A stretch of DNA of 64,000 bases, taken from contig JAUVXU010000005.1 of assembly GCA_030603445.1 (NCBI GenBank), forward strand, positions 40,926 through 104,925, in the 5' to 3' direction. The position numbers were made by a program, and so were the translations under genes. Numbering within the stretch: position 1 is the stretch's first letter; the number at the start of each line of letters is the position of its first letter. The DNA is from Methanomicrobia archaeon. Its GTDB lineage: Archaea; Methanobacteriota_B; Thermococci; Methanofastidiosales; NM3. Below are positions 1-64,000 of the stretch, in pieces. The notes under the pieces were generated by a model. The model was not told where the DNA came from and did not search any database. It saw nothing but the letters and a program-made list of their open reading frames with translations.

Positions 1-182
1 GTTGCAACTAAAGGCAGCATTGCCATAAATGGGCTTATATGGCCAATATCTTTGTATATGTCACCTTCCATAGTAGCAACCCCTACAGAATCGTATCCTC
101 TGTATTCCAATCGTTTGAGGGCATTTACAGTATCAGTTATAACGAATTTTTCATTGCTTATTTGTCCTACAATTCCGCACAT
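1..182 (-). CDS. glmS: Glutamine-fructose-6-phosphate aminotransferase, N-terminal part (cut by window edge)
   Basis: Only the first 60 codons lie in the window; the rest runs off the left edge. The start codon at 180-182 gives MCGIVG, the N-terminal nucleophile Cys of class II glutamine amidotransferases, followed by ALKRLEYRGYDSVGVA, the GlmS signature. GlmS makes glucosamine-6-phosphate from fructose-6-phosphate and glutamine, the entry to UDP-GlcNAc. An AAGGTG ribosome-binding site sits five bases upstream of the start. The next gene upstream is an AglH-like GlcNAc-phosphate transferase, which uses the downstream product, so the pairing fits a glycan precursor locus. Other class II amidotransferases share the first motif, but the second is characteristic of GlmS. 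Confidence 0.88.
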   Translation of the reverse strand, partial: MCGIVGQISNEKFVITDTVNALKRLEYRGYDSVGVATMEGDIYKDIGHISPFMAMLPLVA

Positions 183-234
183 ATTCGCACCTTAATAAAA
201 CGTATGTTTATGTATCTAAAATATCAATCAAACA

Positions 235-248
235 CTACATATATGTAG
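235..248. promoter_or_regulatory. 14-bp perfect palindrome upstream of glmS
   Basis: CTACATATATGTAG is a perfect inverted repeat 53-66 bases upstream of the glmS start, in the intergenic stretch 183-492. The rest of that stretch is AT-rich and I see no gene in it. The palindrome could bind a dimeric regulator of glmS; its AT-rich core could equally be chance. Confidence 0.25.
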
Positions 249-492
249 ATGTAGCTATATTTTAATCTTTTCAGTTGAAACGATTATTTTCATGCATATA
301 TAATTAAACTATTAGGAGTTTAATCTGATTTAAATAAAACAAACGATTCCAAACAGTATATTGTGATATATTATTTAATATTTTTTGAAAAAAATAATAG
401 AACAATTAATAAAAACCACAAACACAAAGATAATTTATATTACTACTTGATACTGGTGCAACGAAATATTAAGGGGGAAAAAACACGCAACG

Positions 493-1422
493 TCACATTG
501 CAAATGCCACAATCATGCTCACTATTCCAAAAAGTGCGCCTATACACCATATTATAAATACAAGCTGTGGTTCTTTTAAGTTAAAATGTCCTGTTAATAG
601 ATTAGCCAAAGAATTGTATGGGGGGGGCGTCAGATATCCTGCCTCATCCACTTTCGTAGGCCCAAATTTTACCCCTACAAAACGCACCCTAAACTTCAGG
701 AAAAATTCAAATATCTGTGGAAATAACAATATTATCCCAAAAATTACATGCCCGCTGATTATAGAAGCAGCGCCTATTGCGCCCCCTATAAGGAGCGTTC
801 CAGTATCGCCGGGAAACACCTTGGCCGGATACCGATTGAAATATAAAAATGCAACCAGTGCAAGGCAAAGAGGCGCAGACAATGCCACCAAAGGCGTGCT
901 GTTAATAATAAATCCATCTGCAACAAGAAAAGCTGTTGATATAACTCCTAACCCTATGGCCTCCCCATTGAATCCTTCCAGGATGTTTGTAAGATTTGAT
1001 GCTGCAGTCATTCCAATTAACACTGCGGCAACATATAAGGCCCCATAAGGTATTTCAAAGACTACAAGGTCCAAACTGCCATCCTTTATGTAAAAAAGGG
1101 GCAATGCCGAAAACATAAGCAAAAGTAGCTTTGTACGCTGACGTAATACACGTTTATCATCAATAATTCCAATGAAAAAGACTATGGACAACGAAGTTAA
1201 TGCTACTAGTGCATATGACTTTTGCAGGAGTGCAAATATTGCCAAATAACCACAAGCAATTCCAAGGAAAATTGCAATTCCGCCCATTTCTGGAATCCTT
1301 GGCCTAGAAAGCTTATGCCTGTCTATGCCAACTACTCCCCATTTCTTGAAAAGAGTGATGTGAACGCATGTAGCAACAATCGTTACAATAAAAGATAGTG
1401 CAGATGCCACTGCTATTTCCAT
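493..1422 (-). CDS. UDP-GlcNAc/MurNAc-phosphate transferase family (AglH-like)
   Basis: A 309-residue polytopic membrane protein of the MraY/WecA/Alg7 family. These transfer a sugar-1-phosphate from a UDP-sugar to a polyprenyl phosphate. Visible family motifs are RPRIPEMGG near residue 42, the Mg2+-binding aspartate motif GIIDDKR near 86, NLTNILEGFNGEAIG near 145 and FPGDTGTLLIGG near 205. About ten hydrophobic segments alternate with these loops. In archaea this family (AglH) starts N-glycan assembly on dolichyl phosphate, which fits the neighbouring glmS. Substrate specificity cannot be read from the sequence. Length is normal for the family. Confidence 0.85.
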   Translation of the reverse strand: MEIAVASALSFIVTIVATCVHITLFKKWGVVGIDRHKLSRPRIPEMGGIAIFLGIACGYLAIFALLQKSYALVALTSLSIVFFIGIIDDKRVLRQRTKLLLLMFSALPLFYIKDGSLDLVVFEIPYGALYVAAVLIGMTAASNLTNILEGFNGEAIGLGVISTAFLVADGFIINSTPLVALSAPLCLALVAFLYFNRYPAKVFPGDTGTLLIGGAIGAASIISGHVIFGIILLFPQIFEFFLKFRVRFVGVKFGPTKVDEAGYLTPPPYNSLANLLTGHFNLKEPQLVFIIWCIGALFGIVSMIVAFAM

Positions 1423-1669
1423 GTCTTCGCGTATGAAATACGCATATTAATAGTTTACGACATTTTTTTGAGAAATCCCACGAACTTTAGTTGTAAGAGT
1501 ACATCATTTTGGTAAAATATGTGATATGCATAAAATCATGCTTTCATAAGCATGCTAGGATTCGGTATGATCTATAGCATTTATAGAGGAGAACTTTCTT
1601 TTATCCTAACTGCAATAGGAATCCTTATAGCAGATGTTTTTTAAATATTCAATATGCAGGAGACTCAAT

Positions 1670-2323
1670 ATGGTAAACAGCTATGATACATTCATCTTTG
1701 ATTTAGACGGGACCTTGGTCACATTGGAGATTGACTTTTCGGCCTTAAAGAAAGAACTAGGAGAACTACTCGCATCCTACGGATTTCCTAAAGAGAAAAT
1801 CCTGTGGAAGAAAAGCACCATAGAGTCATTGGAACTATTTAAAAAAGAGATGGAAACACTATCACTTGACAGTAAAACTGCTATGGACAAGGTAAGGTCT
1901 CGCATATATAAATATGAAGTGGAGATGGCATCTAGGACGATGCCAATAGATGGTGCCACTAACATCCTTGAATACTTGAAAAAAAAAGGATACAAGATTG
2001 CAATTGTTACCAGAAATAACAGAAGAGCTGCGAAAATATCAATAAAAAACGCATGCATATCACAATATATTGATGTTGTCGTAGCAAGAGAGGATGTGAC
2101 GAATATGAAACCAGACCCGGAACAGTTCGAGACAGCATTGCAAGCTCTTGGGAGCTTACCCAAAAATTCCGTTGTAGTGGGAGACTTTATTTTTGAGATA
2201 ACAGCAGGAAAGAAGTTGGGATGTTTTACAATAGGTGTGCTTACAGGAAACGGAGATAAAGAATTATTGAAGGGTGCAGATAATATAATTTCCTCTGTTG
2301 CCGAACTTAGAATGCTCTTTTAA
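1670..2323 (+). CDS. HAD-superfamily hydrolase (phosphoglycolate phosphatase-like)
   Basis: Haloacid dehalogenase fold. Motif I FDLDGTLV (nucleophile Asp) is near the N terminus, motif II is in IVTRNNRR, motif III lysine is in MKPDPEQF, and motif IV is VVGDFIFEI. A helical cap lies between motifs I and II, as in the Gph/PGP subgroup. I chose the ATG at 1670 because AGGAG lies seven bases upstream; an upstream in-frame ATG at 1634 has no ribosome-binding site. The substrate is unknown; small sugar phosphates are usual. Motif IV has Phe-Ile before Glu where many relatives have Asp-x-x-x-Asp, so metal binding may differ slightly. It is probably transcribed alone. Confidence 0.8.
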   Translation: MVNSYDTFIFDLDGTLVTLEIDFSALKKELGELLASYGFPKEKILWKKSTIESLELFKKEMETLSLDSKTAMDKVRSRIYKYEVEMASRTMPIDGATNILEYLKKKGYKIAIVTRNNRRAAKISIKNACISQYIDVVVAREDVTNMKPDPEQFETALQALGSLPKNSVVVGDFIFEITAGKKLGCFTIGVLTGNGDKELLKGADNIISSVAELRMLF

Positions 2324-2565
2324 CTTCTGCAAAAATATACAAAACGCATGCCCTAAAAACCTTTATGAAAAAGGAGAAAACCAGTTCATCCACAAAATAG
2401 TGGTAAATATGGGGCTAGTGCCAATCTCATATCACATATTGATAAAATATATCTAATATTTACGCCATATAATCAAACTATAACAAGTTTTTTAAACAAT
2501 ATGATATATAAATTATAAAAACATTTAAAAAATGTATATTTCATTGCAAAAAAAGGTGACTTGAA

Positions 2566-3618
2566 ATGTCTGTTTATGAACTTATAGATAAGATATCAAA
2601 AATACAAGCTGAAGGCAAGCCCCTAATCAGATTGGATATAGGTCAGCCAGACCTTCCTGTTCCGTTGAAAGTGAAAGAAGCAACTAAACAAGCCATTGAT
2701 GATAATAAAACAGGATACACCCATTCCAAAGGAATACCCCAATTACGCGAAAAGATAGCGAAAAATCATAATGTGCCTGAGGAAAACGTGATAATAACAG
2801 CAGGAGGAAAGTTCCCAATATATGCAGCCTTAGAACAGGTAAAAGGAAATATCACTCTTGTTAGACCATGTTGGGGCGCCTACACTTTGATGCTCAAAAA
2901 GCTATCAAAAACCTATGATACGATAGAAACGACTTTTGAGTCAGGATTCCAAGCAGACCTGCACCAGATTAAAGACACAGAGATGGTTGTTATCAACTAT
3001 CCAAACAATCCAACAGGTGTTGGGATCTCACGAGAAAAACTAAAAGAGCTTGCTGATATGTCAAATGATGCGTCTTTTACAGTATTATCTGATGAAGTGT
3101 ACACAAAGATGACATTCAAAGATGCACCTTCTATCACAGAGTATGATTGTAACTATATCACTATTGGTTCATTCTCAAAGACATTTTCAATGACTGGTTA
3201 TAGGATAGGGTATGCCATAGGAGAACCTAATGTTATCAAGAAGATCCAGGAATTCCAGCAGCTTACCACAACAAGCCCGCCAGAATTTGCCCAATATGCC
3301 GCATTGTTTGCTATGGACATTATAGATGAAACATCGTCGTTTATCAGCCAATTTTACAAAAAACGAAGAGACGAGGCACTAGGCCTGCTCAATGATTCAG
3401 GATTTGAAGTAGTTCCGTCAGATGGAACATTCTATCTTTTCCCCCGTTTCAAGGGAAATGCTGATGAGTTTGCCATGAAACTTCTCGATATGGGCGTTTC
3501 GGTCCTTCCTGGGTCCCCATTCGGCCCATATGAGAATCATTTCAGGATATCGCTCGTATCAGAGGAGATGGAAAAAGCAGTTGGCAAGATGGAAAAAGTC
3601 AGGAAAATGTTAGAATAG
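2566..3618 (+). CDS. PLP-dependent aminotransferase, class I/II
   Basis: Fold-type I aminotransferase of 350 residues, slightly short for the family. Seen are the substrate-binding LDIGQPDLP at the N terminus, NYPNNPTG near residue 146, DEVY near 175, the PLP-lysine motif SFSKTFSMTGYRIGY (Lys near 206) and the carboxylate-binding arginine in FRISL near the end. Family members transfer the amino group between aspartate, aromatic or branched amino acids and 2-oxoglutarate; the exact pair cannot be read here. A GGTGAC ribosome-binding site precedes the ATG at normal spacing. It is distinct from HisC at 32476-33531. Confidence 0.85.
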   Translation: MSVYELIDKISKIQAEGKPLIRLDIGQPDLPVPLKVKEATKQAIDDNKTGYTHSKGIPQLREKIAKNHNVPEENVIITAGGKFPIYAALEQVKGNITLVRPCWGAYTLMLKKLSKTYDTIETTFESGFQADLHQIKDTEMVVINYPNNPTGVGISREKLKELADMSNDASFTVLSDEVYTKMTFKDAPSITEYDCNYITIGSFSKTFSMTGYRIGYAIGEPNVIKKIQEFQQLTTTSPPEFAQYAALFAMDIIDETSSFISQFYKKRRDEALGLLNDSGFEVVPSDGTFYLFPRFKGNADEFAMKLLDMGVSVLPGSPFGPYENHFRISLVSEEMEKAVGKMEKVRKMLE

Positions 3619-3651
3619 CAACTTTTTCTGCCCCTTCTGCTTTTCTTTCTT

Positions 3652-3692
3652 TAGATTTTTTACAAATCTATATTTACCCTATTTTTTTCTAC
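3652..3692. terminator. T-rich region with small hairpin between convergent genes
   Basis: Behind the aminotransferase stop lies AGATTT/AAATCT (arms 3653-3658 and 3664-3669), followed by a run of seven T at 3682-3688. Archaeal termination is driven mainly by U-runs, and the gene on the other strand ends at 3724, so this is a plausible terminator. Confidence 0.35.
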
Positions 3693-3723
3693 AATTGGGA
3701 AAAAAGGCATAAAATAGATCTTA

Positions 3724-4836
3724 CTAAAGGCTATCCAACAGATGCATCAAGATTATCCTACATTCTCGAACTTCATCTAACTTATGATCTAGTATTCCCT
3801 CTTTTATCAAGGATTCCTCAAGCACGTCAAATTCACGTTTCAGGGAAAAGTAATCCTCGGGAGAAGCATTTGCAAGTTTCAAGAAGAAGAGCTCAAGTTC
3901 TTTTTCTATGCTCTTGTTTTCAGTGATATGTGATGAAAATGATGTATGGTGTACTTCCTTAGAAGATGCATCCTCTTTAATAGATTTTTCCTCTATACGC
4001 GATGAAAATGCTTGTTCCACTAAAATGCCCTCGTCTGTTTTAGTCCGGAGATAGTAATACTTTCCCACAAGAATTATAGTGAAAATAGATAAGAGAATAT
4101 AAAATCCATTATGAATTCCCCAATGCAGTTCCATATATGGGCCAACATAATAACAACCCGTAGCAACAATTATCCAACCTATAATCTTGCCAAGATATGT
4201 CCATGACGAAGTTAAGGCTTTTCCAAACATCCTGGCCTTAGTCATGCTAACATATAACAAAATTGCAAAGATTATAACTGGAACATTTACCCCTATCCCA
4301 AAAATAATTGGGAAAACTATACCGCTTGATGATGAGATGGCAAGCGGCATTAAAAGACCAAAGAACAGCATCCCGGAATATGGACAAAAAGCAAATGCGA
4401 ATAACATTCCTAAAAGCAATGCGCCAATACCGCCCTTCGAAGAAAGCGATGCAGAAAACCTTTGTGTAAGGTTACTGCCAAATGATATGTCAAACTCAAA
4501 TAACCCGGCAAACCACAAACCTATAAATATCAGCACCGGCCCAATTACCATATTTCCATATGTCTGTGTATCGCGGGCAAAAGACCCCACTACCTGCCCC
4601 GCAGATATCATTATTGCGCCAATCACAAAATAAGTCACAATTCTTCCTATGCTAAATAGAAAACCTGCATAAAGTGCCTTGGATGGATTATTGGCATCAT
4701 GGGCAATATAACTTATTGCTGCTACGTTCGCAGCAAATGTACATGGACTAATAGCAGTGGCTAGCCCTATGAAGAATGATGATATAAACGGCATATTAGT
4801 ATTGTTTGCAATTTGTTCAATGAATTCTGGTATCAC
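3724..4836 (-). CDS. CcdA/DsbD-type membrane protein, ArsG-like
   Basis: Polytopic membrane protein of 370 residues. It has the cytochrome-c-biogenesis CcdA core with two cysteine motifs in membrane segments: ISPCTFAAN (Cys32) and FCPYSGM near residue 150. This pairing, and its place after ArsF-like genes, resembles ArsG, proposed as an efflux permease for aromatic arsenicals, rather than a classical CcdA. A cytoplasmic tail of about 110 residues (from roughly 260) is charged and helical and looks unlike the core. Its start overlaps the stop of the preceding gene by four bases (ATGA), so it is co-translated last in the cluster. Function in electron relay or in export both remain possible. Confidence 0.7.
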   Translation of the reverse strand: MIPEFIEQIANNTNMPFISSFFIGLATAISPCTFAANVAAISYIAHDANNPSKALYAGFLFSIGRIVTYFVIGAIMISAGQVVGSFARDTQTYGNMVIGPVLIFIGLWFAGLFEFDISFGSNLTQRFSASLSSKGGIGALLLGMLFAFAFCPYSGMLFFGLLMPLAISSSSGIVFPIIFGIGVNVPVIIFAILLYVSMTKARMFGKALTSSWTYLGKIIGWIIVATGCYYVGPYMELHWGIHNGFYILLSIFTIILVGKYYYLRTKTDEGILVEQAFSSRIEEKSIKEDASSKEVHHTSFSSHITENKSIEKELELFFLKLANASPEDYFSLKREFDVLEESLIKEGILDHKLDEVRECRIILMHLLDSL

Positions 4837-5546
4837 AGCAATTCCTCTAGGTAATTTTTGAAGTATTCTGTATAACTTTGTTTACTAGAAACACGCCTGA
4901 ACAGATTATACGTGGGATTATGAACTATTGTATCATCAGGGAATATTTCTAGTACAAATACTGATGAGCCATAAACGTTGAGCTCGTTGACTATAGTACT
5001 GTTTTTTGGATCCTCATAATTTAGGCTGTCATATGTTATTGTGCCATTGGAGAATTCGTCAGGAAAATAGGTGATAATAGTATAATATGCATATTCCCCT
5101 GCAAGTATACAAGAAGTGCACTGATGTGTTGCATGGAAATGATACACTTTTATAATTTTACTAGGTGTTGTTGTCGTTGGTGGAAGTGTTGTTGTGGGTG
5201 CTAGAGTAGTTGTAGGCACTGGGGTCGTGGTTGGTGGAGGTAATGTTGTAGGTGCGGGAGTTGTAGTTGGTGGAAGTGTGGTAGGTGCCAGAGTAGTTGT
5301 AGGTACTGGTGTTGTAGTTGGCGGGGGTAATGTAATATCTGGTTCACTTGAACCTGTGTTTGCAATTAAAGAGTATGATACAAAGGCGATTACAATTATC
5401 CCAAGGATTAAGAGGATGCCTCGTGAACTCACAGACCTATTATTTTTTAGAACATTTTCTTTATCAGTAGAACTAATCTTGTGGTGAGGAATAAAATCAT
5501 CCTCTTTGTAAATGCCCCTACCAGGAATTCCCTTATCACTATCCAT
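4833..5546 (-). CDS. Membrane-anchored thioredoxin-fold protein, ArsF-like, with Thr/Pro linker
   Basis: 237 residues. A cytoplasmic N terminus is followed by one membrane helix near 42-62, then a Thr/Pro-rich linker built from repeated units (about residues 70-130), then a globular domain beginning IIKVYHFHATHQCTSC. The Cys-x-x-Cys and the order of elements match ArsF-family proteins, described as subunits of nitrophenyl or aromatic-nitro arsenical reductases. The linker should hold the domain away from the outer face of the membrane and is typical of an O-glycosylated spacer. The gene abuts its paralogue at 5555-6022 and overlaps the CcdA/ArsG gene. Confidence 0.6.
   Translation of the reverse strand: MDSDKGIPGRGIYKEDDFIPHHKISSTDKENVLKNNRSVSSRGILLILGIIVIAFVSYSLIANTGSSEPDITLPPPTTTPVPTTTLAPTTLPPTTTPAPTTLPPPTTTPVPTTTLAPTTTLPPTTTTPSKIIKVYHFHATHQCTSCILAGEYAYYTIITYFPDEFSNGTITYDSLNYEDPKNSTIVNELNVYGSSVFVLEIFPDDTIVHNPTYNLFRRVSSKQSYTEYFKNYLEELL
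5176..5334. repeat. Tandem repeat encoding the Thr/Pro linker
   Basis: Two degenerate copies of a roughly 84-90 bp unit, the first starting at 5176 and the second at 5266, each beginning GTTGGTGGAAGTG on the plus strand. The second copy has a 6-9 base deletion in frame. It encodes the TTTPVPTTTLAPTTLPP-like spacer of the overlapping gene and is likely length-variable between strains. Confidence 0.75.
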
Positions 5547-5554
5547 TATGCCAC

Positions 5555-6022
5555 TTATCCTAACAAAACTAATTTTTCGTCAAGCAAATCTCTAAAATAG
5601 TTTAGAAATACGCCTTTATCATCAGAATACTCCCACGATTTTTTCACTTCTTCGATATGCTGCTTTCCACCATAAATCACATTCAAATACAAAGAGGTAT
5701 AGCAGGAATTATAAATCTTAGAAACATCATCTGTTGATTTATCATCAAGATTATACGAAGCATATGTTATTTTCTCTGACTTGAGCTCATCTTCAAAATA
5801 GAAAAATATCGTTTCGTATGTCCATTTTTCTATATTATAGCATGCTTCACAACGTTTTGTTTCATGAAAATATGCTATATCTATCCTTTTTATGGAAGAA
5901 TCTACAGTTGGGGGTGGCTTTGTATCGTTTGAAGATACTATGCACATACTAACTGAAGTTGCCATAAGGACCAGTGCTATCACAAATATTGTGAATTGTT
6001 TATTAAATTGTTTAAATATCAT
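5555..6022 (-). CDS. Membrane-anchored thioredoxin-fold protein, ArsF-like
   Basis: Starts with one hydrophobic segment (signal anchor; a Cys follows it, so lipid attachment is possible) and continues into an extracytoplasmic domain RIDIAYFHETKRCEAC with a Cys-x-x-Cys. The domain aligns by eye with the one in the next gene (YFHxTxxC, then a conserved ITY element), so the two are paralogues of the ArsF type. I prefer the ATG at 6022, which begins right before the membrane segment; a TTG at 6061 in the same frame would add 13 residues and overlap the upstream gene. Ends eight bases before the next gene, so it is in the same operon. Confidence 0.58.
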   Translation of the reverse strand: MIFKQFNKQFTIFVIALVLMATSVSMCIVSSNDTKPPPTVDSSIKRIDIAYFHETKRCEACYNIEKWTYETIFFYFEDELKSEKITYASYNLDDKSTDDVSKIYNSCYTSLYLNVIYGGKQHIEEVKKSWEYSDDKGVFLNYFRDLLDEKLVLLG

Positions 6023-6044
6023 GTAAAAACCAAAAAAGGGAGAG

Positions 6045-6293
6045 TTACATTCTTTCCTCAACCATTTTTTTCAGATTTTCAAACGTTGGGACTTGGCCTG
6101 TCGCAAGAATCTCACCTTTAAATACAATTGCAGGCGTCATCATAACGCCATATTTATCTGCTTCTTCGGAAAATATATTGTATTTAGCCATGTTGATGCC
6201 TAATGTTCCTGCGACCATCTGGGCCATTTCTGCTGTTTTTTTGCACCTAACACAAGGAGGTTCCGGTCCAAATACTTTTATTTCTTCTACCAT
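6045..6293 (-). CDS. Small thioredoxin-like redox protein (CVRC)
   Basis: 82 residues with thioredoxin/glutaredoxin-type layout: strand EIKVFG, active site PPCVRCKK (Cys14, Cys17), and the cis-proline element MTPAIV. It belongs with the short archaeal redox-active disulfide proteins. It is the third of three tandem paralogues; the others end at 6312 and 6553. With a complete Cys-x-x-Cys it should be redox active and could pass electrons to the membrane proteins downstream. Gap of 18 bases from the previous gene. Confidence 0.75.
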   Translation of the reverse strand: MVEEIKVFGPEPPCVRCKKTAEMAQMVAGTLGINMAKYNIFSEEADKYGVMMTPAIVFKGEILATGQVPTFENLKKMVEERM

Positions 6294-6311
6294 TTTTTCA
6301 CCTCATATAAC

Positions 6312-6566
6312 CTATAAGCCTGCTTCGAAAAATGCGTTGCGCAATGATTGTTCACTGGGGCATACTCCAATGATCCGAATGTCCTTATCTATGATTATTG
6401 CCGGTGTTGTTTCAAGACCGTACTCCTTAGTTTTTTCATTTACTCCCTTGTAGATAATGAACTCTGCCTTTCCATCGTAGTCTCCCTTGACCTTATCTAT
6501 TAGCTTTAGCATCATTCTCCCGCCTGAACACGGCGGTTCAGAGGCAAATATCTCAACTTTTATCAT
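6312..6566 (-). CDS. Thioredoxin-like protein with degenerate active site (CSGG)
   Basis: 84 residues, the middle member of the tandem trio. The fold signature is intact (IKVEIFASEPPC at the N terminus, TTPAIII as cis-proline element), but the second active-site cysteine is replaced by glycine (Cys13-Ser-Gly-Gly16). Another Cys is present near residue 69 in GVCPSE. A monothiol centre would suit binding of a metal or metalloid, or glutaredoxin-like monothiol chemistry, rather than dithiol reduction. Its start overlaps the preceding gene by 14 bases, indicating translational coupling. Confidence 0.7.
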   Translation of the reverse strand: MIKVEIFASEPPCSGGRMMLKLIDKVKGDYDGKAEFIIYKGVNEKTKEYGLETTPAIIIDKDIRIIGVCPSEQSLRNAFFEAGL

Positions 6567-6828
6567 TTTTTACCCCCATTTCCATCAAAGCTGCAGCTAT
6601 TGTGTCATAACTTGGACACAGCCCCATCATTTCAATCCGCCCTTCCTCTATTATTGTTGCAGGTACGTACGTAATCTTATATTGCACAAATTCATCACAC
6701 ATGCCTATGTGTTTTATCACTTTTACTTCTGGGAAGTTCTCCTGTACCTTATCCGCCAGTTCTAAAAGAGCCACACATCCTGCACAGGGGGGTTCAGCCG
6801 TAAACACTTCGAGTTTTACCAATTTCAT
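6553..6828 (-). CDS. Small thioredoxin-like redox protein (CAGC)
   Basis: 91 residues; first gene of the thioredoxin-like trio. Active site PPCAGCVAL (Cys15, Cys18), cis-proline element VPATII, and two extra cysteines in GMCDEF and GLCPSY; the latter corresponds to the GVCPSE Cys of the next gene. It shares the EPPC lead-in with both paralogues, so the three arose by tandem duplication. The upstream stretch 6829-6904 is AT-rich and could carry its own promoter, separate from that of the permease. Confidence 0.75.
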   Translation of the reverse strand: MKLVKLEVFTAEPPCAGCVALLELADKVQENFPEVKVIKHIGMCDEFVQYKITYVPATIIEEGRIEMMGLCPSYDTIAAALMEMGVKNDKS

Positions 6829-6904
6829 GCATCTCCTTTTTGTATTATATTAACAGATTATAATACTCTTAAGTATTAATATGTTTCTCCTTATATTATC
6901 TATT

Positions 6905-7942
6905 TTAAAGTGCTCCATAGACTAAGCCTGAAGTTGTTGCAAATACGACAACAAGCGTCACATAGACAATTGTTTTTTTTGTGCCCATTACCTGCCTTAT
7001 AGCAAGCATATTTGGCAATGACAATGCAGGTCCGGCTAGCAATAATGCCAGTTCTGGGCCCTTGTTCATCCCGAGGCTAGTAAGAGATTCTACGATCGGG
7101 ACCTCTGTTAACGTAGCAAAATACATAAATGCCCCAACAATAGAAGCAGTGAGGTTTGAAATCAAAGAGTTCGAACCAACATAGCGTGCAACGTACTCTG
7201 GCGGCATGAATTCCTTGATAAGGCCTGCTGTAAAAACCCCGATTAAAAGTAAGGGAAATATCATCTTAAATAGAGAAAATGTTTCTTCTCCCCACTGCTT
7301 AGATTCCTCCTTGCTAAGCCAAAAGTATGTGATGAGCGCTATTATAGAAACAAGCGCCAGTACAATTGGTATTTTAAAATTATTAGATATGGCAGCTGTT
7401 CCAACTAATAGCACAAATACTAAGTTAACAAACAATAGGACTGCCTTTTTTTCTGTTATGCCTCCAGAAGATGCAATCTTAGGTGTGTTTTTTTCCACCT
7501 CATCCTTTTTTTCAAAAATAAATTCCATGATGAGCCCAATTATTATTGCCATTCCTATAGCAGCTACTGCACGTGCCAATCCAATATTATATCCCAAAAC
7601 TTTTGCAGTAAGTGATATTGCCAGGATGTTTATTGCAGGCCCAGAGTAAAGGAATGTTGTTGCTGGACCAATTCCTGCGCCACGCTTAGAAATGCCTGCA
7701 AAAAGTGGTATTACGGTGCATGAGCAGGCTGCAAGTATGCAGCCAGATATTGAGGAGACCCCATATGATATGTATCTTTTTGTGCCATATCCGAAATATT
7801 TCATCACAGCCTGTTTAGATATAAAAACAGCAATAGCGCCTGCTATAAAAAAAGCGGGGACAAGGCAAGTAAGCGTATGTGCAGATAGGTATTCTATAAG
7901 TTCATTTATACCAGATTCTACTCCACGATAAAGGTAGTCCAT
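6905..7942 (-). CDS. Permease of the DUF318/ArsP type
   Basis: 345 residues with two related halves of membrane helices. The first half has the diagnostic ILAACSCTVIPLFAGI with the vicinal Cys pair, then GPATTFLYSGPAINILAI. A central charged cytoplasmic loop (roughly 145-170) follows, and the second half has GPELALLLAGPALSLPN. Relatives export trivalent organoarsenicals (ArsP) or other thiol-reactive metals. The gene lies directly downstream of arsR and behind a candidate ArsR operator, supporting metalloid- or metal-induced expression. The substrate cannot be read from sequence. Confidence 0.82.
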   Translation of the reverse strand: MDYLYRGVESGINELIEYLSAHTLTCLVPAFFIAGAIAVFISKQAVMKYFGYGTKRYISYGVSSISGCILAACSCTVIPLFAGISKRGAGIGPATTFLYSGPAINILAISLTAKVLGYNIGLARAVAAIGMAIIIGLIMEFIFEKKDEVEKNTPKIASSGGITEKKAVLLFVNLVFVLLVGTAAISNNFKIPIVLALVSIIALITYFWLSKEESKQWGEETFSLFKMIFPLLLIGVFTAGLIKEFMPPEYVARYVGSNSLISNLTASIVGAFMYFATLTEVPIVESLTSLGMNKGPELALLLAGPALSLPNMLAIRQVMGTKKTIVYVTLVVVFATTSGLVYGAL

Positions 7943-7960
7943 TCAACTGTCTCCTAAGGA

Positions 7961-7982
7961 TATATAAGTAATTAGTTATATA
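7961..7982. promoter_or_regulatory. Candidate ArsR operator upstream of the permease
   Basis: Perfect dyad TATATAA-(8)-TTATATA located 19-40 bases before the permease start. Its right part, ATTAGTTATATA (7971-7982), recurs exactly in front of arsR at 8374-8385. Dyads of this AT-rich kind over the promoter are typical targets of ArsR/SmtB dimers. Confidence 0.5.
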
Positions 7983-8078
7983 CTGATATTTGATTTATAA
8001 ATCTTTCTATAAAATATATCCTATAAAAATACAAGTAGTCTTCTTAATGACAAATAGATAAAAACAGATTGTAGTAAA

Positions 8079-8354
8079 CTACCGTACGTAGTTAGACATT
8101 ATATCAAGAAGGGAGTATATATCATCAGAAGTGGTAAAATATAAGATTTTTTTGCCATCTCGCCTGTAATCAATCAATCCTGCCTCCCGCAAGACACGCA
8201 AATGCTGGGAAACGTTAGACTGTGATGTGCCAATATAAGGGACAATCTCGCAAACACATCTCTCTCCTTTTCGTAAGAATTCCAAAATCTTTATCCTGTT
8301 CTCATCACTTAAAGCTTTGAAAAGATATGCCAAATAACGTACATTCGCACCCAT
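8079..8354 (-). CDS. arsR: ArsR/SmtB-family transcriptional regulator
   Basis: 91 residues: a winged helix with recognition helix SQSNVSQHLRVLREAGLI and wing YRRDGKKILYF. The sensor helix has GERCVCEI, so Cys33 and Cys35 reproduce the Cys-Val-Cys of arsenite-responsive ArsR (ELCVCDL). In that family, binding of As(III)/Sb(III) releases the repressor from DNA. It most likely controls itself and the permease, as the same 12-bp motif precedes both. It could instead answer another soft metal or a persulfide, because vicinal cysteines serve those too. Confidence 0.85.
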   Translation of the reverse strand: MGANVRYLAYLFKALSDENRIKILEFLRKGERCVCEIVPYIGTSQSNVSQHLRVLREAGLIDYRRDGKKILYFTTSDDIYSLLDIMSNYVR

Positions 8355-8373
8355 TAGATTATCTTTTACATAT

Positions 8374-8385
8374 ATTAGTTATATA
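8374..8385. promoter_or_regulatory. Candidate ArsR operator/promoter element upstream of arsR
   Basis: ATTAGTTATATA, identical to 7971-7982, lies 20-31 bases before the arsR start and overlaps the TATA-like TTATATAA. This suggests autoregulation. Confidence 0.45.
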
Positions 8386-8457
8386 ATTTGTTGTTAAAAA
8401 CTAAAGGCTATTATAATAGCAAAAAACATGAAAAAAGGAAATAAATATGAATTAATG

Positions 8458-8775
8458 TTACTTTTCATTGTCTTTTTTCCATGAATGGATAGCTTTAATC
8501 AAAGCCTTACGAGACCACACTTCCTCGGGGAATCCCCTCATAAGCATAAGCACGGATATTGCTTCAACTATTTCCTCTTCACATGCGCCAGCATCCATGG
8601 CCCTCTTAACATGGTAATCAATGCATGTTTCACAGCGATTAATAATAGATATTACTATAGCGATTAGTTCTTTTGTCTTTAAATCCAGTACAGTAGATTC
8701 GTTCATTACACTACGTACCATAGTGTCATATGTGTTCCACAACTTAGCATAATGTTTCTCTATAAGTGATGGCAT
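8458..8775 (-). CDS. Carboxymuconolactone decarboxylase/AhpD-family protein
   Basis: 105 residues, all-helical CMD fold. The AhpD-type motif NRCETCIDYHVKRAMDAG holds Cys-x-x-Cys and the downstream His that form the redox site in alkylhydroperoxidase D-like proteins. LDLKTKELIAI before it and EEEIVEAISVLM after it are usual family elements. It probably works as a small disulfide reductase or peroxidase. It lies next to arsR in the same orientation, so it may belong to the redox/metalloid cluster, although 103 bases separate the two. Confidence 0.8.
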   Translation of the reverse strand: MPSLIEKHYAKLWNTYDTMVRSVMNESTVLDLKTKELIAIVISIINRCETCIDYHVKRAMDAGACEEEIVEAISVLMLMRGFPEEVWSRKALIKAIHSWKKDNEK

Positions 8776-9058
8776 ACTTTACACCTCTTATGGCATATTA
8801 TCACTTAAATAAAATAAAGTTTCCTATAAGCACTTATGACAAAGCGAGCAATACTATGGGGCGAGAAGAAAGAGAATAAATAAGATATGTCCACCAAACT
8901 TATGCTTTCTTGGCCTATGCATAATAATTAAATAGTTTGAAAAGCTAAAAGTTTCACTATTAAGTCTTTTTCAATTCTATGAGGGGGGAATTATAGATAC
9001 TAGTCCAAGTTATCTAAAGCTACAGGAAAATGGGGAGCTTCAAAAACGTGTAAGAAAA

Positions 9059-9922
9059 TTGTACTCCAAACTTGAATCCTGTTCACTTTGCCCCCGAAAA
9101 TGTTTAGTAAATAGAATGGAAGGCGAAAAAGGCGCTTGCAATTCAGGCATGCATCTTAAAGTATCAGATCATTTCCCTCATTTCGGAGAAGAAACCCCTC
9201 TAGTGGGCAACAAAGGCTCAGGAACGATATTTTTGTCACATTGTAACTTAAAATGTGTTTATTGCCAAAACTATAGAATAAGCCAAGATGGAGAGGGAAC
9301 TACCACGACACCCGGGCAAGTTGCCGATATGATGATAAAACTACAAGAAAGCGGTTGTCACAACATAAATCTCGTTTCCCCTACACAATATACTCCTCAA
9401 CTTATTGAAGCCCTCGACTACGCCATAGCAGAAGGATTGCATATCCCTCTTGTATGGAACAGCGGCGGATACGAAAGCGTGGACACCTTAAAACTATTAT
9501 CAGGAATTGTTGATGTTTATCTTCCAGATATTAAATATGGCTCCAATGAAGCAGGACAAAGATATTCTAACGCCCCAGGTTACTTTGACGTATGTAAAGA
9601 TGCATTATTTGAGATGTATAGCCAAGTAGGGGATCTTAAAATGAAAAGAGGAATAGCTTACCGTGGGATGATAATACGGCATCTGGTCCTTCCAAACAAC
9701 TGCGCCGCAAGTGAAAATGTATTGCCATTTCTTGCATCCATGTCAAAAAACAGCTATGTGAACATTATGGGGCAATATCGCCCATATGCAGATGCATTTA
9801 AGTTTGAGGAACTTAAAAGATGCCCTACAAGATATGAAATATCCAAAGTCCATAAAATAGCGCGAACTTTAGGTTTAGTACGGGGTTTCCAAAAAACGTG
9901 GAGCAGTAATCTGTGTCATTAA
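9059..9922 (+). CDS. Radical SAM protein, PFL-activase-like (COG1313); true start upstream
   Basis: Radical SAM enzyme with an N-terminal cysteine motif CSLCPRKCLVNR, GACN, then the [4Fe-4S]/SAM motif SHCNLKCVYCQNY. Relatives are annotated as pyruvate formate-lyase activating-enzyme homologues; the target here is unknown. The first canonical start in frame is the TTG at 9059, but the frame stays open back to 8936 and the codons from 9002 read SPSYLKLQENGELQKRV, which matches the usual N terminus of this family. No ATG, GTG or TTG lies in frame there. An ATG at 8979 followed by a run of six G (8983-8988) would join this frame if one more G were present. I therefore think the protein begins near 8979-8995. 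Confidence 0.82.
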   Translation: MYSKLESCSLCPRKCLVNRMEGEKGACNSGMHLKVSDHFPHFGEETPLVGNKGSGTIFLSHCNLKCVYCQNYRISQDGEGTTTTPGQVADMMIKLQESGCHNINLVSPTQYTPQLIEALDYAIAEGLHIPLVWNSGGYESVDTLKLLSGIVDVYLPDIKYGSNEAGQRYSNAPGYFDVCKDALFEMYSQVGDLKMKRGIAYRGMIIRHLVLPNNCAASENVLPFLASMSKNSYVNIMGQYRPYADAFKFEELKRCPTRYEISKVHKIARTLGLVRGFQKTWSSNLCH

Positions 9923-9928
9923 TGGCAA

Positions 9929-9949
9929 ATTCCCACTTTCATTGGGAAT
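9929..9949 (+). terminator. Stem-loop just behind the radical SAM gene
   Basis: Seven-base perfect stem ATTCCCA/TGGGAAT with a seven-base loop, six bases after the stop codon. No long T-run follows, so it may be a processing or stability element rather than a terminator. Confidence 0.3.
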
Positions 9950-10051
9950 GATCAAAAATCTTGCACCAAACTCCGCTAAAAAACAATGCCGACCCTTTAA
10001 CTAATTGCAAAAGTAGAAAGTTATATAATCTTGTATATAAATCTAATAGCA

Positions 10052-10693
10052 ATGATTTTTGGAAAAAAAGAGGATGATGTATTAAAGGCCCTTGACGAAC
10101 ATATGTACCTCGTGGAAAAATGCCTAAACACATTTTCAAAAGGGATGGAATCTTATTTAAAAGAAGACTTGCAAGCATGCGCGAATGTTAGAAAAAATAT
10201 CATCGAATACGAGCACAAAGCAGATATTAAACGCAGGGAAGTACAGATGAAACTATATGAGGGCGCATTTATGCCATTATACCGTGATGATATATATAGC
10301 TTCATGGATGCACTAGACGACGTTGCGGACAAGACAAAGAATCTCATAAACACCATTGTACTTGAAAAGCCGCTCATACCCCGTTTCCTTGTATCAGAAT
10401 TTTTAGAACTGACAGAAAACACTATAGCACCTTTCGTGAACTTGAAAAAGGCAATAGAAAGTTTCAAGAGCGATAGGAAAAACATCCTGGCAGAAGCTGA
10501 GGAAGTAGAAAAGAAAGAACACCTTGTAGATAAAATAGAATATATGGTAAGAAAGAAAATATTTGAAAGTGAACTTCATCTTTCCGAAAAGATGGCTTTG
10601 CGCGATTTTGCCATGAATGTCGCAAACATATCTGATAAGATTGAGGACTGTTCTAACCTCTTAGAGATAATGGCTGTTAAACGGCAGCTATAG
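10052..10693 (+). CDS. PhoU-like DUF47 family protein
   Basis: 213 residues from the ATG at 10052, which gives the family-typical opening MIFGKKEDD; a TTG at 10031 is the alternative. It is all-helical with regular heptads (KADIKRREV, DALDDVADKTKNLIN, ANISDKIEDCSNLLEI), as in TIGR00153/DUF47 proteins. These are distant PhoU relatives, often beside Pit-type phosphate transporters and thought to regulate them. No transporter gene is adjacent here. A TATA-like TTATATAAT precedes the start. Its 3' end overlaps the convergent cofC gene by 17 bases. Confidence 0.85.
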   Translation: MIFGKKEDDVLKALDEHMYLVEKCLNTFSKGMESYLKEDLQACANVRKNIIEYEHKADIKRREVQMKLYEGAFMPLYRDDIYSFMDALDDVADKTKNLINTIVLEKPLIPRFLVSEFLELTENTIAPFVNLKKAIESFKSDRKNILAEAEEVEKKEHLVDKIEYMVRKKIFESELHLSEKMALRDFAMNVANISDKIEDCSNLLEIMAVKRQL

Positions 10694-11261
10694 GTATCGG
10701 GTCAAGTATTTCGAAAAATTTTGTCAGATCTTTATTGCCCACGTGCTCTATAGTCCAACGTATGTCTTCAATCGTATCTATATCACGAAATGAGTCTCCT
10801 TCTAAAATAGTCAAAGGAAGATTACGGCTTTTCGTCTCTATTTTATGTAAAACAAAGCTGTTTTTTCCAAAATGAGGCACAAATTCAACATTTCTTGGAA
10901 TAAAAATTCCACTTGTTCCACCATTGTGAGATTGTGCAATAATAACTCGTTTTTTATCTCCTATCAACCTATCTATATCTTCCTTATTTAAAAATGGAAG
11001 ATCGCATGGCAATATCAAAACATCATCATCTATGCGCTCACGCAATAACATGATTCCTGAATTAATATTTCCCTTATCATCATATCCTTTAGTAGGAGAG
11101 GGAATAGATTGTGTTAGGACTTCAACTGGATGTCCATCCAGTATATTTATGACGTGTTTAAACATGAAAAGAACAAGATTTCTACGCTGTTCTAGGGAAA
11201 AAAAAGGAGAAAGGCGTGATTTTGCGTTCTTTAGTTTCAACAACACGACGATATGTGTCAT
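10677..11261 (-). CDS. cofC: 2-phospho-L-lactate guanylyltransferase
   Basis: 194-residue nucleotidyltransferase of the CofC family, which activates phospholactate (or a related phosphoacid) with GTP for coenzyme F420 side-chain synthesis. Seen are the N-terminal LLKLKNAKSRLSPFFSLEQR (nucleotide-binding Lys/Arg), DVLILPCDLPFLNKEDI with the metal-binding Asp, GGTSGIF, and the C-terminal FRDIDTIEDI. Together with cofG and cofH at 45-47 kb it shows that this organism makes F420; cofD and cofE are not in the window. Slightly shorter than many homologues. It converges on the DUF47 gene. Confidence 0.83.
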   Translation of the reverse strand: MTHIVVLLKLKNAKSRLSPFFSLEQRRNLVLFMFKHVINILDGHPVEVLTQSIPSPTKGYDDKGNINSGIMLLRERIDDDVLILPCDLPFLNKEDIDRLIGDKKRVIIAQSHNGGTSGIFIPRNVEFVPHFGKNSFVLHKIETKSRNLPLTILEGDSFRDIDTIEDIRWTIEHVGNKDLTKFFEILDPIPIAAV

Positions 11262-11272
11262 ACGCCAACTAT

Positions 11273-12043
11273 TTATGTTCGTATATAAGCTTTTTGTGCA
11301 AATGCAAACATCTTAGTTCTAAATACCAACAACCAGGCAACGGCTACCTCAAGAGTCCCCTGAAGCACATTAAGACCAAACATTGCATACCATGGGATAA
11401 AGTCAATGGCTGCTGCAGTTGGTATATCAAAGAATATAGGAAACGTAAAGTAATAGTTTATTACGGTCGTTGTTATGCCGCGCACAAACAATGCCAATAC
11501 AAGGGCAATTATTATCTTATTTGGGTTGCTGTAAAATGAAATGCCCTGTGATCCATGATTCCTACTAACAAGATAAAATGCGCTATAGAATGCCACAGTA
11601 GAAATAAGTACAATAATCGGAGAGTATAGCTCATTCTCTCTGGCACCGACGAGGTCGTACATTATGCCCATAAGGGCGATTAAGGATACCATGCTTATAA
11701 GTGCAGCAATAACTACCCTCACATCCTTGCGTATATCTTTTTTGAACTTTAGTGACATCAAAGCAGGGGTTATTATCATTGGCATTGTTGCTATCCACTT
11801 CATTGAAGCGCCCAATACGCCTTCAGGGGCCACAACTGATAATATGAAAAACATACCCACGCATACGGCAAGGGATGTTCTAAATCCATACAGGAAAAAA
11901 GCTAATAGTACAGGCAAGGCCACGAGATCAATAGATATCCCCCAAGGCGAAACATATCCTAACGGGGGCCTAAGTATCTGAAAAATAGCAGTCAATGCCA
12001 AAAACATCGCGACTACTGCTATACCCATAGATTTTTTTTGCAT
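11273..12043 (-). CDS. ECF transporter S component-like membrane protein
   Basis: About 256 residues with six to seven hydrophobic helices. The element RPPLGYVSPWGISIDLVALPVLLAFFLYG near the start and the helix spacing resemble substrate-binding S components of energy-coupling-factor vitamin transporters. I chose the ATG at 12041-12043 (MQKKSMGIAV); a TTG at 12091 would add 16 residues. It starts back to back with the GINS gene, so 12044-12168 carries both promoters. The substrate is unknown; no ECF ATPase genes are near, which is normal for group II systems. Confidence in the family is moderate. Confidence 0.55.
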   Translation of the reverse strand: MQKKSMGIAVVAMFLALTAIFQILRPPLGYVSPWGISIDLVALPVLLAFFLYGFRTSLAVCVGMFFILSVVAPEGVLGASMKWIATMPMIITPALMSLKFKKDIRKDVRVVIAALISMVSLIALMGIMYDLVGARENELYSPIIVLISTVAFYSAFYLVSRNHGSQGISFYSNPNKIIIALVLALFVRGITTTVINYYFTFPIFFDIPTAAAIDFIPWYAMFGLNVLQGTLEVAVAWLLVFRTKMFAFAQKAYIRT

Positions 12044-12168
12044 AGAAAGAAGTAATAAGGTTAAATTAAAAAGTTTTAGGTAACAAATCAAAAATGAGTA
12101 ATATAAATATAGATATTCATTATTTATTTATGCCAAAGAAAAGGATTATATATTCAAATTAAAAACAT

Positions 12169-12639
12169 ATGAAAGGTATTCTAATGGAAGTTGAGGGAAG
12201 AAGCACATATGCATTTGAGGAAGGAGAAATATCTATCTCAATAAAGGAGGGCGAAAAGAAAAATATCTGCCCCCATTTTGCCAAGGTCCTTGAAAAACAT
12301 AGTATAGTTACAATATCCATACTTACAAGTGCGATGTTACGCAAGAAGATCATGGAAGAGAGGGCACAGCCATTGCCCACAAAGTTGCAGGAAGATTTTT
12401 ATGAAACCGCAGAATTCACTTTTGAAAAATTAGCAGGACTAAACAACGATGAATCTAACAAAGTACGCGCCTTGGTAAAGGACCTCTTGCGACTTCGTAT
12501 GGGGAAAATTCATAAAATAGTATTGCAAACAAAAGAACCCAAGATTTCTCTAGAACCAGTAGAAAGATTATTTTACCGTAAAATAAAAACACTTATCGCA
12601 GAGACCGAGGCATTAGATGGAGGGAACAAAAAATGGTAG
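12169..12639 (+). CDS. GINS complex subunit (Gins51-like)
   Basis: 156-residue subunit of the archaeal GINS complex, which links MCM and the Cdc45/RecJ homologue in the replicative CMG-like helicase. The helical A-domain has LPTKLQEDFYETAEFTFEKL and KVRALVKDLLRLRMGKIHKIVLQ, typical of Sld5/Psf1-type archaeal subunits; a short B-domain-like end follows. Its 3' end overlaps the MCM start by seven bases, and gins-mcm linkage is a conserved archaeal arrangement. The TATA-like TTATATATTC near 12147 predicts a nearly leaderless message. ATGs at 12169 and 12184 are both possible starts. Confidence 0.85.
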   Translation: MKGILMEVEGRSTYAFEEGEISISIKEGEKKNICPHFAKVLEKHSIVTISILTSAMLRKKIMEERAQPLPTKLQEDFYETAEFTFEKLAGLNNDESNKVRALVKDLLRLRMGKIHKIVLQTKEPKISLEPVERLFYRKIKTLIAETEALDGGNKKW

Positions 12640-14681
12640 TGGATTTTGATATTATTATTAACGGGTTCAGGGATTTTATAGAAACCTATCCAGATATAGC
12701 AAATCCAAAGTACAAGCATTTGCTAGAGGAAATGGAGCTAACCGGCAAAAGAAGCCTCATAATAGATTGTGATGATCTCATAACATATAACCAGGAACTC
12801 TACACTGAACTTGTTAATAGTCCTATAGAAGTGATTTCCATTGCCGAACAAGTGCTTCATGAGATTCTTCAGGAAATGGGACAAATATCTCTCCATATCA
12901 GACCTACAAATCTTGATTCGACCCTGAAAAAAGGGATACGTAATATCCGTGCAGATGATATCCATAAATTAATTGAGATAAACGCTATTGTTGGCAGGGC
13001 CTCTGAAGTGAAACCCGAGATTGTAGAAGCAGTATTCGAATGTGAGCGATGCGGCGAAATAATATTTATTGTACAAGGATCCAATATATTCAAGAAACCA
13101 ACTGCCTGCACAAATCCAGCCTGTGGAAAATCTGGCCCTTTCAAATTATTAGAAGATCAATCGAAGTTCATGGACTGGCAGTCGATAAAAGTCCAGGAAC
13201 GCCCTGAATCCCTCAGAGGAGGCAGAATGCCGCAGCATATAAACTGTCTATTAAGAGATGATATCGTTGATAAGGCGACTGCAGGGTCACGCGTAATAAT
13301 CACAGGCATTCTCAAAACATTCCAGGACAGCCAACTCCGTGTTATGAAGACCACATTTTCAAAATACCTCGATGTAATGTCAATAGAAATATTAGAAAAG
13401 GATGTGGACGACACCACCATAACAGAAGAGGATGAAGTACGTATCTTGGAACTTTCCTCAGACCCGGAAATAGTGCAAAAGATAGTAGGTTCCATTTCCC
13501 CTTCCATATATGGGCATACTGACGTGAAGGAGGCTATTGCACTCCAGCTCTTTGCAGGTGTTGTTCGTGAGCTTCCTGATGGGACCAGGCTGCGTGGAGA
13601 CTCAAATATACTGTTGATAGGTGATCCGGGTGTAGCTAAGTCCCAAATTCTCCAGTATGTTGCTAGGTTGGCTCCAAGAAGTGTCTATACCTCTGGAAAA
13701 GGCACTTCAAGTGCTGGCTTGACCGCTGCTGTGGTGCGTGATGAAACAACAGGTGGTTGGGCCCTAGAAGCTGGTGCACTCGTCCTTGCAGACGGAGGAA
13801 TTGCCTGTATAGACGAGATAGACAAAATGTCAAAAGATGACCGTTCATCCGTACATGAGGCCATGGAACAGCAAACAATAAGCATTGCAAAAGCAGGTAT
13901 CGTGGCAACGCTCAACGCCCGTGCCTCTATTATTGCCGCTGCAAATCCCAAATTAGGCAGGTTTGATAATTATAAGAACGAACTTGAGCAAATAGATCTG
14001 CCTCCATCGCTGCTCTCTCGTTTTGACCTCATCTTCATATTAAAAGACATTCCAAATGAAGCTGATGATAGCAAGATTGCAACGCATATACTAGAAAGCC
14101 ATAGAGGTGTAGAAGATTGTATAATTCCAATAATAGATCCTGATTTTATGTTGAAGTATATTTCCTATGCGAAAAAAAATATTGAACCAGAACTCACTAA
14201 AGATGCAGCAGATAAACTCCACAAATTCTACATTAGCCTTAGGCATCAGGGCACTGAAAGCGGTGCAGTTCCCATAACAGCTAGACAGCTAGAAGCACTT
14301 ATTCGTCTATCAGAATCTCGCGCGCGCATGCGCCTATCTACTATTGTAACAGTAGAGGATGCTGAAGCCACCGTCACACTATATCGCAGTGTCATCGAGA
14401 AGGTAATGAGGGACAAGGAGTCTGGTGAAATAGATGTGGATATACTAATGACGGGAAAGGCCGCCTCACAACGACAAAAAATAATCAAAGTGTTTGAGAT
14501 AATAGAAGAAATTGAAAAAGAACATGACGAGGGTGCGCCGTACGAGGAAGTAGTAAAAAAAGCAAAAGAGATGGGGATAAGCAAGGAATTTGTCATTAGA
14601 ACTCTAGAAGAGCTCAAACGCACAGGAGAAATATTTGAACCAAGGGCGAGTGTCTTAAAGACCGTGAAAGCTAATTTTTAG
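12633..14681 (+). CDS. mcm: Replicative DNA helicase MCM
   Basis: 682 residues. N-terminal domain with the zinc motif CERC...CTNPACGK (about residues 137-163), an OB fold, then the AAA+ domain: Walker A GDPGVAKSQ near 332, Walker B GGIACIDEIDKM near 391, sensor 1 AAANPK, and the arginine finger in LLSRFDLIF near 461. A C-terminal winged helix covers about the last 80 residues. The hexamer unwinds DNA at replication forks. It is translationally coupled to the GINS gene. The 3' end overlaps the convergent RNase P gene by 11 bases. Confidence 0.97.
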   Translation: MVVDFDIIINGFRDFIETYPDIANPKYKHLLEEMELTGKRSLIIDCDDLITYNQELYTELVNSPIEVISIAEQVLHEILQEMGQISLHIRPTNLDSTLKKGIRNIRADDIHKLIEINAIVGRASEVKPEIVEAVFECERCGEIIFIVQGSNIFKKPTACTNPACGKSGPFKLLEDQSKFMDWQSIKVQERPESLRGGRMPQHINCLLRDDIVDKATAGSRVIITGILKTFQDSQLRVMKTTFSKYLDVMSIEILEKDVDDTTITEEDEVRILELSSDPEIVQKIVGSISPSIYGHTDVKEAIALQLFAGVVRELPDGTRLRGDSNILLIGDPGVAKSQILQYVARLAPRSVYTSGKGTSSAGLTAAVVRDETTGGWALEAGALVLADGGIACIDEIDKMSKDDRSSVHEAMEQQTISIAKAGIVATLNARASIIAAANPKLGRFDNYKNELEQIDLPPSLLSRFDLIFILKDIPNEADDSKIATHILESHRGVEDCIIPIIDPDFMLKYISYAKKNIEPELTKDAADKLHKFYISLRHQGTESGAVPITARQLEALIRLSESRARMRLSTIVTVEDAEATVTLYRSVIEKVMRDKESGEIDVDILMTGKAASQRQKIIKVFEIIEEIEKEHDEGAPYEEVVKKAKEMGISKEFVIRTLEELKRTGEIFEPRASVLKTVKANF

Positions 14682-15270
14682 CTTTGTTAATGGCGTTTAA
14701 AATATCGCTGACCTTTACACCAGGCATCTCGACGGATTCGCGCTTGAAAAAGGCGTTCAAGCTATCCTCCACATCCACAAAACGTATGCCTGTAAGGCAT
14801 TCCTTTAGCAATGGAAATTTTTCTTCAGGATAAAAGAAAAAATCACCAGTTATTGATATGTCATTTATCCTGTCGCCGCTATAAGAGAGTGACACGCACA
14901 AAAGCCCGCCCTTCGCTTTGTATTCTGCATAATGCTTAGTAGTACTGTTGCGATGTATTTTTTCTTTTCTAAAAGGAATACGCTTGATATTTCCACATTC
15001 CATGCAAGTTATTATGGTGCGATCATTTCTAGTGCGTATACGCGCAGTTTTACCTGGAACAAGGGGTATGTTACACGATTTGCAAAACATCCTTTTCTGC
15101 AATCTAGAAGGGGACACTTTGTGCTTCCTAGAAATATTTCGGGCAATCTCAATGTAGCGCCTGGATCTCTCGGGATGATTATCAAGGGATTTGATTGCCA
15201 ACTCAAAAAGAGCGTTTATATGGCTTGTCGCAATTCTCTGTCTGCCCTTCCTTAATCTCTTCCACATCAT
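14671..15270 (-). CDS. RNase P subunit Rpp21 fused to a lipoate-protein ligase C-terminal-like domain
   Basis: 199 residues, nearly twice the usual Rnp4/Rpp21 length. Residues 1 to about 105 are Rpp21: a helical part with HPERSRRYIEIARNIS, and the zinc ribbon MFCKSCNIPLVPG...CMECGN with four Cys. Rpp21 supports tRNA 5' processing by RNase P with Rpp29. From about 110 on, the sequence (KAKGGLLCVSLSY, INDISITGDFFFYPEE, LLKECLTGI) matches the C-terminal accessory domain of lipoate-protein ligases (LplB/Lip_prot_lig_C), which is needed for lipoate adenylation in archaea. No frameshift or stop separates the parts. A true fusion is the simplest reading. It lies next to nep1, another RNA-modifying gene. 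Confidence 0.8.
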   Translation of the reverse strand: MMWKRLRKGRQRIATSHINALFELAIKSLDNHPERSRRYIEIARNISRKHKVSPSRLQKRMFCKSCNIPLVPGKTARIRTRNDRTIITCMECGNIKRIPFRKEKIHRNSTTKHYAEYKAKGGLLCVSLSYSGDRINDISITGDFFFYPEEKFPLLKECLTGIRFVDVEDSLNAFFKRESVEMPGVKVSDILNAINKAKN

Positions 15271-15321
15271 ATCAAAGAATAGAAAAATTAGATAATATAT
15301 AAAACTATGTTTATATCACCA

Positions 15322-15936
15322 TTATTTTGTGTATATCACATGATTTAAGACAGACCATGCTACAAGCTCTTGCTGAAAAATAGAGTACTGTTCATAAGGC
15401 AGTTTAGTTTTGAAATCGCCATGGGAAAAACCTCCTATGACTACGACCGCATTGTCTGTTGATTCGTAAGCTTCACCATGAAAATTCATGACCTTTACAT
15501 CAAATCCAGAAGAGATGTCATTTAACAGCTCCAAAAGGGTCTTTTTCTCTATACGTAAGAGTTCATGGCCCCCTGCATCGATTCGCCCCTTCTCAAAGAG
15601 CTGCTCCATAAGCCCAACGAATCGGTGGTATGATTTAGGCACTTTCCATAGAGGCGACATATATATCACTTCATCGTTGCGTGTATGTATGTAGACCTCC
15701 AGTTCTCCTTTCTTGTTTAAGGGGGATTCCATTGCACAAAGCAGGCAGATATGGACAATGTCCGGGCGTCCACGACGGTATGCATCAGGCAATGCCTGCA
15801 TAGCGCGATGGTAATAATTACTGTCAAGCAGGGCAAAAGGTTTTTTCTTAAGCTTTAATTTACGAAGGGAAGAATGGCCGCGGATTTGGTGGGGAACAAG
15901 CTCCAGCTCGCTTTCGGCAATGACAATTTTAAGCAT
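15322..15936 (-). CDS. nep1: rRNA small subunit pseudouridine N1-methyltransferase Nep1
   Basis: SPOUT-class methyltransferase of 204 residues from the ATG at 15934-15936 (MLKIVIAES); the frame stays open upstream, but family proteins start here. Diagnostic parts are LLDSNYYHRAMQALPDAYRRGRPDIVHI, ESPLNKKGELEVYIHTRND and the knot end VVIGGFSHGDF. Nep1/Emg1 methylates N1 of a pseudouridine in the helix 35 loop of 16S rRNA and helps ribosome assembly. It follows the Rpp21 fusion on the genome in the same direction of reading and is divergent from the PRC-barrel gene. Confidence 0.92.
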   Translation of the reverse strand: MLKIVIAESELELVPHQIRGHSSLRKLKLKKKPFALLDSNYYHRAMQALPDAYRRGRPDIVHICLLCAMESPLNKKGELEVYIHTRNDEVIYMSPLWKVPKSYHRFVGLMEQLFEKGRIDAGGHELLRIEKKTLLELLNDISSGFDVKVMNFHGEAYESTDNAVVVIGGFSHGDFKTKLPYEQYSIFQQELVAWSVLNHVIYTK

Positions 15937-16009
15937 ATGTACTTGCCACAGAAAAATTATATAAATCTTTGGAAAAATAGTAATGTACGTTAAATAGGAT
16001 GGTGAACTG

Positions 16010-16225
16010 ATGAGAGTAAAAACACTGATTGGTAAAAAAGTATATGATTCAGATGCAAATAACATAGGAAAGATCGTTGATGCAGAGTTTGATGAGGAAA
16101 CCTATGCGATTACCACAATAGAAATAAGCCATAAATTGTTAAAAAAGATACATGTTGATGTAAACAATATAGCCAAGCTAGGGGACAGTGTCTTCCTTAA
16201 GGTGCAACGGTCGGATATAGAATAG
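16010..16225 (+). CDS. PRC-barrel domain protein
   Basis: 71 residues forming a single PRC barrel: LIGKKVYDSDANNIGKIVDAEFDEETYAI, then VDVNNIAKLGDSVFLK. Such small archaeal proteins are common; they are probably RNA- or protein-binding adaptors (related to the RimM C-terminal domain), and the specific partner is not known. A GGTGA ribosome-binding site precedes the ATG. The 3' end overlaps the convergent gene at 16197 by 29 bases. Confidence 0.85.
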   Translation: MRVKTLIGKKVYDSDANNIGKIVDAEFDEETYAITTIEISHKLLKKIHVDVNNIAKLGDSVFLKVQRSDIE

Positions 16226-16748
16226 TTACCTTATAGATGCACCAAAGCCATGAGTCGGGCCCATATTTATCCTCAAGAGTTCCTGAAGGGTCGTAGATGA
16301 CAAGTTTCATCGGTCCGCCAGCACTAGGTTTATTTGAAAAACTTATTGCAAGTTCGCTGTCCTGGTAGCCTATTACCAATAATAAAACATCCTTGTATTC
16401 CACCATATCAGTATAGGGTATGTTTACAGTTCTGCCTTGGATATTTGTAAATATAACAGACAGCTCATCCTTTGATTCATCTTCAGACAGCTTTAGGAAT
16501 GTCTCAATAAAATCATAGATATAAACACATTTGTAGATATGGTTTTGATGCTGCCATACGTCGTATATAGGAATATCTAGTGTATCACATTGTTTTTCTA
16601 TCTCATCCATTGTTATGCGCATCTCACTAGGAGGAGTTTGTAAGACTATTATAGAAGATTGTTGAGGCGCGTATACAAATGAAAAAATTACAACGCCCAT
16701 TAACAATAGTATAACCATCAAAAAAGGAAACTTAAACAGGGACCTCAT
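16197..16748 (-). CDS. Membrane-anchored protein of unknown function
   Basis: 183 residues: an N-terminal membrane helix (about 9-27), then an extracytoplasmic domain with motifs SVIFTNIQGRTVNIPYTDM and GGPMKLVIYDPSG...WLWCIYKVTIL. The last element resembles the closing part of the oxidoreductase molybdopterin-binding (sulfite-oxidase-like) fold, but no cofactor-binding cysteine is evident where one would be expected. I call it unknown, with a possible relation to that fold as a non-catalytic version. Confidence 0.6.
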   Translation of the reverse strand: MRSLFKFPFLMVILLLMGVVIFSFVYAPQQSSIIVLQTPPSEMRITMDEIEKQCDTLDIPIYDVWQHQNHIYKCVYIYDFIETFLKLSEDESKDELSVIFTNIQGRTVNIPYTDMVEYKDVLLLVIGYQDSELAISFSNKPSAGGPMKLVIYDPSGTLEDKYGPDSWLWCIYKVTILYPTVAP

Positions 16749-16785
16749 TCTATTCCCATTCTAATGTGCTACTATAAAAACGTTA

Positions 16786-17400
16786 TTACATCATGCATAG
16801 TATATCAAATATTATCGATGTGGACCAGTGCAGCAAAAATGATGGCAAAATGCTCCTTGACTCTCTGTCAACATGGCCAAACGCCAGCCCTGCAAAGAAA
16901 GAATAAAACACTTCATTTATGGGTTTTCCAATATGAACATATGTGTATGGGAGCGCTTGAATAAGTATTGCCCAACGGCCTGATCTCTTAAGCCCGGACA
17001 TCATAAAACCCCTAAAGAAAAATTCAGTGGAAAGCATCAAAACACCGACTAATAGCTCCCAGTAAATAAATTCATGCCAAGACCCAAAAACAAAACGGGG
17101 GTAGTAAAGTCTGAAAGCCTCCATTCGGGACCCTACAAGCATGAAGGGAATTGCTATTAGGAAAAGAATAATAAAATAACGTTTTACTAATGCCTTATCC
17201 CCGAGAGAAAGGCCGTATGAAGCAAGTTTCTTTCTCAATAATAACAATATCCCTACAGGGATTATTAGATAAAAAACAGCTTCTTTGCATATGAAACCCT
17301 TGAATGTATAAGAATGCAATGACCGATTAACATACAGCAATGCTAAAGATGCTGCCAAGAAAAAGAAGAATTCATAAGTCTTCCCATTTTTCATAAACAT
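16786..17400 (-). CDS. CPBP-family intramembrane protease (CAAX protease-like)
   Basis: 204-residue polytopic protein of the CPBP/Abi family. Conserved motif 1 is STEFFFRGFM (the Glu and Arg of the E-x3-R signature, with Phe in place of the second Glu), motif 2 is YVHIGKPINEVFYSFFAGLAFGHV, and motif 3 is SFLLHWSTSIIFD. Members cleave prenylated or small membrane peptides, or act in bacteriocin self-immunity; the archaeal roles are unknown. A second ATG two codons in is an equal start candidate. It stands alone between the unknown membrane protein and a divergent methyltransferase. Confidence 0.78.
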   Translation of the reverse strand: MFMKNGKTYEFFFFLAASLALLYVNRSLHSYTFKGFICKEAVFYLIIPVGILLLLRKKLASYGLSLGDKALVKRYFIILFLIAIPFMLVGSRMEAFRLYYPRFVFGSWHEFIYWELLVGVLMLSTEFFFRGFMMSGLKRSGRWAILIQALPYTYVHIGKPINEVFYSFFAGLAFGHVDRESRSILPSFLLHWSTSIIFDILCMM

Positions 17401-17566
17401 AGGGCATCAAGATATTATAAAAACATTTGCAGTAATTAGCAAAATAAGGCAACTCATGCGCTTTATTTTAGGTCCAATTAAGAGATAAAATATAGGATGT
17501 TACGACCTTAATTTTCTAAAGTGATACCAAAAGAATTAATAGGGCTTTTATATGTAGTATTGTACA

Positions 17567-18322
17567 ATGGAAGATGAGAAATACGAGAGCGGCTTTGTTG
17601 ACAAGATACTTGGCGATATATTTTATACAACTACGCAAAAAATCCGAGATGAGATAACCAATATAGCACATGTAGATAAAAATACACATATACTTAATGT
17701 AGCATGCAGAAGCGGAGAAACAGCATTTTTCTTGGCAAAAGAGTTTGGATGCGATGTCATTGGAATTGATTTTTTTGCTGCCCATATTAAAGAAGCAGAA
17801 AAGATTGCACGCAGGGAAAAACTCACAAAAAAAGTAACTTTCAAGAAATGTCATGCTGAAAATATCCCCTTTGATGAGAATACTTTTGATCTTGTAATCC
17901 TAGAACGTTCCTTATCCTGCTACTATAATAAACCAAAGATTATTGAAGAATGTGTAAGGGTGTTGAAAAAAGGGGGAATATTCGCAATGGCCGACTTCAC
18001 GGTAGACCATATATCTGAAGAAGACAAAAATGAACTAAAGGAACTTACCTGCCTTGCAACAGCCTTATCAAACACAGAATATATGGAGCTGATGAAAAAC
18101 CAGCACCTTACAGACATTAAAAACATTTCAAAAGAAGACATTGCTGAAAAAAACACAAAGATATTAATGCAAAAATGGAAGAAGATTCGCCTATTCTCAA
18201 ACATTTTCCTCAAAGTATCATCAGTAGATGCAGGAAAATTCGAGATCATAATGCGAAAAGGCGAAAAGATAATAAAAGAACGTAGGCTTGGATATATGCT
18301 CTTTTATGGCAAAAAAGCCTAA
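17567..18322 (+). CDS. Class I SAM-dependent methyltransferase
   Basis: 251 residues, Rossmann-type methyltransferase (Methyltransf_11/UbiE group). Motif I is ILNVACRSGETAFFLAKEFG (GxG replaced by R-S-G), the ribose-binding acidic residue is in GCDVIGIDF, motif II is AENIPFDENTFDLVILER, and motif post-II is VLKKGGIFAMADF. The substrate is not readable. The C-terminal third is helical and Lys-rich. A TATA-like TTTATATG lies just upstream. Its 3' end overlaps the convergent radical SAM gene by four bases. Confidence 0.8.
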   Translation: MEDEKYESGFVDKILGDIFYTTTQKIRDEITNIAHVDKNTHILNVACRSGETAFFLAKEFGCDVIGIDFFAAHIKEAEKIARREKLTKKVTFKKCHAENIPFDENTFDLVILERSLSCYYNKPKIIEECVRVLKKGGIFAMADFTVDHISEEDKNELKELTCLATALSNTEYMELMKNQHLTDIKNISKEDIAEKNTKILMQKWKKIRLFSNIFLKVSSVDAGKFEIIMRKGEKIIKERRLGYMLFYGKKA

Positions 18323-19377
18323 AGAATCTCTTTTTCAACTAGTATTCGATTGTGGATTGGGTATTCCTTAACTATGGAGAATTCTAAGTCTTTATCTTCC
18401 AGTATATCCTTTAGCTCTTCAGTAGCAGCCCAGCTTGTCAACACCTTTGTCCCACATACCATGACCATGTCGTCGTCACGCTCGAAATACTCATTTATGG
18501 CGTCTATAACTTGATTCCGTTTTGGTAGTGTAAATGCCTCTATCTCTCCTCGAACTATCAAACCGTCCTCATCCACATCCTCATACTTCGCTTTTACATT
18601 GTTTGCGCGGCGCTTGAGACGTTCGCGCAGCTGTACTCCATCCTTAAATCCAGAAGAACAGTAGTGCACCGACAAATCCAAATCCTGTGTTTCCTTTATT
18701 ACCTCAAGTGCTATCTCTTCGCTTCCAAGGACTGAATTGGAGTTATCGGAAAATCTCATTCCAAGCTTTCTAAGAGCAGATGCATTTGTCTCAGAATACT
18801 CAAGTTCGTTGATGTTAAGAAATTTTACCCCTATATTATCCAGATAAGCTGCAAATTCGAGTATTTCCTCCTTCTTATCAGGTATAACAGGTATCTCTGC
18901 ACCCACATCAAGATCATATGCCAGCGCTAGATCCAATTTACCCCAATTTTCCTTTTTAGGATGGAACCTTATCTCATCTATGACATTTTCAAGATAACCT
19001 AGCGCCATTTTATCCACTAACGTGCCAGATGTGTAAAGGTGAATGTGGTGGTCCTTAAATGTGTCTTTTAAAAGTGTGGCATATGTTATAGTATCATCAA
19101 GGACCATGATGGGGTCTCCCCCGGTTATTCCGGTCCCCATGGCCCCGCTCTTGTATGCCTCATCGATTATTTCATCCTTATTTGTTATCCTGCGCTCGTT
19201 GGCCCATGTATCCCAACTGCCTTTTCTCTTCTTTGAAAGTGGACAATAATAACAGTCCTCAAGGCATATACCATTCATGAACAGGACAAGTTTTGCACCC
19301 TTTGCACACTGCATGCATCCTTTGGGAAGTGTCCCATTGTATGTCCCTTCAGGAAAAGCTTCCATATGCATATACAA
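18319..19377 (-). CDS. Radical SAM protein, archaeal COG2108 type
   Basis: 352 residues. An N-terminal CMQCAKGAK pair precedes the radical SAM motif GICLEDCYYCPLSKKRKGS, then TGITGGDPIMVLD. The C-terminal part from about 260 (VRGEIEAFTLP, VMVCGTKVLTSWAATEELKD) lacks extra iron-sulfur cysteines. This set of features defines a mostly archaeal family of unknown function. Three in-frame ATGs lie close together (19377, 19371, 19365); with the TATA-like element at 19388-19397 about 26 bases away the transcript would be nearly leaderless, and MEAFPEG at 19365 is the most conserved-looking start. Confidence 0.8.
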   Translation of the reverse strand: MYMHMEAFPEGTYNGTLPKGCMQCAKGAKLVLFMNGICLEDCYYCPLSKKRKGSWDTWANERRITNKDEIIDEAYKSGAMGTGITGGDPIMVLDDTITYATLLKDTFKDHHIHLYTSGTLVDKMALGYLENVIDEIRFHPKKENWGKLDLALAYDLDVGAEIPVIPDKKEEILEFAAYLDNIGVKFLNINELEYSETNASALRKLGMRFSDNSNSVLGSEEIALEVIKETQDLDLSVHYCSSGFKDGVQLRERLKRRANNVKAKYEDVDEDGLIVRGEIEAFTLPKRNQVIDAINEYFERDDDMVMVCGTKVLTSWAATEELKDILEDKDLEFSIVKEYPIHNRILVEKEIL

Positions 19378-19387
19378 ACATAAAAAG

Positions 19388-19397
19388 ATTTAAATAA
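19388..19397. promoter_or_regulatory. TATA-like element between radical SAM gene and tRNA-Arg
   Basis: ATTTAAATAA is symmetric and sits about 27-36 bases before the tRNA-Arg 5' end and a few bases before the divergent radical SAM gene start, so it can serve the tRNA promoter and perhaps both directions. Confidence 0.5.
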
Positions 19398-19423
19398 GTT
19401 TTCTGTACAGACTGATACTGCGT

Positions 19424-19496
19424 GCCCTCGTGGTCTAGTGGATACGATGTTAGCTTGCGGAGCTGAAGATCCCGAGTTCGAATCTCGGCGAGGGCG
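19424..19496 (+). tRNA. tRNA-Arg (anticodon GCG)
   Basis: Cloverleaf read by hand: acceptor GCCCTCG pairs with CGAGGGC, anticodon stem TTAGC/GCTGA around loop TTGCGGA (anticodon GCG, reading CGC and CGU), T arm CCGAG-TTCGAAT-CTCGG, discriminator G. No CCA is encoded and there is no intron. Confidence 0.95.
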
Positions 19497-19587
19497 CCTT
19501 TCTAAGATTATTTAATAGAAACGTTGCATAGCATAATGCTCGCGCTGGCAAAGGTAAAGGATTTCTTATAAACAGATTTTATAAAAA

Positions 19588-19743
19588 CTAGATAGCAGCT
19601 TTCTTTAGATCTGTATTTTTTAAAATATCGGGCTGGATATCTGAAACAATATCCAAAGAAATTATCTCTTTGCTAGAAGAGATTACATCTTTATCATGTT
19701 TATCCAACTTCATCATGTAGTCCATGCCCATGCTCTGCACCAT
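19588..19743 (-). CDS. Possible small protein, 51 aa (perhaps frameshifted)
   Basis: An open frame beginning MVQSMGMDYMMKLDKHDKD and ending ILKNTDLKKAAI fills part of the 480-base stretch between tRNA-Arg and the DMT transporter. Upstream, across a run of eight T (minus strand), another ATG at 19781 opens MYENEVIDIVFF in a different frame. One extra T would join the two into a single 64-residue protein. A TTATATAAT box lies over that upstream ATG. I do not recognise a family. It may be real, a pseudogene, or chance; the rest of this stretch (19497-19587, 19782-19976) shows no gene. Confidence 0.3.
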   Translation of the reverse strand: MVQSMGMDYMMKLDKHDKDVISSSKEIISLDIVSDIQPDILKNTDLKKAAI

Positions 19744-19976
19744 AAAAAAAATACTATATCAATTACTTCATTTTCATACATTATATAATAACCTTTTCCC
19801 TTATCTTAAGTTATAATATGTAAAGATGAAATAGAAGCGCCTTCTGCTTAGCTCCTCAAAAACGTTTAAAAGATGGTGGTACAAACTAAAGATAGAATTC
19901 TTTTAACTCATGGATGCTAGATATATCTCTTAGTAGGTCCAGATTAGAATATGTAACAAATTCTGGTGAAACCCAT

Positions 19977-20855
19977 ATGGAATCGAAGGAAAGCCTTATT
20001 GGGGTAATATACACGCTCGTGGCTGTGGTACTTTGGAGCATTATTGGGCTATTTGTGCGCCAGATACCAGAAATTGGGCCTGGATTAAACGTGTTTTACA
20101 GATTTGTATTTGCAACAGCGGCATTATTTCTATACGCACTGTCCCAAGGAAAACTAAATACTCTGCGCATCAAAAAGAGGGAACTGCCACAATTGATCAT
20201 TCCTGGTTTTTTATTATCCTTTACCATGTATACGTATACAATAGGATTGAAGACAACGACAATCGCAAACACTGTCTTTTTGCAACAGCTTGCACCAATT
20301 TATGTCCTAGTGTTAACTTACCTGTTCCTCGATGAGCGTGTTACAAAGCATACTGCAAGTGCGGTGGGTATAGGCATTTGCGGTGGGCTTGTGATACTAG
20401 CATTTGACTATGGGTCCGCCGCAATAGGAGGCAGTCACTTCTACGGAGATATCATAGCCACCATATCAGGATTTGGATGGGCAACCTACACCATATCAAT
20501 GCGTATATTAGGAAAGAGGCTAGATGGGCTAAAATCTACATTCTGGGTGTTTCTCTTAGGCACAGTAATCATGTCCCCTTTTAGCATCGAATCTGGCACC
20601 CTGACGCCTTTTTCCATGTTCATGCTACTAATCCTCGGAATCCTCTGTACTGCGTTGCCTTTCATATTGTATAACATTGCACTAAGGCACCTGGAAGCAG
20701 CCAGAGCCTCCGTGATAGTGCTTCTGGAAGGCGTGATGAGCGGCATATGGGCTTACATCATACTTAATGAAAATGTAAATTTAGGGACCATCCTTGGAGG
20801 CGCACTAATAATTGTCGCCACAGGGATAATCCTTATGGAAAAAAAGAATAAATAA
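19977..20855 (+). CDS. EamA/DMT-family transporter
   Basis: 292 residues with ten membrane helices in two EamA repeats, the pattern of drug/metabolite transporters. Characteristic pieces are WSIIGLFVRQIP, FYRFVFATAALFLYA, TTTIANTVFLQQLAPIYVLV with LFLDERVT at the end of repeat 1, and ASVIVLLEGVMSGIWAYIILNE in repeat 2. I chose the ATG at 19977 because GGTGA precedes it at good spacing; the frame is open further upstream from an ATG at 19914. Export of amino acids or other metabolites is typical; the substrate is unknown. Confidence 0.85.
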   Translation: MESKESLIGVIYTLVAVVLWSIIGLFVRQIPEIGPGLNVFYRFVFATAALFLYALSQGKLNTLRIKKRELPQLIIPGFLLSFTMYTYTIGLKTTTIANTVFLQQLAPIYVLVLTYLFLDERVTKHTASAVGIGICGGLVILAFDYGSAAIGGSHFYGDIIATISGFGWATYTISMRILGKRLDGLKSTFWVFLLGTVIMSPFSIESGTLTPFSMFMLLILGILCTALPFILYNIALRHLEAARASVIVLLEGVMSGIWAYIILNENVNLGTILGGALIIVATGIILMEKKNK

Positions 20856-20865
20856 AAAACATTAT

Positions 20866-21957
20866 TTATTTTTTCATTGCTTCCCAGATTATATGCGATA
20901 TGTCCTCCACAGGGGTATTTATATTCATTTCCTCCTTGACGCCATCAAAATGGTGTAGGCAAAAAGGACAATATGTCACTATCTTATCTGAATCGCCGGC
21001 CTTGTCAAACGACACCGCCGCTATTTTATTCGCAATTTCCGGATAATTGGGTTTTACCCCTGCAGGAGCGCCACAACAAAATCGTTCTTTGTTGAACGGC
21101 TCAGTAAACTTGAAACCTATTTTTCCAAGCAGTTCTCGCGGAATGTCATACATTGCTACCATTGGGCATGCATCTTTTACCATTACAGTTCCAGATTCCT
21201 TGTTAAACTGAATTTTTCCTTCATCATAAAGATCTTTGAAAAATTCAAGTGCATGCACTACTTCATACTTTGGTTCCCTGTATAATGTGGGATATACATT
21301 TTTTAGAACGCCGTAACAGGAAGGGCATGAAACAAGCAGCCTTTTCACTCCCTGGGATTCTACGTACAATGTATACTTCTTTGCAAGCTCCTTTGCCTCG
21401 TCCATGTGCCCGTTATCTATCAGAAAAAGACCGCAGCACAGCTCTTCTGACAGTATCTTTGGCTTAATTCCACATGAATTTAAGATCCTAATAGTGTCTT
21501 GTGCAATTCCTATGTTCTTAAAAGCAACCCAGCACCCCGCCATGTATGCAAGTGATGGATCGTCTGAAAACTCCAGGTCCTCAGTTACCCAACTTGCTAT
21601 GCGCCCTTCGTTATCAAGCCCTTTTGGATTATATTTGGTGGATATATTATTTGAGATATGCGACGTTTTTTGTGGCTCTCTTCCCTGTTTTGCAATAAGG
21701 CTTCTCTCGTATTGTATTATGCCTGTTATATCTATGTTAGAAGAGCATACATCATCACATGCCTTACATCTTGTGCATAAGTAAATTGAGTCCAACTCAT
21801 CCTTATCCAGTGGTTCGTTGTTCTCCACCTTGGTAAGTAGTTTTATTTTATTATCGGGAGAATATACTTCCTTATCAGAAACGACACAAATGGGGCATAT
21901 CTCCCTGCACTTGTCACACTCTGTGCAAGATTCTATTTGTTCTGTATAATCGGTCAT
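20866..21957 (-). CDS. HdrD/GlpC-like iron-sulfur protein (CCG domains)
   Basis: 363 residues. An N-terminal ferredoxin part has two [4Fe-4S] sets, CTECDKCREICPIC and CTRCKACDDVC, followed by two cysteine-rich CCG domains (LSEELCCG...SCPSC near 170-210, RFCCGAPAG...YCPFC near 305-340). This is the architecture of HdrD, GlpC and LutA-like subunits that pass electrons to disulfides or from oxidases. No partner (HdrE, FAD subunit) is adjacent, so the physiological acceptor is open. It converges on the transporter gene with a 10-base gap. It supports an anaerobic redox metabolism. Confidence 0.85.
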   Translation of the reverse strand: MTDYTEQIESCTECDKCREICPICVVSDKEVYSPDNKIKLLTKVENNEPLDKDELDSIYLCTRCKACDDVCSSNIDITGIIQYERSLIAKQGREPQKTSHISNNISTKYNPKGLDNEGRIASWVTEDLEFSDDPSLAYMAGCWVAFKNIGIAQDTIRILNSCGIKPKILSEELCCGLFLIDNGHMDEAKELAKKYTLYVESQGVKRLLVSCPSCYGVLKNVYPTLYREPKYEVVHALEFFKDLYDEGKIQFNKESGTVMVKDACPMVAMYDIPRELLGKIGFKFTEPFNKERFCCGAPAGVKPNYPEIANKIAAVSFDKAGDSDKIVTYCPFCLHHFDGVKEEMNINTPVEDISHIIWEAMKK

Positions 21958-22090
21958 GATATCGCCAGCTTAAAATATCCAATACCTAGCTCTAATATTA
22001 GTTTTTATAATTTATAAATAATCCGGTATATCTAGCATTCGCTAAACGTTTATATACTGCCTTCTCTTAAAGAATGCAAGGTGAAATTTC

Positions 22091-22582
22091 ATGAAACCAT
22101 ATCCTGTCCTTTTGATAGCAATCGCGCTTTTAGGATGCATCACAGGCGGACCCGGGGGAGAAGTGACTGAGGCAGGCGAACTTAAAGTATTCACTAATTT
22201 ATCGGAAGGTTTTAGCATTTCCTACCCCTTATCATGGGATGAGGACATTGAAGGTCAGATACTATTCGAAAAAGATGGGTTGCCCGCCTTAGGTATAAAG
22301 GAGAGCTTTGTAAAAGACAGGGAAAAAGAGATAGAACGCGTCAAGGAAAACTTCACGGATGATAACAACTACACAGTGATTAAAACCAGCATAGAATCCT
22401 ATAATGACATTTCTTTTGAACGGCTTGACATGTGGTACGATGATTCCGAAACAAAGCTTTATGCAATATTACTAATTACAATAAATGACAAACACCTCTA
22501 CCAGTTCCTCTATTTGGGGGAAGATGAAGCATCAACACAGGATGCCGTACTGCTGACAATAGGCACCCTGACATTCGTATAG
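22091..22582 (+). CDS. Lipoprotein, PsbP-like fold candidate
   Basis: 163 residues: signal peptide with lipobox-like LLGCITGG, then a domain starting FTNLSEGFSISYPLSWDED, the opening of PsbP-like or DUF1795-type secreted domains, with beta-rich pattern to the end. It is probably lipid-anchored at the outer face of the cytoplasmic membrane. Function unknown. GGTGAAATTTC before the ATG gives a ribosome-binding site, and TTTATATACTG near 22050 is a good TATA box. It is a single-gene unit convergent with trmG10. Confidence 0.75.
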   Translation: MKPYPVLLIAIALLGCITGGPGGEVTEAGELKVFTNLSEGFSISYPLSWDEDIEGQILFEKDGLPALGIKESFVKDREKEIERVKENFTDDNNYTVIKTSIESYNDISFERLDMWYDDSETKLYAILLITINDKHLYQFLYLGEDEASTQDAVLLTIGTLTFV

Positions 22583-22635
22583 GCGCATCCGGCTTTAAAG
22601 CAGATGTAAAATGTTAGTTATGGAATCTAAAAGAA

Positions 22636-23622
22636 CTATTTTACTTTCCTTAAAACAAAGATATGTCGTTCTAGGGACTTATGAACACGTACAATTAACT
22701 CATGTTCCACAACAAATCCGAATCTGGAAAAATCATAATGAATGGGCAAAACTATCACTGCCCTGTCCTTGCACCTGTCATATATTGAGAGAAATGATTG
22801 TTCATACAACACATCCCTTGAGCCATCCACAACAGTTGATTTCCCATACGGCACATCGGTCACCACAGTTTCAAATGTGCAAGGAAATGTTGCATCTATT
22901 TGTGTTGCATCGCCTTGGCGTATATCTCCATTTATGCCATAAAATTCTAAATTCCTCTTAGATCCATAGACCATCTTTTTTTCTATATCAATCCCAAAGA
23001 CATCGATTCCCATGAGCCCCGCTTCAATTAGAATACCACCAGTTCCACAGAAAGGATCTAGTACCTCCCTTGTGGATTGTGAAAGATTGACAAGAGCGCG
23101 TGCCATCCTCGGGTCAAGTGAAGATGGATGAAAGTACGGCCTATACTGGGGTTTTCTTTTTGCAAATGATTTGGTATCGTTGGCAATGATCTGTTTTCCA
23201 ACATAGATGGACCCGTTAACATGCAAGCCGAATACGAGCTGGGAGGGATTTGTTAGGTCGGTGGGCGCAGCCACATGCTCTGTTATTTGTCTAGACAACC
23301 TTTGCTCCTCTGATAGTGAATTGATCCCTTTGTCTATTTTTTTTACCCTAACACAAAAAGAGGTTTCATCCATAAGCGAGCATATGCGCAGAGGATCCAA
23401 AGTACCGGTTTCAGGGCGTATCTGCCCAAGTAGCTCCAGTACCTTATGTGTCATTGCAAGGCGTGAAAATAATTTGCAAGGCACAGCTTCGCTTTCTAGC
23501 AAAAGCATCTGTCTAGCTTCATCCTTTATCGTATAAGGAATAGAATAAGCATTGAAAATTGCCATTATCTCTGCACGTGCCACAGATTCATACTCTCCAT
23601 TAAGATAAAATAAATAGTCCAT
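22636..23622 (-). CDS. tRNA (guanine-10-N2)-dimethyltransferase Trm-G10
   Basis: 328 residues: an N-terminal THUMP-containing part (to about 150) and a Rossmann methyltransferase domain with DPFCGTGGILIEAGLMG near 190 and the catalytic motif TDVPYGKS near 260. In archaea this enzyme makes N2-methyl and N2,N2-dimethyl guanosine at tRNA position 10. The catalytic motif is usually D-P-P-Y; here the second residue is Val, a mild oddity that should not abolish activity. It follows birA with an 8-base gap, so the two are probably co-transcribed. Confidence 0.87.
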   Translation of the reverse strand: MDYLFYLNGEYESVARAEIMAIFNAYSIPYTIKDEARQMLLLESEAVPCKLFSRLAMTHKVLELLGQIRPETGTLDPLRICSLMDETSFCVRVKKIDKGINSLSEEQRLSRQITEHVAAPTDLTNPSQLVFGLHVNGSIYVGKQIIANDTKSFAKRKPQYRPYFHPSSLDPRMARALVNLSQSTREVLDPFCGTGGILIEAGLMGIDVFGIDIEKKMVYGSKRNLEFYGINGDIRQGDATQIDATFPCTFETVVTDVPYGKSTVVDGSRDVLYEQSFLSIYDRCKDRAVIVLPIHYDFSRFGFVVEHELIVRVHKSLERHIFVLRKVK

Positions 23623-23630
23623 CCACCCAC

Positions 23631-24575
23631 CTACAATGGCCTCAAAAACTGCACATCGCCCACAAGTATCTCCTCACGCTTTTCATCAAACTCAAGGATA
23701 ATTGCTCCATCGTCGTTTATGTCAACTACTTTCCCGACCTTTTCGCTCCCGAGGAACGAGATACGGACGAACTTTCCTATCGTATTTGAAATACTTCTGG
23801 AATAGTCCATGATATTTTTAAAATCTTTTTGCTCAAAAAGAGTATATTCGGCCTTGGAAGTATTGAGCAAAGCAACTAGAAACTGGTTGCGGTCTACTGT
23901 CCTTGATAGTATATTCTTTATAGACGTGGCATTTATGTCTTCAGGCATATCATTATTGACATTTATCCCCACCCCAACCACAACATAATGGATAAGGTCT
24001 GTATCAGACGAAACAAGAATGGAAACGCCGCATAGTTTCTTTTCACCATAATAAACATCATTTGGCCACTTCATCTGCACCTTTATCCCATACACGCTAT
24101 CTAGTGCCTTGGCAACAGCATTAGCAGCTACGAAGTTTAGCACCGAAGCGTGGGACGGTTGGCAGCGTGGGCGCAATATAAACGAGAACCAAAGCCCGCC
24201 TGGGGGGGATAACCATTCCCTATCCATGCGCCCCCTTCCTGCATCCTGCACTTCAGATACTACGGACGTGAGCTCTGGTGCACCGTCAAGGGCTAATTTT
24301 TTTGCATATGTGTTTGTGGAACCAATCACATCAAAACTATAAACAGGCATGAAGCCTGTCTCCCTCTCTATAAATTCCGGGACAATAATATCTGGAAATG
24401 ATAATAATTGGTATCCCTTATTGGTGCGCGAAGTGATTACAAATCCTTTCCCTTTTAAGTATGCGACCCTCTTAGATACTGCCTGGCGCGTTATGCCTAA
24501 TTTTTTAGCTATATATTCCCCAGAAACAAAATTATCTTGATCATCCAAGAGAATTTTTAATACTTCGTCAGCCAT
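23631..24575 (-). CDS. birA: Biotin-protein ligase with N-terminal HTH (BirA)
   Basis: 314 residues. The N-terminal winged helix (SGEYIAKKLGITRQAVSKRVAYLKGKGF) is fused to the ligase domain with SEVQDAGRGRMDREWLSPPG (biotinyl-AMP binding), MKWPNDVYYGEKKLCGV and VGVGINVNND, then the C-terminal SH3-like domain (GKVVDINDDGAIIL). It biotinylates carboxylase carrier domains, and the HTH suggests self-regulated transcription as in bacterial BirA. Two-domain BirA is commoner in bacteria than archaea. No biotin carrier gene is in the window. Confidence 0.9.
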   Translation of the reverse strand: MADEVLKILLDDQDNFVSGEYIAKKLGITRQAVSKRVAYLKGKGFVITSRTNKGYQLLSFPDIIVPEFIERETGFMPVYSFDVIGSTNTYAKKLALDGAPELTSVVSEVQDAGRGRMDREWLSPPGGLWFSFILRPRCQPSHASVLNFVAANAVAKALDSVYGIKVQMKWPNDVYYGEKKLCGVSILVSSDTDLIHYVVVGVGINVNNDMPEDINATSIKNILSRTVDRNQFLVALLNTSKAEYTLFEQKDFKNIMDYSRSISNTIGKFVRISFLGSEKVGKVVDINDDGAIILEFDEKREEILVGDVQFLRPL

Positions 24576-24615
24576 TGCTTACAACAAAAAGAAAGAGAAA
24601 ATAAAAATATTGCTA

Positions 24616-25296
24616 TTAAAATCCCATATCCTTGATAAGCTCGTTAAGAAGCGTTACATCCTCTCGCTCTTTTTTCAAAACTATCTTCCCTAGACTAAAG
24701 ATATCATAAAGCGATTTTCCACTGCTTATTTCCTTTTTAATTTTCTCTTCCATCTCAAGTGAATCCTTGGCCTTGGACAAGACATGATCAATATACTTAT
24801 CGGATATGACAACAATGCCATCGTCATCCCCTAGTATGTAGTCTCCTGGCCTAACTGTTGCTCCCCCACATGTTATGGTAGTTTCCAGTTCGCCAATAGA
24901 ACAAATAGAACCATCCCTGGGAGATGAAGCTATGGCGTAGATTGGAAAGTCTAGCTCTCGTATTGAATCTAGGTCCCTGACTGAGCCATCAATTATGACA
25001 GCGGCGATATTTTTCATTTTCGCCTCTAAGGTCATTAAACTTCCCCAAATGGCAGCCTCTGTATATCCGCCCCCATCTATTACAATGATCGAGCCCTTTG
25101 GTGCATCATGAAGTGCCCAATAGCAAGTCAACATGTCTCCTGGGGGCGTTGTTGCCGTAAAAGCCCTACCAACTACCTTAGTGCCTACTTCAAATGGTTT
25201 TATAGATGAATGCATTATACCTTTTCCACCTAACACATCGGCAGCAGAAGCTGTCGTTATTTTTTTTAATGCCACCAAATTTTCATGCGTTCCCAT
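24616..25296 (-). CDS. RraA-family protein (aldolase-like fold)
   Basis: 226 residues of the RraA/HMG-aldolase superfamily: STTASAADVLGGKG-like N terminus, VVGRAFTAT, IIVIDGGGYTEAAIWGSLMTLEAK and VIIDGSVRDLDSI with the Arg and Asp that bind pyruvate and metal in aldolase members, followed by VRPGDYILGDDDGIVVI. Members are 4-hydroxy-4-methyl-2-oxoglutarate/oxaloacetate lyases, or RNase E regulators in E. coli; in archaea the role is unproven. The extra C-terminal helical segment (about 175-226) is longer than in minimal RraA. Apparently a single gene. Confidence 0.8.
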   Translation of the reverse strand: MGTHENLVALKKITTASAADVLGGKGIMHSSIKPFEVGTKVVGRAFTATTPPGDMLTCYWALHDAPKGSIIVIDGGGYTEAAIWGSLMTLEAKMKNIAAVIIDGSVRDLDSIRELDFPIYAIASSPRDGSICSIGELETTITCGGATVRPGDYILGDDDGIVVISDKYIDHVLSKAKDSLEMEEKIKKEISSGKSLYDIFSLGKIVLKKEREDVTLLNELIKDMGF

Positions 25297-25466
25297 AGAA
25301 TATTCCTCCCATGATAATATACTATTTTAAAATATATAAATTTTTGTCATGCCTGCTGGCAAGGGTAGCTAAAAAATCTACAAAAAAACAGAGGTAAACC
25401 AATATACAGTTTGTTAACTGGTTTTGTAAAATCTCTTAAATCATTAGTTATTATAAACAGAAAAAG

Positions 25467-25540
<74 letters not shown>

Positions 25541-25544
25541 CTTG

Positions 25545-26327
25545 TTACAAAAACATTTCTTTGAATTCGTCGAGGAATGTTTCTACGCTTTTGAGACTCT
25601 GAGCAAATATAAAGTTTCCGGACACAAAAACATCGCCTGCCAGCCTGGATGCGGCAAGTGCCATCTCTTCTGTGTCGGGCATATCTGCATCGAAAAGCGA
25701 TTCCCACACTTCCCTTATATCATACCTGCCATACGAGTCTATCATTATCTCATTTACCTTTTTCTCAAGTTCATCTATATGAGCCATATACTTCTTATTA
25801 TCAAGCTCCAAATTATTTATATCTAACAAAAGATCTTCATTGCAGTCCGATTCAGAAGATTTGTCCAAACAATGTTCCAGAACTATTTCATCACAGATAT
25901 TTTCACTCTCGATAACTTCTTCATTGACATTTGCCCTATCAGTAAACATCCTAAGTGACTTAAGCCCAGCACGAACCAGCGCCTTTTCCAAAGCGTCTTT
26001 TATGATGGAACTATCTGTAAACTCTATGTTCTGGCCATTTGGCAGATGGATTTTTTCAGCTATGCCGCATATTCCATCAAGCGCCATCTCTATCTGAGAA
26101 CCCAACTGCGAACCAGATTCGTCTGTATCAGTTGCAATAATAACAACATCTGCGCCAGATGCTGCATTCTTTGCAGTGGCTACATCGGTCGTTGGAATAA
26201 TAGAAGTTATAGAAGCGCTATAATCATTTCCAAGAAAAGAACTATCTAGTGCTTCACATATCCTTACTACGTCTTGCAGGCCTTCAACAATGATACGAAC
26301 ATCAGTAACCGTACTTGTTCCATTCAT
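25545..26327 (-). CDS. TOPRIM-domain protein (COG4026-like)
   Basis: 260 residues. The N-terminal TOPRIM domain has the conserved Glu in VRIIVEGLQDV and the Asp-x-Asp in VVIIATDTDESGSQLG; a long acidic coiled-coil region follows (about 130-200), then a helical end. This matches an archaeal family described as TOPRIM proteins, potential nucleases, of unknown role. The ATG lies inside the 3' end of the eL37 gene (26-base overlap) with GGATGAG upstream, so it is translationally coupled to a ribosomal protein gene. A tRNA gene follows at once. A role in RNA metabolism is an inference from context. Confidence 0.72.
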   Translation of the reverse strand: MNGTSTVTDVRIIVEGLQDVVRICEALDSSFLGNDYSASITSIIPTTDVATAKNAASGADVVIIATDTDESGSQLGSQIEMALDGICGIAEKIHLPNGQNIEFTDSSIIKDALEKALVRAGLKSLRMFTDRANVNEEVIESENICDEIVLEHCLDKSSESDCNEDLLLDINNLELDNKKYMAHIDELEKKVNEIMIDSYGRYDIREVWESLFDADMPDTEEMALAASRLAGDVFVSGNFIFAQSLKSVETFLDEFKEMFL

Positions 26328-26469
26328 AGTTTCTCATCCTGCTAGAAACGCCAAAAGCACAAGAACTGCAACGATGGTCCCTGATGTGATAAGAGTGGCG
26401 TCCGCATCGTCTACATCTAATATGTACTTTGGAGTTCCTCTTACCCATTGATGGTGTTCCTTTCGTCAT
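26302..26469 (-). CDS. rpl37e: Ribosomal protein eL37
   Basis: 55-residue gene recognised directly by translation: it begins MTKGTPSMGKRNSKVHIRC and has the zinc-binding CRRCGRHSYH...CSSCAFG and the basic end. It is a component of the archaeal large ribosomal subunit. It lies four bases behind the LSm gene, the classical archaeal lsm-rpl37e pair, and overlaps the start of the TOPRIM gene. Confidence 0.96.
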   Translation of the reverse strand: MTKGTPSMGKRNSKVHIRCRRCGRHSYHIRDHRCSSCAFGVSSRMRNYEWNKYGY

Positions 26470-26473
26470 GATC

Positions 26474-26701
26474 TCACCTTAGGTCCGGAGAAATAAGAAC
26501 AACGTTATCGCCCCTAACTACAGCGTAGCCAAGTTTTCTGATTAGTTGTCCATCCCTTAGCTCTTCAGCATTCTCTAAAACGAGATTCATATGAATATCG
26601 TAACCTTTTAGTATACCTCGAAATTCCCTTCCACCTTTCAGCTCAACGAGAACATTTTTTTCAACAGATCTGTGGATTATATCTAGTGGTCTCTCAGCCA
26701 T
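26474..26701 (-). CDS. Sm-like protein (LSm/SmAP)
   Basis: 75 residues with Sm1 ([28 protein letters not shown]) and Sm2 ([12 protein letters not shown]) motifs. It forms heptameric RNA-binding rings. It is the first gene of the LSm-eL37-TOPRIM operon; GAGGTGA stands before the ATG. Confidence 0.95.
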
Positions 26702-26742
26702 ATTTATTCACCTCAATGGAACACTTAATTTCATAAAATGCG

Positions 26743-26756
26743 ATTATATTTAAATG
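26743..26756 (-). promoter_or_regulatory. TATA box of the LSm-eL37 operon
   Basis: Minus-strand CATTTAAATATAAT lies 42-55 bases upstream of the LSm start, leaving room for a short leader carrying the ribosome-binding site. The remaining stretch to 26969 holds no gene I can see. Confidence 0.5.
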
Positions 26757-26969
26757 TATCTAATTCTTTGCGAATCGTCATAACTGCTATTACACAAACG
26801 TAATGCCAACATGTTTTACGCATACGTGCACCTATTTTTGTGTTTAAAAAGCTTTCGGAAAATATGGTTTTGTATGTGAAGCGCATTTATGCTTAATCGT
26901 GTTTTCAACTTGATTATTAAAACATGACGAAAAGAAAACCTTTATTATATGCATTTTTCAATAGATATT

Positions 26970-27572
26970 ATGAAATTACATCCCGCAGCAATACTATTTG
27001 ATATGGATGGTGTCTTGGTAGACTCAAGCGAATCGTGGTATAAAGCCCTAAATGGGGCAATGAAAAAGTTTGGGCAAGAAGAGATAACAAGAGAAGTATT
27101 CGAAAACACATACTGGGGCGATGACCTTGAGGAAATACTAAAAAGGATGGGTCTTGACCTGAGGATAGCCTCGTTTTGCACATCCCTCTATCCAAATTAT
27201 ACAAATGCTGTAAAATTATTCCCGGACACTAAAATGGCCCTGGAGAAGCTAGGACATTACAAAAAAGGCATTGTAACAAACACACCATATAACTGCACGC
27301 AGCAAATAGTCGCCTCCTTTGGCATTGCCAAGTATTTCAAAACTATAGTTACAAGCGACCTTGTCAAAATGGGAAAACCATATCCGGACATGCTGTTTAA
27401 GGCATGCGCAGATCTAGGCGTAGAACCAACAGACGTGGTGCTTGTTGGAGATACACCAATAGATGTTAAGGCAGGGGCGGCCGCAGGTTGTAATGTGATT
27501 GGTGTTGGGGTAAAGGCGGACTTTACGATAAAAACACTTTCAGAACTTCCAGATATGTTCGTACTGCCATAA
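26970..27572 (+). CDS. HAD-superfamily phosphatase (subfamily IA)
   Basis: 200 residues from the ATG at 26970 (MKLHPAAILFDMDGVL); an ATG at 26949 is also in frame. Motif I DMDGVLVDSS, cap domain, motif II IVTNTPYN, motif III Lys in KMGKPYPDM, and motif IV VLVGDTPIDVKAG. A beta-phosphoglucomutase/phosphoglycolate phosphatase-like hydrolase of unknown substrate. Unlike the HAD protein at 1670-2323, its motif IV acidic pair is canonical. It converges on the THUMP gene. Confidence 0.83.
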   Translation: MKLHPAAILFDMDGVLVDSSESWYKALNGAMKKFGQEEITREVFENTYWGDDLEEILKRMGLDLRIASFCTSLYPNYTNAVKLFPDTKMALEKLGHYKKGIVTNTPYNCTQQIVASFGIAKYFKTIVTSDLVKMGKPYPDMLFKACADLGVEPTDVVLVGDTPIDVKAGAAAGCNVIGVGVKADFTIKTLSELPDMFVLP

Positions 27573-27586
27573 AAACAAGAGAACTA

Positions 27587-28096
27587 TCACTCTGCAACAT
27601 CCTTTGTTATTATCTCATCAGGTGTCAGGACGGAAATGCCTGTTCTTCTTTTGATCACTTCAATTTTAAGTGTCTTTTGAGGATATTCTAAATTGACGGT
27701 CGCACCTATCTTATCCACTACGGCCGCACCCAGTTCTCCTTCCAGCTCTTTTGATGAGAATAGATTGCTGCCCCTGCGCTTGCATCTTACAGCAAACGAG
27801 TCGTCTTTTGAAATATGTTTGGATGCCAGCTCCATTGCGGCAGAGATTATCTTCTCCTTGTCTGTATGGACCATGACATCAATTGGGATCACTTTGTATA
27901 TGGCGGTAGTTTCATACTCCTTTATAGCGTTAATAGCAGATTCCCTATCCATATCAACTGTTACGAATATGACTCCTGGAAATCCCGTCTTCTTTATCTT
28001 AGCATCCTCGCCAAGTGCCCACTCTAGCTCCCACATCGCGTCGAACTGCCTGTAAATAGGGGATGTTGCAATAAAATACATAGTATCTAGTCTCAT
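27587..28096 (-). CDS. THUMP-domain RNA-binding protein (Tan1-like)
   Basis: About 169 residues from MRLDTMYFIATSP at 28094-28096; the frame is open further upstream inside hisD. The C-terminal half is a THUMP domain (DDSFAVRCKRRGSN...VDKIGATVNLEYPQKTLKIEVI), preceded by an NFLD-like region with GFPGVIFVTVD. This layout matches archaeal Tan1-like proteins, the partner of tRNA N4-acetylcytidine formation. It is the last gene of the his operon, 10 bases after hisD, with no evident link to histidine synthesis. Confidence 0.75.
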   Translation of the reverse strand: MRLDTMYFIATSPIYRQFDAMWELEWALGEDAKIKKTGFPGVIFVTVDMDRESAINAIKEYETTAIYKVIPIDVMVHTDKEKIISAAMELASKHISKDDSFAVRCKRRGSNLFSSKELEGELGAAVVDKIGATVNLEYPQKTLKIEVIKRRTGISVLTPDEIITKDVAE

Positions 28097-28106
28097 GTAA
28101 TGTTTT

Positions 28107-29339
28107 TTATTTTTTGCGCCTAAGTGCAGCCTGCCTGTGCGACTCCAACCCTTCTGCCTTTGCAAGTTCGGCTACAATGTCTGCTATAAAATCTGGCGAT
28201 AGTATCTTTTGGTATGTCTGTATTTTCAAAAAGCTAAATACTGAAAGGCCGCCGGTAAATCTTGCACAACCTCCTGTAGGCAGTATGTGATTTGTCCCTG
28301 ACGCATAGTCTCCAAAGCTCTCTGCAGAGTTTTTCCCTAAGAAGAGCGAACCGTAGTGCTTGAGAAACTTGACCGCATTTTCCTCATCGGAAACCTGCAG
28401 CTCCAGGTGTTCTGGCGCCTTTTTATTGGCAATCTCATAAGCCTCTTCAAGTGTTTCAACTACTATGATGTATGTGTTTTCAAGCGCCTGTTCAGCTATC
28501 TTTCTTGTAGGAAGAAGTTTTATTTGTTCATTTATCTCATCAATGACCCTGTATGCCAGTCCTTCATCCGTTGTAATGAGGTGTGCCTGTGCCAGAGGGT
28601 CGTGCTCAGCTTGGGAAAGCATATCTACAGCTATAAGAGAAACGTCGCCTGTTTCGTCAGCAATTATCAGCACCTCGCTCGGGCCGGCAAGAAAGTCTAT
28701 CCCGACATCGCCGTATACCATCCTCTTGGCTGCAGTAACGTATTTGTTCCCTGGCCCAACTATCATGTGAACGCGGGGAATTGTCTGTGTGCCGTATGCC
28801 ATGGCAGCTATTGCCTGTATCCCTCCTACAGAGAAGATATGGTCTGCCCCTGCGATATCGGCCGCAATGATGGTCTCGTTCTTTATCTTGGGGGAGCATA
28901 CAATTATCTCATCAACGCCTGCCACACGGGCAGGAGTAATAGACATCAGAGCAGAGGAAGGCAATGGGTACCTCCCGCCTGGAACGTAGCATCCCACAAC
29001 ATCGATAGGGACTATCTTTTGTCCAAGAACGCACCACTCGGTCTGGAGCTCAAAATCCTTCATAGAGGCTATCTGGAGCTCAGCGAACTCCTTTATGTGT
29101 TCATGGGCGACCTTTATGGCATCTACCACCTTCCCATCAACTGCCTTGTAAGCACGCTTGATGTCATCTTTTGTTACTTCAAACGAATCTAACTCCAGGC
29201 TGTCAAATTTCTTTGTATACTCTTTGACGGCCTCATCCCCTCTTTTTCGTACTTGGGTGATTACGTTCTTTACTACATCCATTTCCTCAAACGCCTTGGC
29301 TTCGTAGAATGATTTAGGAACGGTTTTTACTACTTTCAT
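28107..29339 (-). CDS. hisD: Histidinol dehydrogenase
   Basis: 410 residues, full length. It oxidises histidinol to histidine in two NAD-dependent steps. Recognised by VGCYVPGGRYPLPSSALMSITPARVAGV, the signature IDFLAGPSEVLIIADETG, QAEHDPLAQA with Zn-binding residues, and APEHLELQV. It overlaps the HisA-HisI-HisE gene by four bases (ATGA), so it is translationally coupled. Confidence 0.96.
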   Translation of the reverse strand: MKVVKTVPKSFYEAKAFEEMDVVKNVITQVRKRGDEAVKEYTKKFDSLELDSFEVTKDDIKRAYKAVDGKVVDAIKVAHEHIKEFAELQIASMKDFELQTEWCVLGQKIVPIDVVGCYVPGGRYPLPSSALMSITPARVAGVDEIIVCSPKIKNETIIAADIAGADHIFSVGGIQAIAAMAYGTQTIPRVHMIVGPGNKYVTAAKRMVYGDVGIDFLAGPSEVLIIADETGDVSLIAVDMLSQAEHDPLAQAHLITTDEGLAYRVIDEINEQIKLLPTRKIAEQALENTYIIVVETLEEAYEIANKKAPEHLELQVSDEENAVKFLKHYGSLFLGKNSAESFGDYASGTNHILPTGGCARFTGGLSVFSFLKIQTYQKILSPDFIADIVAELAKAEGLESHRQAALRRKK

Positions 29340-30571
29340 CTTCTCCTACCTCTCAATTCTGTGATAATCTCTTTTGGGTCTATACCCTTCTTTGCCATTA
29401 ACACTAATAAAAAGTATGCAAGATCTGATATCTCCCACACAAGATTCTCCCTATCTTTATAATTTATTACCTCGCCAGACTCCTCTGCTATCTTATCCAT
29501 TATAGCCTTCTCGTCTCTTGAGAGCCTATATGTATAAGACGATGCATCCTCCTCGCTCTGCATACGCGCCCTCAAGGTCTTATACAGCGTAGATAGTGTA
29601 AATGTCTCATCGTCAGTAAAGCATGAGTATGTGCCCATATGACAGGCTACGCCTTTCTGGCGCACTGTGAAAAGAAGCGTGTCCCTATCGCAGTCGTATC
29701 GCACATTTAAAAGCTCCTGGGTATTGCCGGACTCTTCTCCCTTTATCCAGATGCTATTTCTTGAGCGAGAGTAGTAGGCGCCAACCCCTTGTGTTAATGC
29801 CATACACAAGGACTCCTGGGATGAATATGCAAGCATTAGCACAGTGCCGCCCTCCTCCTGCACGATAGTAGGGACAAGGCCATTGTTTTTCTCAAAGTCT
29901 ATAATGGAAGCATACGCCTCATCAAGCTGTATCTTCCCTGTGTAGATGGACATCCCGACCTGACAGTCTGCATTTAACTTTTCAATAGATTGTATCTCTT
30001 CAATAGTTGTTATGCCTCCTGCCACTGTAAGTGAACATTTTTTTGGGACTAGCTTTCTTATCTGGGCTGCCGAATCTACATCGAAACCTTCAAGCCGGCC
30101 CTCCTTATCAACATTCGTGAACAGGAACCCCCCGCAACAGTCCTTGAACCGCTCTATCATTTGCTTTGGCGTCATGTCAGTGTCGCGCTGCCATCCTTTG
30201 TCTGTTATCCTGCCACCCCTAGTGTCGATTGCAACTATAACGTCCTCTCTTCTAAACTCAGAAAGAAATGATTCTGAGGCTGCTGTTCCTATGATTATTT
30301 TCTTTGCACCGCTTCGCAGCAGTTCTCTTCCCTTCTCTACGCTGCGAATTCCGCCGCCGACACGACAATCTGCGACCTTCACTATCTGCTTGATAAGATC
30401 TATATTGTCGCCTTTTTCCATTGCAGCATCAAGATCTATTACAGCTATCTCACCGTAGCGCCCGAACTCCTTTGCAAGGCCCATTACATCTTCTCGCTCC
30501 AGCATCTTCTTTTTGCCTTGCTGCAGCTGGACCGCCTTGCCTTCCATAAGGTCAATGCTAGGTATAATCAT
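29336..30571 (-). CDS. hisAIE: HisA-HisI-HisE trifunctional fusion
   Basis: 411 residues with three enzymes in one chain. Residues 1 to about 226 are HisA (ProFAR isomerase): catalytic Asp in IIPSIDL and in VAIDTRGG, phosphate loops VGGGIRS and VAGGITT. About 229-318 is HisI (PRA-CH): [31 protein letters not shown], the Zn site [10 protein letters not shown] and [10 protein letters not shown]. About 324-411 is HisE (PRA-PH): the MazG-like [20 protein letters not shown] and [17 protein letters not shown]. They catalyse steps 2-4 of histidine synthesis. HisI-HisE fusions are common; adding HisA in front is unusual. No internal stop or start marks a junction. It overlaps hisF and hisD by four bases each. 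Confidence 0.93.
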
Positions 30572-31323
30572 GATCTTACCTCTATTCCTCTATCCGCCAA
30601 GTAGCTCTTGACGTCTTTTACGGTGTAAGTGCCATAGTGAAAGATGGATGCCGCAAGTGCTGCATCAGCATTTCCTTTGGCCAATGCGTCGTATATGGAC
30701 TCCAGCGTGCCTGCGCCCCCTGATGCTATGACCGGAATTGATAGCTGCTCGCTTGTTTTGTACAAAAGGTCTATATCATATCCTGTTTTTGTTCCATCAC
30801 AATCCATTGAGGTCAATAGTATCTCCCCTGCGCCCATCTCCTGCATCTGCCTCATCCAGGCTAGTGCATCTATTCCTGTGGGGGTCCTTCCTCCATGTAT
30901 ATAAACTTCCCATCCGTTTCCCGCTCTCTTTGCATCCACGGCGACAACTATGCACTGGCTTCCAAAGTAGTCTGATGCCTCTTTTACAAGTCCTGGGTCT
31001 TTGACAGCAGCAGTATTAATCGATACCTTGTCAGCACCGGATTTTAATATATTCTCTATTGCGTCTACTGAATCTAGTCCGCCGCCAACAGTAAAAGGTA
31101 TGAATATTTCCTTTGCAACACGGCGCACCATATCAACAACAATGTCTCTTTTCTCATGTGATGCCGTTATGTCAAGGAATACCAGCTCATCTGCGCCTTG
31201 CTCATCATACTTCTTTCCAAGCTCAATTGGGTCTCCAGCATCCTTTGTATCAATGAAGTTCGTGCCCTTGACAACTCTTCCGGCATCTACGTCAAGGCAA
31301 GGAATTATTCTTTTTGCAAGCAT
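30568..31323 (-). CDS. hisF: Imidazole glycerol phosphate synthase cyclase subunit
   Basis: 251 residues from the ATG at 31321-31323 ([13 protein letters not shown]), preceded by GGTGG; the in-frame ATG at 31335 lies just before it. It is a (beta/alpha)8 barrel with catalytic Asp in CLDVD and VAVDAKR, and phosphate loops VGGGLDS and ASGGAGT. With HisH it turns PRFAR and glutamine-derived ammonia into IGP and AICAR. Its start overlaps hisH by 19 bases, fitting a fixed subunit pair. Confidence 0.96.
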
Positions 31324-31889
31324 TTTGTCCACCATTTAAGCAATGATAGGCCGTAAGGGCCACTTTTTTCTGGATGAAATTGGAATGCGACTATGTTGTC
31401 TTTGCGAACAGCTGCAACGAAACTGCCATAATAATCAGAAGTCGCAAATGTTGCAGATGACTCTTTGATATGATATGAGTTAACGTAATACGCCCATCCT
31501 CCCTCTATTTCAGGCGTGGCAGGTTCTATTAGGTTCCAACCTATTTGAGGGATCTTACCCTGCGTAAACTTCTTTGCAGTACCGGGAAAAATGCAAAACC
31601 CGCTGTGATCTGGATTCTCATCGCTGCCATCAAAAAGCAACTGCAGGCCCAGGCATATTCCAAGATAGGGTTTACCGCTGTTGATCTCATCGTACAAAGG
31701 TTCGAACATGTGCCTGTTTTTTATATTATCCACCATCGCGCCAAATGAACCAACACCAGGGAACACTATGCTATCTGCACTCCTTATATCATCCTTTGTT
31801 GTGATAATCTTTGTTTTCTCTCCAATAAATTCTAGTGCATTTTTTACACTAGCTATATTGCCGGCCCCGTAATCTATGATGCCTATCAC
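31305..31889 (-). CDS. hisH: Imidazole glycerol phosphate synthase glutaminase subunit
   Basis: 194 residues beginning at a GTG (31887-31889) that overlaps the hisB stop as GTGA; the protein then opens [11 protein letters not shown], the family N terminus. The class I amidotransferase triad is visible: Cys in [11 protein letters not shown], His and Glu in FQFHPEKSG. It supplies ammonia to HisF. Confidence 0.95.
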
Positions 31890-32476
31890 TCCAACACCCC
31901 TTTGGTGCTCGGGACATTGTCTAATATTTGCGGATCTTTTGAACATGCCATTCTCATTGCTTTCCCAAACGCCTTGAAGATCGCCTCGGCCTTGTGGTGG
32001 TCGTTTTTTCCCTCGAGTACGCGCACTGCAACTGTTGCCTTGGCATTGTCAGAAAATCCTTTGAAGAGATCATAGATCAGATCGGAATCCAGTTCTCCTA
32101 TGAAACGGCGCCTAAACTCGGCCTTGAACTGGAGATTAGGCCTTCCACACAGATCAACTGCCACCACAGATAATGCCTCATCCATCGGAAAGACAAAATA
32201 TCCTGCCCGATTGATGCCTCTGCGTTCTCCTAGTGCCTTGTCAAACGCCTGGCCAAGCACAATGCCTATGTCCTCAATAACGTGGTGCTGGTCGACTTCC
32301 AAGTCCCCCTTTGCAGTAAGGGTGATATCAAAGAGGCCGTGCTTGGAGAATGCATCTATCATGTGATCAAGGAAACCTATTCCTGTCTGGATTTTTGTGT
32401 CCCCTATTCCATCCAGCACCAGAGAAACGGATATATCTGTCTCTTTGGTTTTTCTTTTGATACTTGATCCCCTCAT
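31886..32476 (-). CDS. hisB: Imidazoleglycerol-phosphate dehydratase
   Basis: 196 residues, single-domain HisB. The metal-binding repeats are GFLDHMIDAFSKHG and DQHHVIEDIGI in the first half, and FKGFSDNAKAT and KNDHHKAEAIFKAFGKA in the second. It dehydrates IGP to imidazole acetol phosphate. The start shares one base with the hisC stop (TAATG). The histidinol-phosphate phosphatase domain of bacterial HisB is absent; a HAD or PHP enzyme must do that step. Confidence 0.96.
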   Translation of the reverse strand: MRGSSIKRKTKETDISVSLVLDGIGDTKIQTGIGFLDHMIDAFSKHGLFDITLTAKGDLEVDQHHVIEDIGIVLGQAFDKALGERRGINRAGYFVFPMDEALSVVAVDLCGRPNLQFKAEFRRRFIGELDSDLIYDLFKGFSDNAKATVAVRVLEGKNDHHKAEAIFKAFGKAMRMACSKDPQILDNVPSTKGVLE

Positions 32477-33531
32477 TACAATACCTCCAAAATATCTTCA
32501 ATTGCACTTAGAACTGTGCGTGTCTGCTGCGGCGTCCCAACACCGATGCGTAAACACCCTTCCAATAATGGGTATGAGCTCCTGTCCCTGACCAAAATAC
32601 CGCGTTTCCTAAGCTCTTCATCAATTATTTTGGCATTATCCCCAAATCTGCAGACAACGAAGTTAGCACGCGAGTCGTAGGCCGTTATACCCAATGCGCG
32701 TATTCCCTCAATAAGCTGTGTACGAGAAGCCATGACCTCTTTTATGTATGCGTTTATATAATCCATATCCTCCAGCGTGGCCTTGGCACATAGCAACGAT
32801 AATGAATTCACACTATAAGGCGATGCCACCTTCCTAAGGGTGGATATGGTGCTTGGGTGCGCCATTACTAAGCCTAGGCGTAATCCTGCAAGTCCATATA
32901 CTTTTGAGAACGTGCGTGTAACTATTATGTTATCATATTTATCAAGCAGTGATAATGCGGTCCTCTGATTGAACTCATAATACGCCTCGTCTACGAGAAC
33001 TATCTCCGCCCTCTTTGCAACTTCGCGTATTGTATCGTTTTCTACAGCAGTTCCTGTGGGATTGTTGGGATTTACCATAACAACCATCCTGGCCCCCTCG
33101 GAAGCTGCAATCACCTCGCTTGAGGGAAATGAGAGATCTTTGTTGTAAAACACCTCTTTTATCTCTGCGCCTGCAAGTGTTGATTCAATTCCAAAGAGAG
33201 CATATGTCGGGGTAGGCAGGACTATTGTATCGCCTTCCCCTATGTAAGTATTGAAGATAATTCGTATGGCCTCATCCGTTCCGTTGCATGCTAAAAGGCG
33301 TGAACGATCTAAAGCAAAGCTCTTTGCGAAGTAATCGTATGCATCGTCGTACTCCGGATATGTGGAGATTATCTCGGGTGTCAACGATCCAAGCACTTCA
33401 AGCACGCGTGGAGAAGGGCCTCTTGTGTTCTCGTTGAAGTCAAGGCGCAGTTTGTCCCTTCTGCCCTCCAAAGGAGGATCGTAGCGCGACATGGCCTGGA
33501 CGTTTTTCTTTGGACTAATCATTTTTCCCAC
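32476..33531 (-). CDS. hisC: Histidinol-phosphate aminotransferase
   Basis: 351 residues, fold-type I PLP enzyme. RLDFNENTRGPSPRV at the N terminus, CNGTDEAIR, NPNNPTGT, VDEAYYEF, and the PLP lysine in TRTFSKVYGLAGLRLG are all typical of HisC; CLRIGVG near the end carries the substrate carboxylate Arg. It overlaps hisG by 17 bases. Confidence 0.94.
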   Translation of the reverse strand: MGKMISPKKNVQAMSRYDPPLEGRRDKLRLDFNENTRGPSPRVLEVLGSLTPEIISTYPEYDDAYDYFAKSFALDRSRLLACNGTDEAIRIIFNTYIGEGDTIVLPTPTYALFGIESTLAGAEIKEVFYNKDLSFPSSEVIAASEGARMVVMVNPNNPTGTAVENDTIREVAKRAEIVLVDEAYYEFNQRTALSLLDKYDNIIVTRTFSKVYGLAGLRLGLVMAHPSTISTLRKVASPYSVNSLSLLCAKATLEDMDYINAYIKEVMASRTQLIEGIRALGITAYDSRANFVVCRFGDNAKIIDEELRKRGILVRDRSSYPLLEGCLRIGVGTPQQTRTVLSAIEDILEVL

Positions 33532-34144
33532 CTATAACCACACAATCGCTCTTAAATATGACATCATAGATCTTTAGGCCATATTCCTTCACGCTCTTGC
33601 CAGAATATACTATATCCACAACAGCATCCGCTATTCCCTCGCTGCAGCTTGTCTCGACACTGCCATTGACATATATTTCTGTTATGATATGGCCCTTCTG
33701 CTCCAAATCTTTAAGGTAGGATTTCACTATCCCCTTGTACTTTCCACAAGCACATATTGTCATATTGGTGGGGAGCTTATCAAGTGACTTTCCAGCAGGG
33801 CCCATGAAGCAGAGAGCAGGTTTTTTGTAAAGCGCTCCATCATCATGCCATTCTATCTTTTCAATGACCTTCGTGTCACTTGTCCCATTTCGTAAGATGT
33901 AATCCTGATATAAGTCCTCACCAGTAAAACCAATGGCCTGTCTTCCCTTGCTAATTAACTGGCTTACCCAAAATGGAACATCCTCGCCTCGTACCTCTAT
34001 TATCTTACAATTTTTCAGAGAAGGATTCTTATCCAAAAATTTGGCGGATAATTTTCTGAGGCCTGCATTTTTTGGTAGAACTAGCATTGTCTCTAATTCA
34101 TCAGTTTTCCCTATATTTTCATTAGCAGCTATGAAAACATTCAC
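33515..34144 (-). CDS. hisG: ATP phosphoribosyltransferase, short divergent form
   Basis: 209 residues, first gene of the his operon. The C-terminal half is clearly HisG: NGSVETSCSEGIADAVVDIVYSG with the PRPP-binding loop, then GLKIYDVIF. The N-terminal half is divergent. It has the short (HisGS) length, which in bacteria requires HisZ, but no HisZ gene is near, and no C-terminal ACT-like regulatory domain is present, so feedback control by histidine must differ. AAAAGGTGA precedes the start. Confidence 0.85.
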   Translation of the reverse strand: MNVFIAANENIGKTDELETMLVLPKNAGLRKLSAKFLDKNPSLKNCKIIEVRGEDVPFWVSQLISKGRQAIGFTGEDLYQDYILRNGTSDTKVIEKIEWHDDGALYKKPALCFMGPAGKSLDKLPTNMTICACGKYKGIVKSYLKDLEQKGHIITEIYVNGSVETSCSEGIADAVVDIVYSGKSVKEYGLKIYDVIFKSDCVVIGGKND

Positions 34145-34179
34145 CTTTTGTAGTCATGTTAGAATCATCTCCAAAAGAG

Positions 34180-34204
34180 GGCTTACGTAAGCCATCGATA
34201 TATC
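34180..34204 (-). promoter_or_regulatory. his operon promoter with palindromic operator candidate
   Basis: A TATA-like GATATATC (34197-34204) is followed, toward the genes, by the perfect 14-bp palindrome GGCTTACGTAAGCC (34180-34193). About 26 bases from the TATA centre the start site would fall near 34175, so the palindrome lies between TATA and start, the classic site for an archaeal repressor. The hisG start is at 34144. Confidence 0.5.
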
Positions 34205-34372
34205 TTGCGAAGTTAGTCTGAAAAGTAGATATGACCTTTGATTTGTCACTAATGACTATGAAAACGACCAGCACTGCGTGCCTTAGCCCCCGAGATAGTA
34301 GCATTCATTCAAATCAAACTCCGAATTATTTCCAAATTACGATATGCCATTTAAATAATTTTTGGTATAAAA

Positions 34373-34421
34373 GGCTTTGCACATAAAGTACCCTTCCAAA
34401 CATAAAGCATCAGAAAGTGAA
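34373..34421. repeat. Dispersed repeat, copy A (pair of 59033-59080)
   Basis: Reads GGCTTTG-(3)-ATAAAGTACC-(6)-AACATAAAG-(8)-AGTGAA on the plus strand, the same order and almost the same spacing as copy B near 59 kb. It lies in the 340-base gap between the his promoter and trkH, which otherwise holds AT-rich sequence without a gene. A TATAAAAG box directly precedes it on the plus strand. Confidence 0.6.
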
Positions 34422-34544
34422 CATGAACCACTGCTAAACATAGAAAAACTCATTTTATAATATAACAAATAACATTATACAAAAACAAGCTAGTCTTTCC
34501 AAGAATGCCTTTTATATGCCATCTCTTTTACTAATTCCACATAT

Positions 34545-36020
34545 TCACGTCGTTTTCTTTGACACACGAAGCGGGATCATCACCATATTTGCTATAAAGA
34601 CCAATGTTGGGATTATCTCTAGTCTCCCCATCCACATGCCAAGCACTAGTACTAGCTTTCCAGCAGGATGCAGCACGGTAGATGTAATTCCAACTGAAAG
34701 GCCAACATTGCCTTGTGCAGAAGCCATCTCAAAAAAAGAGTTCATAGATCCATTGCCAATCCACATCAATACAAAAGACCCAACTAACAAGAACATGAGG
34801 TATACCACGGAAAACAAAAGAGCTTCCATGACATGCTTATCTTCAAATGACAGTCCCCCGATCTTTATGGGCAATACGGCGCCTCTAGGAAGAAGGGCGC
34901 GTTTGATCTGATTTCCCAATGTTTTAAAGACGACTACAACACGTATGAGCTTTATTGCACCAGCTGTTGATCCGGCACCGCCACCGCATATCATTAGCAG
35001 TATAATTAGTAATTTGCTTATATCGGACCAGTTTGAAATTGCGTCAATCGAAAATCCACAACATGTGATTGCAGAAAAAACATGGAATATGGACTTGCGG
35101 GCTGAATCAATTGGATAGTATAGATTTGAAAGATCTGTTAACAAAAACAGGAAAAATATGAATGCTATTATGAAAAGTGCCTTTACTTGCACATCTTTGA
35201 AAAATGAGCGAAGCTTCCCTTTGAAGAAAGCCTTGTAATGTATGGTGAAGTTAATTGCACCAATAGTCATCAGAAGTATAGCAACTAGCTCTATCTTGGG
35301 GGAGTTGTAAAAAGCAATGGAAGCATCCTTTATTGACATTCCCCCTGTTCCAAGGCCTGTCATGCAATGGTTGATGGCATCAAATAACGGCATGCCCACC
35401 AAATAAAACAGAGTTATGCCCATAATCGTGTAAACCACGTAGATTTTCCATATCACCTTTACGGTCCCTGAGAACGTGGGCTTTATCTTTTCTGCCCTGG
35501 CCTCTGCTATATAAAGCCTGGCTGCAGACACGCCAGGACGTATAAGCACTATCATCGCCACAAGAATTACACCAATCCCGCCTGCCCACTGCTGTAAAGA
35601 ACGCCAGAATAGCAAGATATGGGGGAGGCCTTCTACTGAAAGCGTGCCAGAAAACATTGTAAGGCCAGTGCCAGTCCATGCTGACATCGCCTCAAAGTAT
35701 GCATCATAGAATCCAAGGTCTGATATGAAATAGATAGGAAAAGCACCCACGAATGCGGCAAATAACCATGCAAGGGATGATATCATCATGGCATGGCGAA
35801 TCTGGACATGGATATCAACCTTTATCCTTGAAAGCGCCCAGCCCACGCAAAAGGAAATTAGGCCGGGAACAATAAAATAAGGCAGATGTATAACTTCTGA
35901 CCGATAGAAATAACACAGTACCGCGGGAACCATAGTAACGATTCCAAGCCCTTGTAACACAAACCCAAGATTCTTGAGTACTAAATTTATGTCAAGTCTT
36001 CGATTGACAAGAGATATCAT
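34545..36020 (-). CDS. TrkH-family potassium uptake channel subunit
   Basis: 491 residues from the ATG at 36018-36020 with AGGAG upstream; a longer frame to 36095 overlaps the previous gene. It has four repeated membrane-P-loop-membrane units with selectivity-filter glycines: AWTGTGLTMF, MTGLGTGGMS, AITCCGFSI and ASAQGNVGLSVG. TrkH moves K+ (or Na+) under control of a TrkA-type ring, and no trkA gene is adjacent. It follows the HD phosphohydrolase, and their ends overlap in the longer reading. Confidence 0.92.
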   Translation of the reverse strand: MISLVNRRLDINLVLKNLGFVLQGLGIVTMVPAVLCYFYRSEVIHLPYFIVPGLISFCVGWALSRIKVDIHVQIRHAMMISSLAWLFAAFVGAFPIYFISDLGFYDAYFEAMSAWTGTGLTMFSGTLSVEGLPHILLFWRSLQQWAGGIGVILVAMIVLIRPGVSAARLYIAEARAEKIKPTFSGTVKVIWKIYVVYTIMGITLFYLVGMPLFDAINHCMTGLGTGGMSIKDASIAFYNSPKIELVAILLMTIGAINFTIHYKAFFKGKLRSFFKDVQVKALFIIAFIFFLFLLTDLSNLYYPIDSARKSIFHVFSAITCCGFSIDAISNWSDISKLLIILLMICGGGAGSTAGAIKLIRVVVVFKTLGNQIKRALLPRGAVLPIKIGGLSFEDKHVMEALLFSVVYLMFLLVGSFVLMWIGNGSMNSFFEMASAQGNVGLSVGITSTVLHPAGKLVLVLGMWMGRLEIIPTLVFIANMVMIPLRVSKKTT

Positions 36021-36039
36021 CGTTTTTTTCGCTCCTATT

Positions 36040-37350
36040 TTATTGTAATATATTTTTTGCAACTTTGGTAACTTGATTTTTATACTTTCCGTCACAAAAC
36101 ACCATAATAGCCCACTCTGTTACATGGCGCTTGCGCAGTGCATTTGCCAAAGGCGAGATCTTTGAAAGTATGGTTACCTTATCCTCGTCAAGTATCTTTA
36201 CGTTGGTCTTTGTAATGCGGGGCTCAGAAAGCAGCAGTTCTGGAGCAGGGATGTCTATTAGTGCCTTTCCCGGCTCAATATGGGCTTTTCTGCATATTTC
36301 CTCCTCCACGTGACGGCGTTCACGAGGGTTTGCAAGGGGGGCAAGATATTCAATCTGCTCTTCTGTGATAGAATCCACTTCAACCTCATATGCACGCTTA
36401 TACAGATTCCGATAACGCATCCTGCAAGCAACTTCCCTGCCAAAAGAGGATCCGCCTTCAAGCCACTTCATCAGATCCATATCTATCATCTTCGGTATTA
36501 CGTCTTTATCCTCGTCGGAAAGAGAATCCTCAACTGCCCTAGTAAGCATGACTTCAGCAATGCGGGCCGTTTTGTGAAAGTAGACAGAACTGTACATTAA
36601 TCCCCGTGCCACTAGCATGCCCTCCACAGCAGGCACCCCTTTTTTATGAAGTATCAGGTCATTGTTAAAAATTTCCATGGTCTTTAGTAGGCGGTCGATA
36701 TCTATTGTCCCATGGGCAACTCCTGTATAGTATGAATCTCGAAGAAGGTAATCAAGCTGATCGGCATCTATAGAGCTGTGTATTATCTGGGCAAGGTAAT
36801 GTTTCTCGTTGAAGAACTGCTGGCCGTCCTCAGAGGTATAAAAGAACCAAGGGTCCCTTCCTTTGGTAGTTCCCCCTGTCACTAGATTTGCTACCTCTTT
36901 TGGGTCAAGATCATTCTTTTCTAGTATATCGGGTATAGGCATAGTTGGTATGCAGGCAGAGGAATTTGTATCTACAATATCATATTTTCCTGTGATTATG
37001 TCCTTTGTTATCTGCATATGGTCTAAGCCAAGTATATCATGGAATATGTATTCAAGCGTATGGGAAAATGGGCCATGTCCTACGTCATGCAAAAATCCTG
37101 AAGCCTTTACTAAATTTTTCTCATCCTCGCTAATATTCAATTCCTGGGCCATGCGCCCTGCAACATATGATACTCCAAGCGAATGCTCAAATCGTGTGTG
37201 GTGGGCGCCAGGAAAGACAAGGTATACTAATCCAAGTTGTTTTATGTTGTGCAACCTATTCAACTCTGGCGTCTGTGCCAAATCCAATATTACGCCATCA
37301 AGTTTTATGCTGCCATGAACTACATCATGAATTATTTTATAGTTCCCCAT
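36040..37350 (-). CDS. HD-domain phosphohydrolase (dNTPase/SAMHD1-like, COG1078)
   Basis: 436 residues. The HD core is seen as HHTRFEHSLGVSYVAGRMA, FLHDVGHGPFSHTLE (His-Asp metal pair) and SSIDADQLDYLLRDSYYTG with the distal Asp. Members hydrolyse dNTPs or other nucleotides; several act in nucleotide control or antiviral dNTP depletion. The C-terminal 150 residues are family-specific. The start MGNYKIIHDVVHGSI is standard. Upstream, 37351-37526 is a divergent promoter region with the next gene. Confidence 0.9.
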   Translation of the reverse strand: MGNYKIIHDVVHGSIKLDGVILDLAQTPELNRLHNIKQLGLVYLVFPGAHHTRFEHSLGVSYVAGRMAQELNISEDEKNLVKASGFLHDVGHGPFSHTLEYIFHDILGLDHMQITKDIITGKYDIVDTNSSACIPTMPIPDILEKNDLDPKEVANLVTGGTTKGRDPWFFYTSEDGQQFFNEKHYLAQIIHSSIDADQLDYLLRDSYYTGVAHGTIDIDRLLKTMEIFNNDLILHKKGVPAVEGMLVARGLMYSSVYFHKTARIAEVMLTRAVEDSLSDEDKDVIPKMIDMDLMKWLEGGSSFGREVACRMRYRNLYKRAYEVEVDSITEEQIEYLAPLANPRERRHVEEEICRKAHIEPGKALIDIPAPELLLSEPRITKTNVKILDEDKVTILSKISPLANALRKRHVTEWAIMVFCDGKYKNQVTKVAKNILQ

Positions 37351-37526
37351 AACAATCCCCTTTAATAATTAAAAATCGAAAGCATTTAAAACTTTAGTCA
37401 ATCCCCCTGCGATTAATGTTATTAGATTTCATAATCAAGGAAATTATGAACTTTTTTGCATATATAGAGAATAATTAACAGAGATTGTTAAAATAACTTG
37501 TTGATGTATGGCCGTGTGGTGTTAAG

Positions 37527-38327
37527 ATGAAGAAGTTATGTATAATACTTTGTCTTTTGCTGCTGCTCATTCCTACGATGGCAGCTGCAAAAGAGCATAA
37601 AATATGTCAATACTCCCCTGAAACAGACCACATGCTGCTTGCCGCAAACAAAGAGGCCCAGATAGTCAAGTGCGCAGGAGGGTATGAGGTAACAACTGTG
37701 CTCAAAGGGGCGGAAATAGAAAGGTTGCTTGGTGTGCCAGAACTGTACCACACTGAAACGTTCCAGTCTATGCCTATTAAAATCGAAGATCAAATAGCCA
37801 CGACTATAGAGATACTTGATCCAAAAAGAGGACTAAAGAATTCCACTGGCATGCCACGATGGAGCTATGAGGCTTATTTTCATCCACTCCTCCCTTTTAC
37901 AGTCTATGTAAAGGCAGACCCAATTAATCTGGTCTTTGAAATGCCATATAGCTACAGGATAACCTCATTATTCACGCGCAATGGATGGCGCCCAAGCTCG
38001 CCGTGGAATATATTTGAGGCTAATGTAAACTATGTGCTATATAAAGGGCGCATGGTACCTCAAAAAATAAACTATTTCCGCAATCGTGGTTATGGCCAGC
38101 GCTATCACCTGAGGGTATGGTCTATCGGGAGATATATGGTCGGGCAAGCACACATCGATACACGAATCCCCCACAAGGCATACCTTTTTGAAACAGCAGA
38201 GTCAAAGGTAGCTTACGTATTCCGACGCTATGTCGTGCGACGCAACAGCGTGTGGTTAAATAATATATGCCGTGATTTCAGGGGATATCGTTGTAACGGA
38301 TGGGCAACATGCATAAGCTATAAATAA
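37527..38327 (+). CDS. Secreted protein of unknown function
   Basis: 266 residues with a clear signal peptide (MKKLCIILCLLLLLIPTMAAA, cleavage near 21), then a beta-rich soluble domain. From about 145 it is rich in Arg, Tyr and Trp (NYFRNRGYGQRYHLRVW), and it ends with Cys residues in CRDFRGYRCNGWATC that could form disulfides. I do not recognise a family. GGTGTTAAG before the ATG may be the ribosome-binding site. It ends 29 bases before tmk, same strand, so possibly co-transcribed. Confidence 0.65.
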   Translation: MKKLCIILCLLLLLIPTMAAAKEHKICQYSPETDHMLLAANKEAQIVKCAGGYEVTTVLKGAEIERLLGVPELYHTETFQSMPIKIEDQIATTIEILDPKRGLKNSTGMPRWSYEAYFHPLLPFTVYVKADPINLVFEMPYSYRITSLFTRNGWRPSSPWNIFEANVNYVLYKGRMVPQKINYFRNRGYGQRYHLRVWSIGRYMVGQAHIDTRIPHKAYLFETAESKVAYVFRRYVVRRNSVWLNNICRDFRGYRCNGWATCISYK

Positions 38328-38356
38328 AAAAGAATCATTTTCATATAGGTGAGAAG

Positions 38357-38983
38357 ATGGTGTTTCCACAAAATATCAATAAAGGCAAATTCATAGTTAT
38401 CGAAGGGATTGATGGTTCTGGCCTGAGCACCCAAACAGCAATATTAAAAGAGCGGCTCACCTCAGAAGGCATCAAGACCTACCAGACAAAAGAACCGACC
38501 GACGGCCCAGTAGGAGGGGTACTGCGCCTTGCCCTGACAAAGCGCATCAGCATAACGCCTGAGACATTCGCCCTTCTCTTTGCCGCAGACAGGATGGACC
38601 ACCTTACCAAAGAGATAGTGCCCAAACTAGAGGAAGGCATTGCCGTTATCTGTGACAGGTATTACTTCTCGAACTTTGCCTATCAGGGCATTGATTTGGA
38701 TATGGACTGGCTTATCAAACTCAACTGCAAGGCGCTTTTGCCAGATGCCACGATATTTCTTGACGTGGACCCACTTGAGTGTGAGAAAAGAAGGGAGTCG
38801 CGCATGCGAGTGGAGCATTTCGAGGAGATGGAAAAACTTAGCAAGATACGGGAAAAATACCTAGAAGTGCTAAAGCAACTTGGTGATGAGACAAAAGCCA
38901 AAATAGAGATAGTAAATGCGAACAACAGTATAGAACAAGTTGCAGATGATATCCTATCGGCAATACGCCCCATAATTAAATGA
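38357..38983 (+). CDS. tmk: Thymidylate kinase with atypical P-loop
   Basis: 208 residues, dTMP kinase family: IVIEGIDGSGLSTQ (P-loop), KEPTDGPVGG, FAADRMDHLTKEIVP and the DRY-type CDRYYFSNFAYQG, then DATIFLDVDPLECEKRRESR (LID with Arg). It phosphorylates dTMP to dTDP. The invariant P-loop lysine (G-x4-GK-S/T) is Leu here (GSGLST), while all other motifs are kept. Lysines elsewhere may substitute, or it is a specialised paralogue. Confidence 0.87.
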   Translation: MVFPQNINKGKFIVIEGIDGSGLSTQTAILKERLTSEGIKTYQTKEPTDGPVGGVLRLALTKRISITPETFALLFAADRMDHLTKEIVPKLEEGIAVICDRYYFSNFAYQGIDLDMDWLIKLNCKALLPDATIFLDVDPLECEKRRESRMRVEHFEEMEKLSKIREKYLEVLKQLGDETKAKIEIVNANNSIEQVADDILSAIRPIIK

Positions 38984-38999
38984 GTATGAGTGGGTCCTG

Positions 39000-40826
39000 C
39001 TAAATAGTTGCATAGTAGAACTCGCCCATTTCTTTTTGTTTTCTATCAATTTGGCTAAACCTTTTGTTTGCACGAGGGCGCCCATTCTCAGAATCCCGCC
39101 TAAACGTTATATCAAGGTTCAATAAAAACGCGTTCATTCCATTCCTAAGCGACATAGGTTTTGATGCAGTTCCATTCACACTCGGCTTTCCGGAGAACAC
39201 TATGGTCCTATCAGAAACGTAGTCCGTTGTCACAAGGTCATGTTCGACAATAATAGCTGTGGTATCCTCGTTCTCCATACGGCGCCTCACCATTTTTGCC
39301 ATAGCAAGGCGTTGCTCAACGTCCAGGTATGCAGATGGTTCGTCAAGAAGATACAAATCAGCTTTTTTTGACAGGCATGCAGCAATTGCGGTGCGCTGCA
39401 TCTCTCCCCCAGACAGTTCTCCAACCATATTATCAAGAAGCTGATCTAAGCGAAGTGGATTAAGTATCTCGGTCTTGTACCAGCTCTCGTAAATATCCTT
39501 TTTTGCAACAGCAAAGAGAAGCTCCCTAATCGACCCATCAAAGTCTCGCTTTATATATTGGGGCTTGTATGAGATATCTATATCTTTTTGTATATCCCCC
39601 TCTGTTGGTTCCTCCATTCCGGCCACCATCTTTACAAAGGTGGTCTTTCCTGTGGCATTTGGGCCAACTATGGAGATGACCTCTCCGTTGTATACGGTGC
39701 CCCCCACAACATCAAGCGTGAAGTTCGGGTATGATTTCTTCAGTGCGGGGTATGTGAACAATTCATCCTTAGATGACCGTTCCTTGGGGGTCTTTAATAC
39801 GAATTTTATCTCCTCGCTTCTGAAACGGACGTTCTCATCCTTTATGTATCCTTGCAAATATGTGTTTATACCGACCCTTACACCCATTGGAGACGATACT
39901 ATCCCATATACGGCAGGCATTCCATACAACAGGTGCACATAATCACTTAGGTAGTCTAAGATGGCAAGGTCATGTTCTATTGTTATTACCATCTTCTCTT
40001 TTGCCAGGTCGCGGATTATTTTAGCAACGTTTAATCTTTGATTAATATCAAGGTATGAAGAAGGCTCATCAAAATAGTATACGTCCGCATCCCTTACAAT
40101 AGATGCCATTATGGCCAAGCGCTGCAGCTCTCCTCCAGAAAGGTCATAAAGTTCCCTCTCCCTAACTTCTTCCATACCAAACTTCTTGAAAAGAATGTCT
40201 CCAATGCCCCTCTCATCGACCTTGTTGATGACTTCTTCGACAGTCCCTTTTGCGACCTTGGGTATCTTATCTACATACTGTGGCTTGGAAATTACCTTAA
40301 GATCGCCTTCCTGCATGCGCTCAAAATATGACTGCAGCTCAGATCCTCTAAAGTATCTTGATATCACTTCATATCGTTCAGCCTTTTCCTTTGCTGATAC
40401 GCTTTGTGTGCTAAATTCCCCTAACAATGCTGCTAGCTCATCGAACTTTCCAAGATTTGGTATAAGGTCTCCAGAAAGCACCCTTATGGCAGTGGTCTTA
40501 CCAACACCGTTTTGGCCTATTATGCCAAGCACCGTCTTCTCCTTGGGCATGGGCAACCTATACAATCTAAAGGAGTTTGGACCAAATTGATGAACTGGAT
40601 TTTCCAATTCTTCAGGCAGATTGACTATGTGCACTGCACCAAAGGGGCATTTGTGTATACAAATCCCGCAACCAGAACATAAAACTTCAGAAATAATAGG
40701 TCTTTTTGTGTCCTCACTAAAAATAACCGTCTCATCCCCCATTCGCACTCCTGGGCAAAATGACTGGCATTGATGAGAACATTTCTTCGGTTTACACTTG
40801 TCTTGTTCAATTACAGCTATTCGCAT
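39000..40826 (-). CDS. Ribosome recycling factor ABCE1/Rli1
   Basis: 608 residues: N-terminal iron-sulfur domain (CKPKKCSHQCQSFCPG and CSGCGICIHKCPFGAV), then two ABC ATPase domains, Walker A GQNGVGKTT near 107 and GPNATGKTT near 385, signature LSGGELQR and LSGGEMQR, and the hinge between. It splits ribosomes after termination. Full length and standard; among the most conserved genes of Archaea. It converges on tmk with a 16-base gap. Confidence 0.97.
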   Translation of the reverse strand: MRIAVIEQDKCKPKKCSHQCQSFCPGVRMGDETVIFSEDTKRPIISEVLCSGCGICIHKCPFGAVHIVNLPEELENPVHQFGPNSFRLYRLPMPKEKTVLGIIGQNGVGKTTAIRVLSGDLIPNLGKFDELAALLGEFSTQSVSAKEKAERYEVISRYFRGSELQSYFERMQEGDLKVISKPQYVDKIPKVAKGTVEEVINKVDERGIGDILFKKFGMEEVRERELYDLSGGELQRLAIMASIVRDADVYYFDEPSSYLDINQRLNVAKIIRDLAKEKMVITIEHDLAILDYLSDYVHLLYGMPAVYGIVSSPMGVRVGINTYLQGYIKDENVRFRSEEIKFVLKTPKERSSKDELFTYPALKKSYPNFTLDVVGGTVYNGEVISIVGPNATGKTTFVKMVAGMEEPTEGDIQKDIDISYKPQYIKRDFDGSIRELLFAVAKKDIYESWYKTEILNPLRLDQLLDNMVGELSGGEMQRTAIAACLSKKADLYLLDEPSAYLDVEQRLAMAKMVRRRMENEDTTAIIVEHDLVTTDYVSDRTIVFSGKPSVNGTASKPMSLRNGMNAFLLNLDITFRRDSENGRPRANKRFSQIDRKQKEMGEFYYATI

Positions 40827-40870
40827 GTTATCAAATAACTAAAAAATAGATAAAAATAAAAAGGTTGGGT

Positions 40871-41842
40871 TTAAGAAACCCATTTCCATGCAATTACTTC
40901 GATAGATTGTTTGTATGTGGCTGGATTCCCGCTAGACATGTCCGTGGTAACTTTTACTGTCAATCTTATTGCATCATAACTTCCGCTTGGAACACAGCAA
41001 TAAGGTGATGGATATGGAGGGCACGGGTCACAAGGGTTGCACGGGTCGTAGTAACAGATGTCACAATCAGTACAACTTACGCAAAGGTAGATGTAGAATG
41101 TTGCTACAAGGGTTTGTGTTCCCGCGTCGTACGAGGGTGTTGTTTCATCAGATGTCCAGTAAGAACCTATGTATGGGTGCAAGTTAAGTGTAGCTAGGTC
41201 ATCATTTTCTGAAAGACATGATGCAAGGCTATCCTCTAGATCTTCATTCCTCATTTTATATGATTCCATTAAGATCTCAAGATATGCAACCATGCTCTCT
41301 TTCGATTGTAATTCTGCTGCTAGCTCATCTAGTTCTTCATTCAATGCCAATATATCGGCATCTTTTTCTATATCTGATGATCTCAGTGATTCGACTTCTG
41401 TTGTCAAGCTAGAAATTTGGGATGAAAGTGTCAAGATCTGACTTTCAAGCGCCGCCTTTTCAGCACTCATAGTAGAATAGTTAGAAGACAATGAATTATA
41501 ATCTCCAAGAAGGCCCTGGTAGTTAGTCTGACAATTTTCATTTGTACGGGCTTCGTTGGCAAAATAAACAGCGCCAGCAGTAGCGGCTATAAACATTATT
41601 CCCAATAACGCTGCAATAACTTTTATTCCTGTGCCATTAGGCTTTTGTGGTTGATGAATAGGCCGTTCTACTACAATTCGCCTCGACTCAAGAGAATTTA
41701 CTTTTTCTTCAAGTTCTGCAATTCTCTCTCGTTCTTCATTTTCCACTGCAGTCTCTCTTAAGGCCGTTTTTTTCTCAGCGCTTTGAGAAGACACTTTTTT
41801 TTCTTTCTTAGTGGATGGTTTATTTGGTGATTTAACTGCCAT
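40871..41842 (-). CDS. Coiled-coil membrane protein with cysteine-rich outer domain
   Basis: 323 residues. A basic, Ser/Lys-rich cytoplasmic N terminus with a short coiled coil (ENEERERIAELEEKVNSLESR), one membrane helix near 74-95, then a long outer coiled coil (about 105-215). A C-terminal domain includes the cysteine-rich stretch CVSCTDCDICYYDPCNPC followed by DPCPPYPSPYCC, and a beta-rich end. The Cys pattern could bind metal or be cross-linked at the cell surface. I do not recognise the family; a surface or stalk protein is likely. Confidence 0.65.
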   Translation of the reverse strand: MAVKSPNKPSTKKEKKVSSQSAEKKTALRETAVENEERERIAELEEKVNSLESRRIVVERPIHQPQKPNGTGIKVIAALLGIMFIAATAGAVYFANEARTNENCQTNYQGLLGDYNSLSSNYSTMSAEKAALESQILTLSSQISSLTTEVESLRSSDIEKDADILALNEELDELAAELQSKESMVAYLEILMESYKMRNEDLEDSLASCLSENDDLATLNLHPYIGSYWTSDETTPSYDAGTQTLVATFYIYLCVSCTDCDICYYDPCNPCDPCPPYPSPYCCVPSGSYDAIRLTVKVTTDMSSGNPATYKQSIEVIAWKWVS

Positions 41843-41951
41843 ATGGCATCCTCCTCTACTAAGGTAGTAAATAAAATATTTAAAGCTTTCCCTTATTATT
41901 AAGAAAATGCAGTAAATACTTCCATTACTGCCATTCTATTGCTAAAATAAA

Positions 41952-42230
41952 TTATGCGTATAATTTTGCAGCTTCATAGACTATGAACCACAAAACAATC
42001 CATCCCTGCAAAAACGAGAAGAACCCGGTTTGCAGAACTTTCCTTCTTCCTCCGTAGGCTTCCATGTCTACATTGATTAGCTGCGTCATATAACTAGCCC
42101 CATAAAAAAAACCAATAACTATTACTAATAATAGCGGCGTAGGGAGTGTTTTTGTCATTAGTGCCGAAAATATTCCGGCAACAGAGCCAACAATAATAAA
42201 AAATAAACCCATTCTGTTTTTCTCATCCAT
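41952..42230 (-). CDS. Small three-helix membrane protein (EMC6-like candidate)
   Basis: 92 residues with three hydrophobic helices separated by short charged loops (AYGGRRKVLQTG before the last). Size and layout recall archaeal EMC6-like proteins, which are thought to work in membrane insertion, but I cannot confirm that by eye. It is divergent from rqcH, sharing 42231-42291 as promoter region. Confidence 0.6.
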   Translation of the reverse strand: MDEKNRMGLFFIIVGSVAGIFSALMTKTLPTPLLLVIVIGFFYGASYMTQLINVDMEAYGGRRKVLQTGFFSFLQGWIVLWFIVYEAAKLYA

Positions 42231-42291
42231 AATCGATCACCAACATAGTGTAACAAGATATAAAAAGCATTAACGTTTTATAAGTTTTTGT

Positions 42292-44172
42292 ATGATTTCC
42301 AGCTTTGACACCCATATTATTGTTGATGAACTAATTGCCGATTACGAAATAACCGGCATGAAAGTAGACAAAATCTACAAAATAGGCGATGAGATACGCA
42401 TAAAACTTTACGGAAGGGGGAGAAGAGACCTAGTGCTAAAACCAGGAGTTGCACTATTTAATACATCTTATCCTAAAACCGCCCCCCAGCATCCGTCTGG
42501 TTTTGCAATGCAGCTGCGAAAATACCTCTGTGGATTAAGGATACTTGACATAGAACAGATCGGATTTGACCGTATCGTAAAAATAACGTTTGGGTTATAT
42601 GGAGAAGAAACGTTGATCAAATACTACGTGATAGTAGAGCTCTTCGGAAATGGAAATCTTATTTTAACAGATGATGAGCTAACAATTATCGGGGTGCTTT
42701 CATCAAAAGTTTGGGCAACGCGTTCCCTCAAGGCAAAGGAACAGTACAAAGCACCTCCTGGAATGCTATCTCCTTATGATGTTGATGTTTCCAAACTCAT
42801 TGATGGTGAAACCCAGATAGTCAGACTTCTGGCAACAAAGCTCAATATGGGCGGCATGTATGCAGAAGAGATATGCTTACTAGCAGGTATAGACAAAGAG
42901 GACGCCAACCCAGACCAGGAAAAACTCCAAAAAGGCATAGACGCGCTTCTATCCCTCCCGAAAAGCCCTGCAATTGTGGGAGAAAATATAGTGCCTTTTA
43001 ACCTTTTGATGCATAATGGAAAGGAGCGGACTTCCTTTAACACTCTCAACGAAGCTGCAGATGCACTGTATGGAAAAAAAGAGTTAGAAAAAATAGCAAC
43101 AAAAGAGGTCTCTAAAAAACAAAAGCATATATCAAAACTTGAACACATACTCTCTACCCAGAAGCGCACAGCAGAAACGTATGAGGCTAAACAAGAGATT
43201 GCCCAAAAGAAGGGCGATTCCATCTTCGAGAACTACCAGCTTGTAGACACGCTTCTCTCGACCATATACTCAGCTGTCAAAAAACTGGGATGGCATGAAG
43301 TAAAGAAAAAAGTCGATAGCAATGAAAAGCTTAGAAACGCGATGCAAAGAATAGATGACAAGAAGGGAATCATATGTGTGCAGCTTGAAGATATGGAAGT
43401 AGAGCTAGACATTACAAAAAACATCAATGATAACGCCCAGACATATTATGCCATATCAAAAAAAATGAAGCATAAGATAAATGGCGCCAAAAAGGCAATA
43501 GCAATCACACTTTTAAAAATAGAGAATACCGCTGTTGATGAAGTAGAGACCAAAACGGTGAAAAAAAGAGTAAGAAAGAAGAAAGAGTGGTATGAGAGAT
43601 ACCACTGGACCATATCATCTGATGATTATCTGATTGTGGGCGGCCGTGATGCCACCACCAACGAGACCCTTGTAAAGAAGCATCTTGACGAAGATGATAT
43701 CCATATGCACGCAGACCTAACAGGGGCATCCCAGGTCATAATAAAGAAAGGGAAAGATGCGCCTGAGTCTACTTTAATAGAAGCAGGCATCTTTGCAGTT
43801 TCCTTTTCAAAGGCGTGGAAAATGAGCATATCAAGCTTGGATGCATATTGGGTCTATCCAGAACAAGTAACCAAGGAACCTCCAAGCGGCGAGTTTCTTG
43901 GCAAAGGTGCATTTTTCATAAAGGGAAAGAAAAACTTCCTTAAAAAACTCCCTGTTGAGGTTGGAATAGGTGTGTATAACAATAAGATAATGTGCGGCCC
44001 ATTCTCCGCCACCACATCTAAATGTGAAAAGCCCATAAAGGTCGCCCCTGGGAGAAAAAGCAAGGAGGAAGTTGCCAAGAGCATCAAAGCCATGCTGGAA
44101 TGGGACGATGTTAACGATATTATACGAGCGCTCCCGCCAGGAACGTGTGATATAGTCAAACAAAATAAGTAA
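42292..44172 (+). CDS. rqcH: Ribosome-associated quality control factor RqcH/NEMF
   Basis: 626 residues: NFACT-N (SSFDTHIIVDEL, SGFAMQLRKYL), helix-hairpin-helix (LPKSPAIVGENIVP region), a long coiled coil (about 265-330), and NFACT-R (WYERYHWTISSDDYLIVGGRDATTN, HMHADLTGASQVIIK). RqcH/Rqc2 binds split 60S or 50S subunits with stalled peptidyl-tRNA and can add Ala tails. TATA-like GATATAAAAAG near 42257 places the start site at the ATG, so the mRNA is probably leaderless. Confidence 0.93.
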   Translation: MISSFDTHIIVDELIADYEITGMKVDKIYKIGDEIRIKLYGRGRRDLVLKPGVALFNTSYPKTAPQHPSGFAMQLRKYLCGLRILDIEQIGFDRIVKITFGLYGEETLIKYYVIVELFGNGNLILTDDELTIIGVLSSKVWATRSLKAKEQYKAPPGMLSPYDVDVSKLIDGETQIVRLLATKLNMGGMYAEEICLLAGIDKEDANPDQEKLQKGIDALLSLPKSPAIVGENIVPFNLLMHNGKERTSFNTLNEAADALYGKKELEKIATKEVSKKQKHISKLEHILSTQKRTAETYEAKQEIAQKKGDSIFENYQLVDTLLSTIYSAVKKLGWHEVKKKVDSNEKLRNAMQRIDDKKGIICVQLEDMEVELDITKNINDNAQTYYAISKKMKHKINGAKKAIAITLLKIENTAVDEVETKTVKKRVRKKKEWYERYHWTISSDDYLIVGGRDATTNETLVKKHLDEDDIHMHADLTGASQVIIKKGKDAPESTLIEAGIFAVSFSKAWKMSISSLDAYWVYPEQVTKEPPSGEFLGKGAFFIKGKKNFLKKLPVEVGIGVYNNKIMCGPFSATTSKCEKPIKVAPGRKSKEEVAKSIKAMLEWDDVNDIIRALPPGTCDIVKQNK

Positions 44173-44199
44173 TAAAGAATATGGAAAAAAGAGAAAAAT

Positions 44200-44652
44200 T
44201 TATACTTTTTCTCTCCAGATCTTAATATTTGAGGGAGTGATTATAACATGCATGGTATCGCCTATACCTGCAATATCTCCTCCAATACCCCTGCATATTC
44301 CCTTTATCTGGTCTATCGTGCGCTTAAGCTCAATAGGATCACGGTCATTTAGCATTGATATATCTGCTATTACGACATTGCCTTCGTTAAGCTCGTGAGA
44401 GATCTTCTGGACATCAGCAAGACTTCGCAGTTTAAGCGTCTTCACGTGGGTAACACCATAATCGAAAAACTTCTCATCATTTAACATATCTTCATCATAG
44501 TGTACTTGGGAAACATCCTTTAATCCTGGTGAAGCATTTTCTTCTTCCTCTAGCGAATCCTCTGGATATGTTTGCATTTTCTGTTTAGCCTCGCCACGGA
44601 CCTTTTGATTCTCTTCATCAGTACCCCCAAAAATGTTTGAAAGTTTGCGCAT
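44200..44652 (-). CDS. sepF: Cell division protein SepF (archaeal)
   Basis: 150 residues from the ATG at 44650-44652, which has GGAGGTT six bases upstream; an upstream in-frame ATG at 44667 lies in that site. The C-terminal domain THVKTLKLRSLADVQKISHELNEGNVVIADIS, with GGDIAGIGDTMHVIITPSNI, is the SepF fold that anchors FtsZ to the membrane; the N-terminal segment MRKLSNIFGG is the membrane-binding helix. It indicates FtsZ-based division; ftsZ is not in the window. Confidence 0.9.
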   Translation of the reverse strand: MRKLSNIFGGTDEENQKVRGEAKQKMQTYPEDSLEEEENASPGLKDVSQVHYDEDMLNDEKFFDYGVTHVKTLKLRSLADVQKISHELNEGNVVIADISMLNDRDPIELKRTIDQIKGICRGIGGDIAGIGDTMHVIITPSNIKIWREKV

Positions 44653-44793
44653 AAGAATAACCTCCATTTATATAGTGATATGTAATTGATTATACCTTTT
44701 TATATCTTTCGATAAGCAATACTGATATGATTTTTATCAGGATATGTGCGACAAGATTGCCCTTCTCCACATCAAATAACTCTGATTTGGCAA

Positions 44794-44817
44794 ATATGAG
44801 TTAAAAACAACTCATAT
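44794..44817 (-). terminator. Hairpin at the 3' end of the gene 44812-45285
   Basis: Perfect nine-base stem ATATGAGTT/AACTCATAT with a six-base loop; the stem begins at the stop codon of the gene. On the minus strand the loop itself is GTTTTT and a TTT follows the stem, so it may act as a terminator or mRNA end. Confidence 0.4.
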
Positions 44818-45285
44818 TCCTATGATTCGCCTAGCTTTCTCAAGCTTGTCTGATATCTCATTCAATTCTTCCTCAGATATAATTTTTTTATGGGAGTTTG
44901 TAGTGCTGACAAAAAAATCATGCAGCTCTATGTACTTATTGCGGTGGTAAGACAGTATCTGGGGGGAATTATCAATCTCTCTTAAAAATGTGTCAAGCTC
45001 GTTGCTAAACTGTTTGAGCGCGATGCGAAGCCCCTTGACAGAAGGAGGGGTATAGTTGTCAATATCAAAAAAGATGTCATCATCAAATCCGTTCTTCTTG
45101 ACATCGTCATGAACTATCAGCTCATCAGGAGAATATGTTTTTGAAGTAGTATTGGCGGCTAAGGTGTTCTCTTGCTCAGATGGTCTCTTTCTTGTAGGAG
45201 GCCGCATTGCCAATTGAGGGATTTTAAAACTAATCAAGAACACTACAACTATTAAAACAACAAAGGCAATTATCCATGGATCCAT
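44812..45285 (-). CDS. Single-pass membrane protein of unknown function
   Basis: 157 residues: N-terminal membrane helix (about 4-21), a basic then acidic disordered linker, and a helical C-terminal half (GLRIALKQFSNELDTFLREID...EELNEISDKLEKARRIIG). No catalytic motif. It lies next to sepF in the same direction, separated by 160 bases, so a cell-envelope or division role is possible but unproven. It is divergent from cofG. Confidence 0.6.
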   Translation of the reverse strand: MDPWIIAFVVLIVVVFLISFKIPQLAMRPPTRKRPSEQENTLAANTTSKTYSPDELIVHDDVKKNGFDDDIFFDIDNYTPPSVKGLRIALKQFSNELDTFLREIDNSPQILSYHRNKYIELHDFFVSTTNSHKKIISEEELNEISDKLEKARRIIGI

Positions 45286-45363
45286 TGAAACAATTTTCCG
45301 GAATAAAGTATATAAGCCTTTCTAAAAATAGAAATTCCAAAACAATTATCAGGAAATATACGT

Positions 45364-46458
45364 ATGAAAACAGGCATGAACTTACACAAGGATGATGCGC
45401 TAGGCATCCTTGGTGGCATTCTTGATGTGGAGAAAGATGTACTAAATAGTGTGAAACTATCGCTCTCCCCACACATAACGTTCTCACGAAACGTATTTGT
45501 CCCCCTAACGCATGTATGCAGGAATAATTGTGGGTATTGCAATTTCAGGAGGGAGCCTGGCGCTAAAAATAATATTATGAAGAAAAAAGATGCTCTTGCA
45601 ATTATACGAGAAGCGGAAACTTTGGGATGCAGCGAAGTGCTTTTTACGTTTGGAGAGCGCCCAGAAGTGCACGCTGTTGTCAGAAGGGAGCTTTCCAAAA
45701 TTGGGTATGCATCGATAATAGAGTACTTGGCGGATTTGTGCGAGCATGTCACATACAAGACTTCGCTATTTGCACACAGCAACCCCGGTGTGCTTGAGAA
45801 AAGTGAAATTTCTGACCTAAAAGACATCAATGCTTCCATGGGGCTTATGCTAGAAACGTCCTCAGAAAGGCTTATGCAGGAAGCGGCCCACAAGAATAGC
45901 CCCGGAAAGGACCCGAAACTACGCCTGGAGTCGATACGAATGGCAGGCAAATGCAAAGTGGCATTTACTACAGGATTGTTAATAGGGATCGGCGAAACGG
46001 ACGATGAGATATACGAATCCCTAATGTCGCTAAGAAAGATACAGGACAAGTATGGGCACATCCAGGAGATAATAATCCAGAACTTCGTGCCAAAGAAAGG
46101 GACGCTGATGCAGGATGCGGCCCCGGTATCGCTAGAAAAACTAAAAAATGTGATAAAGGTAGCAAGATTGCTTTTTCTTGATGTTGCACTCCAGGTGCCA
46201 CCAAATCTCAATAAAATGCATCTAGTGGAGCTTCTTGAGCTCGGGGCGGATGATCTTGGAGGAATATCCCCGCTAACGCCGGACTATGTGAACCTCGGGC
46301 ATGAATGGCCAAAAGAAAGCATGCTGCCCCCATCAATAAGGGAACGGCTGCCGGTATACCCCCGGTTCATAAACAAAGAATATTTAAGCGAGCATAATTA
46401 TGAAAAAGCCATGCTAAAAGTTGATGAGAAAGGATTTGTTAAGACTGATGACATATGA
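45364..46458 (+). CDS. cofG: FO synthase subunit 1 (CofG)
   Basis: 364 residues. Radical SAM motif VCRNNCGYCNFRREPGAKN, then SEVLFTFGERPEV and GLMLETSSERL typical of 7,8-didemethyl-8-hydroxy-5-deazariboflavin synthase subunit 1, and IIQNFVPKKGTLM and DDLGGISPLTPDYVN at the end. With CofH it builds FO from tyrosine and 5-amino-6-ribitylaminouracil. Its stop overlaps the cofH start by four bases. Confidence 0.95.
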   Translation: MKTGMNLHKDDALGILGGILDVEKDVLNSVKLSLSPHITFSRNVFVPLTHVCRNNCGYCNFRREPGAKNNIMKKKDALAIIREAETLGCSEVLFTFGERPEVHAVVRRELSKIGYASIIEYLADLCEHVTYKTSLFAHSNPGVLEKSEISDLKDINASMGLMLETSSERLMQEAAHKNSPGKDPKLRLESIRMAGKCKVAFTTGLLIGIGETDDEIYESLMSLRKIQDKYGHIQEIIIQNFVPKKGTLMQDAAPVSLEKLKNVIKVARLLFLDVALQVPPNLNKMHLVELLELGADDLGGISPLTPDYVNLGHEWPKESMLPPSIRERLPVYPRFINKEYLSEHNYEKAMLKVDEKGFVKTDDI

Positions 46459-47531
46459 AACTTGAACTAGACCCGGTATGTGAGGAAATCCTTGAAAAAG
46501 CGCTTTCTGGACGCGAGATAAAAAGGCGCGACGCAGCAGAGCTTATGGTTGCAAGCGGCCCGGAGTATCACGGCGTCTGCGCTGTTGCAAACAAGCTTCG
46601 CCATGACAAGGTGGGCGATGGCGTCACGTACGTCATGAACAGGAACATAAACTTCACAAACATCTGCAAAGGCCACTGCAAGTTCTGCAACTACCGCTCA
46701 GACAAAGGATACACCATCACGATAGAAGAGGCGCTCAAAAAGGCATCTGTTCCAGGAATAACGGAAGTATGCATCCAGGGCGGCCTTAACCCAGAGTTGG
46801 GATTGTCATATTATACAGACCTTGTACAGGCAATAAGGCGCTCATTTCCCAATATCCATATCCACGCCTTCTCCCCTGCAGAGGTCGTGCATATGGCAAC
46901 GCAGGAAAGCTGTAATGTTAATGATGTTTTGTGCGAACTGAAGATTGCAGGAGTAAACTCCATACCAGGGACGTCTGCTGAGATACTTGATGATGCCATC
47001 CGCTCAGAAATATGCCCGGAAAAGATAACTACAAAAGAATGGATAGATGTTATCACCCGCGCGCATAAGATGGACATTCCTACCACGGCAACTATGATGT
47101 ACGGCCACATCGAGTCTATCAAGGAACGAATAGACCACATTATCCTGCTACGAGAAATACAAAAGAAAACAGGCGGGTTCACAGAGTTCATACCTCTCAC
47201 CTTCATGGAAAAGAACGAGTTGGGAGAAGAGTTCAAGCTTTCGGGAGCAAGCGGCAGAGAAGATATTTTGCTTTACGCAGTAGCAAGGATACTATTAAAC
47301 GACACTATCCAAAACATCCAAAGCTCATGGGTAAAACTAGGAAAGAAGCTTGCGCAGCTGGCGCTTATGACTGGCGCTAATGATATTGGAGGAACGCTTT
47401 TTGAGGAAAATATCTCCAAAGCATCAGGTTCCCTTTATGGGGAAAGTATCACAAAAGAAGAGTTTGAGGTCATGATACGCGACCTTGGTAAAACACCGTA
47501 CCAGAGAGATACGCTTTATAATCGTCTTTAA
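46455..47531 (+). CDS. cofH: FO synthase subunit 2 (CofH)
   Basis: 358 residues. Radical SAM motif ICKGHCKFCNYRSDKGY, EVCIQGGLNPELG, HAFSPAEV and the family TATMMYGHIES. CofH joins a tyrosine-derived radical to the ribitylaminouracil and hands the adduct to CofG. It is translationally coupled to cofG and converges on ribD with a four-base overlap. The start ATGAAACTTGAAC follows from the coupling. Confidence 0.95.
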   Translation: MKLELDPVCEEILEKALSGREIKRRDAAELMVASGPEYHGVCAVANKLRHDKVGDGVTYVMNRNINFTNICKGHCKFCNYRSDKGYTITIEEALKKASVPGITEVCIQGGLNPELGLSYYTDLVQAIRRSFPNIHIHAFSPAEVVHMATQESCNVNDVLCELKIAGVNSIPGTSAEILDDAIRSEICPEKITTKEWIDVITRAHKMDIPTTATMMYGHIESIKERIDHIILLREIQKKTGGFTEFIPLTFMEKNELGEEFKLSGASGREDILLYAVARILLNDTIQNIQSSWVKLGKKLAQLALMTGANDIGGTLFEENISKASGSLYGESITKEEFEVMIRDLGKTPYQRDTLYNRL

Positions 47532-48598
47532 TGGTTTCTGGGCTTTAGGTAAGCTTCGACAATAATATCGTTGCCGCACCTGTGAACAGAAACGTCATGC
47601 AGCTCTTTTGCATCAGCCATCGACGTGCTGCCGTGTCCCCCGATAACAGGTTTGGACTCAACGCCGGCAATAAGCTTTGGAGCTATGAAAAATATTATTT
47701 TATCCACCACTCCCGCCTCTATGGCGCTTGCATTTACCTCACTGCCCCCTTCTATATAAACGGACGTGATGCCTAGCTTCCCAAGAGATATTATAAGCTG
47801 CTTAAAATCCACTATCATCTCGCCGCACTGCAGCACCTCAATGCCTGCTCTTTTGAGAAGATCATTCTTTTTAGAATCCATGTGCCCGGTCGTTGCTATC
47901 AAGACATTCGAATCAGAAAGCACTTTGCTATCAAGTGGTATCTTCAGTATGCTGTCAAGTATCACCCTAAGGGGGTCTTTGCCTGCAGTAGAGCGCAGGG
48001 AGGGGTCATCGGCCAATACGGTGTTTATCCCAACAAGTATGGCATCGTAACGTCCGCGAAGCTTGTGGGAATAGCTGCGTGCATCCTCTCCTGTTATCCA
48101 CTTTGAATCCCCAGATGAAGTGGCTGTTTTTCCATCCAGGCTCATTGCAGACTTTAGCACCACAAAAGGAACGCCTGTTGTCATGTACGTAATATATGCC
48201 TCGTTGAGCTTGCGGGCCTTTCCTTCCAAAAGGCCGACTTTTACATCAATTCCATGCTCCTTAAGCTGCTTTATGCCACTTATCTTCGGATTTGGGTCCT
48301 GCATAGCACAAACGACCCTTGATATGCCGGAATTAATAATTGCGTCTGTGCAAGGCGGCGTCCTGCCATAGTGCGAACATGGCTCCAAGGTCACATAAAG
48401 TGTTGCTCCGCTAGCATCTATGCCACGCAGCGCGTTGATCTCGGCATGGGGCTCTCCTGCCTTTGTATGAAAACCTTCGCCTATTATCTTATTGTCCCTT
48501 ACGATTACGGCGCCAACCATTGGATTTGGTGATGTGTATCCCTTTTTGGCTAGTTCTAGTGCACGCAACATGTAAGCGGTATCAGAAGAGTCCATCAT
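47528..48598 (-). CDS. ribD: Bifunctional riboflavin deaminase-reductase (bacterial type RibD)
   Basis: 356 residues with both domains. The deaminase (1 to about 145) has the zinc motif HAEINALRG and PCSHYGRTPPC; the reductase (from about 150) has VLKSAMSLDGKTATSSGDSKWITG and YIEGGSEVNASAI. The two steps follow GTP cyclohydrolase II. This fused form is bacterial; most archaea use separate RibB-type deaminase-free and reductase enzymes, so transfer is likely. It follows ribA with one base between. Confidence 0.93.
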   Translation of the reverse strand: MMDSSDTAYMLRALELAKKGYTSPNPMVGAVIVRDNKIIGEGFHTKAGEPHAEINALRGIDASGATLYVTLEPCSHYGRTPPCTDAIINSGISRVVCAMQDPNPKISGIKQLKEHGIDVKVGLLEGKARKLNEAYITYMTTGVPFVVLKSAMSLDGKTATSSGDSKWITGEDARSYSHKLRGRYDAILVGINTVLADDPSLRSTAGKDPLRVILDSILKIPLDSKVLSDSNVLIATTGHMDSKKNDLLKRAGIEVLQCGEMIVDFKQLIISLGKLGITSVYIEGGSEVNASAIEAGVVDKIIFFIAPKLIAGVESKPVIGGHGSTSMADAKELHDVSVHRCGNDIIVEAYLKPRNH

Positions 48599-48599
48599 A

Positions 48600-49211
48600 T
48601 CACCCCATGATATGATTCATTTTTACCTTTTTTGTATGTAGATAGAATTCATTATGCTCATTGGGTTGAACTACTAGGGGTATCCTCTGGGATACTGTTA
48701 TTCCTGCCTTCTTTAGATCGTCTATCTTCAACGGATTATTGGTAATTAGATCAATAGAGGCTATTCTAAAATAGCGCAATATATCTGCCACTATGGTATA
48801 GTCGCGCATATCGCTATCAAACCCCAACTGCTTGTTAGCTTCAACGGTATCGACACCCTTGTCCTGCAGTTCATATGCCTTTATCTTATTGAAGAGGCCT
48901 ATTCCCCTGCCCTCATGGCCAAGATAAAACAATACTCCGCTCTCTTGTTTTCCAAGATACTCAAGTGAATGCTCCAGCTGGATGCCGCAGTCACAACGAA
49001 GTGAGCCAAGTGCATCGCCTGTTATGCATTGTGAGTGAATGCGTACAGGCACGTGTTCTTTATCGCTAACGTCCCCTTTCACCAGGACCATATGTTCCAT
49101 GCTGCCTTCCTTAAAACCATATATCTTAAAATGCCCAAATCGTGTTGGAAAATTAGCTACCGGGAGTTTGAGGATATTATCATTTCCTGGAAGGGGCATC
49201 GCTTCTACCAC
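48600..49211 (-). CDS. ribA: GTP cyclohydrolase II (RibA)
   Basis: 203 residues. The Zn-binding Cys motif ITGDALGSLRCDCGIQLE, GHEGRGIGLFNKI and the catalytic Tyr region are typical of RibA, with DLITNNPLKID and VSQRIPL at the end. It starts at a GTG directly after the stop of the macrodomain gene (alternatively an ATG four codons in). It makes the pyrimidine precursor for riboflavin and, in this organism, FO. Many archaea use an unrelated GTP cyclohydrolase III, so this is a bacterial-type gene. Confidence 0.9.
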   Translation of the reverse strand: MVEAMPLPGNDNILKLPVANFPTRFGHFKIYGFKEGSMEHMVLVKGDVSDKEHVPVRIHSQCITGDALGSLRCDCGIQLEHSLEYLGKQESGVLFYLGHEGRGIGLFNKIKAYELQDKGVDTVEANKQLGFDSDMRDYTIVADILRYFRIASIDLITNNPLKIDDLKKAGITVSQRIPLVVQPNEHNEFYLHTKKVKMNHIMG

Positions 49212-49739
49212 CTAGTTAAAATGATTCTTAAGCGCCTTTTTATAATACCTGTAAGGGGCAGGGTCGCACACTACAAAGGATATGTTAATAAAATCCATGC
49301 CATCAAGTGCCGCCTTTTTGGCTTCATCAACTATTATGTCAGTGGATGTCTTTGGCGAGAGGCCAGGAAAAGCTGAACCAAGGGCGGGAATGGCAATGCT
49401 TTTTAGCCCCATGCCATTAGAAATCTCAAATGCTGTGCGTACACACTGCCTAAGCACTTGGGGACTGGCCTTTTTTTCCTCATTAAGAATAACACAGTGC
49501 AGCAAGTGTTCTGCCTTCAAGTCCCCGCACGATGTTATTACTACTGCCCCAGGAACGGATGGGGCGTGATTTAATGCCTCATCTTCTATAGACTTACCAG
49601 CCTTGTCCTTTACTTTTAGGGCAATTCCCGCATTCATACAAAGGGAAGGTGACGATGCGACGGCTATTGCGTCAACATCCAGATCCGTAATGTCCCCATA
49701 AAGGGACACGAAAGTTGTACCATTGCACTTATAGTCCAT
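49212..49739 (-). CDS. Macrodomain protein
   Basis: 175 residues, stand-alone macro domain: LYGDITDLDVDAIAVASSPSL (adenine-binding Asp), APSVPGAVVITSC, and IAIPALGSAFPGLSPKTSTDII (the ADP-ribose distal loop). Members bind or hydrolyse ADP-ribose derivatives. The usual NaaN motif (VNAAN) is changed to ASSPSL, so de-ADP-ribosylation activity may be altered. It is the first gene of an operon with ribA and ribD, a context that hints at a nucleotide or ribose-phosphate substrate in flavin synthesis. Confidence 0.82.
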   Translation of the reverse strand: MDYKCNGTTFVSLYGDITDLDVDAIAVASSPSLCMNAGIALKVKDKAGKSIEDEALNHAPSVPGAVVITSCGDLKAEHLLHCVILNEEKKASPQVLRQCVRTAFEISNGMGLKSIAIPALGSAFPGLSPKTSTDIIVDEAKKAALDGMDFINISFVVCDPAPYRYYKKALKNHFN

Positions 49740-49871
49740 TCTATCACCAGAAAAAATGTATATTGGTCATAAATGAAAAAAGTACTTTTTATACTTTTTC
49801 CATGTACTATTAAACAATGACAACATAGAAATGTATATAAGGTTTGTGCCAAAGAGGAGAATTGGTGCCAT

Positions 49872-50591
49872 ATGGGTAAGGAGGATACAGTATTTTATGG
49901 TGCAATTATTGTCGCATGTGTGATTGGTATAGTAATCATTGCATATTCTGTCATGTCCGGCCCAGGATATGAGGAAAACTTTTCTGAACTTTATTTTTAT
50001 GGGGAAAAGCTTCAATTTGAAAACGAAAAAAGCATGTTTTTGGGGTACGACATACTAATTGATGAAGGGAATATCTATATTGACAAGGACAGGACTGGGT
50101 CCTATTCCCTCGGTCCTTTTATCGTAGGTTCTACAATAGTGCTTGATGGGCGCCACTGGAATATTGAAGGCATATCCGAAGGGTGCGAAGAGGCGCTTAT
50201 GAGAAACTTTCCCTTATCTGCGCCACAGGGGTCGTATATCACCATAGGTGTTGTTATCTCAAATCATGAGAACGAGCAGCACTCGTACGCGTGGGAGGCT
50301 GCAACGCTTGCCGAAAAGAAGGAAGGGACTAAAGAGATAGATAGCGGAAAGGAGGCTATAATTGAACTCACGCTAAAGCTTCCCGCAATCGATGAATCGC
50401 TAACACTGCTTGAAGAGTACGACGAGATATTCTCAAACTATACGCGCCATGTAAAAGATTACGGGGATATGAAGCACATCACGCTCCTTAATGAAGGCAT
50501 GGCGTATGCCCAGTTCTGGAAGACAAAGGTATCCTTCTCAATTGACACGGGAAACAATATACACTTCTGGATAAGAATAGATGATGAATGA
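49872..50591 (+). CDS. Membrane-anchored protein, DUF1616-like
   Basis: 239 residues: membrane helix near 9-28, then an extracytoplasmic domain with ENFSELYFYGEKLQF and SYITIGVVISNHENEQHSY, which resemble the DUF1616 core (a beta-rich archaeal domain), and beta strands to the end. Only one membrane helix is present, fewer than in full DUF1616 proteins. Function unknown. GTGCCATATG precedes the start; the TATA-like TATATAAGG lies near 49836. Confidence 0.6.
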   Translation: MGKEDTVFYGAIIVACVIGIVIIAYSVMSGPGYEENFSELYFYGEKLQFENEKSMFLGYDILIDEGNIYIDKDRTGSYSLGPFIVGSTIVLDGRHWNIEGISEGCEEALMRNFPLSAPQGSYITIGVVISNHENEQHSYAWEAATLAEKKEGTKEIDSGKEAIIELTLKLPAIDESLTLLEEYDEIFSNYTRHVKDYGDMKHITLLNEGMAYAQFWKTKVSFSIDTGNNIHFWIRIDDE

Positions 50592-50687
50592 ATCCAATTC
50601 TGAGCATGGAAACGTGCAGTGATGAAACTTATGAAAACTGATATTTGGGCAAAATATAATTTGCCCAATAATCCTAAAAAGCAGTCC

Positions 50688-51983
50688 TCATATATCAAAG
50701 GATTGCCCGTTGCGCTTTACTATGACGTGCTTTCCAACATCATAGCCTTCCTCGTTGCAAAGCTCCGCCATGGATATGAGCATATCGGGAAACCCGTGGC
50801 ACGGAAGCACGTATTCTGGGGAAAGCGTCTTTATTATTTTCCTGTGCTCCTCCCTGCTTGCGTGGCCTGAAACATGGAGATTCTTGACAAGGTTTGCGCC
50901 CTGCATCTTTAGCTTTGTCTCCAGCTTGTAGCGGGAAGCCTTATTTAATGGATTTGGGATAATGCTTGCTGAGAACACGACATTGTCGTCCTTTTCAAAG
51001 AAGAATGGCGTCTTTCTGTCTGTCATGCGCGCAAGCATTGCTTCAGGCTCTCCCTGCGAGCCTGTTGTAAGAATCATGTATTTTTCCTTATTGGCATTTA
51101 TCTCCTTTAAGGTTGCCATTGCTGCATCTCTTCTGCGCACCATTTGCACCTTGGTGTCCACTATGCCTGCCTCAAGTGCAAGGCCGTAGTACTTGCAAAG
51201 GGAATTTCCGATTAGCACAGGTTTTCTGCCTATGTTCTCCGCCTCCCTTATAATGGCAGATATTCTTTCTACCTGTGAGGAGAAAGTGGTAGTTACGATG
51301 CCTGCATTGCTATCTTCTATCATATGCATATAATCGCTTATCATCGTCCTTGCAACGCGTTCTGAGGGTGTTATGCCCTCGTTCATAACATTTGTGCTGT
51401 CGATTATGAGAAGACGTATGTCAAGTTTCTTAAGCTTGGGGAAGGACAGTGGTTTTTGCAGTATCTGATGCTCATCTAACTTGTAATCTCCTGTAAATAG
51501 CACATCGCCCTCTGGCGTGTGCACGATAATAAATGAGGACTGAGGGATAGAATGCGTAACAGGCATCATTTCTATTTCAAACGGCCCGAGCGTTATTGAT
51601 GAATCATGCAGCTCAAAGAGGGGATTTTCAAACTTCTTCCTTTCCTCCTTCATCATCGAGGCTATCAGTTTCAGAGGATACGGCCTGCCGACTACCGGGC
51701 ATTTGTATTTTCGTGCCATTCTTGAGACTGCGCCAATATGGTCCAGGTGCCCGTGTGACACTACCACTCCGACGATCTTTTTTCCTTTAAGGGGGGTTAC
51801 GTCCGGAATAGCGCCAAGCCTATCAAGCTCCTTTATCGGCATGGCCTGGATATTTGTGTCCTCCCCTATCATTACCCTGTCAATTCGTACTCCCATATCT
51901 AGTATGAGCACCTTTCCTTTGAATTCTAGGGCGGTCATATTTCTTCCGACTTCTTCATATCCGCCCAATGTGTAAACTTTCAT
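50688..51983 (-). CDS. Archaeal ribonuclease J (beta-CASP metallo-beta-lactamase)
   Basis: 431 residues from the ATG at 51981-51983 with GGAG upstream. Metallo-beta-lactamase motif VSHGHLDHIGAV, GDYKLDE, beta-CASP motifs, and HVSGHAS...LPCHGF with distal histidines. It is a 5'-3' exonuclease for RNA turnover. It lies one base after fni, a conserved archaeal linkage between isoprenoid genes and RNase J. Confidence 0.9.
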   Translation of the reverse strand: MKVYTLGGYEEVGRNMTALEFKGKVLILDMGVRIDRVMIGEDTNIQAMPIKELDRLGAIPDVTPLKGKKIVGVVVSHGHLDHIGAVSRMARKYKCPVVGRPYPLKLIASMMKEERKKFENPLFELHDSSITLGPFEIEMMPVTHSIPQSSFIIVHTPEGDVLFTGDYKLDEHQILQKPLSFPKLKKLDIRLLIIDSTNVMNEGITPSERVARTMISDYMHMIEDSNAGIVTTTFSSQVERISAIIREAENIGRKPVLIGNSLCKYYGLALEAGIVDTKVQMVRRRDAAMATLKEINANKEKYMILTTGSQGEPEAMLARMTDRKTPFFFEKDDNVVFSASIIPNPLNKASRYKLETKLKMQGANLVKNLHVSGHASREEHRKIIKTLSPEYVLPCHGFPDMLISMAELCNEEGYDVGKHVIVKRNGQSFDI

Positions 51984-51984
51984 T

Positions 51985-53085
51985 TCATTTCTCTCCTTTT
52001 CTTGCAAAGTATTCCAGTAAGAATCCCCTGTCAACAAGATAGTCTCTGGTCTTTCCAGAAAAGACCAATGATCTGGTGTTTATATCAGACAAACTTCCTG
52101 CACCAACAAGAAACATTGTTATCTTGAGCTCTCTTATAAGAGAATCCACATAAATACTTGCATTTTCGATCTTCTTTTTATAAGTGGCAGCAAGGAACGG
52201 GTAGGCTATGCCTGCGCATGATGCCCCCAGTGCCAGTGATTTTGCAATATGAATGCCGCTTCTTATGCCGCCAGATGCTATAACTGTATCAAATACCTCA
52301 CTTGTCTCTACAATGGAGCACACAGTAGGTATGCCCCAATCCCAGAACTTCATTGCTATCTCCTTCTGGGCCTTTTCTGAGGTGCGATAGTATTCTACTG
52401 CGGCAAATGATGTCCCTCCGACACCGGCCACCTCAACACCATCCAAAAATCTAAGCTCCTGTGCAACTTCAGAGGATATCCCTGCACCTGTCTCCTTGAC
52501 GATGACAGGATATGAGAAGGATTTTTTCAACTCTCTTAATCTTTTTACCCCTCCTTTGAAATCTGTGTCACCCTCTGGCTGCAGCACCTCTTGCAAAGGA
52601 TTTAGGTGAACGGCCAGTACATCGGCCCCTATAGATTCAAGTAGCTCTTCCACCTGGTCGTTCTCCATAGTGATTAGCTGGGCTATTCCGATGTTTGAAA
52701 AAAGCAGTGCATCAGGTGCATATTTACGTATCTCATATGTCGGCCTTAGTGCTGCGTCTTCAAGCATCGCACGCTGGCTCCCGACAGATATGCCTATGTT
52801 ATATTTTTGTGCCACGCGGGCAAGGTCCTCATTTATCTTCCCTGCATTTGGGGAACCACCAGTAATAGCGGAAATTATCAACGGATAGTCCAGTGATCTC
52901 CCAAACATCTCAAGTGATGTGTCAATATCATTAAAGTTAATCTCGGGAAGCGAGGAATGAATAAATGTAACGTCATCGAATCCGGAAGGTGTGTTGCACT
53001 GGACGTCATACTCAATGGAATTTAGGATATGCTCATCCTTTCGTTTTGCAATTTTCCCGTTCTTTTTTATATTTCCAGATTCCAA
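51985..53085 (-). CDS. fni: Type 2 isopentenyl-diphosphate isomerase
   Basis: 366 residues, FMN-dependent TIM barrel. ISAITGGSPNAGKIN, SVGSQRAMLEDAALRPTYEIRK, HLNPLQEVLQPEGDTDFKG, IVKETGAGIS and IASGGIRSGIHIAKSLALGA are all diagnostic. It interconverts IPP and DMAPP for archaeal lipids. Its start overlaps the PUA gene by 19 bases, and rnj follows. Confidence 0.95.
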   Translation of the reverse strand: MESGNIKKNGKIAKRKDEHILNSIEYDVQCNTPSGFDDVTFIHSSLPEINFNDIDTSLEMFGRSLDYPLIISAITGGSPNAGKINEDLARVAQKYNIGISVGSQRAMLEDAALRPTYEIRKYAPDALLFSNIGIAQLITMENDQVEELLESIGADVLAVHLNPLQEVLQPEGDTDFKGGVKRLRELKKSFSYPVIVKETGAGISSEVAQELRFLDGVEVAGVGGTSFAAVEYYRTSEKAQKEIAMKFWDWGIPTVCSIVETSEVFDTVIASGGIRSGIHIAKSLALGASCAGIAYPFLAATYKKKIENASIYVDSLIRELKITMFLVGAGSLSDINTRSLVFSGKTRDYLVDRGFLLEYFARKGEK

Positions 53086-53561
53086 ATCTTATCCCCCACA
53101 TAATGTATGTTCTTTACAACTTTTCCCTCTTTAAGAGATAACATCTCCTCTCCTGAATAAAGGGAGATCCCAATGGCAAGTGGTTTGCCATGCTTCTCAT
53201 CACAGATAACGACAAAAGACCCCTTTAAAATGTTCTTGTCCGCATCAACTATGCCTGGTCGCATGATATCTGCGCCGTTTGTTACAAATCGTATGGCCCC
53301 CATATCCACTGTCACGCTGTTTGGGAGCTTTCTTACATCCTTGTCAAGGAACATCTTCAAAGAAGGTATGGCCATCTCGTCCTTTAATAGAAAGAAAGGT
53401 TTATTCTCATACAGTATTACCGTTATGTCAGTGTCTGTCTCGCATATCTCATACTTTCCCTTTTTACGGGAAAACATTATCTGGTCATAGAATTCATCCA
53501 ATCTTTTAAAAAGCTTTTTCATTTCGCTCTTTGACATATCATGGCGTTTTTTAATTTCCAA
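53067..53561 (-). CDS. PUA-domain RNA-binding protein (MCT-1-like)
   Basis: 164 residues: an N-terminal DUF1947-type domain (about 1-80; SEMKKLFKRLDEFYD) and a C-terminal PUA domain (PNSVTVDMGAIRFVTNGADIMRPGIV...GKPLAIGIS). This resembles archaeal relatives of MCT-1/eIF2D-type factors that bind ribosomes or tRNA. A TTG start follows a GGTGA site at good spacing. It heads the PUA-fni-rnj operon. Confidence 0.85.
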   Translation of the reverse strand: MEIKKRHDMSKSEMKKLFKRLDEFYDQIMFSRKKGKYEICETDTDITVILYENKPFFLLKDEMAIPSLKMFLDKDVRKLPNSVTVDMGAIRFVTNGADIMRPGIVDADKNILKGSFVVICDEKHGKPLAIGISLYSGEEMLSLKEGKVVKNIHYVGDKIWNLEI

Positions 53562-53596
53562 AAAATCACCGATTTAGTAATCTGCTTCAGGCAGGC

Positions 53597-53704
53597 TTAA
53601 ACTTTATTATTATATTTTTTCAAATCAACATCTATTCTGCCAAAAATAGGGCGCTGGCCCGTAATACTTGCAATAATATATCTGTTTTTCGTATTTGGCA
53701 GCAT
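53597..53704 (-). CDS. Candidate small protein, 35 aa, with own promoter
   Basis: Frame MLPNTKNRYIIASITGQRP followed by FGRIDVDLKK, ending 35 bases before the PUA gene. TTTAAATACT at 53731-53740 is a good TATA box, about 26 bases before the start site expected just ahead of the ATG, so a near-leaderless message is likely. The PUA operon may use the same promoter. The peptide is mixed in composition, unlike random AT-rich translation. I recognise no family. Confidence 0.4.
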   Translation of the reverse strand: MLPNTKNRYIIASITGQRPIFGRIDVDLKKYNNKV

Positions 53705-53821
53705 TCTATGATGTTAATTATCTATAATTAAGTATTTAAAAAGTTTGTTAAAACGCCCTACAAATAACAATTCCAAACTTATCCTAAATATTCTAAAATA
53801 GAAAGAATAGGAAAAAGGAAT

Positions 53822-54979
53822 TTACAGCCCTGCAAGATCCCTTATCTCATCCACCCGGGACAAGCATTCCCATGTAAAGTCCGGGTCGTTTCGGCCGAAA
53901 TGTCCATATGCTGCCGTCTTCTTGTAGATGGGCCTCTTAAGGTCCAGATAATCTATTATCGCCCTAGGACGCATGTCAAACACTTCCCGTACCATCTCAT
54001 TGAGCCTTTCCAACGGGATCTTATTTGTTCCCTTGCAATCCACATATACTGACACGGGTTGTGCTACCCCAATGGCATATGCAAGCTGCACCTCGCAGCT
54101 ATCGGCAACATCTGCTGCAACTATGTTCTTTGCTATATGCCTTGCCATGTACGAAGCAGACCTATCCACCTTGCTTGGGTCTTTTCCAGAGAAACATCCC
54201 CCGCCGTGGCTTCCGACACCGCCATATGTGTCAACGATTATCTTTCTTCCCGTAAGCCCACAGTCTACCAACGGGCCGCCAAACTCAAACCTGCCTGTCG
54301 CATTTATGAGAAATTCTGTGTCATCCCTCAATAGATCCTTAGGGATCGTTGGTATTATGACCTGCTCGATTATCTCCTTTCTTATAACCTCGTTTTTTGC
54401 AATTGGGTCATGCTGGGCCGCAATGACCACTGTGTCGATATGATCAGGTGCGCCGTCCTTGTAAACAACGCTTACCTGGCTCTTTCCATCCGGGCGAAGG
54501 AAAGGGAGTGTGAGATCCTTTCTTACTTCAGCAAGCCTCTGGGCCAAGCGGTGAGCAAGTAATATTGGAAGCGGCATGAAGCTGTCGGTCTCCTTGCAGG
54601 CATAACCAAACGTTATGCCCTGGTCGCCAGCACCCTGTTCATGCCCAGGCGTCTGGTTCACACCTAATGCAATATCGCGGGACTGTTCATCAATAGATGT
54701 AACGACCGCGCATGTCTGGTAGTCAAATCCCATGCGCGCATCAGTGTATCCTATCTCTTTTATGGTCTTCCTGACTACGCTAGGTATATCAACATAAGCT
54801 TCGGTTGTGATCTCTCCGGCGATAAAAGCCAATCCTGTGGTGACAAGCGTCTCACATGCCACACGAGCATCGGGGTCCTTTGTCAAGATAGCATCGAGAA
54901 TGCCATCAGATATCTGGTCCGCCACTTTATCTGGATGCCCTTCACTCACCGATTCAGAAGTAAATATATAATTTGCCAT
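53822..54979 (-). CDS. metK: S-adenosylmethionine synthetase, bacterial type
   Basis: 385 residues from the ATG at 54977-54979 ([21 protein letters not shown]); a TTG two codons earlier is possible. All bacterial/eukaryal MetK motifs are present: [57 protein letters not shown] and [11 protein letters not shown]. Archaea usually have an unrelated-looking archaeal MAT, so this gene was probably acquired from bacteria, unless both coexist. It is separated by 63 bases from the aminopeptidase gene. Confidence 0.95.
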
Positions 54980-55042
54980 ATACAAAAAAATCTTTTTCTC
55001 TTTTTATATATTTTATGGTAAAAAAAATTCGTATAACCGAAA

Positions 55043-55990
55043 TCACAAAATCCAATTTCCTTTATCTATTACCTTTTTCCCATCAAGATAAAGGGTGGGC
55101 CTGGTAATAATCCCGTCCAGATGCGATGGAGATGAAACCGTTCCCCCGAATGTTGCATTGTCCCCAAGAGCTATATGAATAGTCCCCTTGGTCTTCTCAT
55201 CCTCAAGCGTTGCCCCTGTTATTATTGCTGATGCATTTGTCCCGATGCCAAGTTCTGCTATGTTTCGTGCGCTATCGCCATAAGGTCTAAGCACTTCCTC
55301 AAGCTTTCCTGCCTCGCTTTTGCCTTCTATTCCTGTTGCCATCCCGTCCTTAACAATAATACGCAGTGGTTCATCCAACTTGCCGACACTTGCCATGGAA
55401 GCGTCTATTATAAGCGTCCCGTTCGCCGTTCCTTCAACTGGTGCGATAAACGCCTCTCCTGCAGGTATGTTCCCAAAAGCTCCCTTTTTTGTGTAGAGGC
55501 CGCTGTCATACTCCCCTTTTCGCCCTTTAATAGAAAATGACAGGTCTGTTCCCAGGTCTGTTGTTATGTGCACATCTGAAGCTTCGGTAAGCGCCTTTGA
55601 CCAGCGGCGGCCGTCCTTTTCCATTGTATCCACATCAGCATCAGATAGTCGCATGAGCATGTCTTTTGTTATATGGGGCATGGATGCCACGCGAGCCCCT
55701 GTAATACAAGCGTTCTTTCGTGCCTGCGTATGGGAAAGCGACTTGATCGTCGGAAGAAGCAGTACATCGGCATCCTCCATTGCCAGAGCCACATTTTCTG
55801 GTGGCTCCTCGCCATGGGAGGCGCGCTCCCTCATTATAATAAGGACAGGTTCGCTGCAGTACTCTTGTGCCGCGTCAAAGAACAGCTTTCCTATGTCAAA
55901 TAGCACATTATCAGTAACTATTACCACGGACTCGTTCTCTTTCACACCCATTGAAGAGCGCAGTATCGTCCTGCAGGCATCCTTTAACAT
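55043..55990 (-). CDS. M29-like aminopeptidase (COG2309)
   Basis: 315 residues of the leucyl aminopeptidase/thermophilic metalloprotease group. Pieces seen are GIGTNASAIITGATLEDEKTKG, GTIHIALGDNATFGG and SSPSHLDGIITRPTLYLDG, which in the family carry metal-binding Glu, His and Asp. The archaeal short form is about this length. The start overlaps the PanK stop by one base (TAATG). Its operon partners (OPT transporter) suggest peptide uptake followed by peptide breakdown. Confidence 0.8.
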   Translation of the reverse strand: MLKDACRTILRSSMGVKENESVVIVTDNVLFDIGKLFFDAAQEYCSEPVLIIMRERASHGEEPPENVALAMEDADVLLLPTIKSLSHTQARKNACITGARVASMPHITKDMLMRLSDADVDTMEKDGRRWSKALTEASDVHITTDLGTDLSFSIKGRKGEYDSGLYTKKGAFGNIPAGEAFIAPVEGTANGTLIIDASMASVGKLDEPLRIIVKDGMATGIEGKSEAGKLEEVLRPYGDSARNIAELGIGTNASAIITGATLEDEKTKGTIHIALGDNATFGGTVSSPSHLDGIITRPTLYLDGKKVIDKGNWIL

Positions 55991-56814
55991 TACTTTTTCT
56001 CCTTGAGGTAAACGTGCAGCGCCGCGCCTATTGCAGTGGCATTTTCTGCATCTTTTGGTTTATGAAAAGAAACGCCGAAAAGCTCGCCTACGCCTGCAAG
56101 TATGTCCTGTGTTTGTGGTATCTGGGTCAGCTTTCCGATTATTATTATGTCCTTGAAGTTATTTGCGCGAGCGGCAAAGACTGCAAGCACCCCTATTGAT
56201 TGGCACACAAGATTTATTATAGCAAGCGCCTTGTCGCTATCGTTGGCATCATCTGTCACCTTGCCAAAGTTAGATGCTGTCGCAGTTTCCGGAAGGCCGT
56301 TAATAGGGCCGCCAGATATATCCCCCACGGTAAGATCGACATTTCGCAAGTCGCCATCCTTGGCCTTTCGCGTAATTGTATTTATGGAAGACATGTTCAA
56401 GATAAGCTTTGAAAGGCCCATAAGCGTTCCGCCGCCTACGCCGCTTCCGCCCCAGTGAGATATATTCCTGCCACTTACGCGCACAAGGGCAGTTCCTGTC
56501 CCCATGCTCACAACTATCGCCTTATCGATTCCTGCAAGCTTTGAGCCTGCTGTCCCGATGGACGTGAACTCATCTACTTTCACAACGGAAATGCCAAGAA
56601 GGGAGCTGCCCAGACTAGCTGAACCCACGCCTGTTGCGGCTATAACATCCACATCAGAAAGAGACGCACCCAATGTTTCGATTATCTTTGCAAGTGCGCC
56701 TGCTGCAGCAGTTATGGGGTCGCTTGCCTCAACGGTGACAACAGAACTTATGTCCCCATCAATCAATGCCACCGCATCTGTTGTGGTTCCCCCTATATCT
56801 ATGCCTACTATCAT
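55990..56814 (-). CDS. Type II pantothenate kinase-like protein
   Basis: 274 residues, ASKHA fold of the eukaryotic/staphylococcal PanK type: VGIDIGGTTTDAV (phosphate 1), SMGTGTALV (phosphate 2), SHWGGSGVGGGTLMGL, DLTVGDISG with TASNFGKV, and IIIIGKLT. It would phosphorylate pantothenate for coenzyme A. Archaea normally use pantoate kinase and phosphopantothenate synthetase, so this is unexpected. It could be a related kinase with another substrate. It lies between the OPT transporter and aminopeptidase genes in a tight operon. Confidence 0.7.
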   Translation of the reverse strand: MIVGIDIGGTTTDAVALIDGDISSVVTVEASDPITAAAGALAKIIETLGASLSDVDVIAATGVGSASLGSSLLGISVVKVDEFTSIGTAGSKLAGIDKAIVVSMGTGTALVRVSGRNISHWGGSGVGGGTLMGLSKLILNMSSINTITRKAKDGDLRNVDLTVGDISGGPINGLPETATASNFGKVTDDANDSDKALAIINLVCQSIGVLAVFAARANNFKDIIIIGKLTQIPQTQDILAGVGELFGVSFHKPKDAENATAIGAALHVYLKEKK

Positions 56815-56821
56815 AGATTCG

Positions 56822-58558
56822 TCATCTCCTGTTCCATAACGTATATATGAGTGTTAATAGAAGCCCGATGCCAAATACCATCATTACAGAATGAATGGCG
56901 GATGTAAATTCCATGCCAGCAACGAAGAGTGCGGCAGTAAGGAAACCTGCTATGCCTTCTCCCCCCATGAGCCCTGCAGAAACGAGCACTCCAGTATGCT
57001 CCTTATCCGGTCTTTTTTTTGCAACTATGTAGCGTATCAGCCCGCCTATTGCAAGGAGGATTCCAAATGTCATGCCAAGAAACATCCCGATGCCAAACGC
57101 CATTGCAGAGAATGGAAGCTTCTTTTTTACTATTTTTGTAAAAAGTTCGTAGACGAATGCTAGGGCAAATCCCCCATAAAACGCGATAGGATGTGCAAAT
57201 CCGAAGATGCTTCCTGCAACAAGCTGCGCCTGCGGTGCAGGCATCTGTGCAGTGAACAAGACATCAGAATATCCCTTAAGGACCACCTCAAGAACTATTG
57301 GAGCGGCAATACCTGCGATAATAACGCATATAAGGTCCACCTTCACGATGTCCTTTGGCCTTGTGCCTATTATCTTTGCTGACTTGTAATCATGCCCGAT
57401 ATCCCCAGATATTGCGGCAGCAACAGATACGAAAGTTACTACCATAAATGCTGCAAGGTAGCCAAGATCCATCCTGAGCGCTGAGTAGGTCCCTAAACAG
57501 ACAAGGCCTATTATTATCCCGAACTGCTCAAGAGGGTCTATGTTCGTCTCCCCGGTCATTCGTGCGGCAACTGTTGCCATTATCCAAACGCCAAGCACGC
57601 TTATTGCAGCTGCAAGCACGTGTACGCCTGCAATCATCATTACTATGAATGAAAGCACCGAGACAAATGGCGTTGCCTTTAAGTACCAAGGCCCGCTGAA
57701 GTTAAAAAGCGGGGCAAATATCTTTTTTACTTTGGGGCCCACGTAAGCTACAAAAAATCCTATGCCGCTTCCAAGCACGATTCCCATTCCCGCGTTTTGT
57801 ATAAATGATATGGCATCGCCGCCGACCCACTGGCCTGCGACCATGGCAGGTATTAACACCAGCCAGCCAATAACAGCTCCCCCAAACCATGAGTTGATGG
57901 CTATACGCGGCCCAAGGATATACCCGATGCCTATTGCAAGCGGCATTGCAGTAAGTGTTATGTAGATTCCGTAGACTGCCAGGCTTGTGAGTGTTACTCC
58001 TAGCGGGATGTAAATATCACGGGAAAGTGCAAAAAGGCCTGCGAAAAGCACCGTAAAGGCAATTAGCATCGCCCCCTTTCCTCCGCTCATCTGTGCTTTA
58101 AGTATCTCTGCCCCTGCAGCCCCCGAAGGGTAGGGCAGCTTTTCCTCATCAACAAACGTTCTTCTCACTGGAACGGACAGAAACACGCCAAGCACGCCTC
58201 CGCTAACACAGACTAATGCAAGAAGGTACGGGTCTATCATGTCTATCTCAACGCCCATATGGTCTCGCAAAAAAATTATTCCAGGAACTGTGAAAGCAAC
58301 GGCTGATGCCATAAGCCCGCCTATGGTCCCCCCTGCCTGGGCGACGTTCACCTCGTGTATTGAAACAGGGCTAAAGTGTGAAAATACCTTTAAGATGCCT
58401 GCTGATGCCATCACTGAGAAGATTATCGGCCATGGGAGCGCCCCAAGGCGCAGTGCTATGTAGGTCGAGGTGGAAAGCAGGAACAAAGTTAAGGCAACTG
58501 CCACAACTAGCGGCCTTATGCCAAATCCAGATCCTCCCTCCTCCTCAGGAATTATCAT
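56822..58558 (-). CDS. OPT-family oligopeptide transporter
   Basis: 578 residues with about 14-16 membrane helices. Family features: ALTLFLLSTSTYIALRLGALPWPII near the start, QAGGTIGGLMASAVAFTVPG, and LPYPSGAAGAEILKA. OPT carriers import oligopeptides or metal-chelator complexes driven by protons. The start overlaps the DUF2666-like gene by four bases. With the M29-like aminopeptidase it suggests a peptide-scavenging operon. Confidence 0.9.
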   Translation of the reverse strand: MIIPEEEGGSGFGIRPLVVAVALTLFLLSTSTYIALRLGALPWPIIFSVMASAGILKVFSHFSPVSIHEVNVAQAGGTIGGLMASAVAFTVPGIIFLRDHMGVEIDMIDPYLLALVCVSGGVLGVFLSVPVRRTFVDEEKLPYPSGAAGAEILKAQMSGGKGAMLIAFTVLFAGLFALSRDIYIPLGVTLTSLAVYGIYITLTAMPLAIGIGYILGPRIAINSWFGGAVIGWLVLIPAMVAGQWVGGDAISFIQNAGMGIVLGSGIGFFVAYVGPKVKKIFAPLFNFSGPWYLKATPFVSVLSFIVMMIAGVHVLAAAISVLGVWIMATVAARMTGETNIDPLEQFGIIIGLVCLGTYSALRMDLGYLAAFMVVTFVSVAAAISGDIGHDYKSAKIIGTRPKDIVKVDLICVIIAGIAAPIVLEVVLKGYSDVLFTAQMPAPQAQLVAGSIFGFAHPIAFYGGFALAFVYELFTKIVKKKLPFSAMAFGIGMFLGMTFGILLAIGGLIRYIVAKKRPDKEHTGVLVSAGLMGGEGIAGFLTAALFVAGMEFTSAIHSVMMVFGIGLLLTLIYTLWNRR

Positions 58559-58977
58559 CCTAATCGCCTGTTCTTGGCATTCATATACTTGTCAAGGGCC
58601 TTTATGCTAACCATGTTCATGCTTAGCTTTCTTAGGACAAGTTCTGAGAAAAGGCCTTTGTACACCTCAAGCTTGTTCTTATCAGTTGTGAACTCCTTAA
58701 GCATGCGTGTTGTCTTTGGCGACCTGAGGGCTTTTATGACGTCTGTTACTTCCTCCCCTTTAAGCTTCCCGGAAGGTACCATCTCGTCAACCTTTTCCTC
58801 CAGTGCCGATACGTTGAACTCTTCCTCAAGGAAAGGGTATATTTTATTATTTACTGTTTCACGAACTGAAAAGAGAAGGCGCGCTACGTCCAGATCATCT
58901 GTGTTCTCATCAACCTTCGTTTTTTTAACAGTTATCCATGACTTGTATTTTGCCGAAAAAGTGATATGATCGTCCAT
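58555..58977 (-). CDS. DUF2666-like archaeal protein
   Basis: 140 residues from the ATG at 58975-58977 (MDDHITFSAKYKSWITVKK); a GTG at 58986 is in frame. The opening and the helical, acidic/basic remainder recall an archaeal protein family of unknown function (DUF2666); by eye I cannot be certain. It is the first gene of the OPT-PanK-aminopeptidase operon. TATTTATTATATG (59004-59020 region) is a good TATA box giving a nearly leaderless start. Confidence 0.55.
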   Translation of the reverse strand: MDDHITFSAKYKSWITVKKTKVDENTDDLDVARLLFSVRETVNNKIYPFLEEEFNVSALEEKVDEMVPSGKLKGEEVTDVIKALRSPKTTRMLKEFTTDKNKLEVYKGLFSELVLRKLSMNMVSIKALDKYMNAKNRRLG

Positions 58978-59032
58978 AATAATCACAGGGGATTAACGAT
59001 AGCATATAATAAATACTTTTCTAATTAAATGC

Positions 59033-59080
59033 GGCTTTGGATATAAAGTACCTAATTGAACATAAAGTCAAATCAGTGAA
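59033..59080. repeat. Dispersed repeat, copy B (pair of 34373-34421)
   Basis: GGCTTTG-(3)-ATAAAGTACC-(6)-AACATAAAG-(7)-AGTGAA on the plus strand. It differs from copy A in the spacers and by one base in length. It lies at the edge between the OPT operon promoter and the AT-rich accessory island. Confidence 0.6.
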
Positions 59081-59156
59081 AAAATTACATAAACAAAAAA
59101 ACTTAGTAATTAAAAAGGAACTAAAAATTATGGTGAGTTAAAATTTTATTAAAGCT

Positions 59157-59465
59157 TTATTTATCTTTTATTATTCCTTCTCTTAAATATGTTTTTATAA
59201 GGTCTTCTTTACTAAATGGACAATCAATTAAACCTAAAACATTAGAGTTGGATATCTTTAGTTCTTTTGCTATTAATGATAAAAGTTTATTACCATACTC
59301 TGGATGGCTAAGGCTGATATAAGTGCGAATACTAGTTTTTTTACCATTATATATAAATGTATAAACAAAATGTTTTCTTCTTTTATTTTTTTTAGATATT
59401 TCAAAACCTTTTTCTCTTAAAGCTTTTTCAATATTTTTAGCTTTCCTTGTTGGCACGTTAATCAC
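59157..59465 (-). CDS. HicA-like toxin candidate
   Basis: 102 residues: RKAKNIEKALREKGFEI, then KRRKHFVYTFIYNGKKTSIRTYISLSHPEYG, then LLSLIAKELKIS. The helix-strand-strand-strand-helix order and the central His after basic residues fit the small dsRBD-like fold of HicA mRNA interferases, though the GSHH motif itself is not seen. Last gene of a three-gene unit; its start overlaps the preceding gene by four bases, as in toxin-antitoxin pairs. High AT and Lys/Ile/Asn content differ from flanking genes. Confidence 0.45.
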   Translation of the reverse strand: MINVPTRKAKNIEKALREKGFEISKKNKRRKHFVYTFIYNGKKTSIRTYISLSHPEYGNKLLSLIAKELKISNSNVLGLIDCPFSKEDLIKTYLREGIIKDK

Positions 59466-59941
59466 TGAAAATAAGATTTTATTTTATCTCTTAATTCTAT
59501 TGCATCTTTAGTAAATTCTATAGAATTGTCTTCGACATATTCTTCATAGAGCATCTCTAATTTTTCGTCTATGATTTCTATTGCTTTCTTAAAAGTATTT
59601 GCAAAAGCGTATAAACCTAATTTTTCATTATTAATTTCAATGTTATTATTTACATTATTAGAAATTAGTTCTAATTCAAGTGGTTTTTTCAATTCCAATA
59701 AATTTCCATTATACACGACTTCTTTTCGGGAGATATATGTCAATGTATATATGTTAGGAATATGTCCAGTTAGTGTTGTATACATGGCGGTATAAACAGA
59801 ACTAAATGTTATTTGTGCAACAGGAGTGTAATAACCAGAGCTAGATGTAGATGCCATATATCCATACGGCATATTTGCATAATCTCCTTTCTTAGAATCA
59901 TGCCGTGAACTATTCAAAATTAATTCATTTCCTCTAAACAT
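59462..59941 (-). CDS. Antitoxin candidate/unknown partner of the HicA-like gene
   Basis: 159 residues. The N-terminal half is Tyr/Thr/Ser-rich and beta-like (YTPVAQITFSSVYTAM), and the C-terminal half is helical with LGLYAFANTFKKAIEIIDEKLEMLYEEY, a pattern reminiscent of HicB-type partners. No DNA-binding motif is evident. Coupled by a four-base overlap to the toxin candidate. I do not recognise the family with certainty; the antitoxin reading is inferred from order and coupling. Confidence 0.4.
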   Translation of the reverse strand: MFRGNELILNSSRHDSKKGDYANMPYGYMASTSSSGYYTPVAQITFSSVYTAMYTTLTGHIPNIYTLTYISRKEVVYNGNLLELKKPLELELISNNVNNNIEINNEKLGLYAFANTFKKAIEIIDEKLEMLYEEYVEDNSIEFTKDAIELRDKIKSYFQ

Positions 59942-59946
59942 ATAAC

Positions 59947-60189
59947 CTACTCTTTTCTTAATAGCTCTTCTGGTACATTTGCAGTTACTATGTTCTCACT
60001 TTTTATAACATATATGGGTTCACCAGTTTCTTCTATATAATCGTTTTTTAATTTATAAACTGTTGCCAAAACTAATTTTACCTTTAATTCAGTCCCATCC
60101 TTTAGTTTATAAACATTCCATTCTTCTTTAGAGGATATGACATCTTCAACTTCAACTTCAACTTTTTTACCTCTGTAAGATATTATCAT
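59947..60189 (-). CDS. Small beta-rich protein of unknown function (toxin locus)
   Basis: 80 residues, beta-rich: MIISYRGKKVEVEVEDVIS, DGTELKVKLVLATVYKL, PIYVIKSENIVTANVP. Five bases before the antitoxin candidate, so first gene of the unit. AAGTGA before the ATG is a weak ribosome-binding site, and ATTATTTAAAG near 60220 a TATA-like box. No known function. Confidence 0.5.
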   Translation of the reverse strand: MIISYRGKKVEVEVEDVISSKEEWNVYKLKDGTELKVKLVLATVYKLKNDYIEETGEPIYVIKSENIVTANVPEELLRKE

Positions 60190-60311
60190 TTTATATCACT
60201 TTGATATTTTTGAATGTTAAACTTTAAATAATTATTCGTAAAGGGGGTTTTGTACAAAAAAGATTTTTAGAAAAAAATAAACCATTAAAAACTTGCTAAT
60301 AATAACTTGAG

Positions 60312-61574
60312 TTAAGTATTAACATCTTCGGATTGAATATGATTTATAAGTTCTGACAGCTGATTATAACCATATAATTTAATATTATTATTCTTAATCT
60401 CACTATCTAGTTTATCCGATTCATTAATAGCCGACTTGATTTCTTCTGAAGAATAATTTACAATTAAATTAGATTCATTGAATTTTACATTTTTTTCTTT
60501 TTCCCATTTTTTTATGTTTTTATTTATCTGGGCTATAGGGGCTAAAAACCTTGTAGCGATTTTGTCTTTTCTTTGAGAAGAAATTTTATCAAAACATTTT
60601 ATTTCCATATAGATTTGTTTGTCCCCTTTAGTAATAACAAAATCTGTTTCATTGGTATTTTCTGTATATAAATTGCACAAAAATGAAATTTCATTTTTGT
60701 TTAATAAATAAGCAATCATATAGGGGTAAAATCCCCCTTCTTTCAAAATTCTTTTAGATATATCTGGTAAAAAAGAATAGAATTTTATTTTTTTAGATTC
60801 ATTCCCACATTTAGGACAAAATATTACATCTGGAGTTTCCATATGGGGTAAAAAGATAGCTATAAAAGGAGGGTTGCTGTAAGTATGATATTTTACCATA
60901 TTACAAACGTATACTGTTAAAACAGGGTATGTTACACCCATTTTCTTTATTTTTTCAAGGGCATTATCATCTATGGTTCCTTTTTTATTATCTTCGATTA
61001 GTGATAGTACCAATAAGGGTATTAATGAAGCTATAGAATAAAAATCTGCGTTTTCTGGAAGAAATACTTTCATTTCCTTTTCCAGAATTTTTCTATTATT
61101 TTCATCAAATGATAAAGGTATATCATCCTCTTTAAACCTTTTTATAATATCCTTTAAAGATGCTTTTTGTATTTGTTCTATTTCTTTTTGGGGTAACTCA
61201 GCTATGGCTTTTATTCCAAATGCGGAAACTTGCATATAAAAATTAGTTAATTTCTCCACGTAGGGCAATACTTCAGTTTCCATTTTAGATTCGTAATGCG
61301 ATTTTATCATTTCTATTGCTTTTTTTTCAATTTCATCAGCTTGCACTAATATGGCCCTATTTTTGAATTTTTTAAGATAGAAATATTTTCTATGATTAGA
61401 AAAAAGTTTTATTAAATTGTTCTCTTTTAATATTTCGTTCATAAATATGTTCAATTCGTTTTTTGTTCTAACAATTTCAATAAAATTAGCAATGTCACTG
61501 TCTTCAATATTATTTTCAAATATCAATGTTTCTCCGTTTTCTTGATACAGAGTAACTTTATTTGATACCCGCAT
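60312..61574 (-). CDS. PD-(D/E)XK nuclease-like protein with zinc ribbon
   Basis: 420 residues, not a family I recognise. The N-terminal 250 residues are mostly helical with coiled-coil-like stretches. A zinc knuckle CPKCGNESKK lies near 255; a second pair is not obvious. The C-terminal part has TDFVITKGDKQIYMEIKCF, with the Asp and the Glu-x-Lys on following strands as in PD-(D/E)XK nucleases, then a basic helical region. The start overlaps the winged-helix gene by 17 bases, so they are one unit. Codon use and AT content set it apart from the core genome. A restriction- or abortive-infection-type effector is my inference. Confidence 0.5.
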   Translation of the reverse strand: MRVSNKVTLYQENGETLIFENNIEDSDIANFIEIVRTKNELNIFMNEILKENNLIKLFSNHRKYFYLKKFKNRAILVQADEIEKKAIEMIKSHYESKMETEVLPYVEKLTNFYMQVSAFGIKAIAELPQKEIEQIQKASLKDIIKRFKEDDIPLSFDENNRKILEKEMKVFLPENADFYSIASLIPLLVLSLIEDNKKGTIDDNALEKIKKMGVTYPVLTVYVCNMVKYHTYSNPPFIAIFLPHMETPDVIFCPKCGNESKKIKFYSFLPDISKRILKEGGFYPYMIAYLLNKNEISFLCNLYTENTNETDFVITKGDKQIYMEIKCFDKISSQRKDKIATRFLAPIAQINKNIKKWEKEKNVKFNESNLIVNYSSEEIKSAINESDKLDSEIKNNNIKLYGYNQLSELINHIQSEDVNT

Positions 61575-61980
61575 ATTCGTAAACTTCCCTTACAATAACT
61601 TCTGTAGGACTATGCTTATAATTTCGGACGAGTTCTTTTATCTTTAAATCTTCATTCTTTGATATTGAAAATAAATTGAGACTAATTTTTCCTTTTCTTG
61701 TCAAAGAATATTTATATAAAATACAATTATTGCCTTTTACTTTTTTTTCTTCAATTAGATTAAAATTCACAAGATTGTCTAAAACTTCTTGCATTTCTCG
61801 TGAATAAGGGCCATAATAATATTTTACAAATATAAATGGTGCTTCAATATTAAATTTGTATTTACCTAAATACATTAATTTTTGAAATCTTTTTCTGCCC
61901 GATATATCGCCATATTTTAGAAAATTTAATAACAGCAATTCTTTTTTTACATTATTAGCCATTATTCTAGCGTTAATCAT
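61558..61980 (-). CDS. YwgA/Panacea-like winged-helix protein
   Basis: 140 residues: a winged-helix-like domain with RKRFQKLMYLGKYKFN and FVKYYYGPYSREMQEVLDNLVNFNLI, which matches by eye the YwgA-type and Panacea (SocA) small domains that act as regulators or antitoxins. A second part has SLTRKGKISLNLF, the helix-turn-helix wing, and a helical end. GGGAG is a good ribosome-binding site before the ATG. It is the first gene of the pair with the nuclease-like protein. Confidence 0.5.
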   Translation of the reverse strand: MINARIMANNVKKELLLLNFLKYGDISGRKRFQKLMYLGKYKFNIEAPFIFVKYYYGPYSREMQEVLDNLVNFNLIEEKKVKGNNCILYKYSLTRKGKISLNLFSISKNEDLKIKELVRNYKHSPTEVIVREVYEYAGIK

Positions 61981-62220
61981 TATTGCTCCCTTATAATAAA
62001 ACTATAAAAATATTGTTATTGATTTAATAGCTTCAAAATCAAATTGCTATTTTTCTCTTTTACCCATTTTCCATCAATGAAAAGCTCTTTTTTATTTGTG
62101 GAAAGATTTGTGTGTGATTAGATTCTCATGAAAAAATAGCTTATTAAAATATGGAAGATTATGAACAATTGCCTTTTTTATTTTGTGCAATTTCCTGAGC
62201 GTATCGAGAGGACCTTTTGT
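61981..62220. other. AT-rich intergenic end of the accessory island
   Basis: About 240 bases with no supported gene. It contains the promoter of the winged-helix/nuclease pair (minus strand TATTTTTATAG near 62005) and the 3' side of mscS. No tRNA, integrase remnant or repeat B copy is visible here. Confidence 0.5.
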
Positions 62221-63321
62221 TTAAGTGTCCTCTTCGTTTATCTTGTTCCTGTACAAGTGTACTGTTTTAGTCGGGAATGCGAACTCTATACCTGCCTCGT
62301 TTAGGTCGTTGTAGATGTTATCTACCACCTTGCGCTCAACGCCCCACTTCGTGCCAAAGTCATCTACCCAAAATAATGCCCTAAATGTAAGGGAATAGTC
62401 TGCAAGATCGAGAAACTCTATGCAAGGCTCCGGGTCTTCTAAGATTAGTTCTACCTTCTTTACAGCCTTTAGTGCCACTGCCTTTGTCTTTTCGATATCA
62501 CTTCCGTACACCACTCCAAACGGCACCTGCCCCCGCTCCATTAGCTTTGGCTGCGCATAGTTGATTATCTTTGAGTCTGCCATCTTGCTGTTGGGGATTA
62601 TTATCACGTTATTGTCATAGGTGCGTATCCTTGTTGAGCGCAGTGTTATCTCGTGTATGGACCCTACCTCGCCGCTATCAAGCCTTACCTTATCACCGGT
62701 CTTGTAGGTCCTGTCGAGTATTAACATGATCCCAGATAAAAAGTCCCTTAAGCTATCCTGAACTGCAAGACCTATAACAAGACCAACTATCCCAAGACCT
62801 GCAAGGAAAGGGGCCACCTGAACTCCCCATATACCCAAGATCGCTATTAAGGTAGCGATGATGATAACGAGATTCACTATCTTCATAAATATGGGGAAAA
62901 TGGTGTCCCCGTATTTTGACCTTGTGCTTTTAAGCCATTTGCGCCCCCACCCATATATGAAGAGGTCAACGCTTTTTGTAAAGACATACGCAAAGAGCAC
63001 CACTAGAAGCGAGCTTAGAAGCTTGTTGAAGATCCCGATAAAATCGCCTTTTAGAGATAGTGACATTATTACGGTCTTTATCCCTATGATGAGAATAAAA
63101 TATATTATCGGTTTCTCTGTAGCCTCAACTAATAGGTCGTCTACCTTGGTCTTTGTCTTGGAACATATGCGCATCAGCAGATTTTTGTATATGAATGAGA
63201 TGACAAGCGCCAATACTAAAAATAATATAATAAGGACAAATGCAAACAGGTAATCGCTGTTAAAATATATGCGCAAGCTCTCAAGAGCATCGCTTATCGG
63301 CCTATCGATGTCAACTGCCAT
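62221..63321 (-). CDS. MscS-family mechanosensitive channel
   Basis: 366 residues: four to five membrane helices, then the pore helix with GLGIVGLVIGLAVQDSLRDFLSG and the cytoplasmic beta domain DRTYKTGDKVRLDSGEVGSIHEI...VIIPNSKMADSKIINY, typical of MscS. The C-terminal alpha/beta domain follows. It releases solutes on osmotic downshock. Length is between MscS and the longer MscM forms. It appears to be the first core gene beyond the island. Confidence 0.92.
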   Translation of the reverse strand: MAVDIDRPISDALESLRIYFNSDYLFAFVLIILFLVLALVISFIYKNLLMRICSKTKTKVDDLLVEATEKPIIYFILIIGIKTVIMSLSLKGDFIGIFNKLLSSLLVVLFAYVFTKSVDLFIYGWGRKWLKSTRSKYGDTIFPIFMKIVNLVIIIATLIAILGIWGVQVAPFLAGLGIVGLVIGLAVQDSLRDFLSGIMLILDRTYKTGDKVRLDSGEVGSIHEITLRSTRIRTYDNNVIIIPNSKMADSKIINYAQPKLMERGQVPFGVVYGSDIEKTKAVALKAVKKVELILEDPEPCIEFLDLADYSLTFRALFWVDDFGTKWGVERKVVDNIYNDLNEAGIEFAFPTKTVHLYRNKINEEDT

Positions 63322-63367
63322 ATTTATAGGATAATGCGCCCCTTTATTAATTTTTATGTTAGTTTGC

Positions 63368-64000
63368 CTAGAAAAGTAGGATTATATAATAAAGTGCGAC
63401 AGAGACGAGTGCGCCTGCAACTGTGCAAAAGAAGTTTGTGTGATTGTTTGTGAACCATTCTCTGCTAGTTTCTAGCGTTGCCCCCAGATACGAATCCACA
63501 GAAGCGCCGAAAACCCCTCCAACAAGTGTCAATGCAATGATCTCCTGGCCTGTGAGCTCTGCTGCCCCAAAGCCGCTTGCCCATGCGATTACGCCTATTA
63601 CAAGGCTGATGCCAACTTCTGCGACCTTGCCAAGTATCGTTATTCCCCCGTCCGTTCCTGCTGGTACCTTCTTGAAGTTTGTTATTAGCCAAGGATCCTT
63701 TCTGGAAAGTCGCCCTATCTCGCCTCCAACAGTATCTGATGTTGCGGCCGCAGCTGCTGCAAGGTAGCCGACAATAAAGGCCCCTCCACCAAATATAAAC
63801 TCCAAAACTATGAAAAACATTGCAACTATCCCATTTCCAAGGACGTTCTTGTAACCTCTGGCTCCGCCGTGTGCTTCTGCAATTCCCTTCTGCTTCTTCT
63901 TATCATAGTGGTACTTTGTCGCTGCACCTGAGAATATGAAGAACGCCAATATGACAGCAAATGCGCCCCAGCCTCCAAAAAATATTATTCCCATGCCGAC
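63368..64000 (-). CDS. DUF92/TMEM19-family membrane protein (N terminus beyond the window)
   Basis: About 210 residues visible. The pieces GAATKYHYDKKKQKGIAEAHGGARGYKNVLGNG, AAAAAATSDTVGGEIGRLS and VGGVFGASVDSYLGATLE are diagnostic for DUF92. Related eukaryotic and bacterial members are phytyl-phosphate (VTE6-like) kinases, so a polyprenyl-phosphate kinase role is conceivable. An ATG occurs at 63994, but the frame runs to the window edge and family members normally have another N-terminal membrane helix, so the gene is probably cut by the edge. Confidence 0.82.
   Translation of the reverse strand, partial: VGMGIIFFGGWGAFAVILAFFIFSGAATKYHYDKKKQKGIAEAHGGARGYKNVLGNGIVAMFFIVLEFIFGGGAFIVGYLAAAAAATSDTVGGEIGRLSRKDPWLITNFKKVPAGTDGGITILGKVAEVGISLVIGVIAWASGFGAAELTGQEIIALTLVGGVFGASVDSYLGATLETSREWFTNNHTNFFCTVAGALVSVALYYIILLF

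Follow-up and report, generated by a model that had tools for sequence, protein, structure and literature searches.

The RNase P subunit Rpp21 (RNase P component 4) and LplB, the small subunit of the two-part archaeal lipoate-protein ligase, are joined in a single polypeptide encoded in the window, the 64,000-nucleotide stretch of archaeal DNA analysed here. The fusion is real and belongs to a whole family: it is present in all five genomes analysed from the window's family, a group of uncultured archaea related to methanogens, spanning three genera, with one full-length copy each, and in 0 of the 110 other genomes analysed from the phylum. Both domains are ordinary; their combination is new, and a description of an Rpp21–LplB fusion was not found in the literature searched. 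We consider it probable that two functional subunits became fused in this lineage alone, with Rpp21 acting in RNase P and LplB serving a separately encoded LplA in trans.

The fused gene lies between nep1 and a convergent mcm-like gene:

14671–15270, minus strand: fused gene rpp21::lplB, 199 amino acids, with full-length homologues in genomes G001–G004 (G000 being the window's own genome)
14962–15270, minus strand: Rpp21 domain, residues 1–103, with zinc cysteines C63, C66, C89 and C92
14935–14961, minus strand: linker, residues 104–112, variable, basic and of low model confidence
14674–14934, minus strand: LplB domain, residues 113–199, with the IxGDFFxxP motif (I140, G142, D143, F144, F145, P148)
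15296–15304, minus strand: TATA-box-like TTTTATATA, 26–34 bases upstream of the rpp21::lplB start codon, read from the sequence and presumed to function as a promoter element
15325–15933, minus strand: nep1 (16S rRNA pseudouridine N1-methyltransferase; Pfam EMG1, 3.5e-56), the upstream neighbour
12633–14681, plus strand: mcm-like gene, named from its sequence, overlapping the 3′ end of rpp21::lplB by 11 bases

The reading frame runs from 15270 down to 14671 with an ATG start, 199 codons and one stop, and contains no internal stop or frameshift. The first-pass annotation had reported Rpp21 running into a lipoate-ligase accessory domain at 14671–15270, leaving the strand unstated; the single frame, in which both domains are matched, bears this out on the minus strand. 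Upstream, nep1 lies on the same strand in every family member whose contig reaches that far. TATA-like boxes precede the fused gene at about the same position in the other four family genomes and, because of this recurrence, rpp21::lplB probably has its own promoter, giving a near-leaderless mRNA.

Profile, sequence and fold matches identify residues 1–107 as a complete archaeal Rpp21. Residues 18–93 match Pfam Rpr2 (PF04032; 7.6e-17, 61.8 bits against a cut-off of 29.3), and residues 6–110 match the NCBIfam RNase P component 4 model (NF003045; 1.5e-26), where the 92.9 bits lie below the strict equivalog cut-off of 162. The zinc ribbon, which the first-pass annotation had called intact, is just that: its four cysteines never vary, either within the family (wherever sequence could be compared) or across 46 further archaeal Rpp21 domains, and its fold is matched. 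Most residues conserved across those 46 are kept as well, with a few family-specific changes (for example, R17 to H). The predicted domain superposes on Pyrococcus Rpp21 Ph1601 with a TM score of 0.90 (2zae_B) and a Z score of 12.0 (1x0t; root mean squared deviation 1.1 over 101 residues), sharing with that protein and with the M. jannaschii subunit (6k0a) two N-terminal helices, the four-cysteine zinc ribbon and a fold match over the full length. In relatives, Rpp21 is about 120 amino acids long and ends in a short tail, whereas in the fused protein of 199 residues a second globular domain replaces the tail. Partners for this half are at hand in G000, which encodes an archaeal-type RNase P RNA (110.6 bits) and Rpp29; a search of that genome found no second Rpp21, the fused copy being the single match. 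Rpp29 and L7Ae flank Rpp21 in the M. jannaschii holoenzyme, where the C-terminal helix of Rpp21 rests against L7Ae and stem P12 of the RNA, distally in the complex (PMC6565675). A domain added at the C terminus of Rpp21 should therefore face away from the RNase P active site.

Residues 113–197 form a complete LplB by the same three kinds of match, which rule out a chance likeness of the C-terminal segment to lipoate ligases. Against the NCBIfam LplB model (NF053749; cut-off 65), the whole chain scores 67.5 bits and the segment alone 70.1 bits, with three of the four relatives slightly under the cut-off at 60–61 bits. This model fits the segment much better than Pfam Lip_prot_lig_C, the profile proposed by the first-pass annotation, to which residues 106–199 match at 1.9e-5 with 24.9 bits alone and, for the whole chain, at 22.6 bits, just under the cut-off of 24. 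The Thermoplasma acidophilum LplB structure (3r07 chain C) is matched by sequence (1.9e-12) and by the predicted domain (TM score 0.88, Z score 14.7, root mean squared deviation 1.8 over 87 residues). The core motif is kept in all five family fusions, and positions 44 (E) and 49 (G) of the LplB domain, common elsewhere, are altered in some of them; among loci retrieved with a peptide-pattern scan, IxGDFF is 100% conserved, in part because the chosen pattern selected for it.

Free LplB proteins, exemplified by T. acidophilum 3r07 chain C and Thermococcus kodakarensis Lpl-C, share with the fused domain the sequence, the fold, the IxGDFFxxP core and a separate catalytic LplA in the genome. The C-terminal segment is of the archaeal stand-alone LplB subunit type, not a piece of a bacterial one-chain ligase; the earlier description of a C-terminal domain of a lipoate-protein ligase was right as to an accessory domain and can be sharpened accordingly. 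A free LplB usually sits in the lip gene cluster, whereas that of the window stands behind Rpp21, next to nep1 and on another contig than the lip cluster. Being fused and away from that cluster, it is an LplB domain in a new fusion rather than a free small protein near lplA or lipS. LplB is also joined to another domain in one-chain Lpl(AB) and permuted Lpl(BA) ligases, but the partner there is LplA and here it is an RNase P subunit. If the gene were labelled RNase P component 4 and nothing more, the LplB would be overlooked.

The predicted structure (mean pLDDT 87.5) consists of two domains with a low-confidence linker at residues 101–110, the sole stretch that is both of low confidence and variable in sequence; it is rich in basic residues, which are located there rather than in the LplB domain. 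Residues 97–120 contain no ATG, GTG or TTG from which a separate LplB could start in four of the five family genomes, G000 included, and a linker ATG is present only in G003, at residue 109. Because the linker lacks a start codon, the product is very probably made solely as a fused chain in those four genomes. Later start codons (at residues 124 and 126 in G000 and 125 in G004) were considered for an internally initiated LplB and set aside, as they would truncate the first strand.

Each of the five family genomes has a single LplB match, always the fused one, and genome searches found no free LplB in any of them. The lone LplA catalytic domain that the first-pass annotation had suggested looking for is present in G000 (G000:C5:120387-120986), on a different contig from rpp21::lplB; it has no C-terminal domain, retains intact RRxTGGG and KISGSAQ motifs and scores best as an LplA large subunit. 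An LplA catalytic domain occurs in four of the five family genomes, the fifth being 77% complete. In G000, lplA closes a directly adjoining lipS1-lipS2-lplA cluster without lplB, in which LipS2 is above the cut-off of its model (NF053743; 296.3 bits, cut-off 270) and LipS1 below (NF053742; 181.5 bits, cut-off 230). The sequences of G001, G003 and G004 give the same gene order. The typical archaeal arrangement is lipS2-lplA-lplB-lipS1 (PMC10332631), and sister families retain lplB beside their lipS genes. GcvH, the expected lipoate acceptor, is also encoded in G000. Lipoylation of E2 in Thermoplasma requires both LplA and LplB (PMC3904984) and, on this analogy, a genome keeping LplA, LipS1, LipS2 and GcvH ought to need the fused LplB. 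More generally, LplB can come from the gene of a different process, so the completeness of archaeal lipoylation cannot be judged by the lip cluster alone.

On the basis of these observations, we propose that the N-terminal half serves as the cell's only Rpp21, taking its usual slot between Rpp29 and L7Ae, and that the C-terminal half, on its short flexible linker, would be the cell's only LplB, binding the separately encoded LplA. Together, LplA and the fused LplB would activate octanoate or lipoate and load GcvH, after which LipS1 and LipS2 would insert sulfur. Both activities would thus survive in the fused protein. Binding of LplA by the fused domain should be possible, because Rpp21 precedes LplB in the chain, and it is at this N-terminal end that bacterial one-chain ligases attach LplA; in Lpl(AB), the N terminus of LplB is already attached to another domain (PMC10332631). 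The fusion may have become fixed because it was a tolerated way to keep lplB expressed after its relocation, and not for the sake of regulation. Counting against this proposal are the greater divergence of LplB than of Rpp21 in the family, the altered positions 44 and 49 of the LplB domain, and the lack of linkage between lplA and the fused gene.

Rates of change point to constraint on both halves. Comparing G001 with G002 gives a dN/dS of 0.08 in the Rpp21 half and 0.13 in the LplB half, rough values with only 15 changes scored in LplB, and these indicate that both halves are under purifying selection. Between family members, the LplB domains are more divergent (32–45% identity) than the Rpp21 domains (49–57%). 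LplB also outpaces Rpp21 in divergence among three unfused relatives of a family in the same order (f4, which is Methanofastidiosaceae as judged from named records adjoining it in the tree), so there is no clear sign that LplB was relaxed by the fusion.

A different history is conceivable, in which the LplB domain has lost any role in lipoate metabolism and turned into an appendage of RNase P that binds RNA or protein and stands in for the Rpp21 tail or helix, while LplA alone acts as a LipM-type octanoyltransferase. Archaeal LplA proteins without LplB have repeatedly turned into LipM (PMC10332631), the Rpp21 C-terminal helix of M. jannaschii touches L7Ae and RNase P RNA (PMC6565675), and the LplB branches in the family are long. 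We nevertheless regard this as unlikely: the domain keeps its core motif in all five genomes, still scores as LplB and is under purifying selection, the G000 LplA is best scored as a large subunit, ACP, the donor for LipM, is absent from archaea (PMC10332631), and the basic residues lie in the linker and not in the domain. The first-pass annotation had offered both recruitment as a binding module and service to a separate LplA; the second is favoured over the first because the genome has no LplB other than the fused one.

The fusion might instead couple the assembly or location of RNase P functionally to lipoate loading, for example by keeping the amount of LplB in step with the capacity for tRNA processing, or by recruiting LplA to RNase P. 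The first-pass annotation had stated that tRNA processing and cofactor attachment have no known link, a statement at odds with work on mitochondria. In yeast, mitochondrial RNase P processes the 5′ ends of tRNAs less when any enzyme of mitochondrial FAS II is missing (PMC2774161), and a later study still entertains the idea that LplA modifies RNase P with a FAS product (PMC7831266). In vertebrates, the RPP14 mRNA carries a second reading frame for the FAS enzyme HTD2, conserved for 400 million years (Autio et al. 2008, cited in PMC5932603), so that there too the gene for an RNase P subunit is bound up with mitochondrial fatty-acid synthesis, from which the octanoate of lipoate derives. The conservation of one chain in three genera, with four of five linkers lacking an LplB start codon, would suit such coupling. 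On the other hand, neither Rpp21 nor LplB is involved in the yeast or vertebrate precedents, which concern other, unrelated subunits; RPP14/HTD2 is two proteins from one mRNA, with another subunit and another enzyme, and without homology to Rpp21–LplB. Moreover, the fusion is confined to one family in the phylum, a pattern that one old event would equally give, had the free gene then been lost and the fusion persisted through drift. Functional coupling therefore seems improbable to us, as does the idea that archaea have their own version of the mitochondrial tie of RNase P to FAS II or lipoate, in which the fused LplB brings LplA onto RNase P for joint regulation or an RNase P subunit is acylated. 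The fusion is nonetheless a natural case for asking whether the mitochondrial association of RNase P with octanoate and lipoate is coincidence.

Two working subunits in one lasting chain remain our preferred reading also over the proposal that a protease cuts the chain to release free Rpp21 and free LplB. The flexible, variable and basic linker at 101–110 would be the place for such a cut, but it carries no conserved cleavage motif and there is no sign of a dedicated protease, making this a very remote prospect.

The fusion was sought in 101 genomes and then in 115 genomes of the phylum. The other family members are 43–50% identical to the window's protein. Elsewhere in the order, and in a Thermococcaceae-like family (f5), the full-length fusion is absent, with Rpp21 and LplB matched apart. 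The Rpp21 halves of the family form one clade (support 99/99, recovered in 98% of bootstrap trees), so the fusion likely arose once; the LplB tree, at 91 columns, is too short to support or oppose one origin. Beyond the phylum, the contigs of 84,980 named genomes were scanned once with two fixed peptide patterns, an approach that may overlook fusions differing from them in sequence; no fusion turned up in GTDB outside the window's family. The scan returned four named records with the fusion, SpSt-1146 (DSAJ01000187.1), Zod_Metabat.1406 (JAFGGT010000012.1), MAG 293 (JAHKLV010000148.1) and NM3 (RXIG01000001.1), two of which bear the name Candidatus Methanofastidiosia; we take these to be the same relatives as G001–G004 and have not added them to the count. 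Although all named genomes here are metagenome assemblies, and the first-pass annotation had raised an assembly error as grounds for refutation, an artefact or a wrong joining of two overlapping genes has practically no chance of being correct, because five assemblies share the junction in one reading frame.

Some candidates were rejected on inspection. Open reading frames in Thorarchaeota (L162), Anaerolinea (L151) and Hecatella (L172), to which tblastn matched the fused protein from residues 59–69 onward, carry LplB but lack Rpp21. A second partial Rpp21 in G003 (C134) was considered as an unfused gene; over 82 residues it shares 97.6% identity with the first, it comes after nep1 and its contig ends there, and the two near-identical fused-gene starts in that genome (L097/L098; C189, C134) are probably strain variants of one locus.

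Several further lipoate-related loci were encountered. The only other match in G000 to the LplA catalytic model, a weak one, is a BirA-type biotin protein ligase with an N-terminal HTH at 23631–24575 of the window. An archaemetzincin-like protease gene immediately precedes lipS1 (L083:4005-4634, G000:C5), with a similar gene there in G001 and G004. G004, which also has the usual lipS-linked LplA, encodes a second LplA of 247 amino acids (L087:1082-3038, G004:C21), tail to tail with a lipoyl-domain E2-like protein and adjoining an E1-beta-like gene. Another family of the same order (f3) has two one-chain Lpl(AB) ligases, with frames of 375 and 362 amino acids (G006:C14, G006:C15, G009:C127, G009:C116); at least two kinds of LplB fusion therefore exist in this order. 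Another unusual lipoate-ligase fusion, a 578-residue frame in Thermodesulfobacteriota (L171:2077-3810, JALOOY010000009.1), combines an LplA catalytic domain, LplB and a C-terminal DUF116.

What the first reader, a model, noticed from the sequence alone, without database searches (positions are those of the whole stretch)
60312..61980. Two-gene unit pairing a YwgA/Panacea-like winged helix with a zinc-ribbon PD-(D/E)XK nuclease candidate
The genes overlap by 17 bases, share strongly AT-rich composition, and sit in an accessory island. One member looks like a regulator/antitoxin domain and the other has a D...E-x-K nuclease core, a CPKCG knuckle and a long helical N-terminal part. That combination is typical of toxin-antitoxin or abortive-infection systems, but I do not recognise this exact pairing as a named defense system.
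Basis: partly seen in the sequence, partly recalled or inferred. Interest (0 to 1): 0.7.

Follow-up and report, generated by a model that had tools for sequence, protein, structure and literature searches.

The report
Archaeal helix–nuclease pair, likely toxin–antitoxin
Two overlapping genes in an archaeal genome, a small winged-helix protein and a nuclease-like protein, also occur as the same coupled pair in a distant archaeon, so they are probably an uncharacterised toxin–antitoxin or virus-defence unit; the activity is predicted, not shown.

Summary
In detail: ORFs at 61558-61980 (WH, 140 aa) and 60312-61574 (nuclease, 420 aa), both minus strand, overlap by 17 nt in a 26% GC island (flanks 44-48%). 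The island is absent from the same site in sister genomes. One full-length relative of the nuclease was found among the roughly 1,000 archaeal genomes searched, in another phylum (36% identity). It lies directly behind a relative of the WH (41% identity), with the same order and a 14-nt overlap, so the pairing is real and old. The WH belongs to the YwgA/SocA-Panacea/DarG-C superfamily. Related archaeal WH genes sit beside many other partners: PIN nucleases, other nuclease-like proteins, HD hydrolases, SDH proteases. The nuclease C-terminus carries a conserved D311...E324-x-K326. Sub-threshold NERD and SfsA matches, a significant profile match to a DUF4143 nuclease domain, and a partial model whose best structural matches are mostly PD-(D/E)XK nucleases together support that fold. 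The 'zinc ribbon' is one CPxC knuckle plus conserved C/H. Most likely mechanism: type II toxin-antitoxin/abortive-infection unit, with the WH neutralising a toxic nuclease; inferred, not shown. I found no named system with this pairing. New variant of a known kind.

The parts
61558..61980 (-). WH gene, YwgA/SocA-Panacea/DarG-C-like winged-helix protein, 140 aa; proposed antitoxin/regulator, first gene of the pair; GPY motif at 61804-61812; GGGAG Shine-Dalgarno-like sequence and a TATA-like stretch upstream
60312..61574 (-). Nuclease gene, 420 aa; proposed toxin/effector, starts inside the end of the WH gene (17-nt overlap)
60315..60674 (-). C-terminal PD-(D/E)XK-like domain (about residues 301-420): D311 at 60642-60644, E324 at 60603-60605, K326 at 60597-60599
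60807..60905 (-). Putative metal site: C224, H230, H244, C253, C256 (YxC...H...LPH...CPxC), all invariant between the two homologues; only one true CxxC knuckle
60945..61574 (-). N-terminal half of the nuclease (about residues 1-210), no recognised domain, conserved full length in G181
58987..62220 (.). AT-rich accessory island between DUF2666 and MscS genes; the equivalent position in sister genomes is a short intergenic gap

Best explanation
A two-gene type II toxin-antitoxin / abortive-infection unit carried on a horizontally acquired island. The upstream YwgA/Panacea-like winged-helix protein is co-translated with, binds and neutralises a PD-(D/E)XK nuclease whose N-terminal half and Cys/His metal site provide binding or targeting. 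When the WH is lost, degraded or titrated (for instance during infection by a virus), the nuclease cuts nucleic acid through the D311/E324/K326 site and stops growth or infection. Shown computationally: gene pair, overlap, conservation of pair and motifs, WH superfamily, exchange of partners by related WHs, sporadic distribution. Supported but not proven: PD-(D/E)XK fold. Inferred only: nuclease activity, toxicity, neutralisation, trigger, DNA versus RNA target.
For: Pair conserved across phyla in the same order with a conserved overlap and a GGAGG/GGGAAG-type ribosome-binding sequence inside the WH end. WH matches DarG antitoxin C-terminus (PADLOC 9.7e-7, NCBIfam 1.6e-4) and PADLOC candidate defence protein PDC-M19A (1.4e-8; G181 copy 2.1e-12); four relatives match SocA_Panacea (best 6e-10). 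Related archaeal WHs, including one in the same genome, sit directly before or beside PIN nucleases, other D...ExK proteins, HD hydrolases and SDH proteases, the partner-swapping pattern described for Panacea antitoxins (PMC8832971, PMC10440598). Nuclease: NERD 0.0026, SfsA 0.042 on the G181 copy, profile match to a DUF4143 nuclease domain at 1.4e-5 per genome in 575 genomes, partial AF2 model with Card1 (Z 6.6), CdiA-CT, Avs4, AF1548, XisH, EndoMS, Shedu and Can2 among the best matches. Sporadic, AT-rich, absent from sister genomes. The island also holds a HicA-like pair; the G181 copy is beside a DNA methyltransferase.
Against: No activity data. The window WH itself does not reach Pfam PF13274 (no hit at E 1) and its closest matches (Priestia YwgA, G362) pair with HD hydrolases, a unit not known to be toxin-antitoxin. 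The nuclease is large (420 aa) for a classic type II toxin. The structural model is weak (mean pLDDT 52, well ordered only about residues 97-193 of the 209 modelled) and all Z are below 8. Only two copies of the pair are known.
Confidence: 0.6

Rival explanations
1. A restriction-like or modification-dependent two-subunit nuclease: the WH is a DNA-binding/specificity or controller subunit and the nuclease cuts foreign DNA, rather than being a toxin held by an antitoxin.
For: In G181 the pair lies about 570 nt from a divergent N6/N4 DNA methyltransferase with an unknown 187-aa partner; a weak Specificity_I match of the G181 WH (0.0055); PD-(D/E)XK folds are typical of restriction enzymes (family knowledge).
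Against: No methyltransferase in the G000 island, so the methyltransferase is not a constant partner; related WHs pair with PIN, HD and protease genes that are not restriction enzymes.
Confidence: 0.2
2. A housekeeping or regulatory pair: WH is a transcriptional regulator of an auxiliary nuclease with a DNA or RNA repair role, as YwgA with its HD hydrolase may be.
For: Closest single-sequence relatives of the WH are YwgA proteins beside HD hydrolases in Priestia, G362 and G159; AF1548, EndoMS and a Pyrococcus repair endonuclease are among the structural neighbours.
Against: Absent from all other genomes of genus, family, order and phylum searched, AT-rich and island-borne: not a core gene.
Confidence: 0.12
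3. The large protein is not a nuclease; the D...ExK pattern is coincidental in another fold (for example RPB5-like or ACC-like), and the unit acts through binding.
For: Every single Pfam hit is sub-threshold; acetyl-CoA carboxylase and ASFV RPB5 also appear in the structural list.
Against: Motif invariant across 36% identity, significant profile match to the DUF4143 nuclease domain, and top structural matches are dominated by PD-(D/E)XK enzymes, Card1 aligned from its residue D294 onto the motif D.
Confidence: 0.08

Closest known systems
PanAT (Panacea/DUF4065 antitoxin with swapped toxins; PMC8832971, PMC10440598)
   Same: small WH-type antitoxin-like gene first, overlapping partner, GP(V/Y) motif, partner swapping among relatives, sporadic distribution
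YwgA with HD hydrolase (YwfO-type)
   Same: WH closest by single sequence (Priestia YwgA 5.4e-11); two adjacent genes
   Different: partner is an HD hydrolase, usually encoded before the WH; no nuclease; function not established
DarTG, DarG C-terminal domain
   Same: WH region matches DarG residues about 180-290
   Different: no macrodomain (ADP-ribosyl glycohydrolase) and no DarT ADP-ribosyltransferase partner
Thermococcales-class WH + 256-aa D...ExK protein (L056, L086)
   Same: WH followed by overlapping (31-nt) predicted PD-(D/E)XK gene
   Different: nuclease not alignable with ours by hhalign; no Cys/His site; no curated family
Card1/Can2/Cap4 PD-(D/E)XK defence nucleases
   Same: predicted nuclease core geometry
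   Different: no CARF/SAVED sensor identified here; activation expected by partner loss rather than cyclic nucleotide

Membership tests
PanAT / Panacea (PF13274) toxin-antitoxin | WH protein reaches the PF13274 curated cut-off | tested here: not met
   no hit at E 1 for the window WH; G181 WH 15.6 bits against cut-off 25.7
PanAT / Panacea (PF13274) toxin-antitoxin | superfamily relationship through intermediates | tested here: met
   homologous relatives match SocA_Panacea up to 6e-10
PanAT / Panacea (PF13274) toxin-antitoxin | conserved two-gene architecture, gap under 100 nt, in more than one lineage | tested here: met
   same order and overlap in G000 and G181
PanAT / Panacea (PF13274) toxin-antitoxin | toxicity and neutralisation | not testable with these tools
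   needs an expression assay
PD-(D/E)XK nuclease superfamily | D...(D/E)-x-K active-site motif conserved in homologues | tested here: met
   D311, E324, K326 invariant
PD-(D/E)XK nuclease superfamily | sequence match to a superfamily profile | tested here: met
   our profile hits a DUF4143 nuclease domain at 1.4e-5; NERD and SfsA only sub-threshold. That DUF4143, NERD and SfsA belong to the superfamily is from general knowledge
PD-(D/E)XK nuclease superfamily | fold | tested here: inconclusive
   partial model, best Z 6.6 to Card1, top rows dominated by the superfamily but Z under 8
Zinc ribbon | two CxxC-type knuckles | tested here: not met
   one CPxC (C253, C256) plus conserved C224, H230, H244; Zn_ribbon_3 match covers 12 residues, E 0.037
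DarTG | DarG macrodomain and DarT partner | tested here: not met
   WH is 140 aa and matches only the DarG C-terminal region; no DarT or macrodomain hit in the partner
PADLOC PDC-M19 candidate system | M19A protein over its length and its partner | tested here: inconclusive
   WH matches profile positions 8-115 of 294 (1.4e-8); nuclease matches no PDC-M19 model
Type II restriction-modification | cognate methyltransferase next to the nuclease | tested here: inconclusive
   present beside the G181 pair, absent from the G000 island

The most novel reading that the evidence does not exclude
A previously unnamed archaeal antiviral unit in which a YwgA-clade winged-helix protein restrains a new family of PD-(D/E)XK nuclease with an unusual N-terminal targeting half and a C/H/H/CxxC metal site, one of many effectors swapped onto YwgA-type proteins across archaea, so that YwgA proteins in general are guards of dormant effectors.
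Probability: 0.35. Interest if true: 0.65.

Novelty: new variant of a known kind. Interest (0 to 1): 0.5.

Why it matters
It adds a nuclease effector, not found in the Panacea papers as far as I could read them, to the partner list of the YwgA/Panacea winged-helix superfamily. It shows that this partner swapping is widespread in archaea (PIN, D...ExK, HD and SDH-protease partners, one more in the same genome), where experimentally tested toxin-antitoxin and abortive-infection systems are few. A simple two-plasmid toxicity test would decide it.

Tried and rejected
Close-relative searches with the 420-aa protein in viral contigs, phages, plasmids and genome contigs gave nothing; two of these collection scans used poorly placed peptide patterns, so absence there is weak evidence. 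AF2 of the full nuclease alone was useless (pLDDT 34). E 0.01-1 single-protein hits in relatives (L002-L011, L061-L063) were unrelated proteins or fragments where looked at. USP, T4 Rnl2 and Spx matches of the nuclease were rejected as chance, because they miss the conserved core and have no support in the homologue. Relation of our nuclease to the Thermococcales-class 256-aa protein was not supported by hhalign. Direct repeats flanking the island or a tRNA target were not found. Literature search for YwgA gave nothing relevant. The A3-A1 profile comparison is circular and is not used.

Full report
Observation. The window holds two overlapping minus-strand ORFs exactly as reported: WH 61558-61980 (140 aa) and nuclease 60312-61574 (420 aa), overlapping by 17 nt with the WH first. 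The window is G000 contig C27, 40926-104925, and ends at the contig end. The host is an archaeon: the second pair-bearing genome (G181) is listed as 'same domain' and carries an archaeal RNase P 12 kb from the pair; the host's name was not available. The pair sits in a 3.2-kb, 26% GC island between DUF2666 and MscS/DUF92 genes, whose neighbours have 42-49% GC and GC3 near 0.5 against 0.2 in the island. In sister genomes G001 and G004 the DUF2666 gene faces DUF92-MscS across a short gap (about 260 bp in G001) with no such genes; in G000 the DUF92-MscS block is inverted and the island lies at the junction.

Is the pairing real? The nuclease has no relative in the other 114 genomes of the phylum but one full-length relative among 396 archaeal genomes: G181, from another phylum (E 7.5e-65, 35% identity). 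Immediately upstream, overlapping by 14 nt and in the same order, G181 encodes a relative of the WH (E 1.6e-30). Both genes are conserved over their length (36% and 41%). In both genomes the nuclease start lies in the same place inside the last WH codons, preceded by a purine-rich ribosome-binding-like sequence (GGGAAG, GGAGG). Further searches of 301, 389, 156, 29 and 1 genomes of other archaeal phyla found no third full-length copy. So every nuclease found has the WH next to it (2 of 2), and the two best WH matches in 375 genomes (7.8e-75 or better, with a profile built from these two; the next is 1.1e-21) are the two that have the nuclease. The refutation test 'homologues never occur together' fails.

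The WH. It matches DarG's C-terminal region (PADLOC 9.7e-7, NCBIfam 1.6e-4), the PADLOC candidate PDC-M19A (1.4e-8) and phrog_14939 (1.3e-7), and by single sequence a Priestia YwgA-type protein (5.4e-11) and haloarchaeal proteins annotated SocA-like. Four of 14 aligned relatives match Pfam SocA_Panacea (6e-10), though the window protein itself does not. It keeps a GPY at the place of the GPV signature that is needed for neutralisation in Panacea (PMC8832971). Related WHs in archaea sit beside PIN nucleases (L013, L017, L094, and PIN-like L018, L021, L082, L087 and L059 in this same genome), D...ExK proteins (L056/L086, L095, and a Haloarcula plasmid, L025), HD hydrolases (L022, L026, L091, L100) and SDH-type proteases (L090, L103). 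Some assignments of partners are by eye on motifs and not by a curated model: L025, L056, L086, L095, L018, L021, L059, L082, L087, L090 and the HD of L022 and L100 had no Pfam hit or were not scanned. Not every hit has a toxin-like neighbour: several (for example L073, L075, L079) lie beside ordinary genes.

The nuclease. Between the two copies D311, E324 and K326 are invariant in NE(T/V)DF...(Y)xEIKC, followed by a conserved QIxKNIxxWEK helix. On the G181 copy NERD (0.0026) and SfsA (0.042), both nuclease-superfamily domains, are among the few weak Pfam hits. A profile of the two matched the DUF4143 nuclease domain of an AAA_14-DUF4143 protein in G370 at 1.4e-5 per genome (575 genomes scanned, about 0.008 expected). 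AF2 on residues 212-420 with two sequences gave mean pLDDT 52, about 60-90 over the motif region and the helix after it, and a strand-strand-helix-strand order. VIA-align ranked Card1 first (Z 6.6, 78 residues, 2.9 A), the alignment starting with Card1 residue D294 on model residue 100, which is D311; then CdiA-CT, Avs4, AF1548, XisH, EndoMS, Cdn1, Shedu and Can2. All Z are under 8, so this is support, not proof. The upstream C224/H230/H244/C253/C256 set is invariant and could bind zinc, but it is not a standard ribbon. The N-terminal 210 residues have no assigned fold.

Mechanism. The best reading is a toxin-antitoxin/abortive-infection unit: WH neutralises a nuclease. This rests on the family precedent of Panacea and DarG, the partner swapping, the island context and the overlap. 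A restriction-like reading has some support from the methyltransferase beside the G181 pair but none from G000. The same island carries a HicA-like gene with a 159-aa partner, and the same two genes lie beside another WH-PIN-like pair in G086 (L018), which strengthens the defence/toxin-antitoxin context.

Novelty.

Noticed in passing
window 59157-59465 and 59462-59941 (-): HicA-like 102-aa gene overlapping a 159-aa partner; homologous pair (93 and 128 aa; the 93-aa protein matches PF07927 HicA at 2.9e-8) lies directly beside a WH-PIN-like pair in G086 (L018 1896-2177 and 2174-2560), so both islands combine a HicA-like pair with a WH-nuclease pair.
   Followed up: partly
L059 (G000:C32:36000-46000) 2569-4986: Second WH of the same superfamily in the same genome, overlapping by 4 nt a 198-aa PIN-like gene (PDC-S70, 2e-6) followed by an unknown 420-aa gene.
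   Followed up: partly
L056 5022-6162 and L086 1495-2755: WH plus overlapping 256-aa protein with a D...AELK nuclease-like motif in two genomes of the same class; no Pfam hit, and no PADLOC hit for the L056 copy. The L056 WH seems frameshifted at its start.
   Followed up: partly
L103 3320-4802 and L090 1435-2481: WH genes directly followed by SDH/ClpP-like serine protease genes in two archaea (L103 by Pfam, L090 by likeness), a possible protease-effector variant of the same module.
   Followed up: no
L064 3513-5107: Divergent N6/N4 DNA methyltransferase with an unknown 187-aa partner next to the G181 copy of the pair; possible new restriction-modification set.
   Followed up: no
window 58555-63994: DUF92-MscS block is inverted relative to sister genomes G001 and G004, and the island lies exactly at the inversion junction.
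   Followed up: partly
window 59947-60189 (-): 80-aa ORF of unknown function between the two pairs of the island; no family hit.
   Followed up: no
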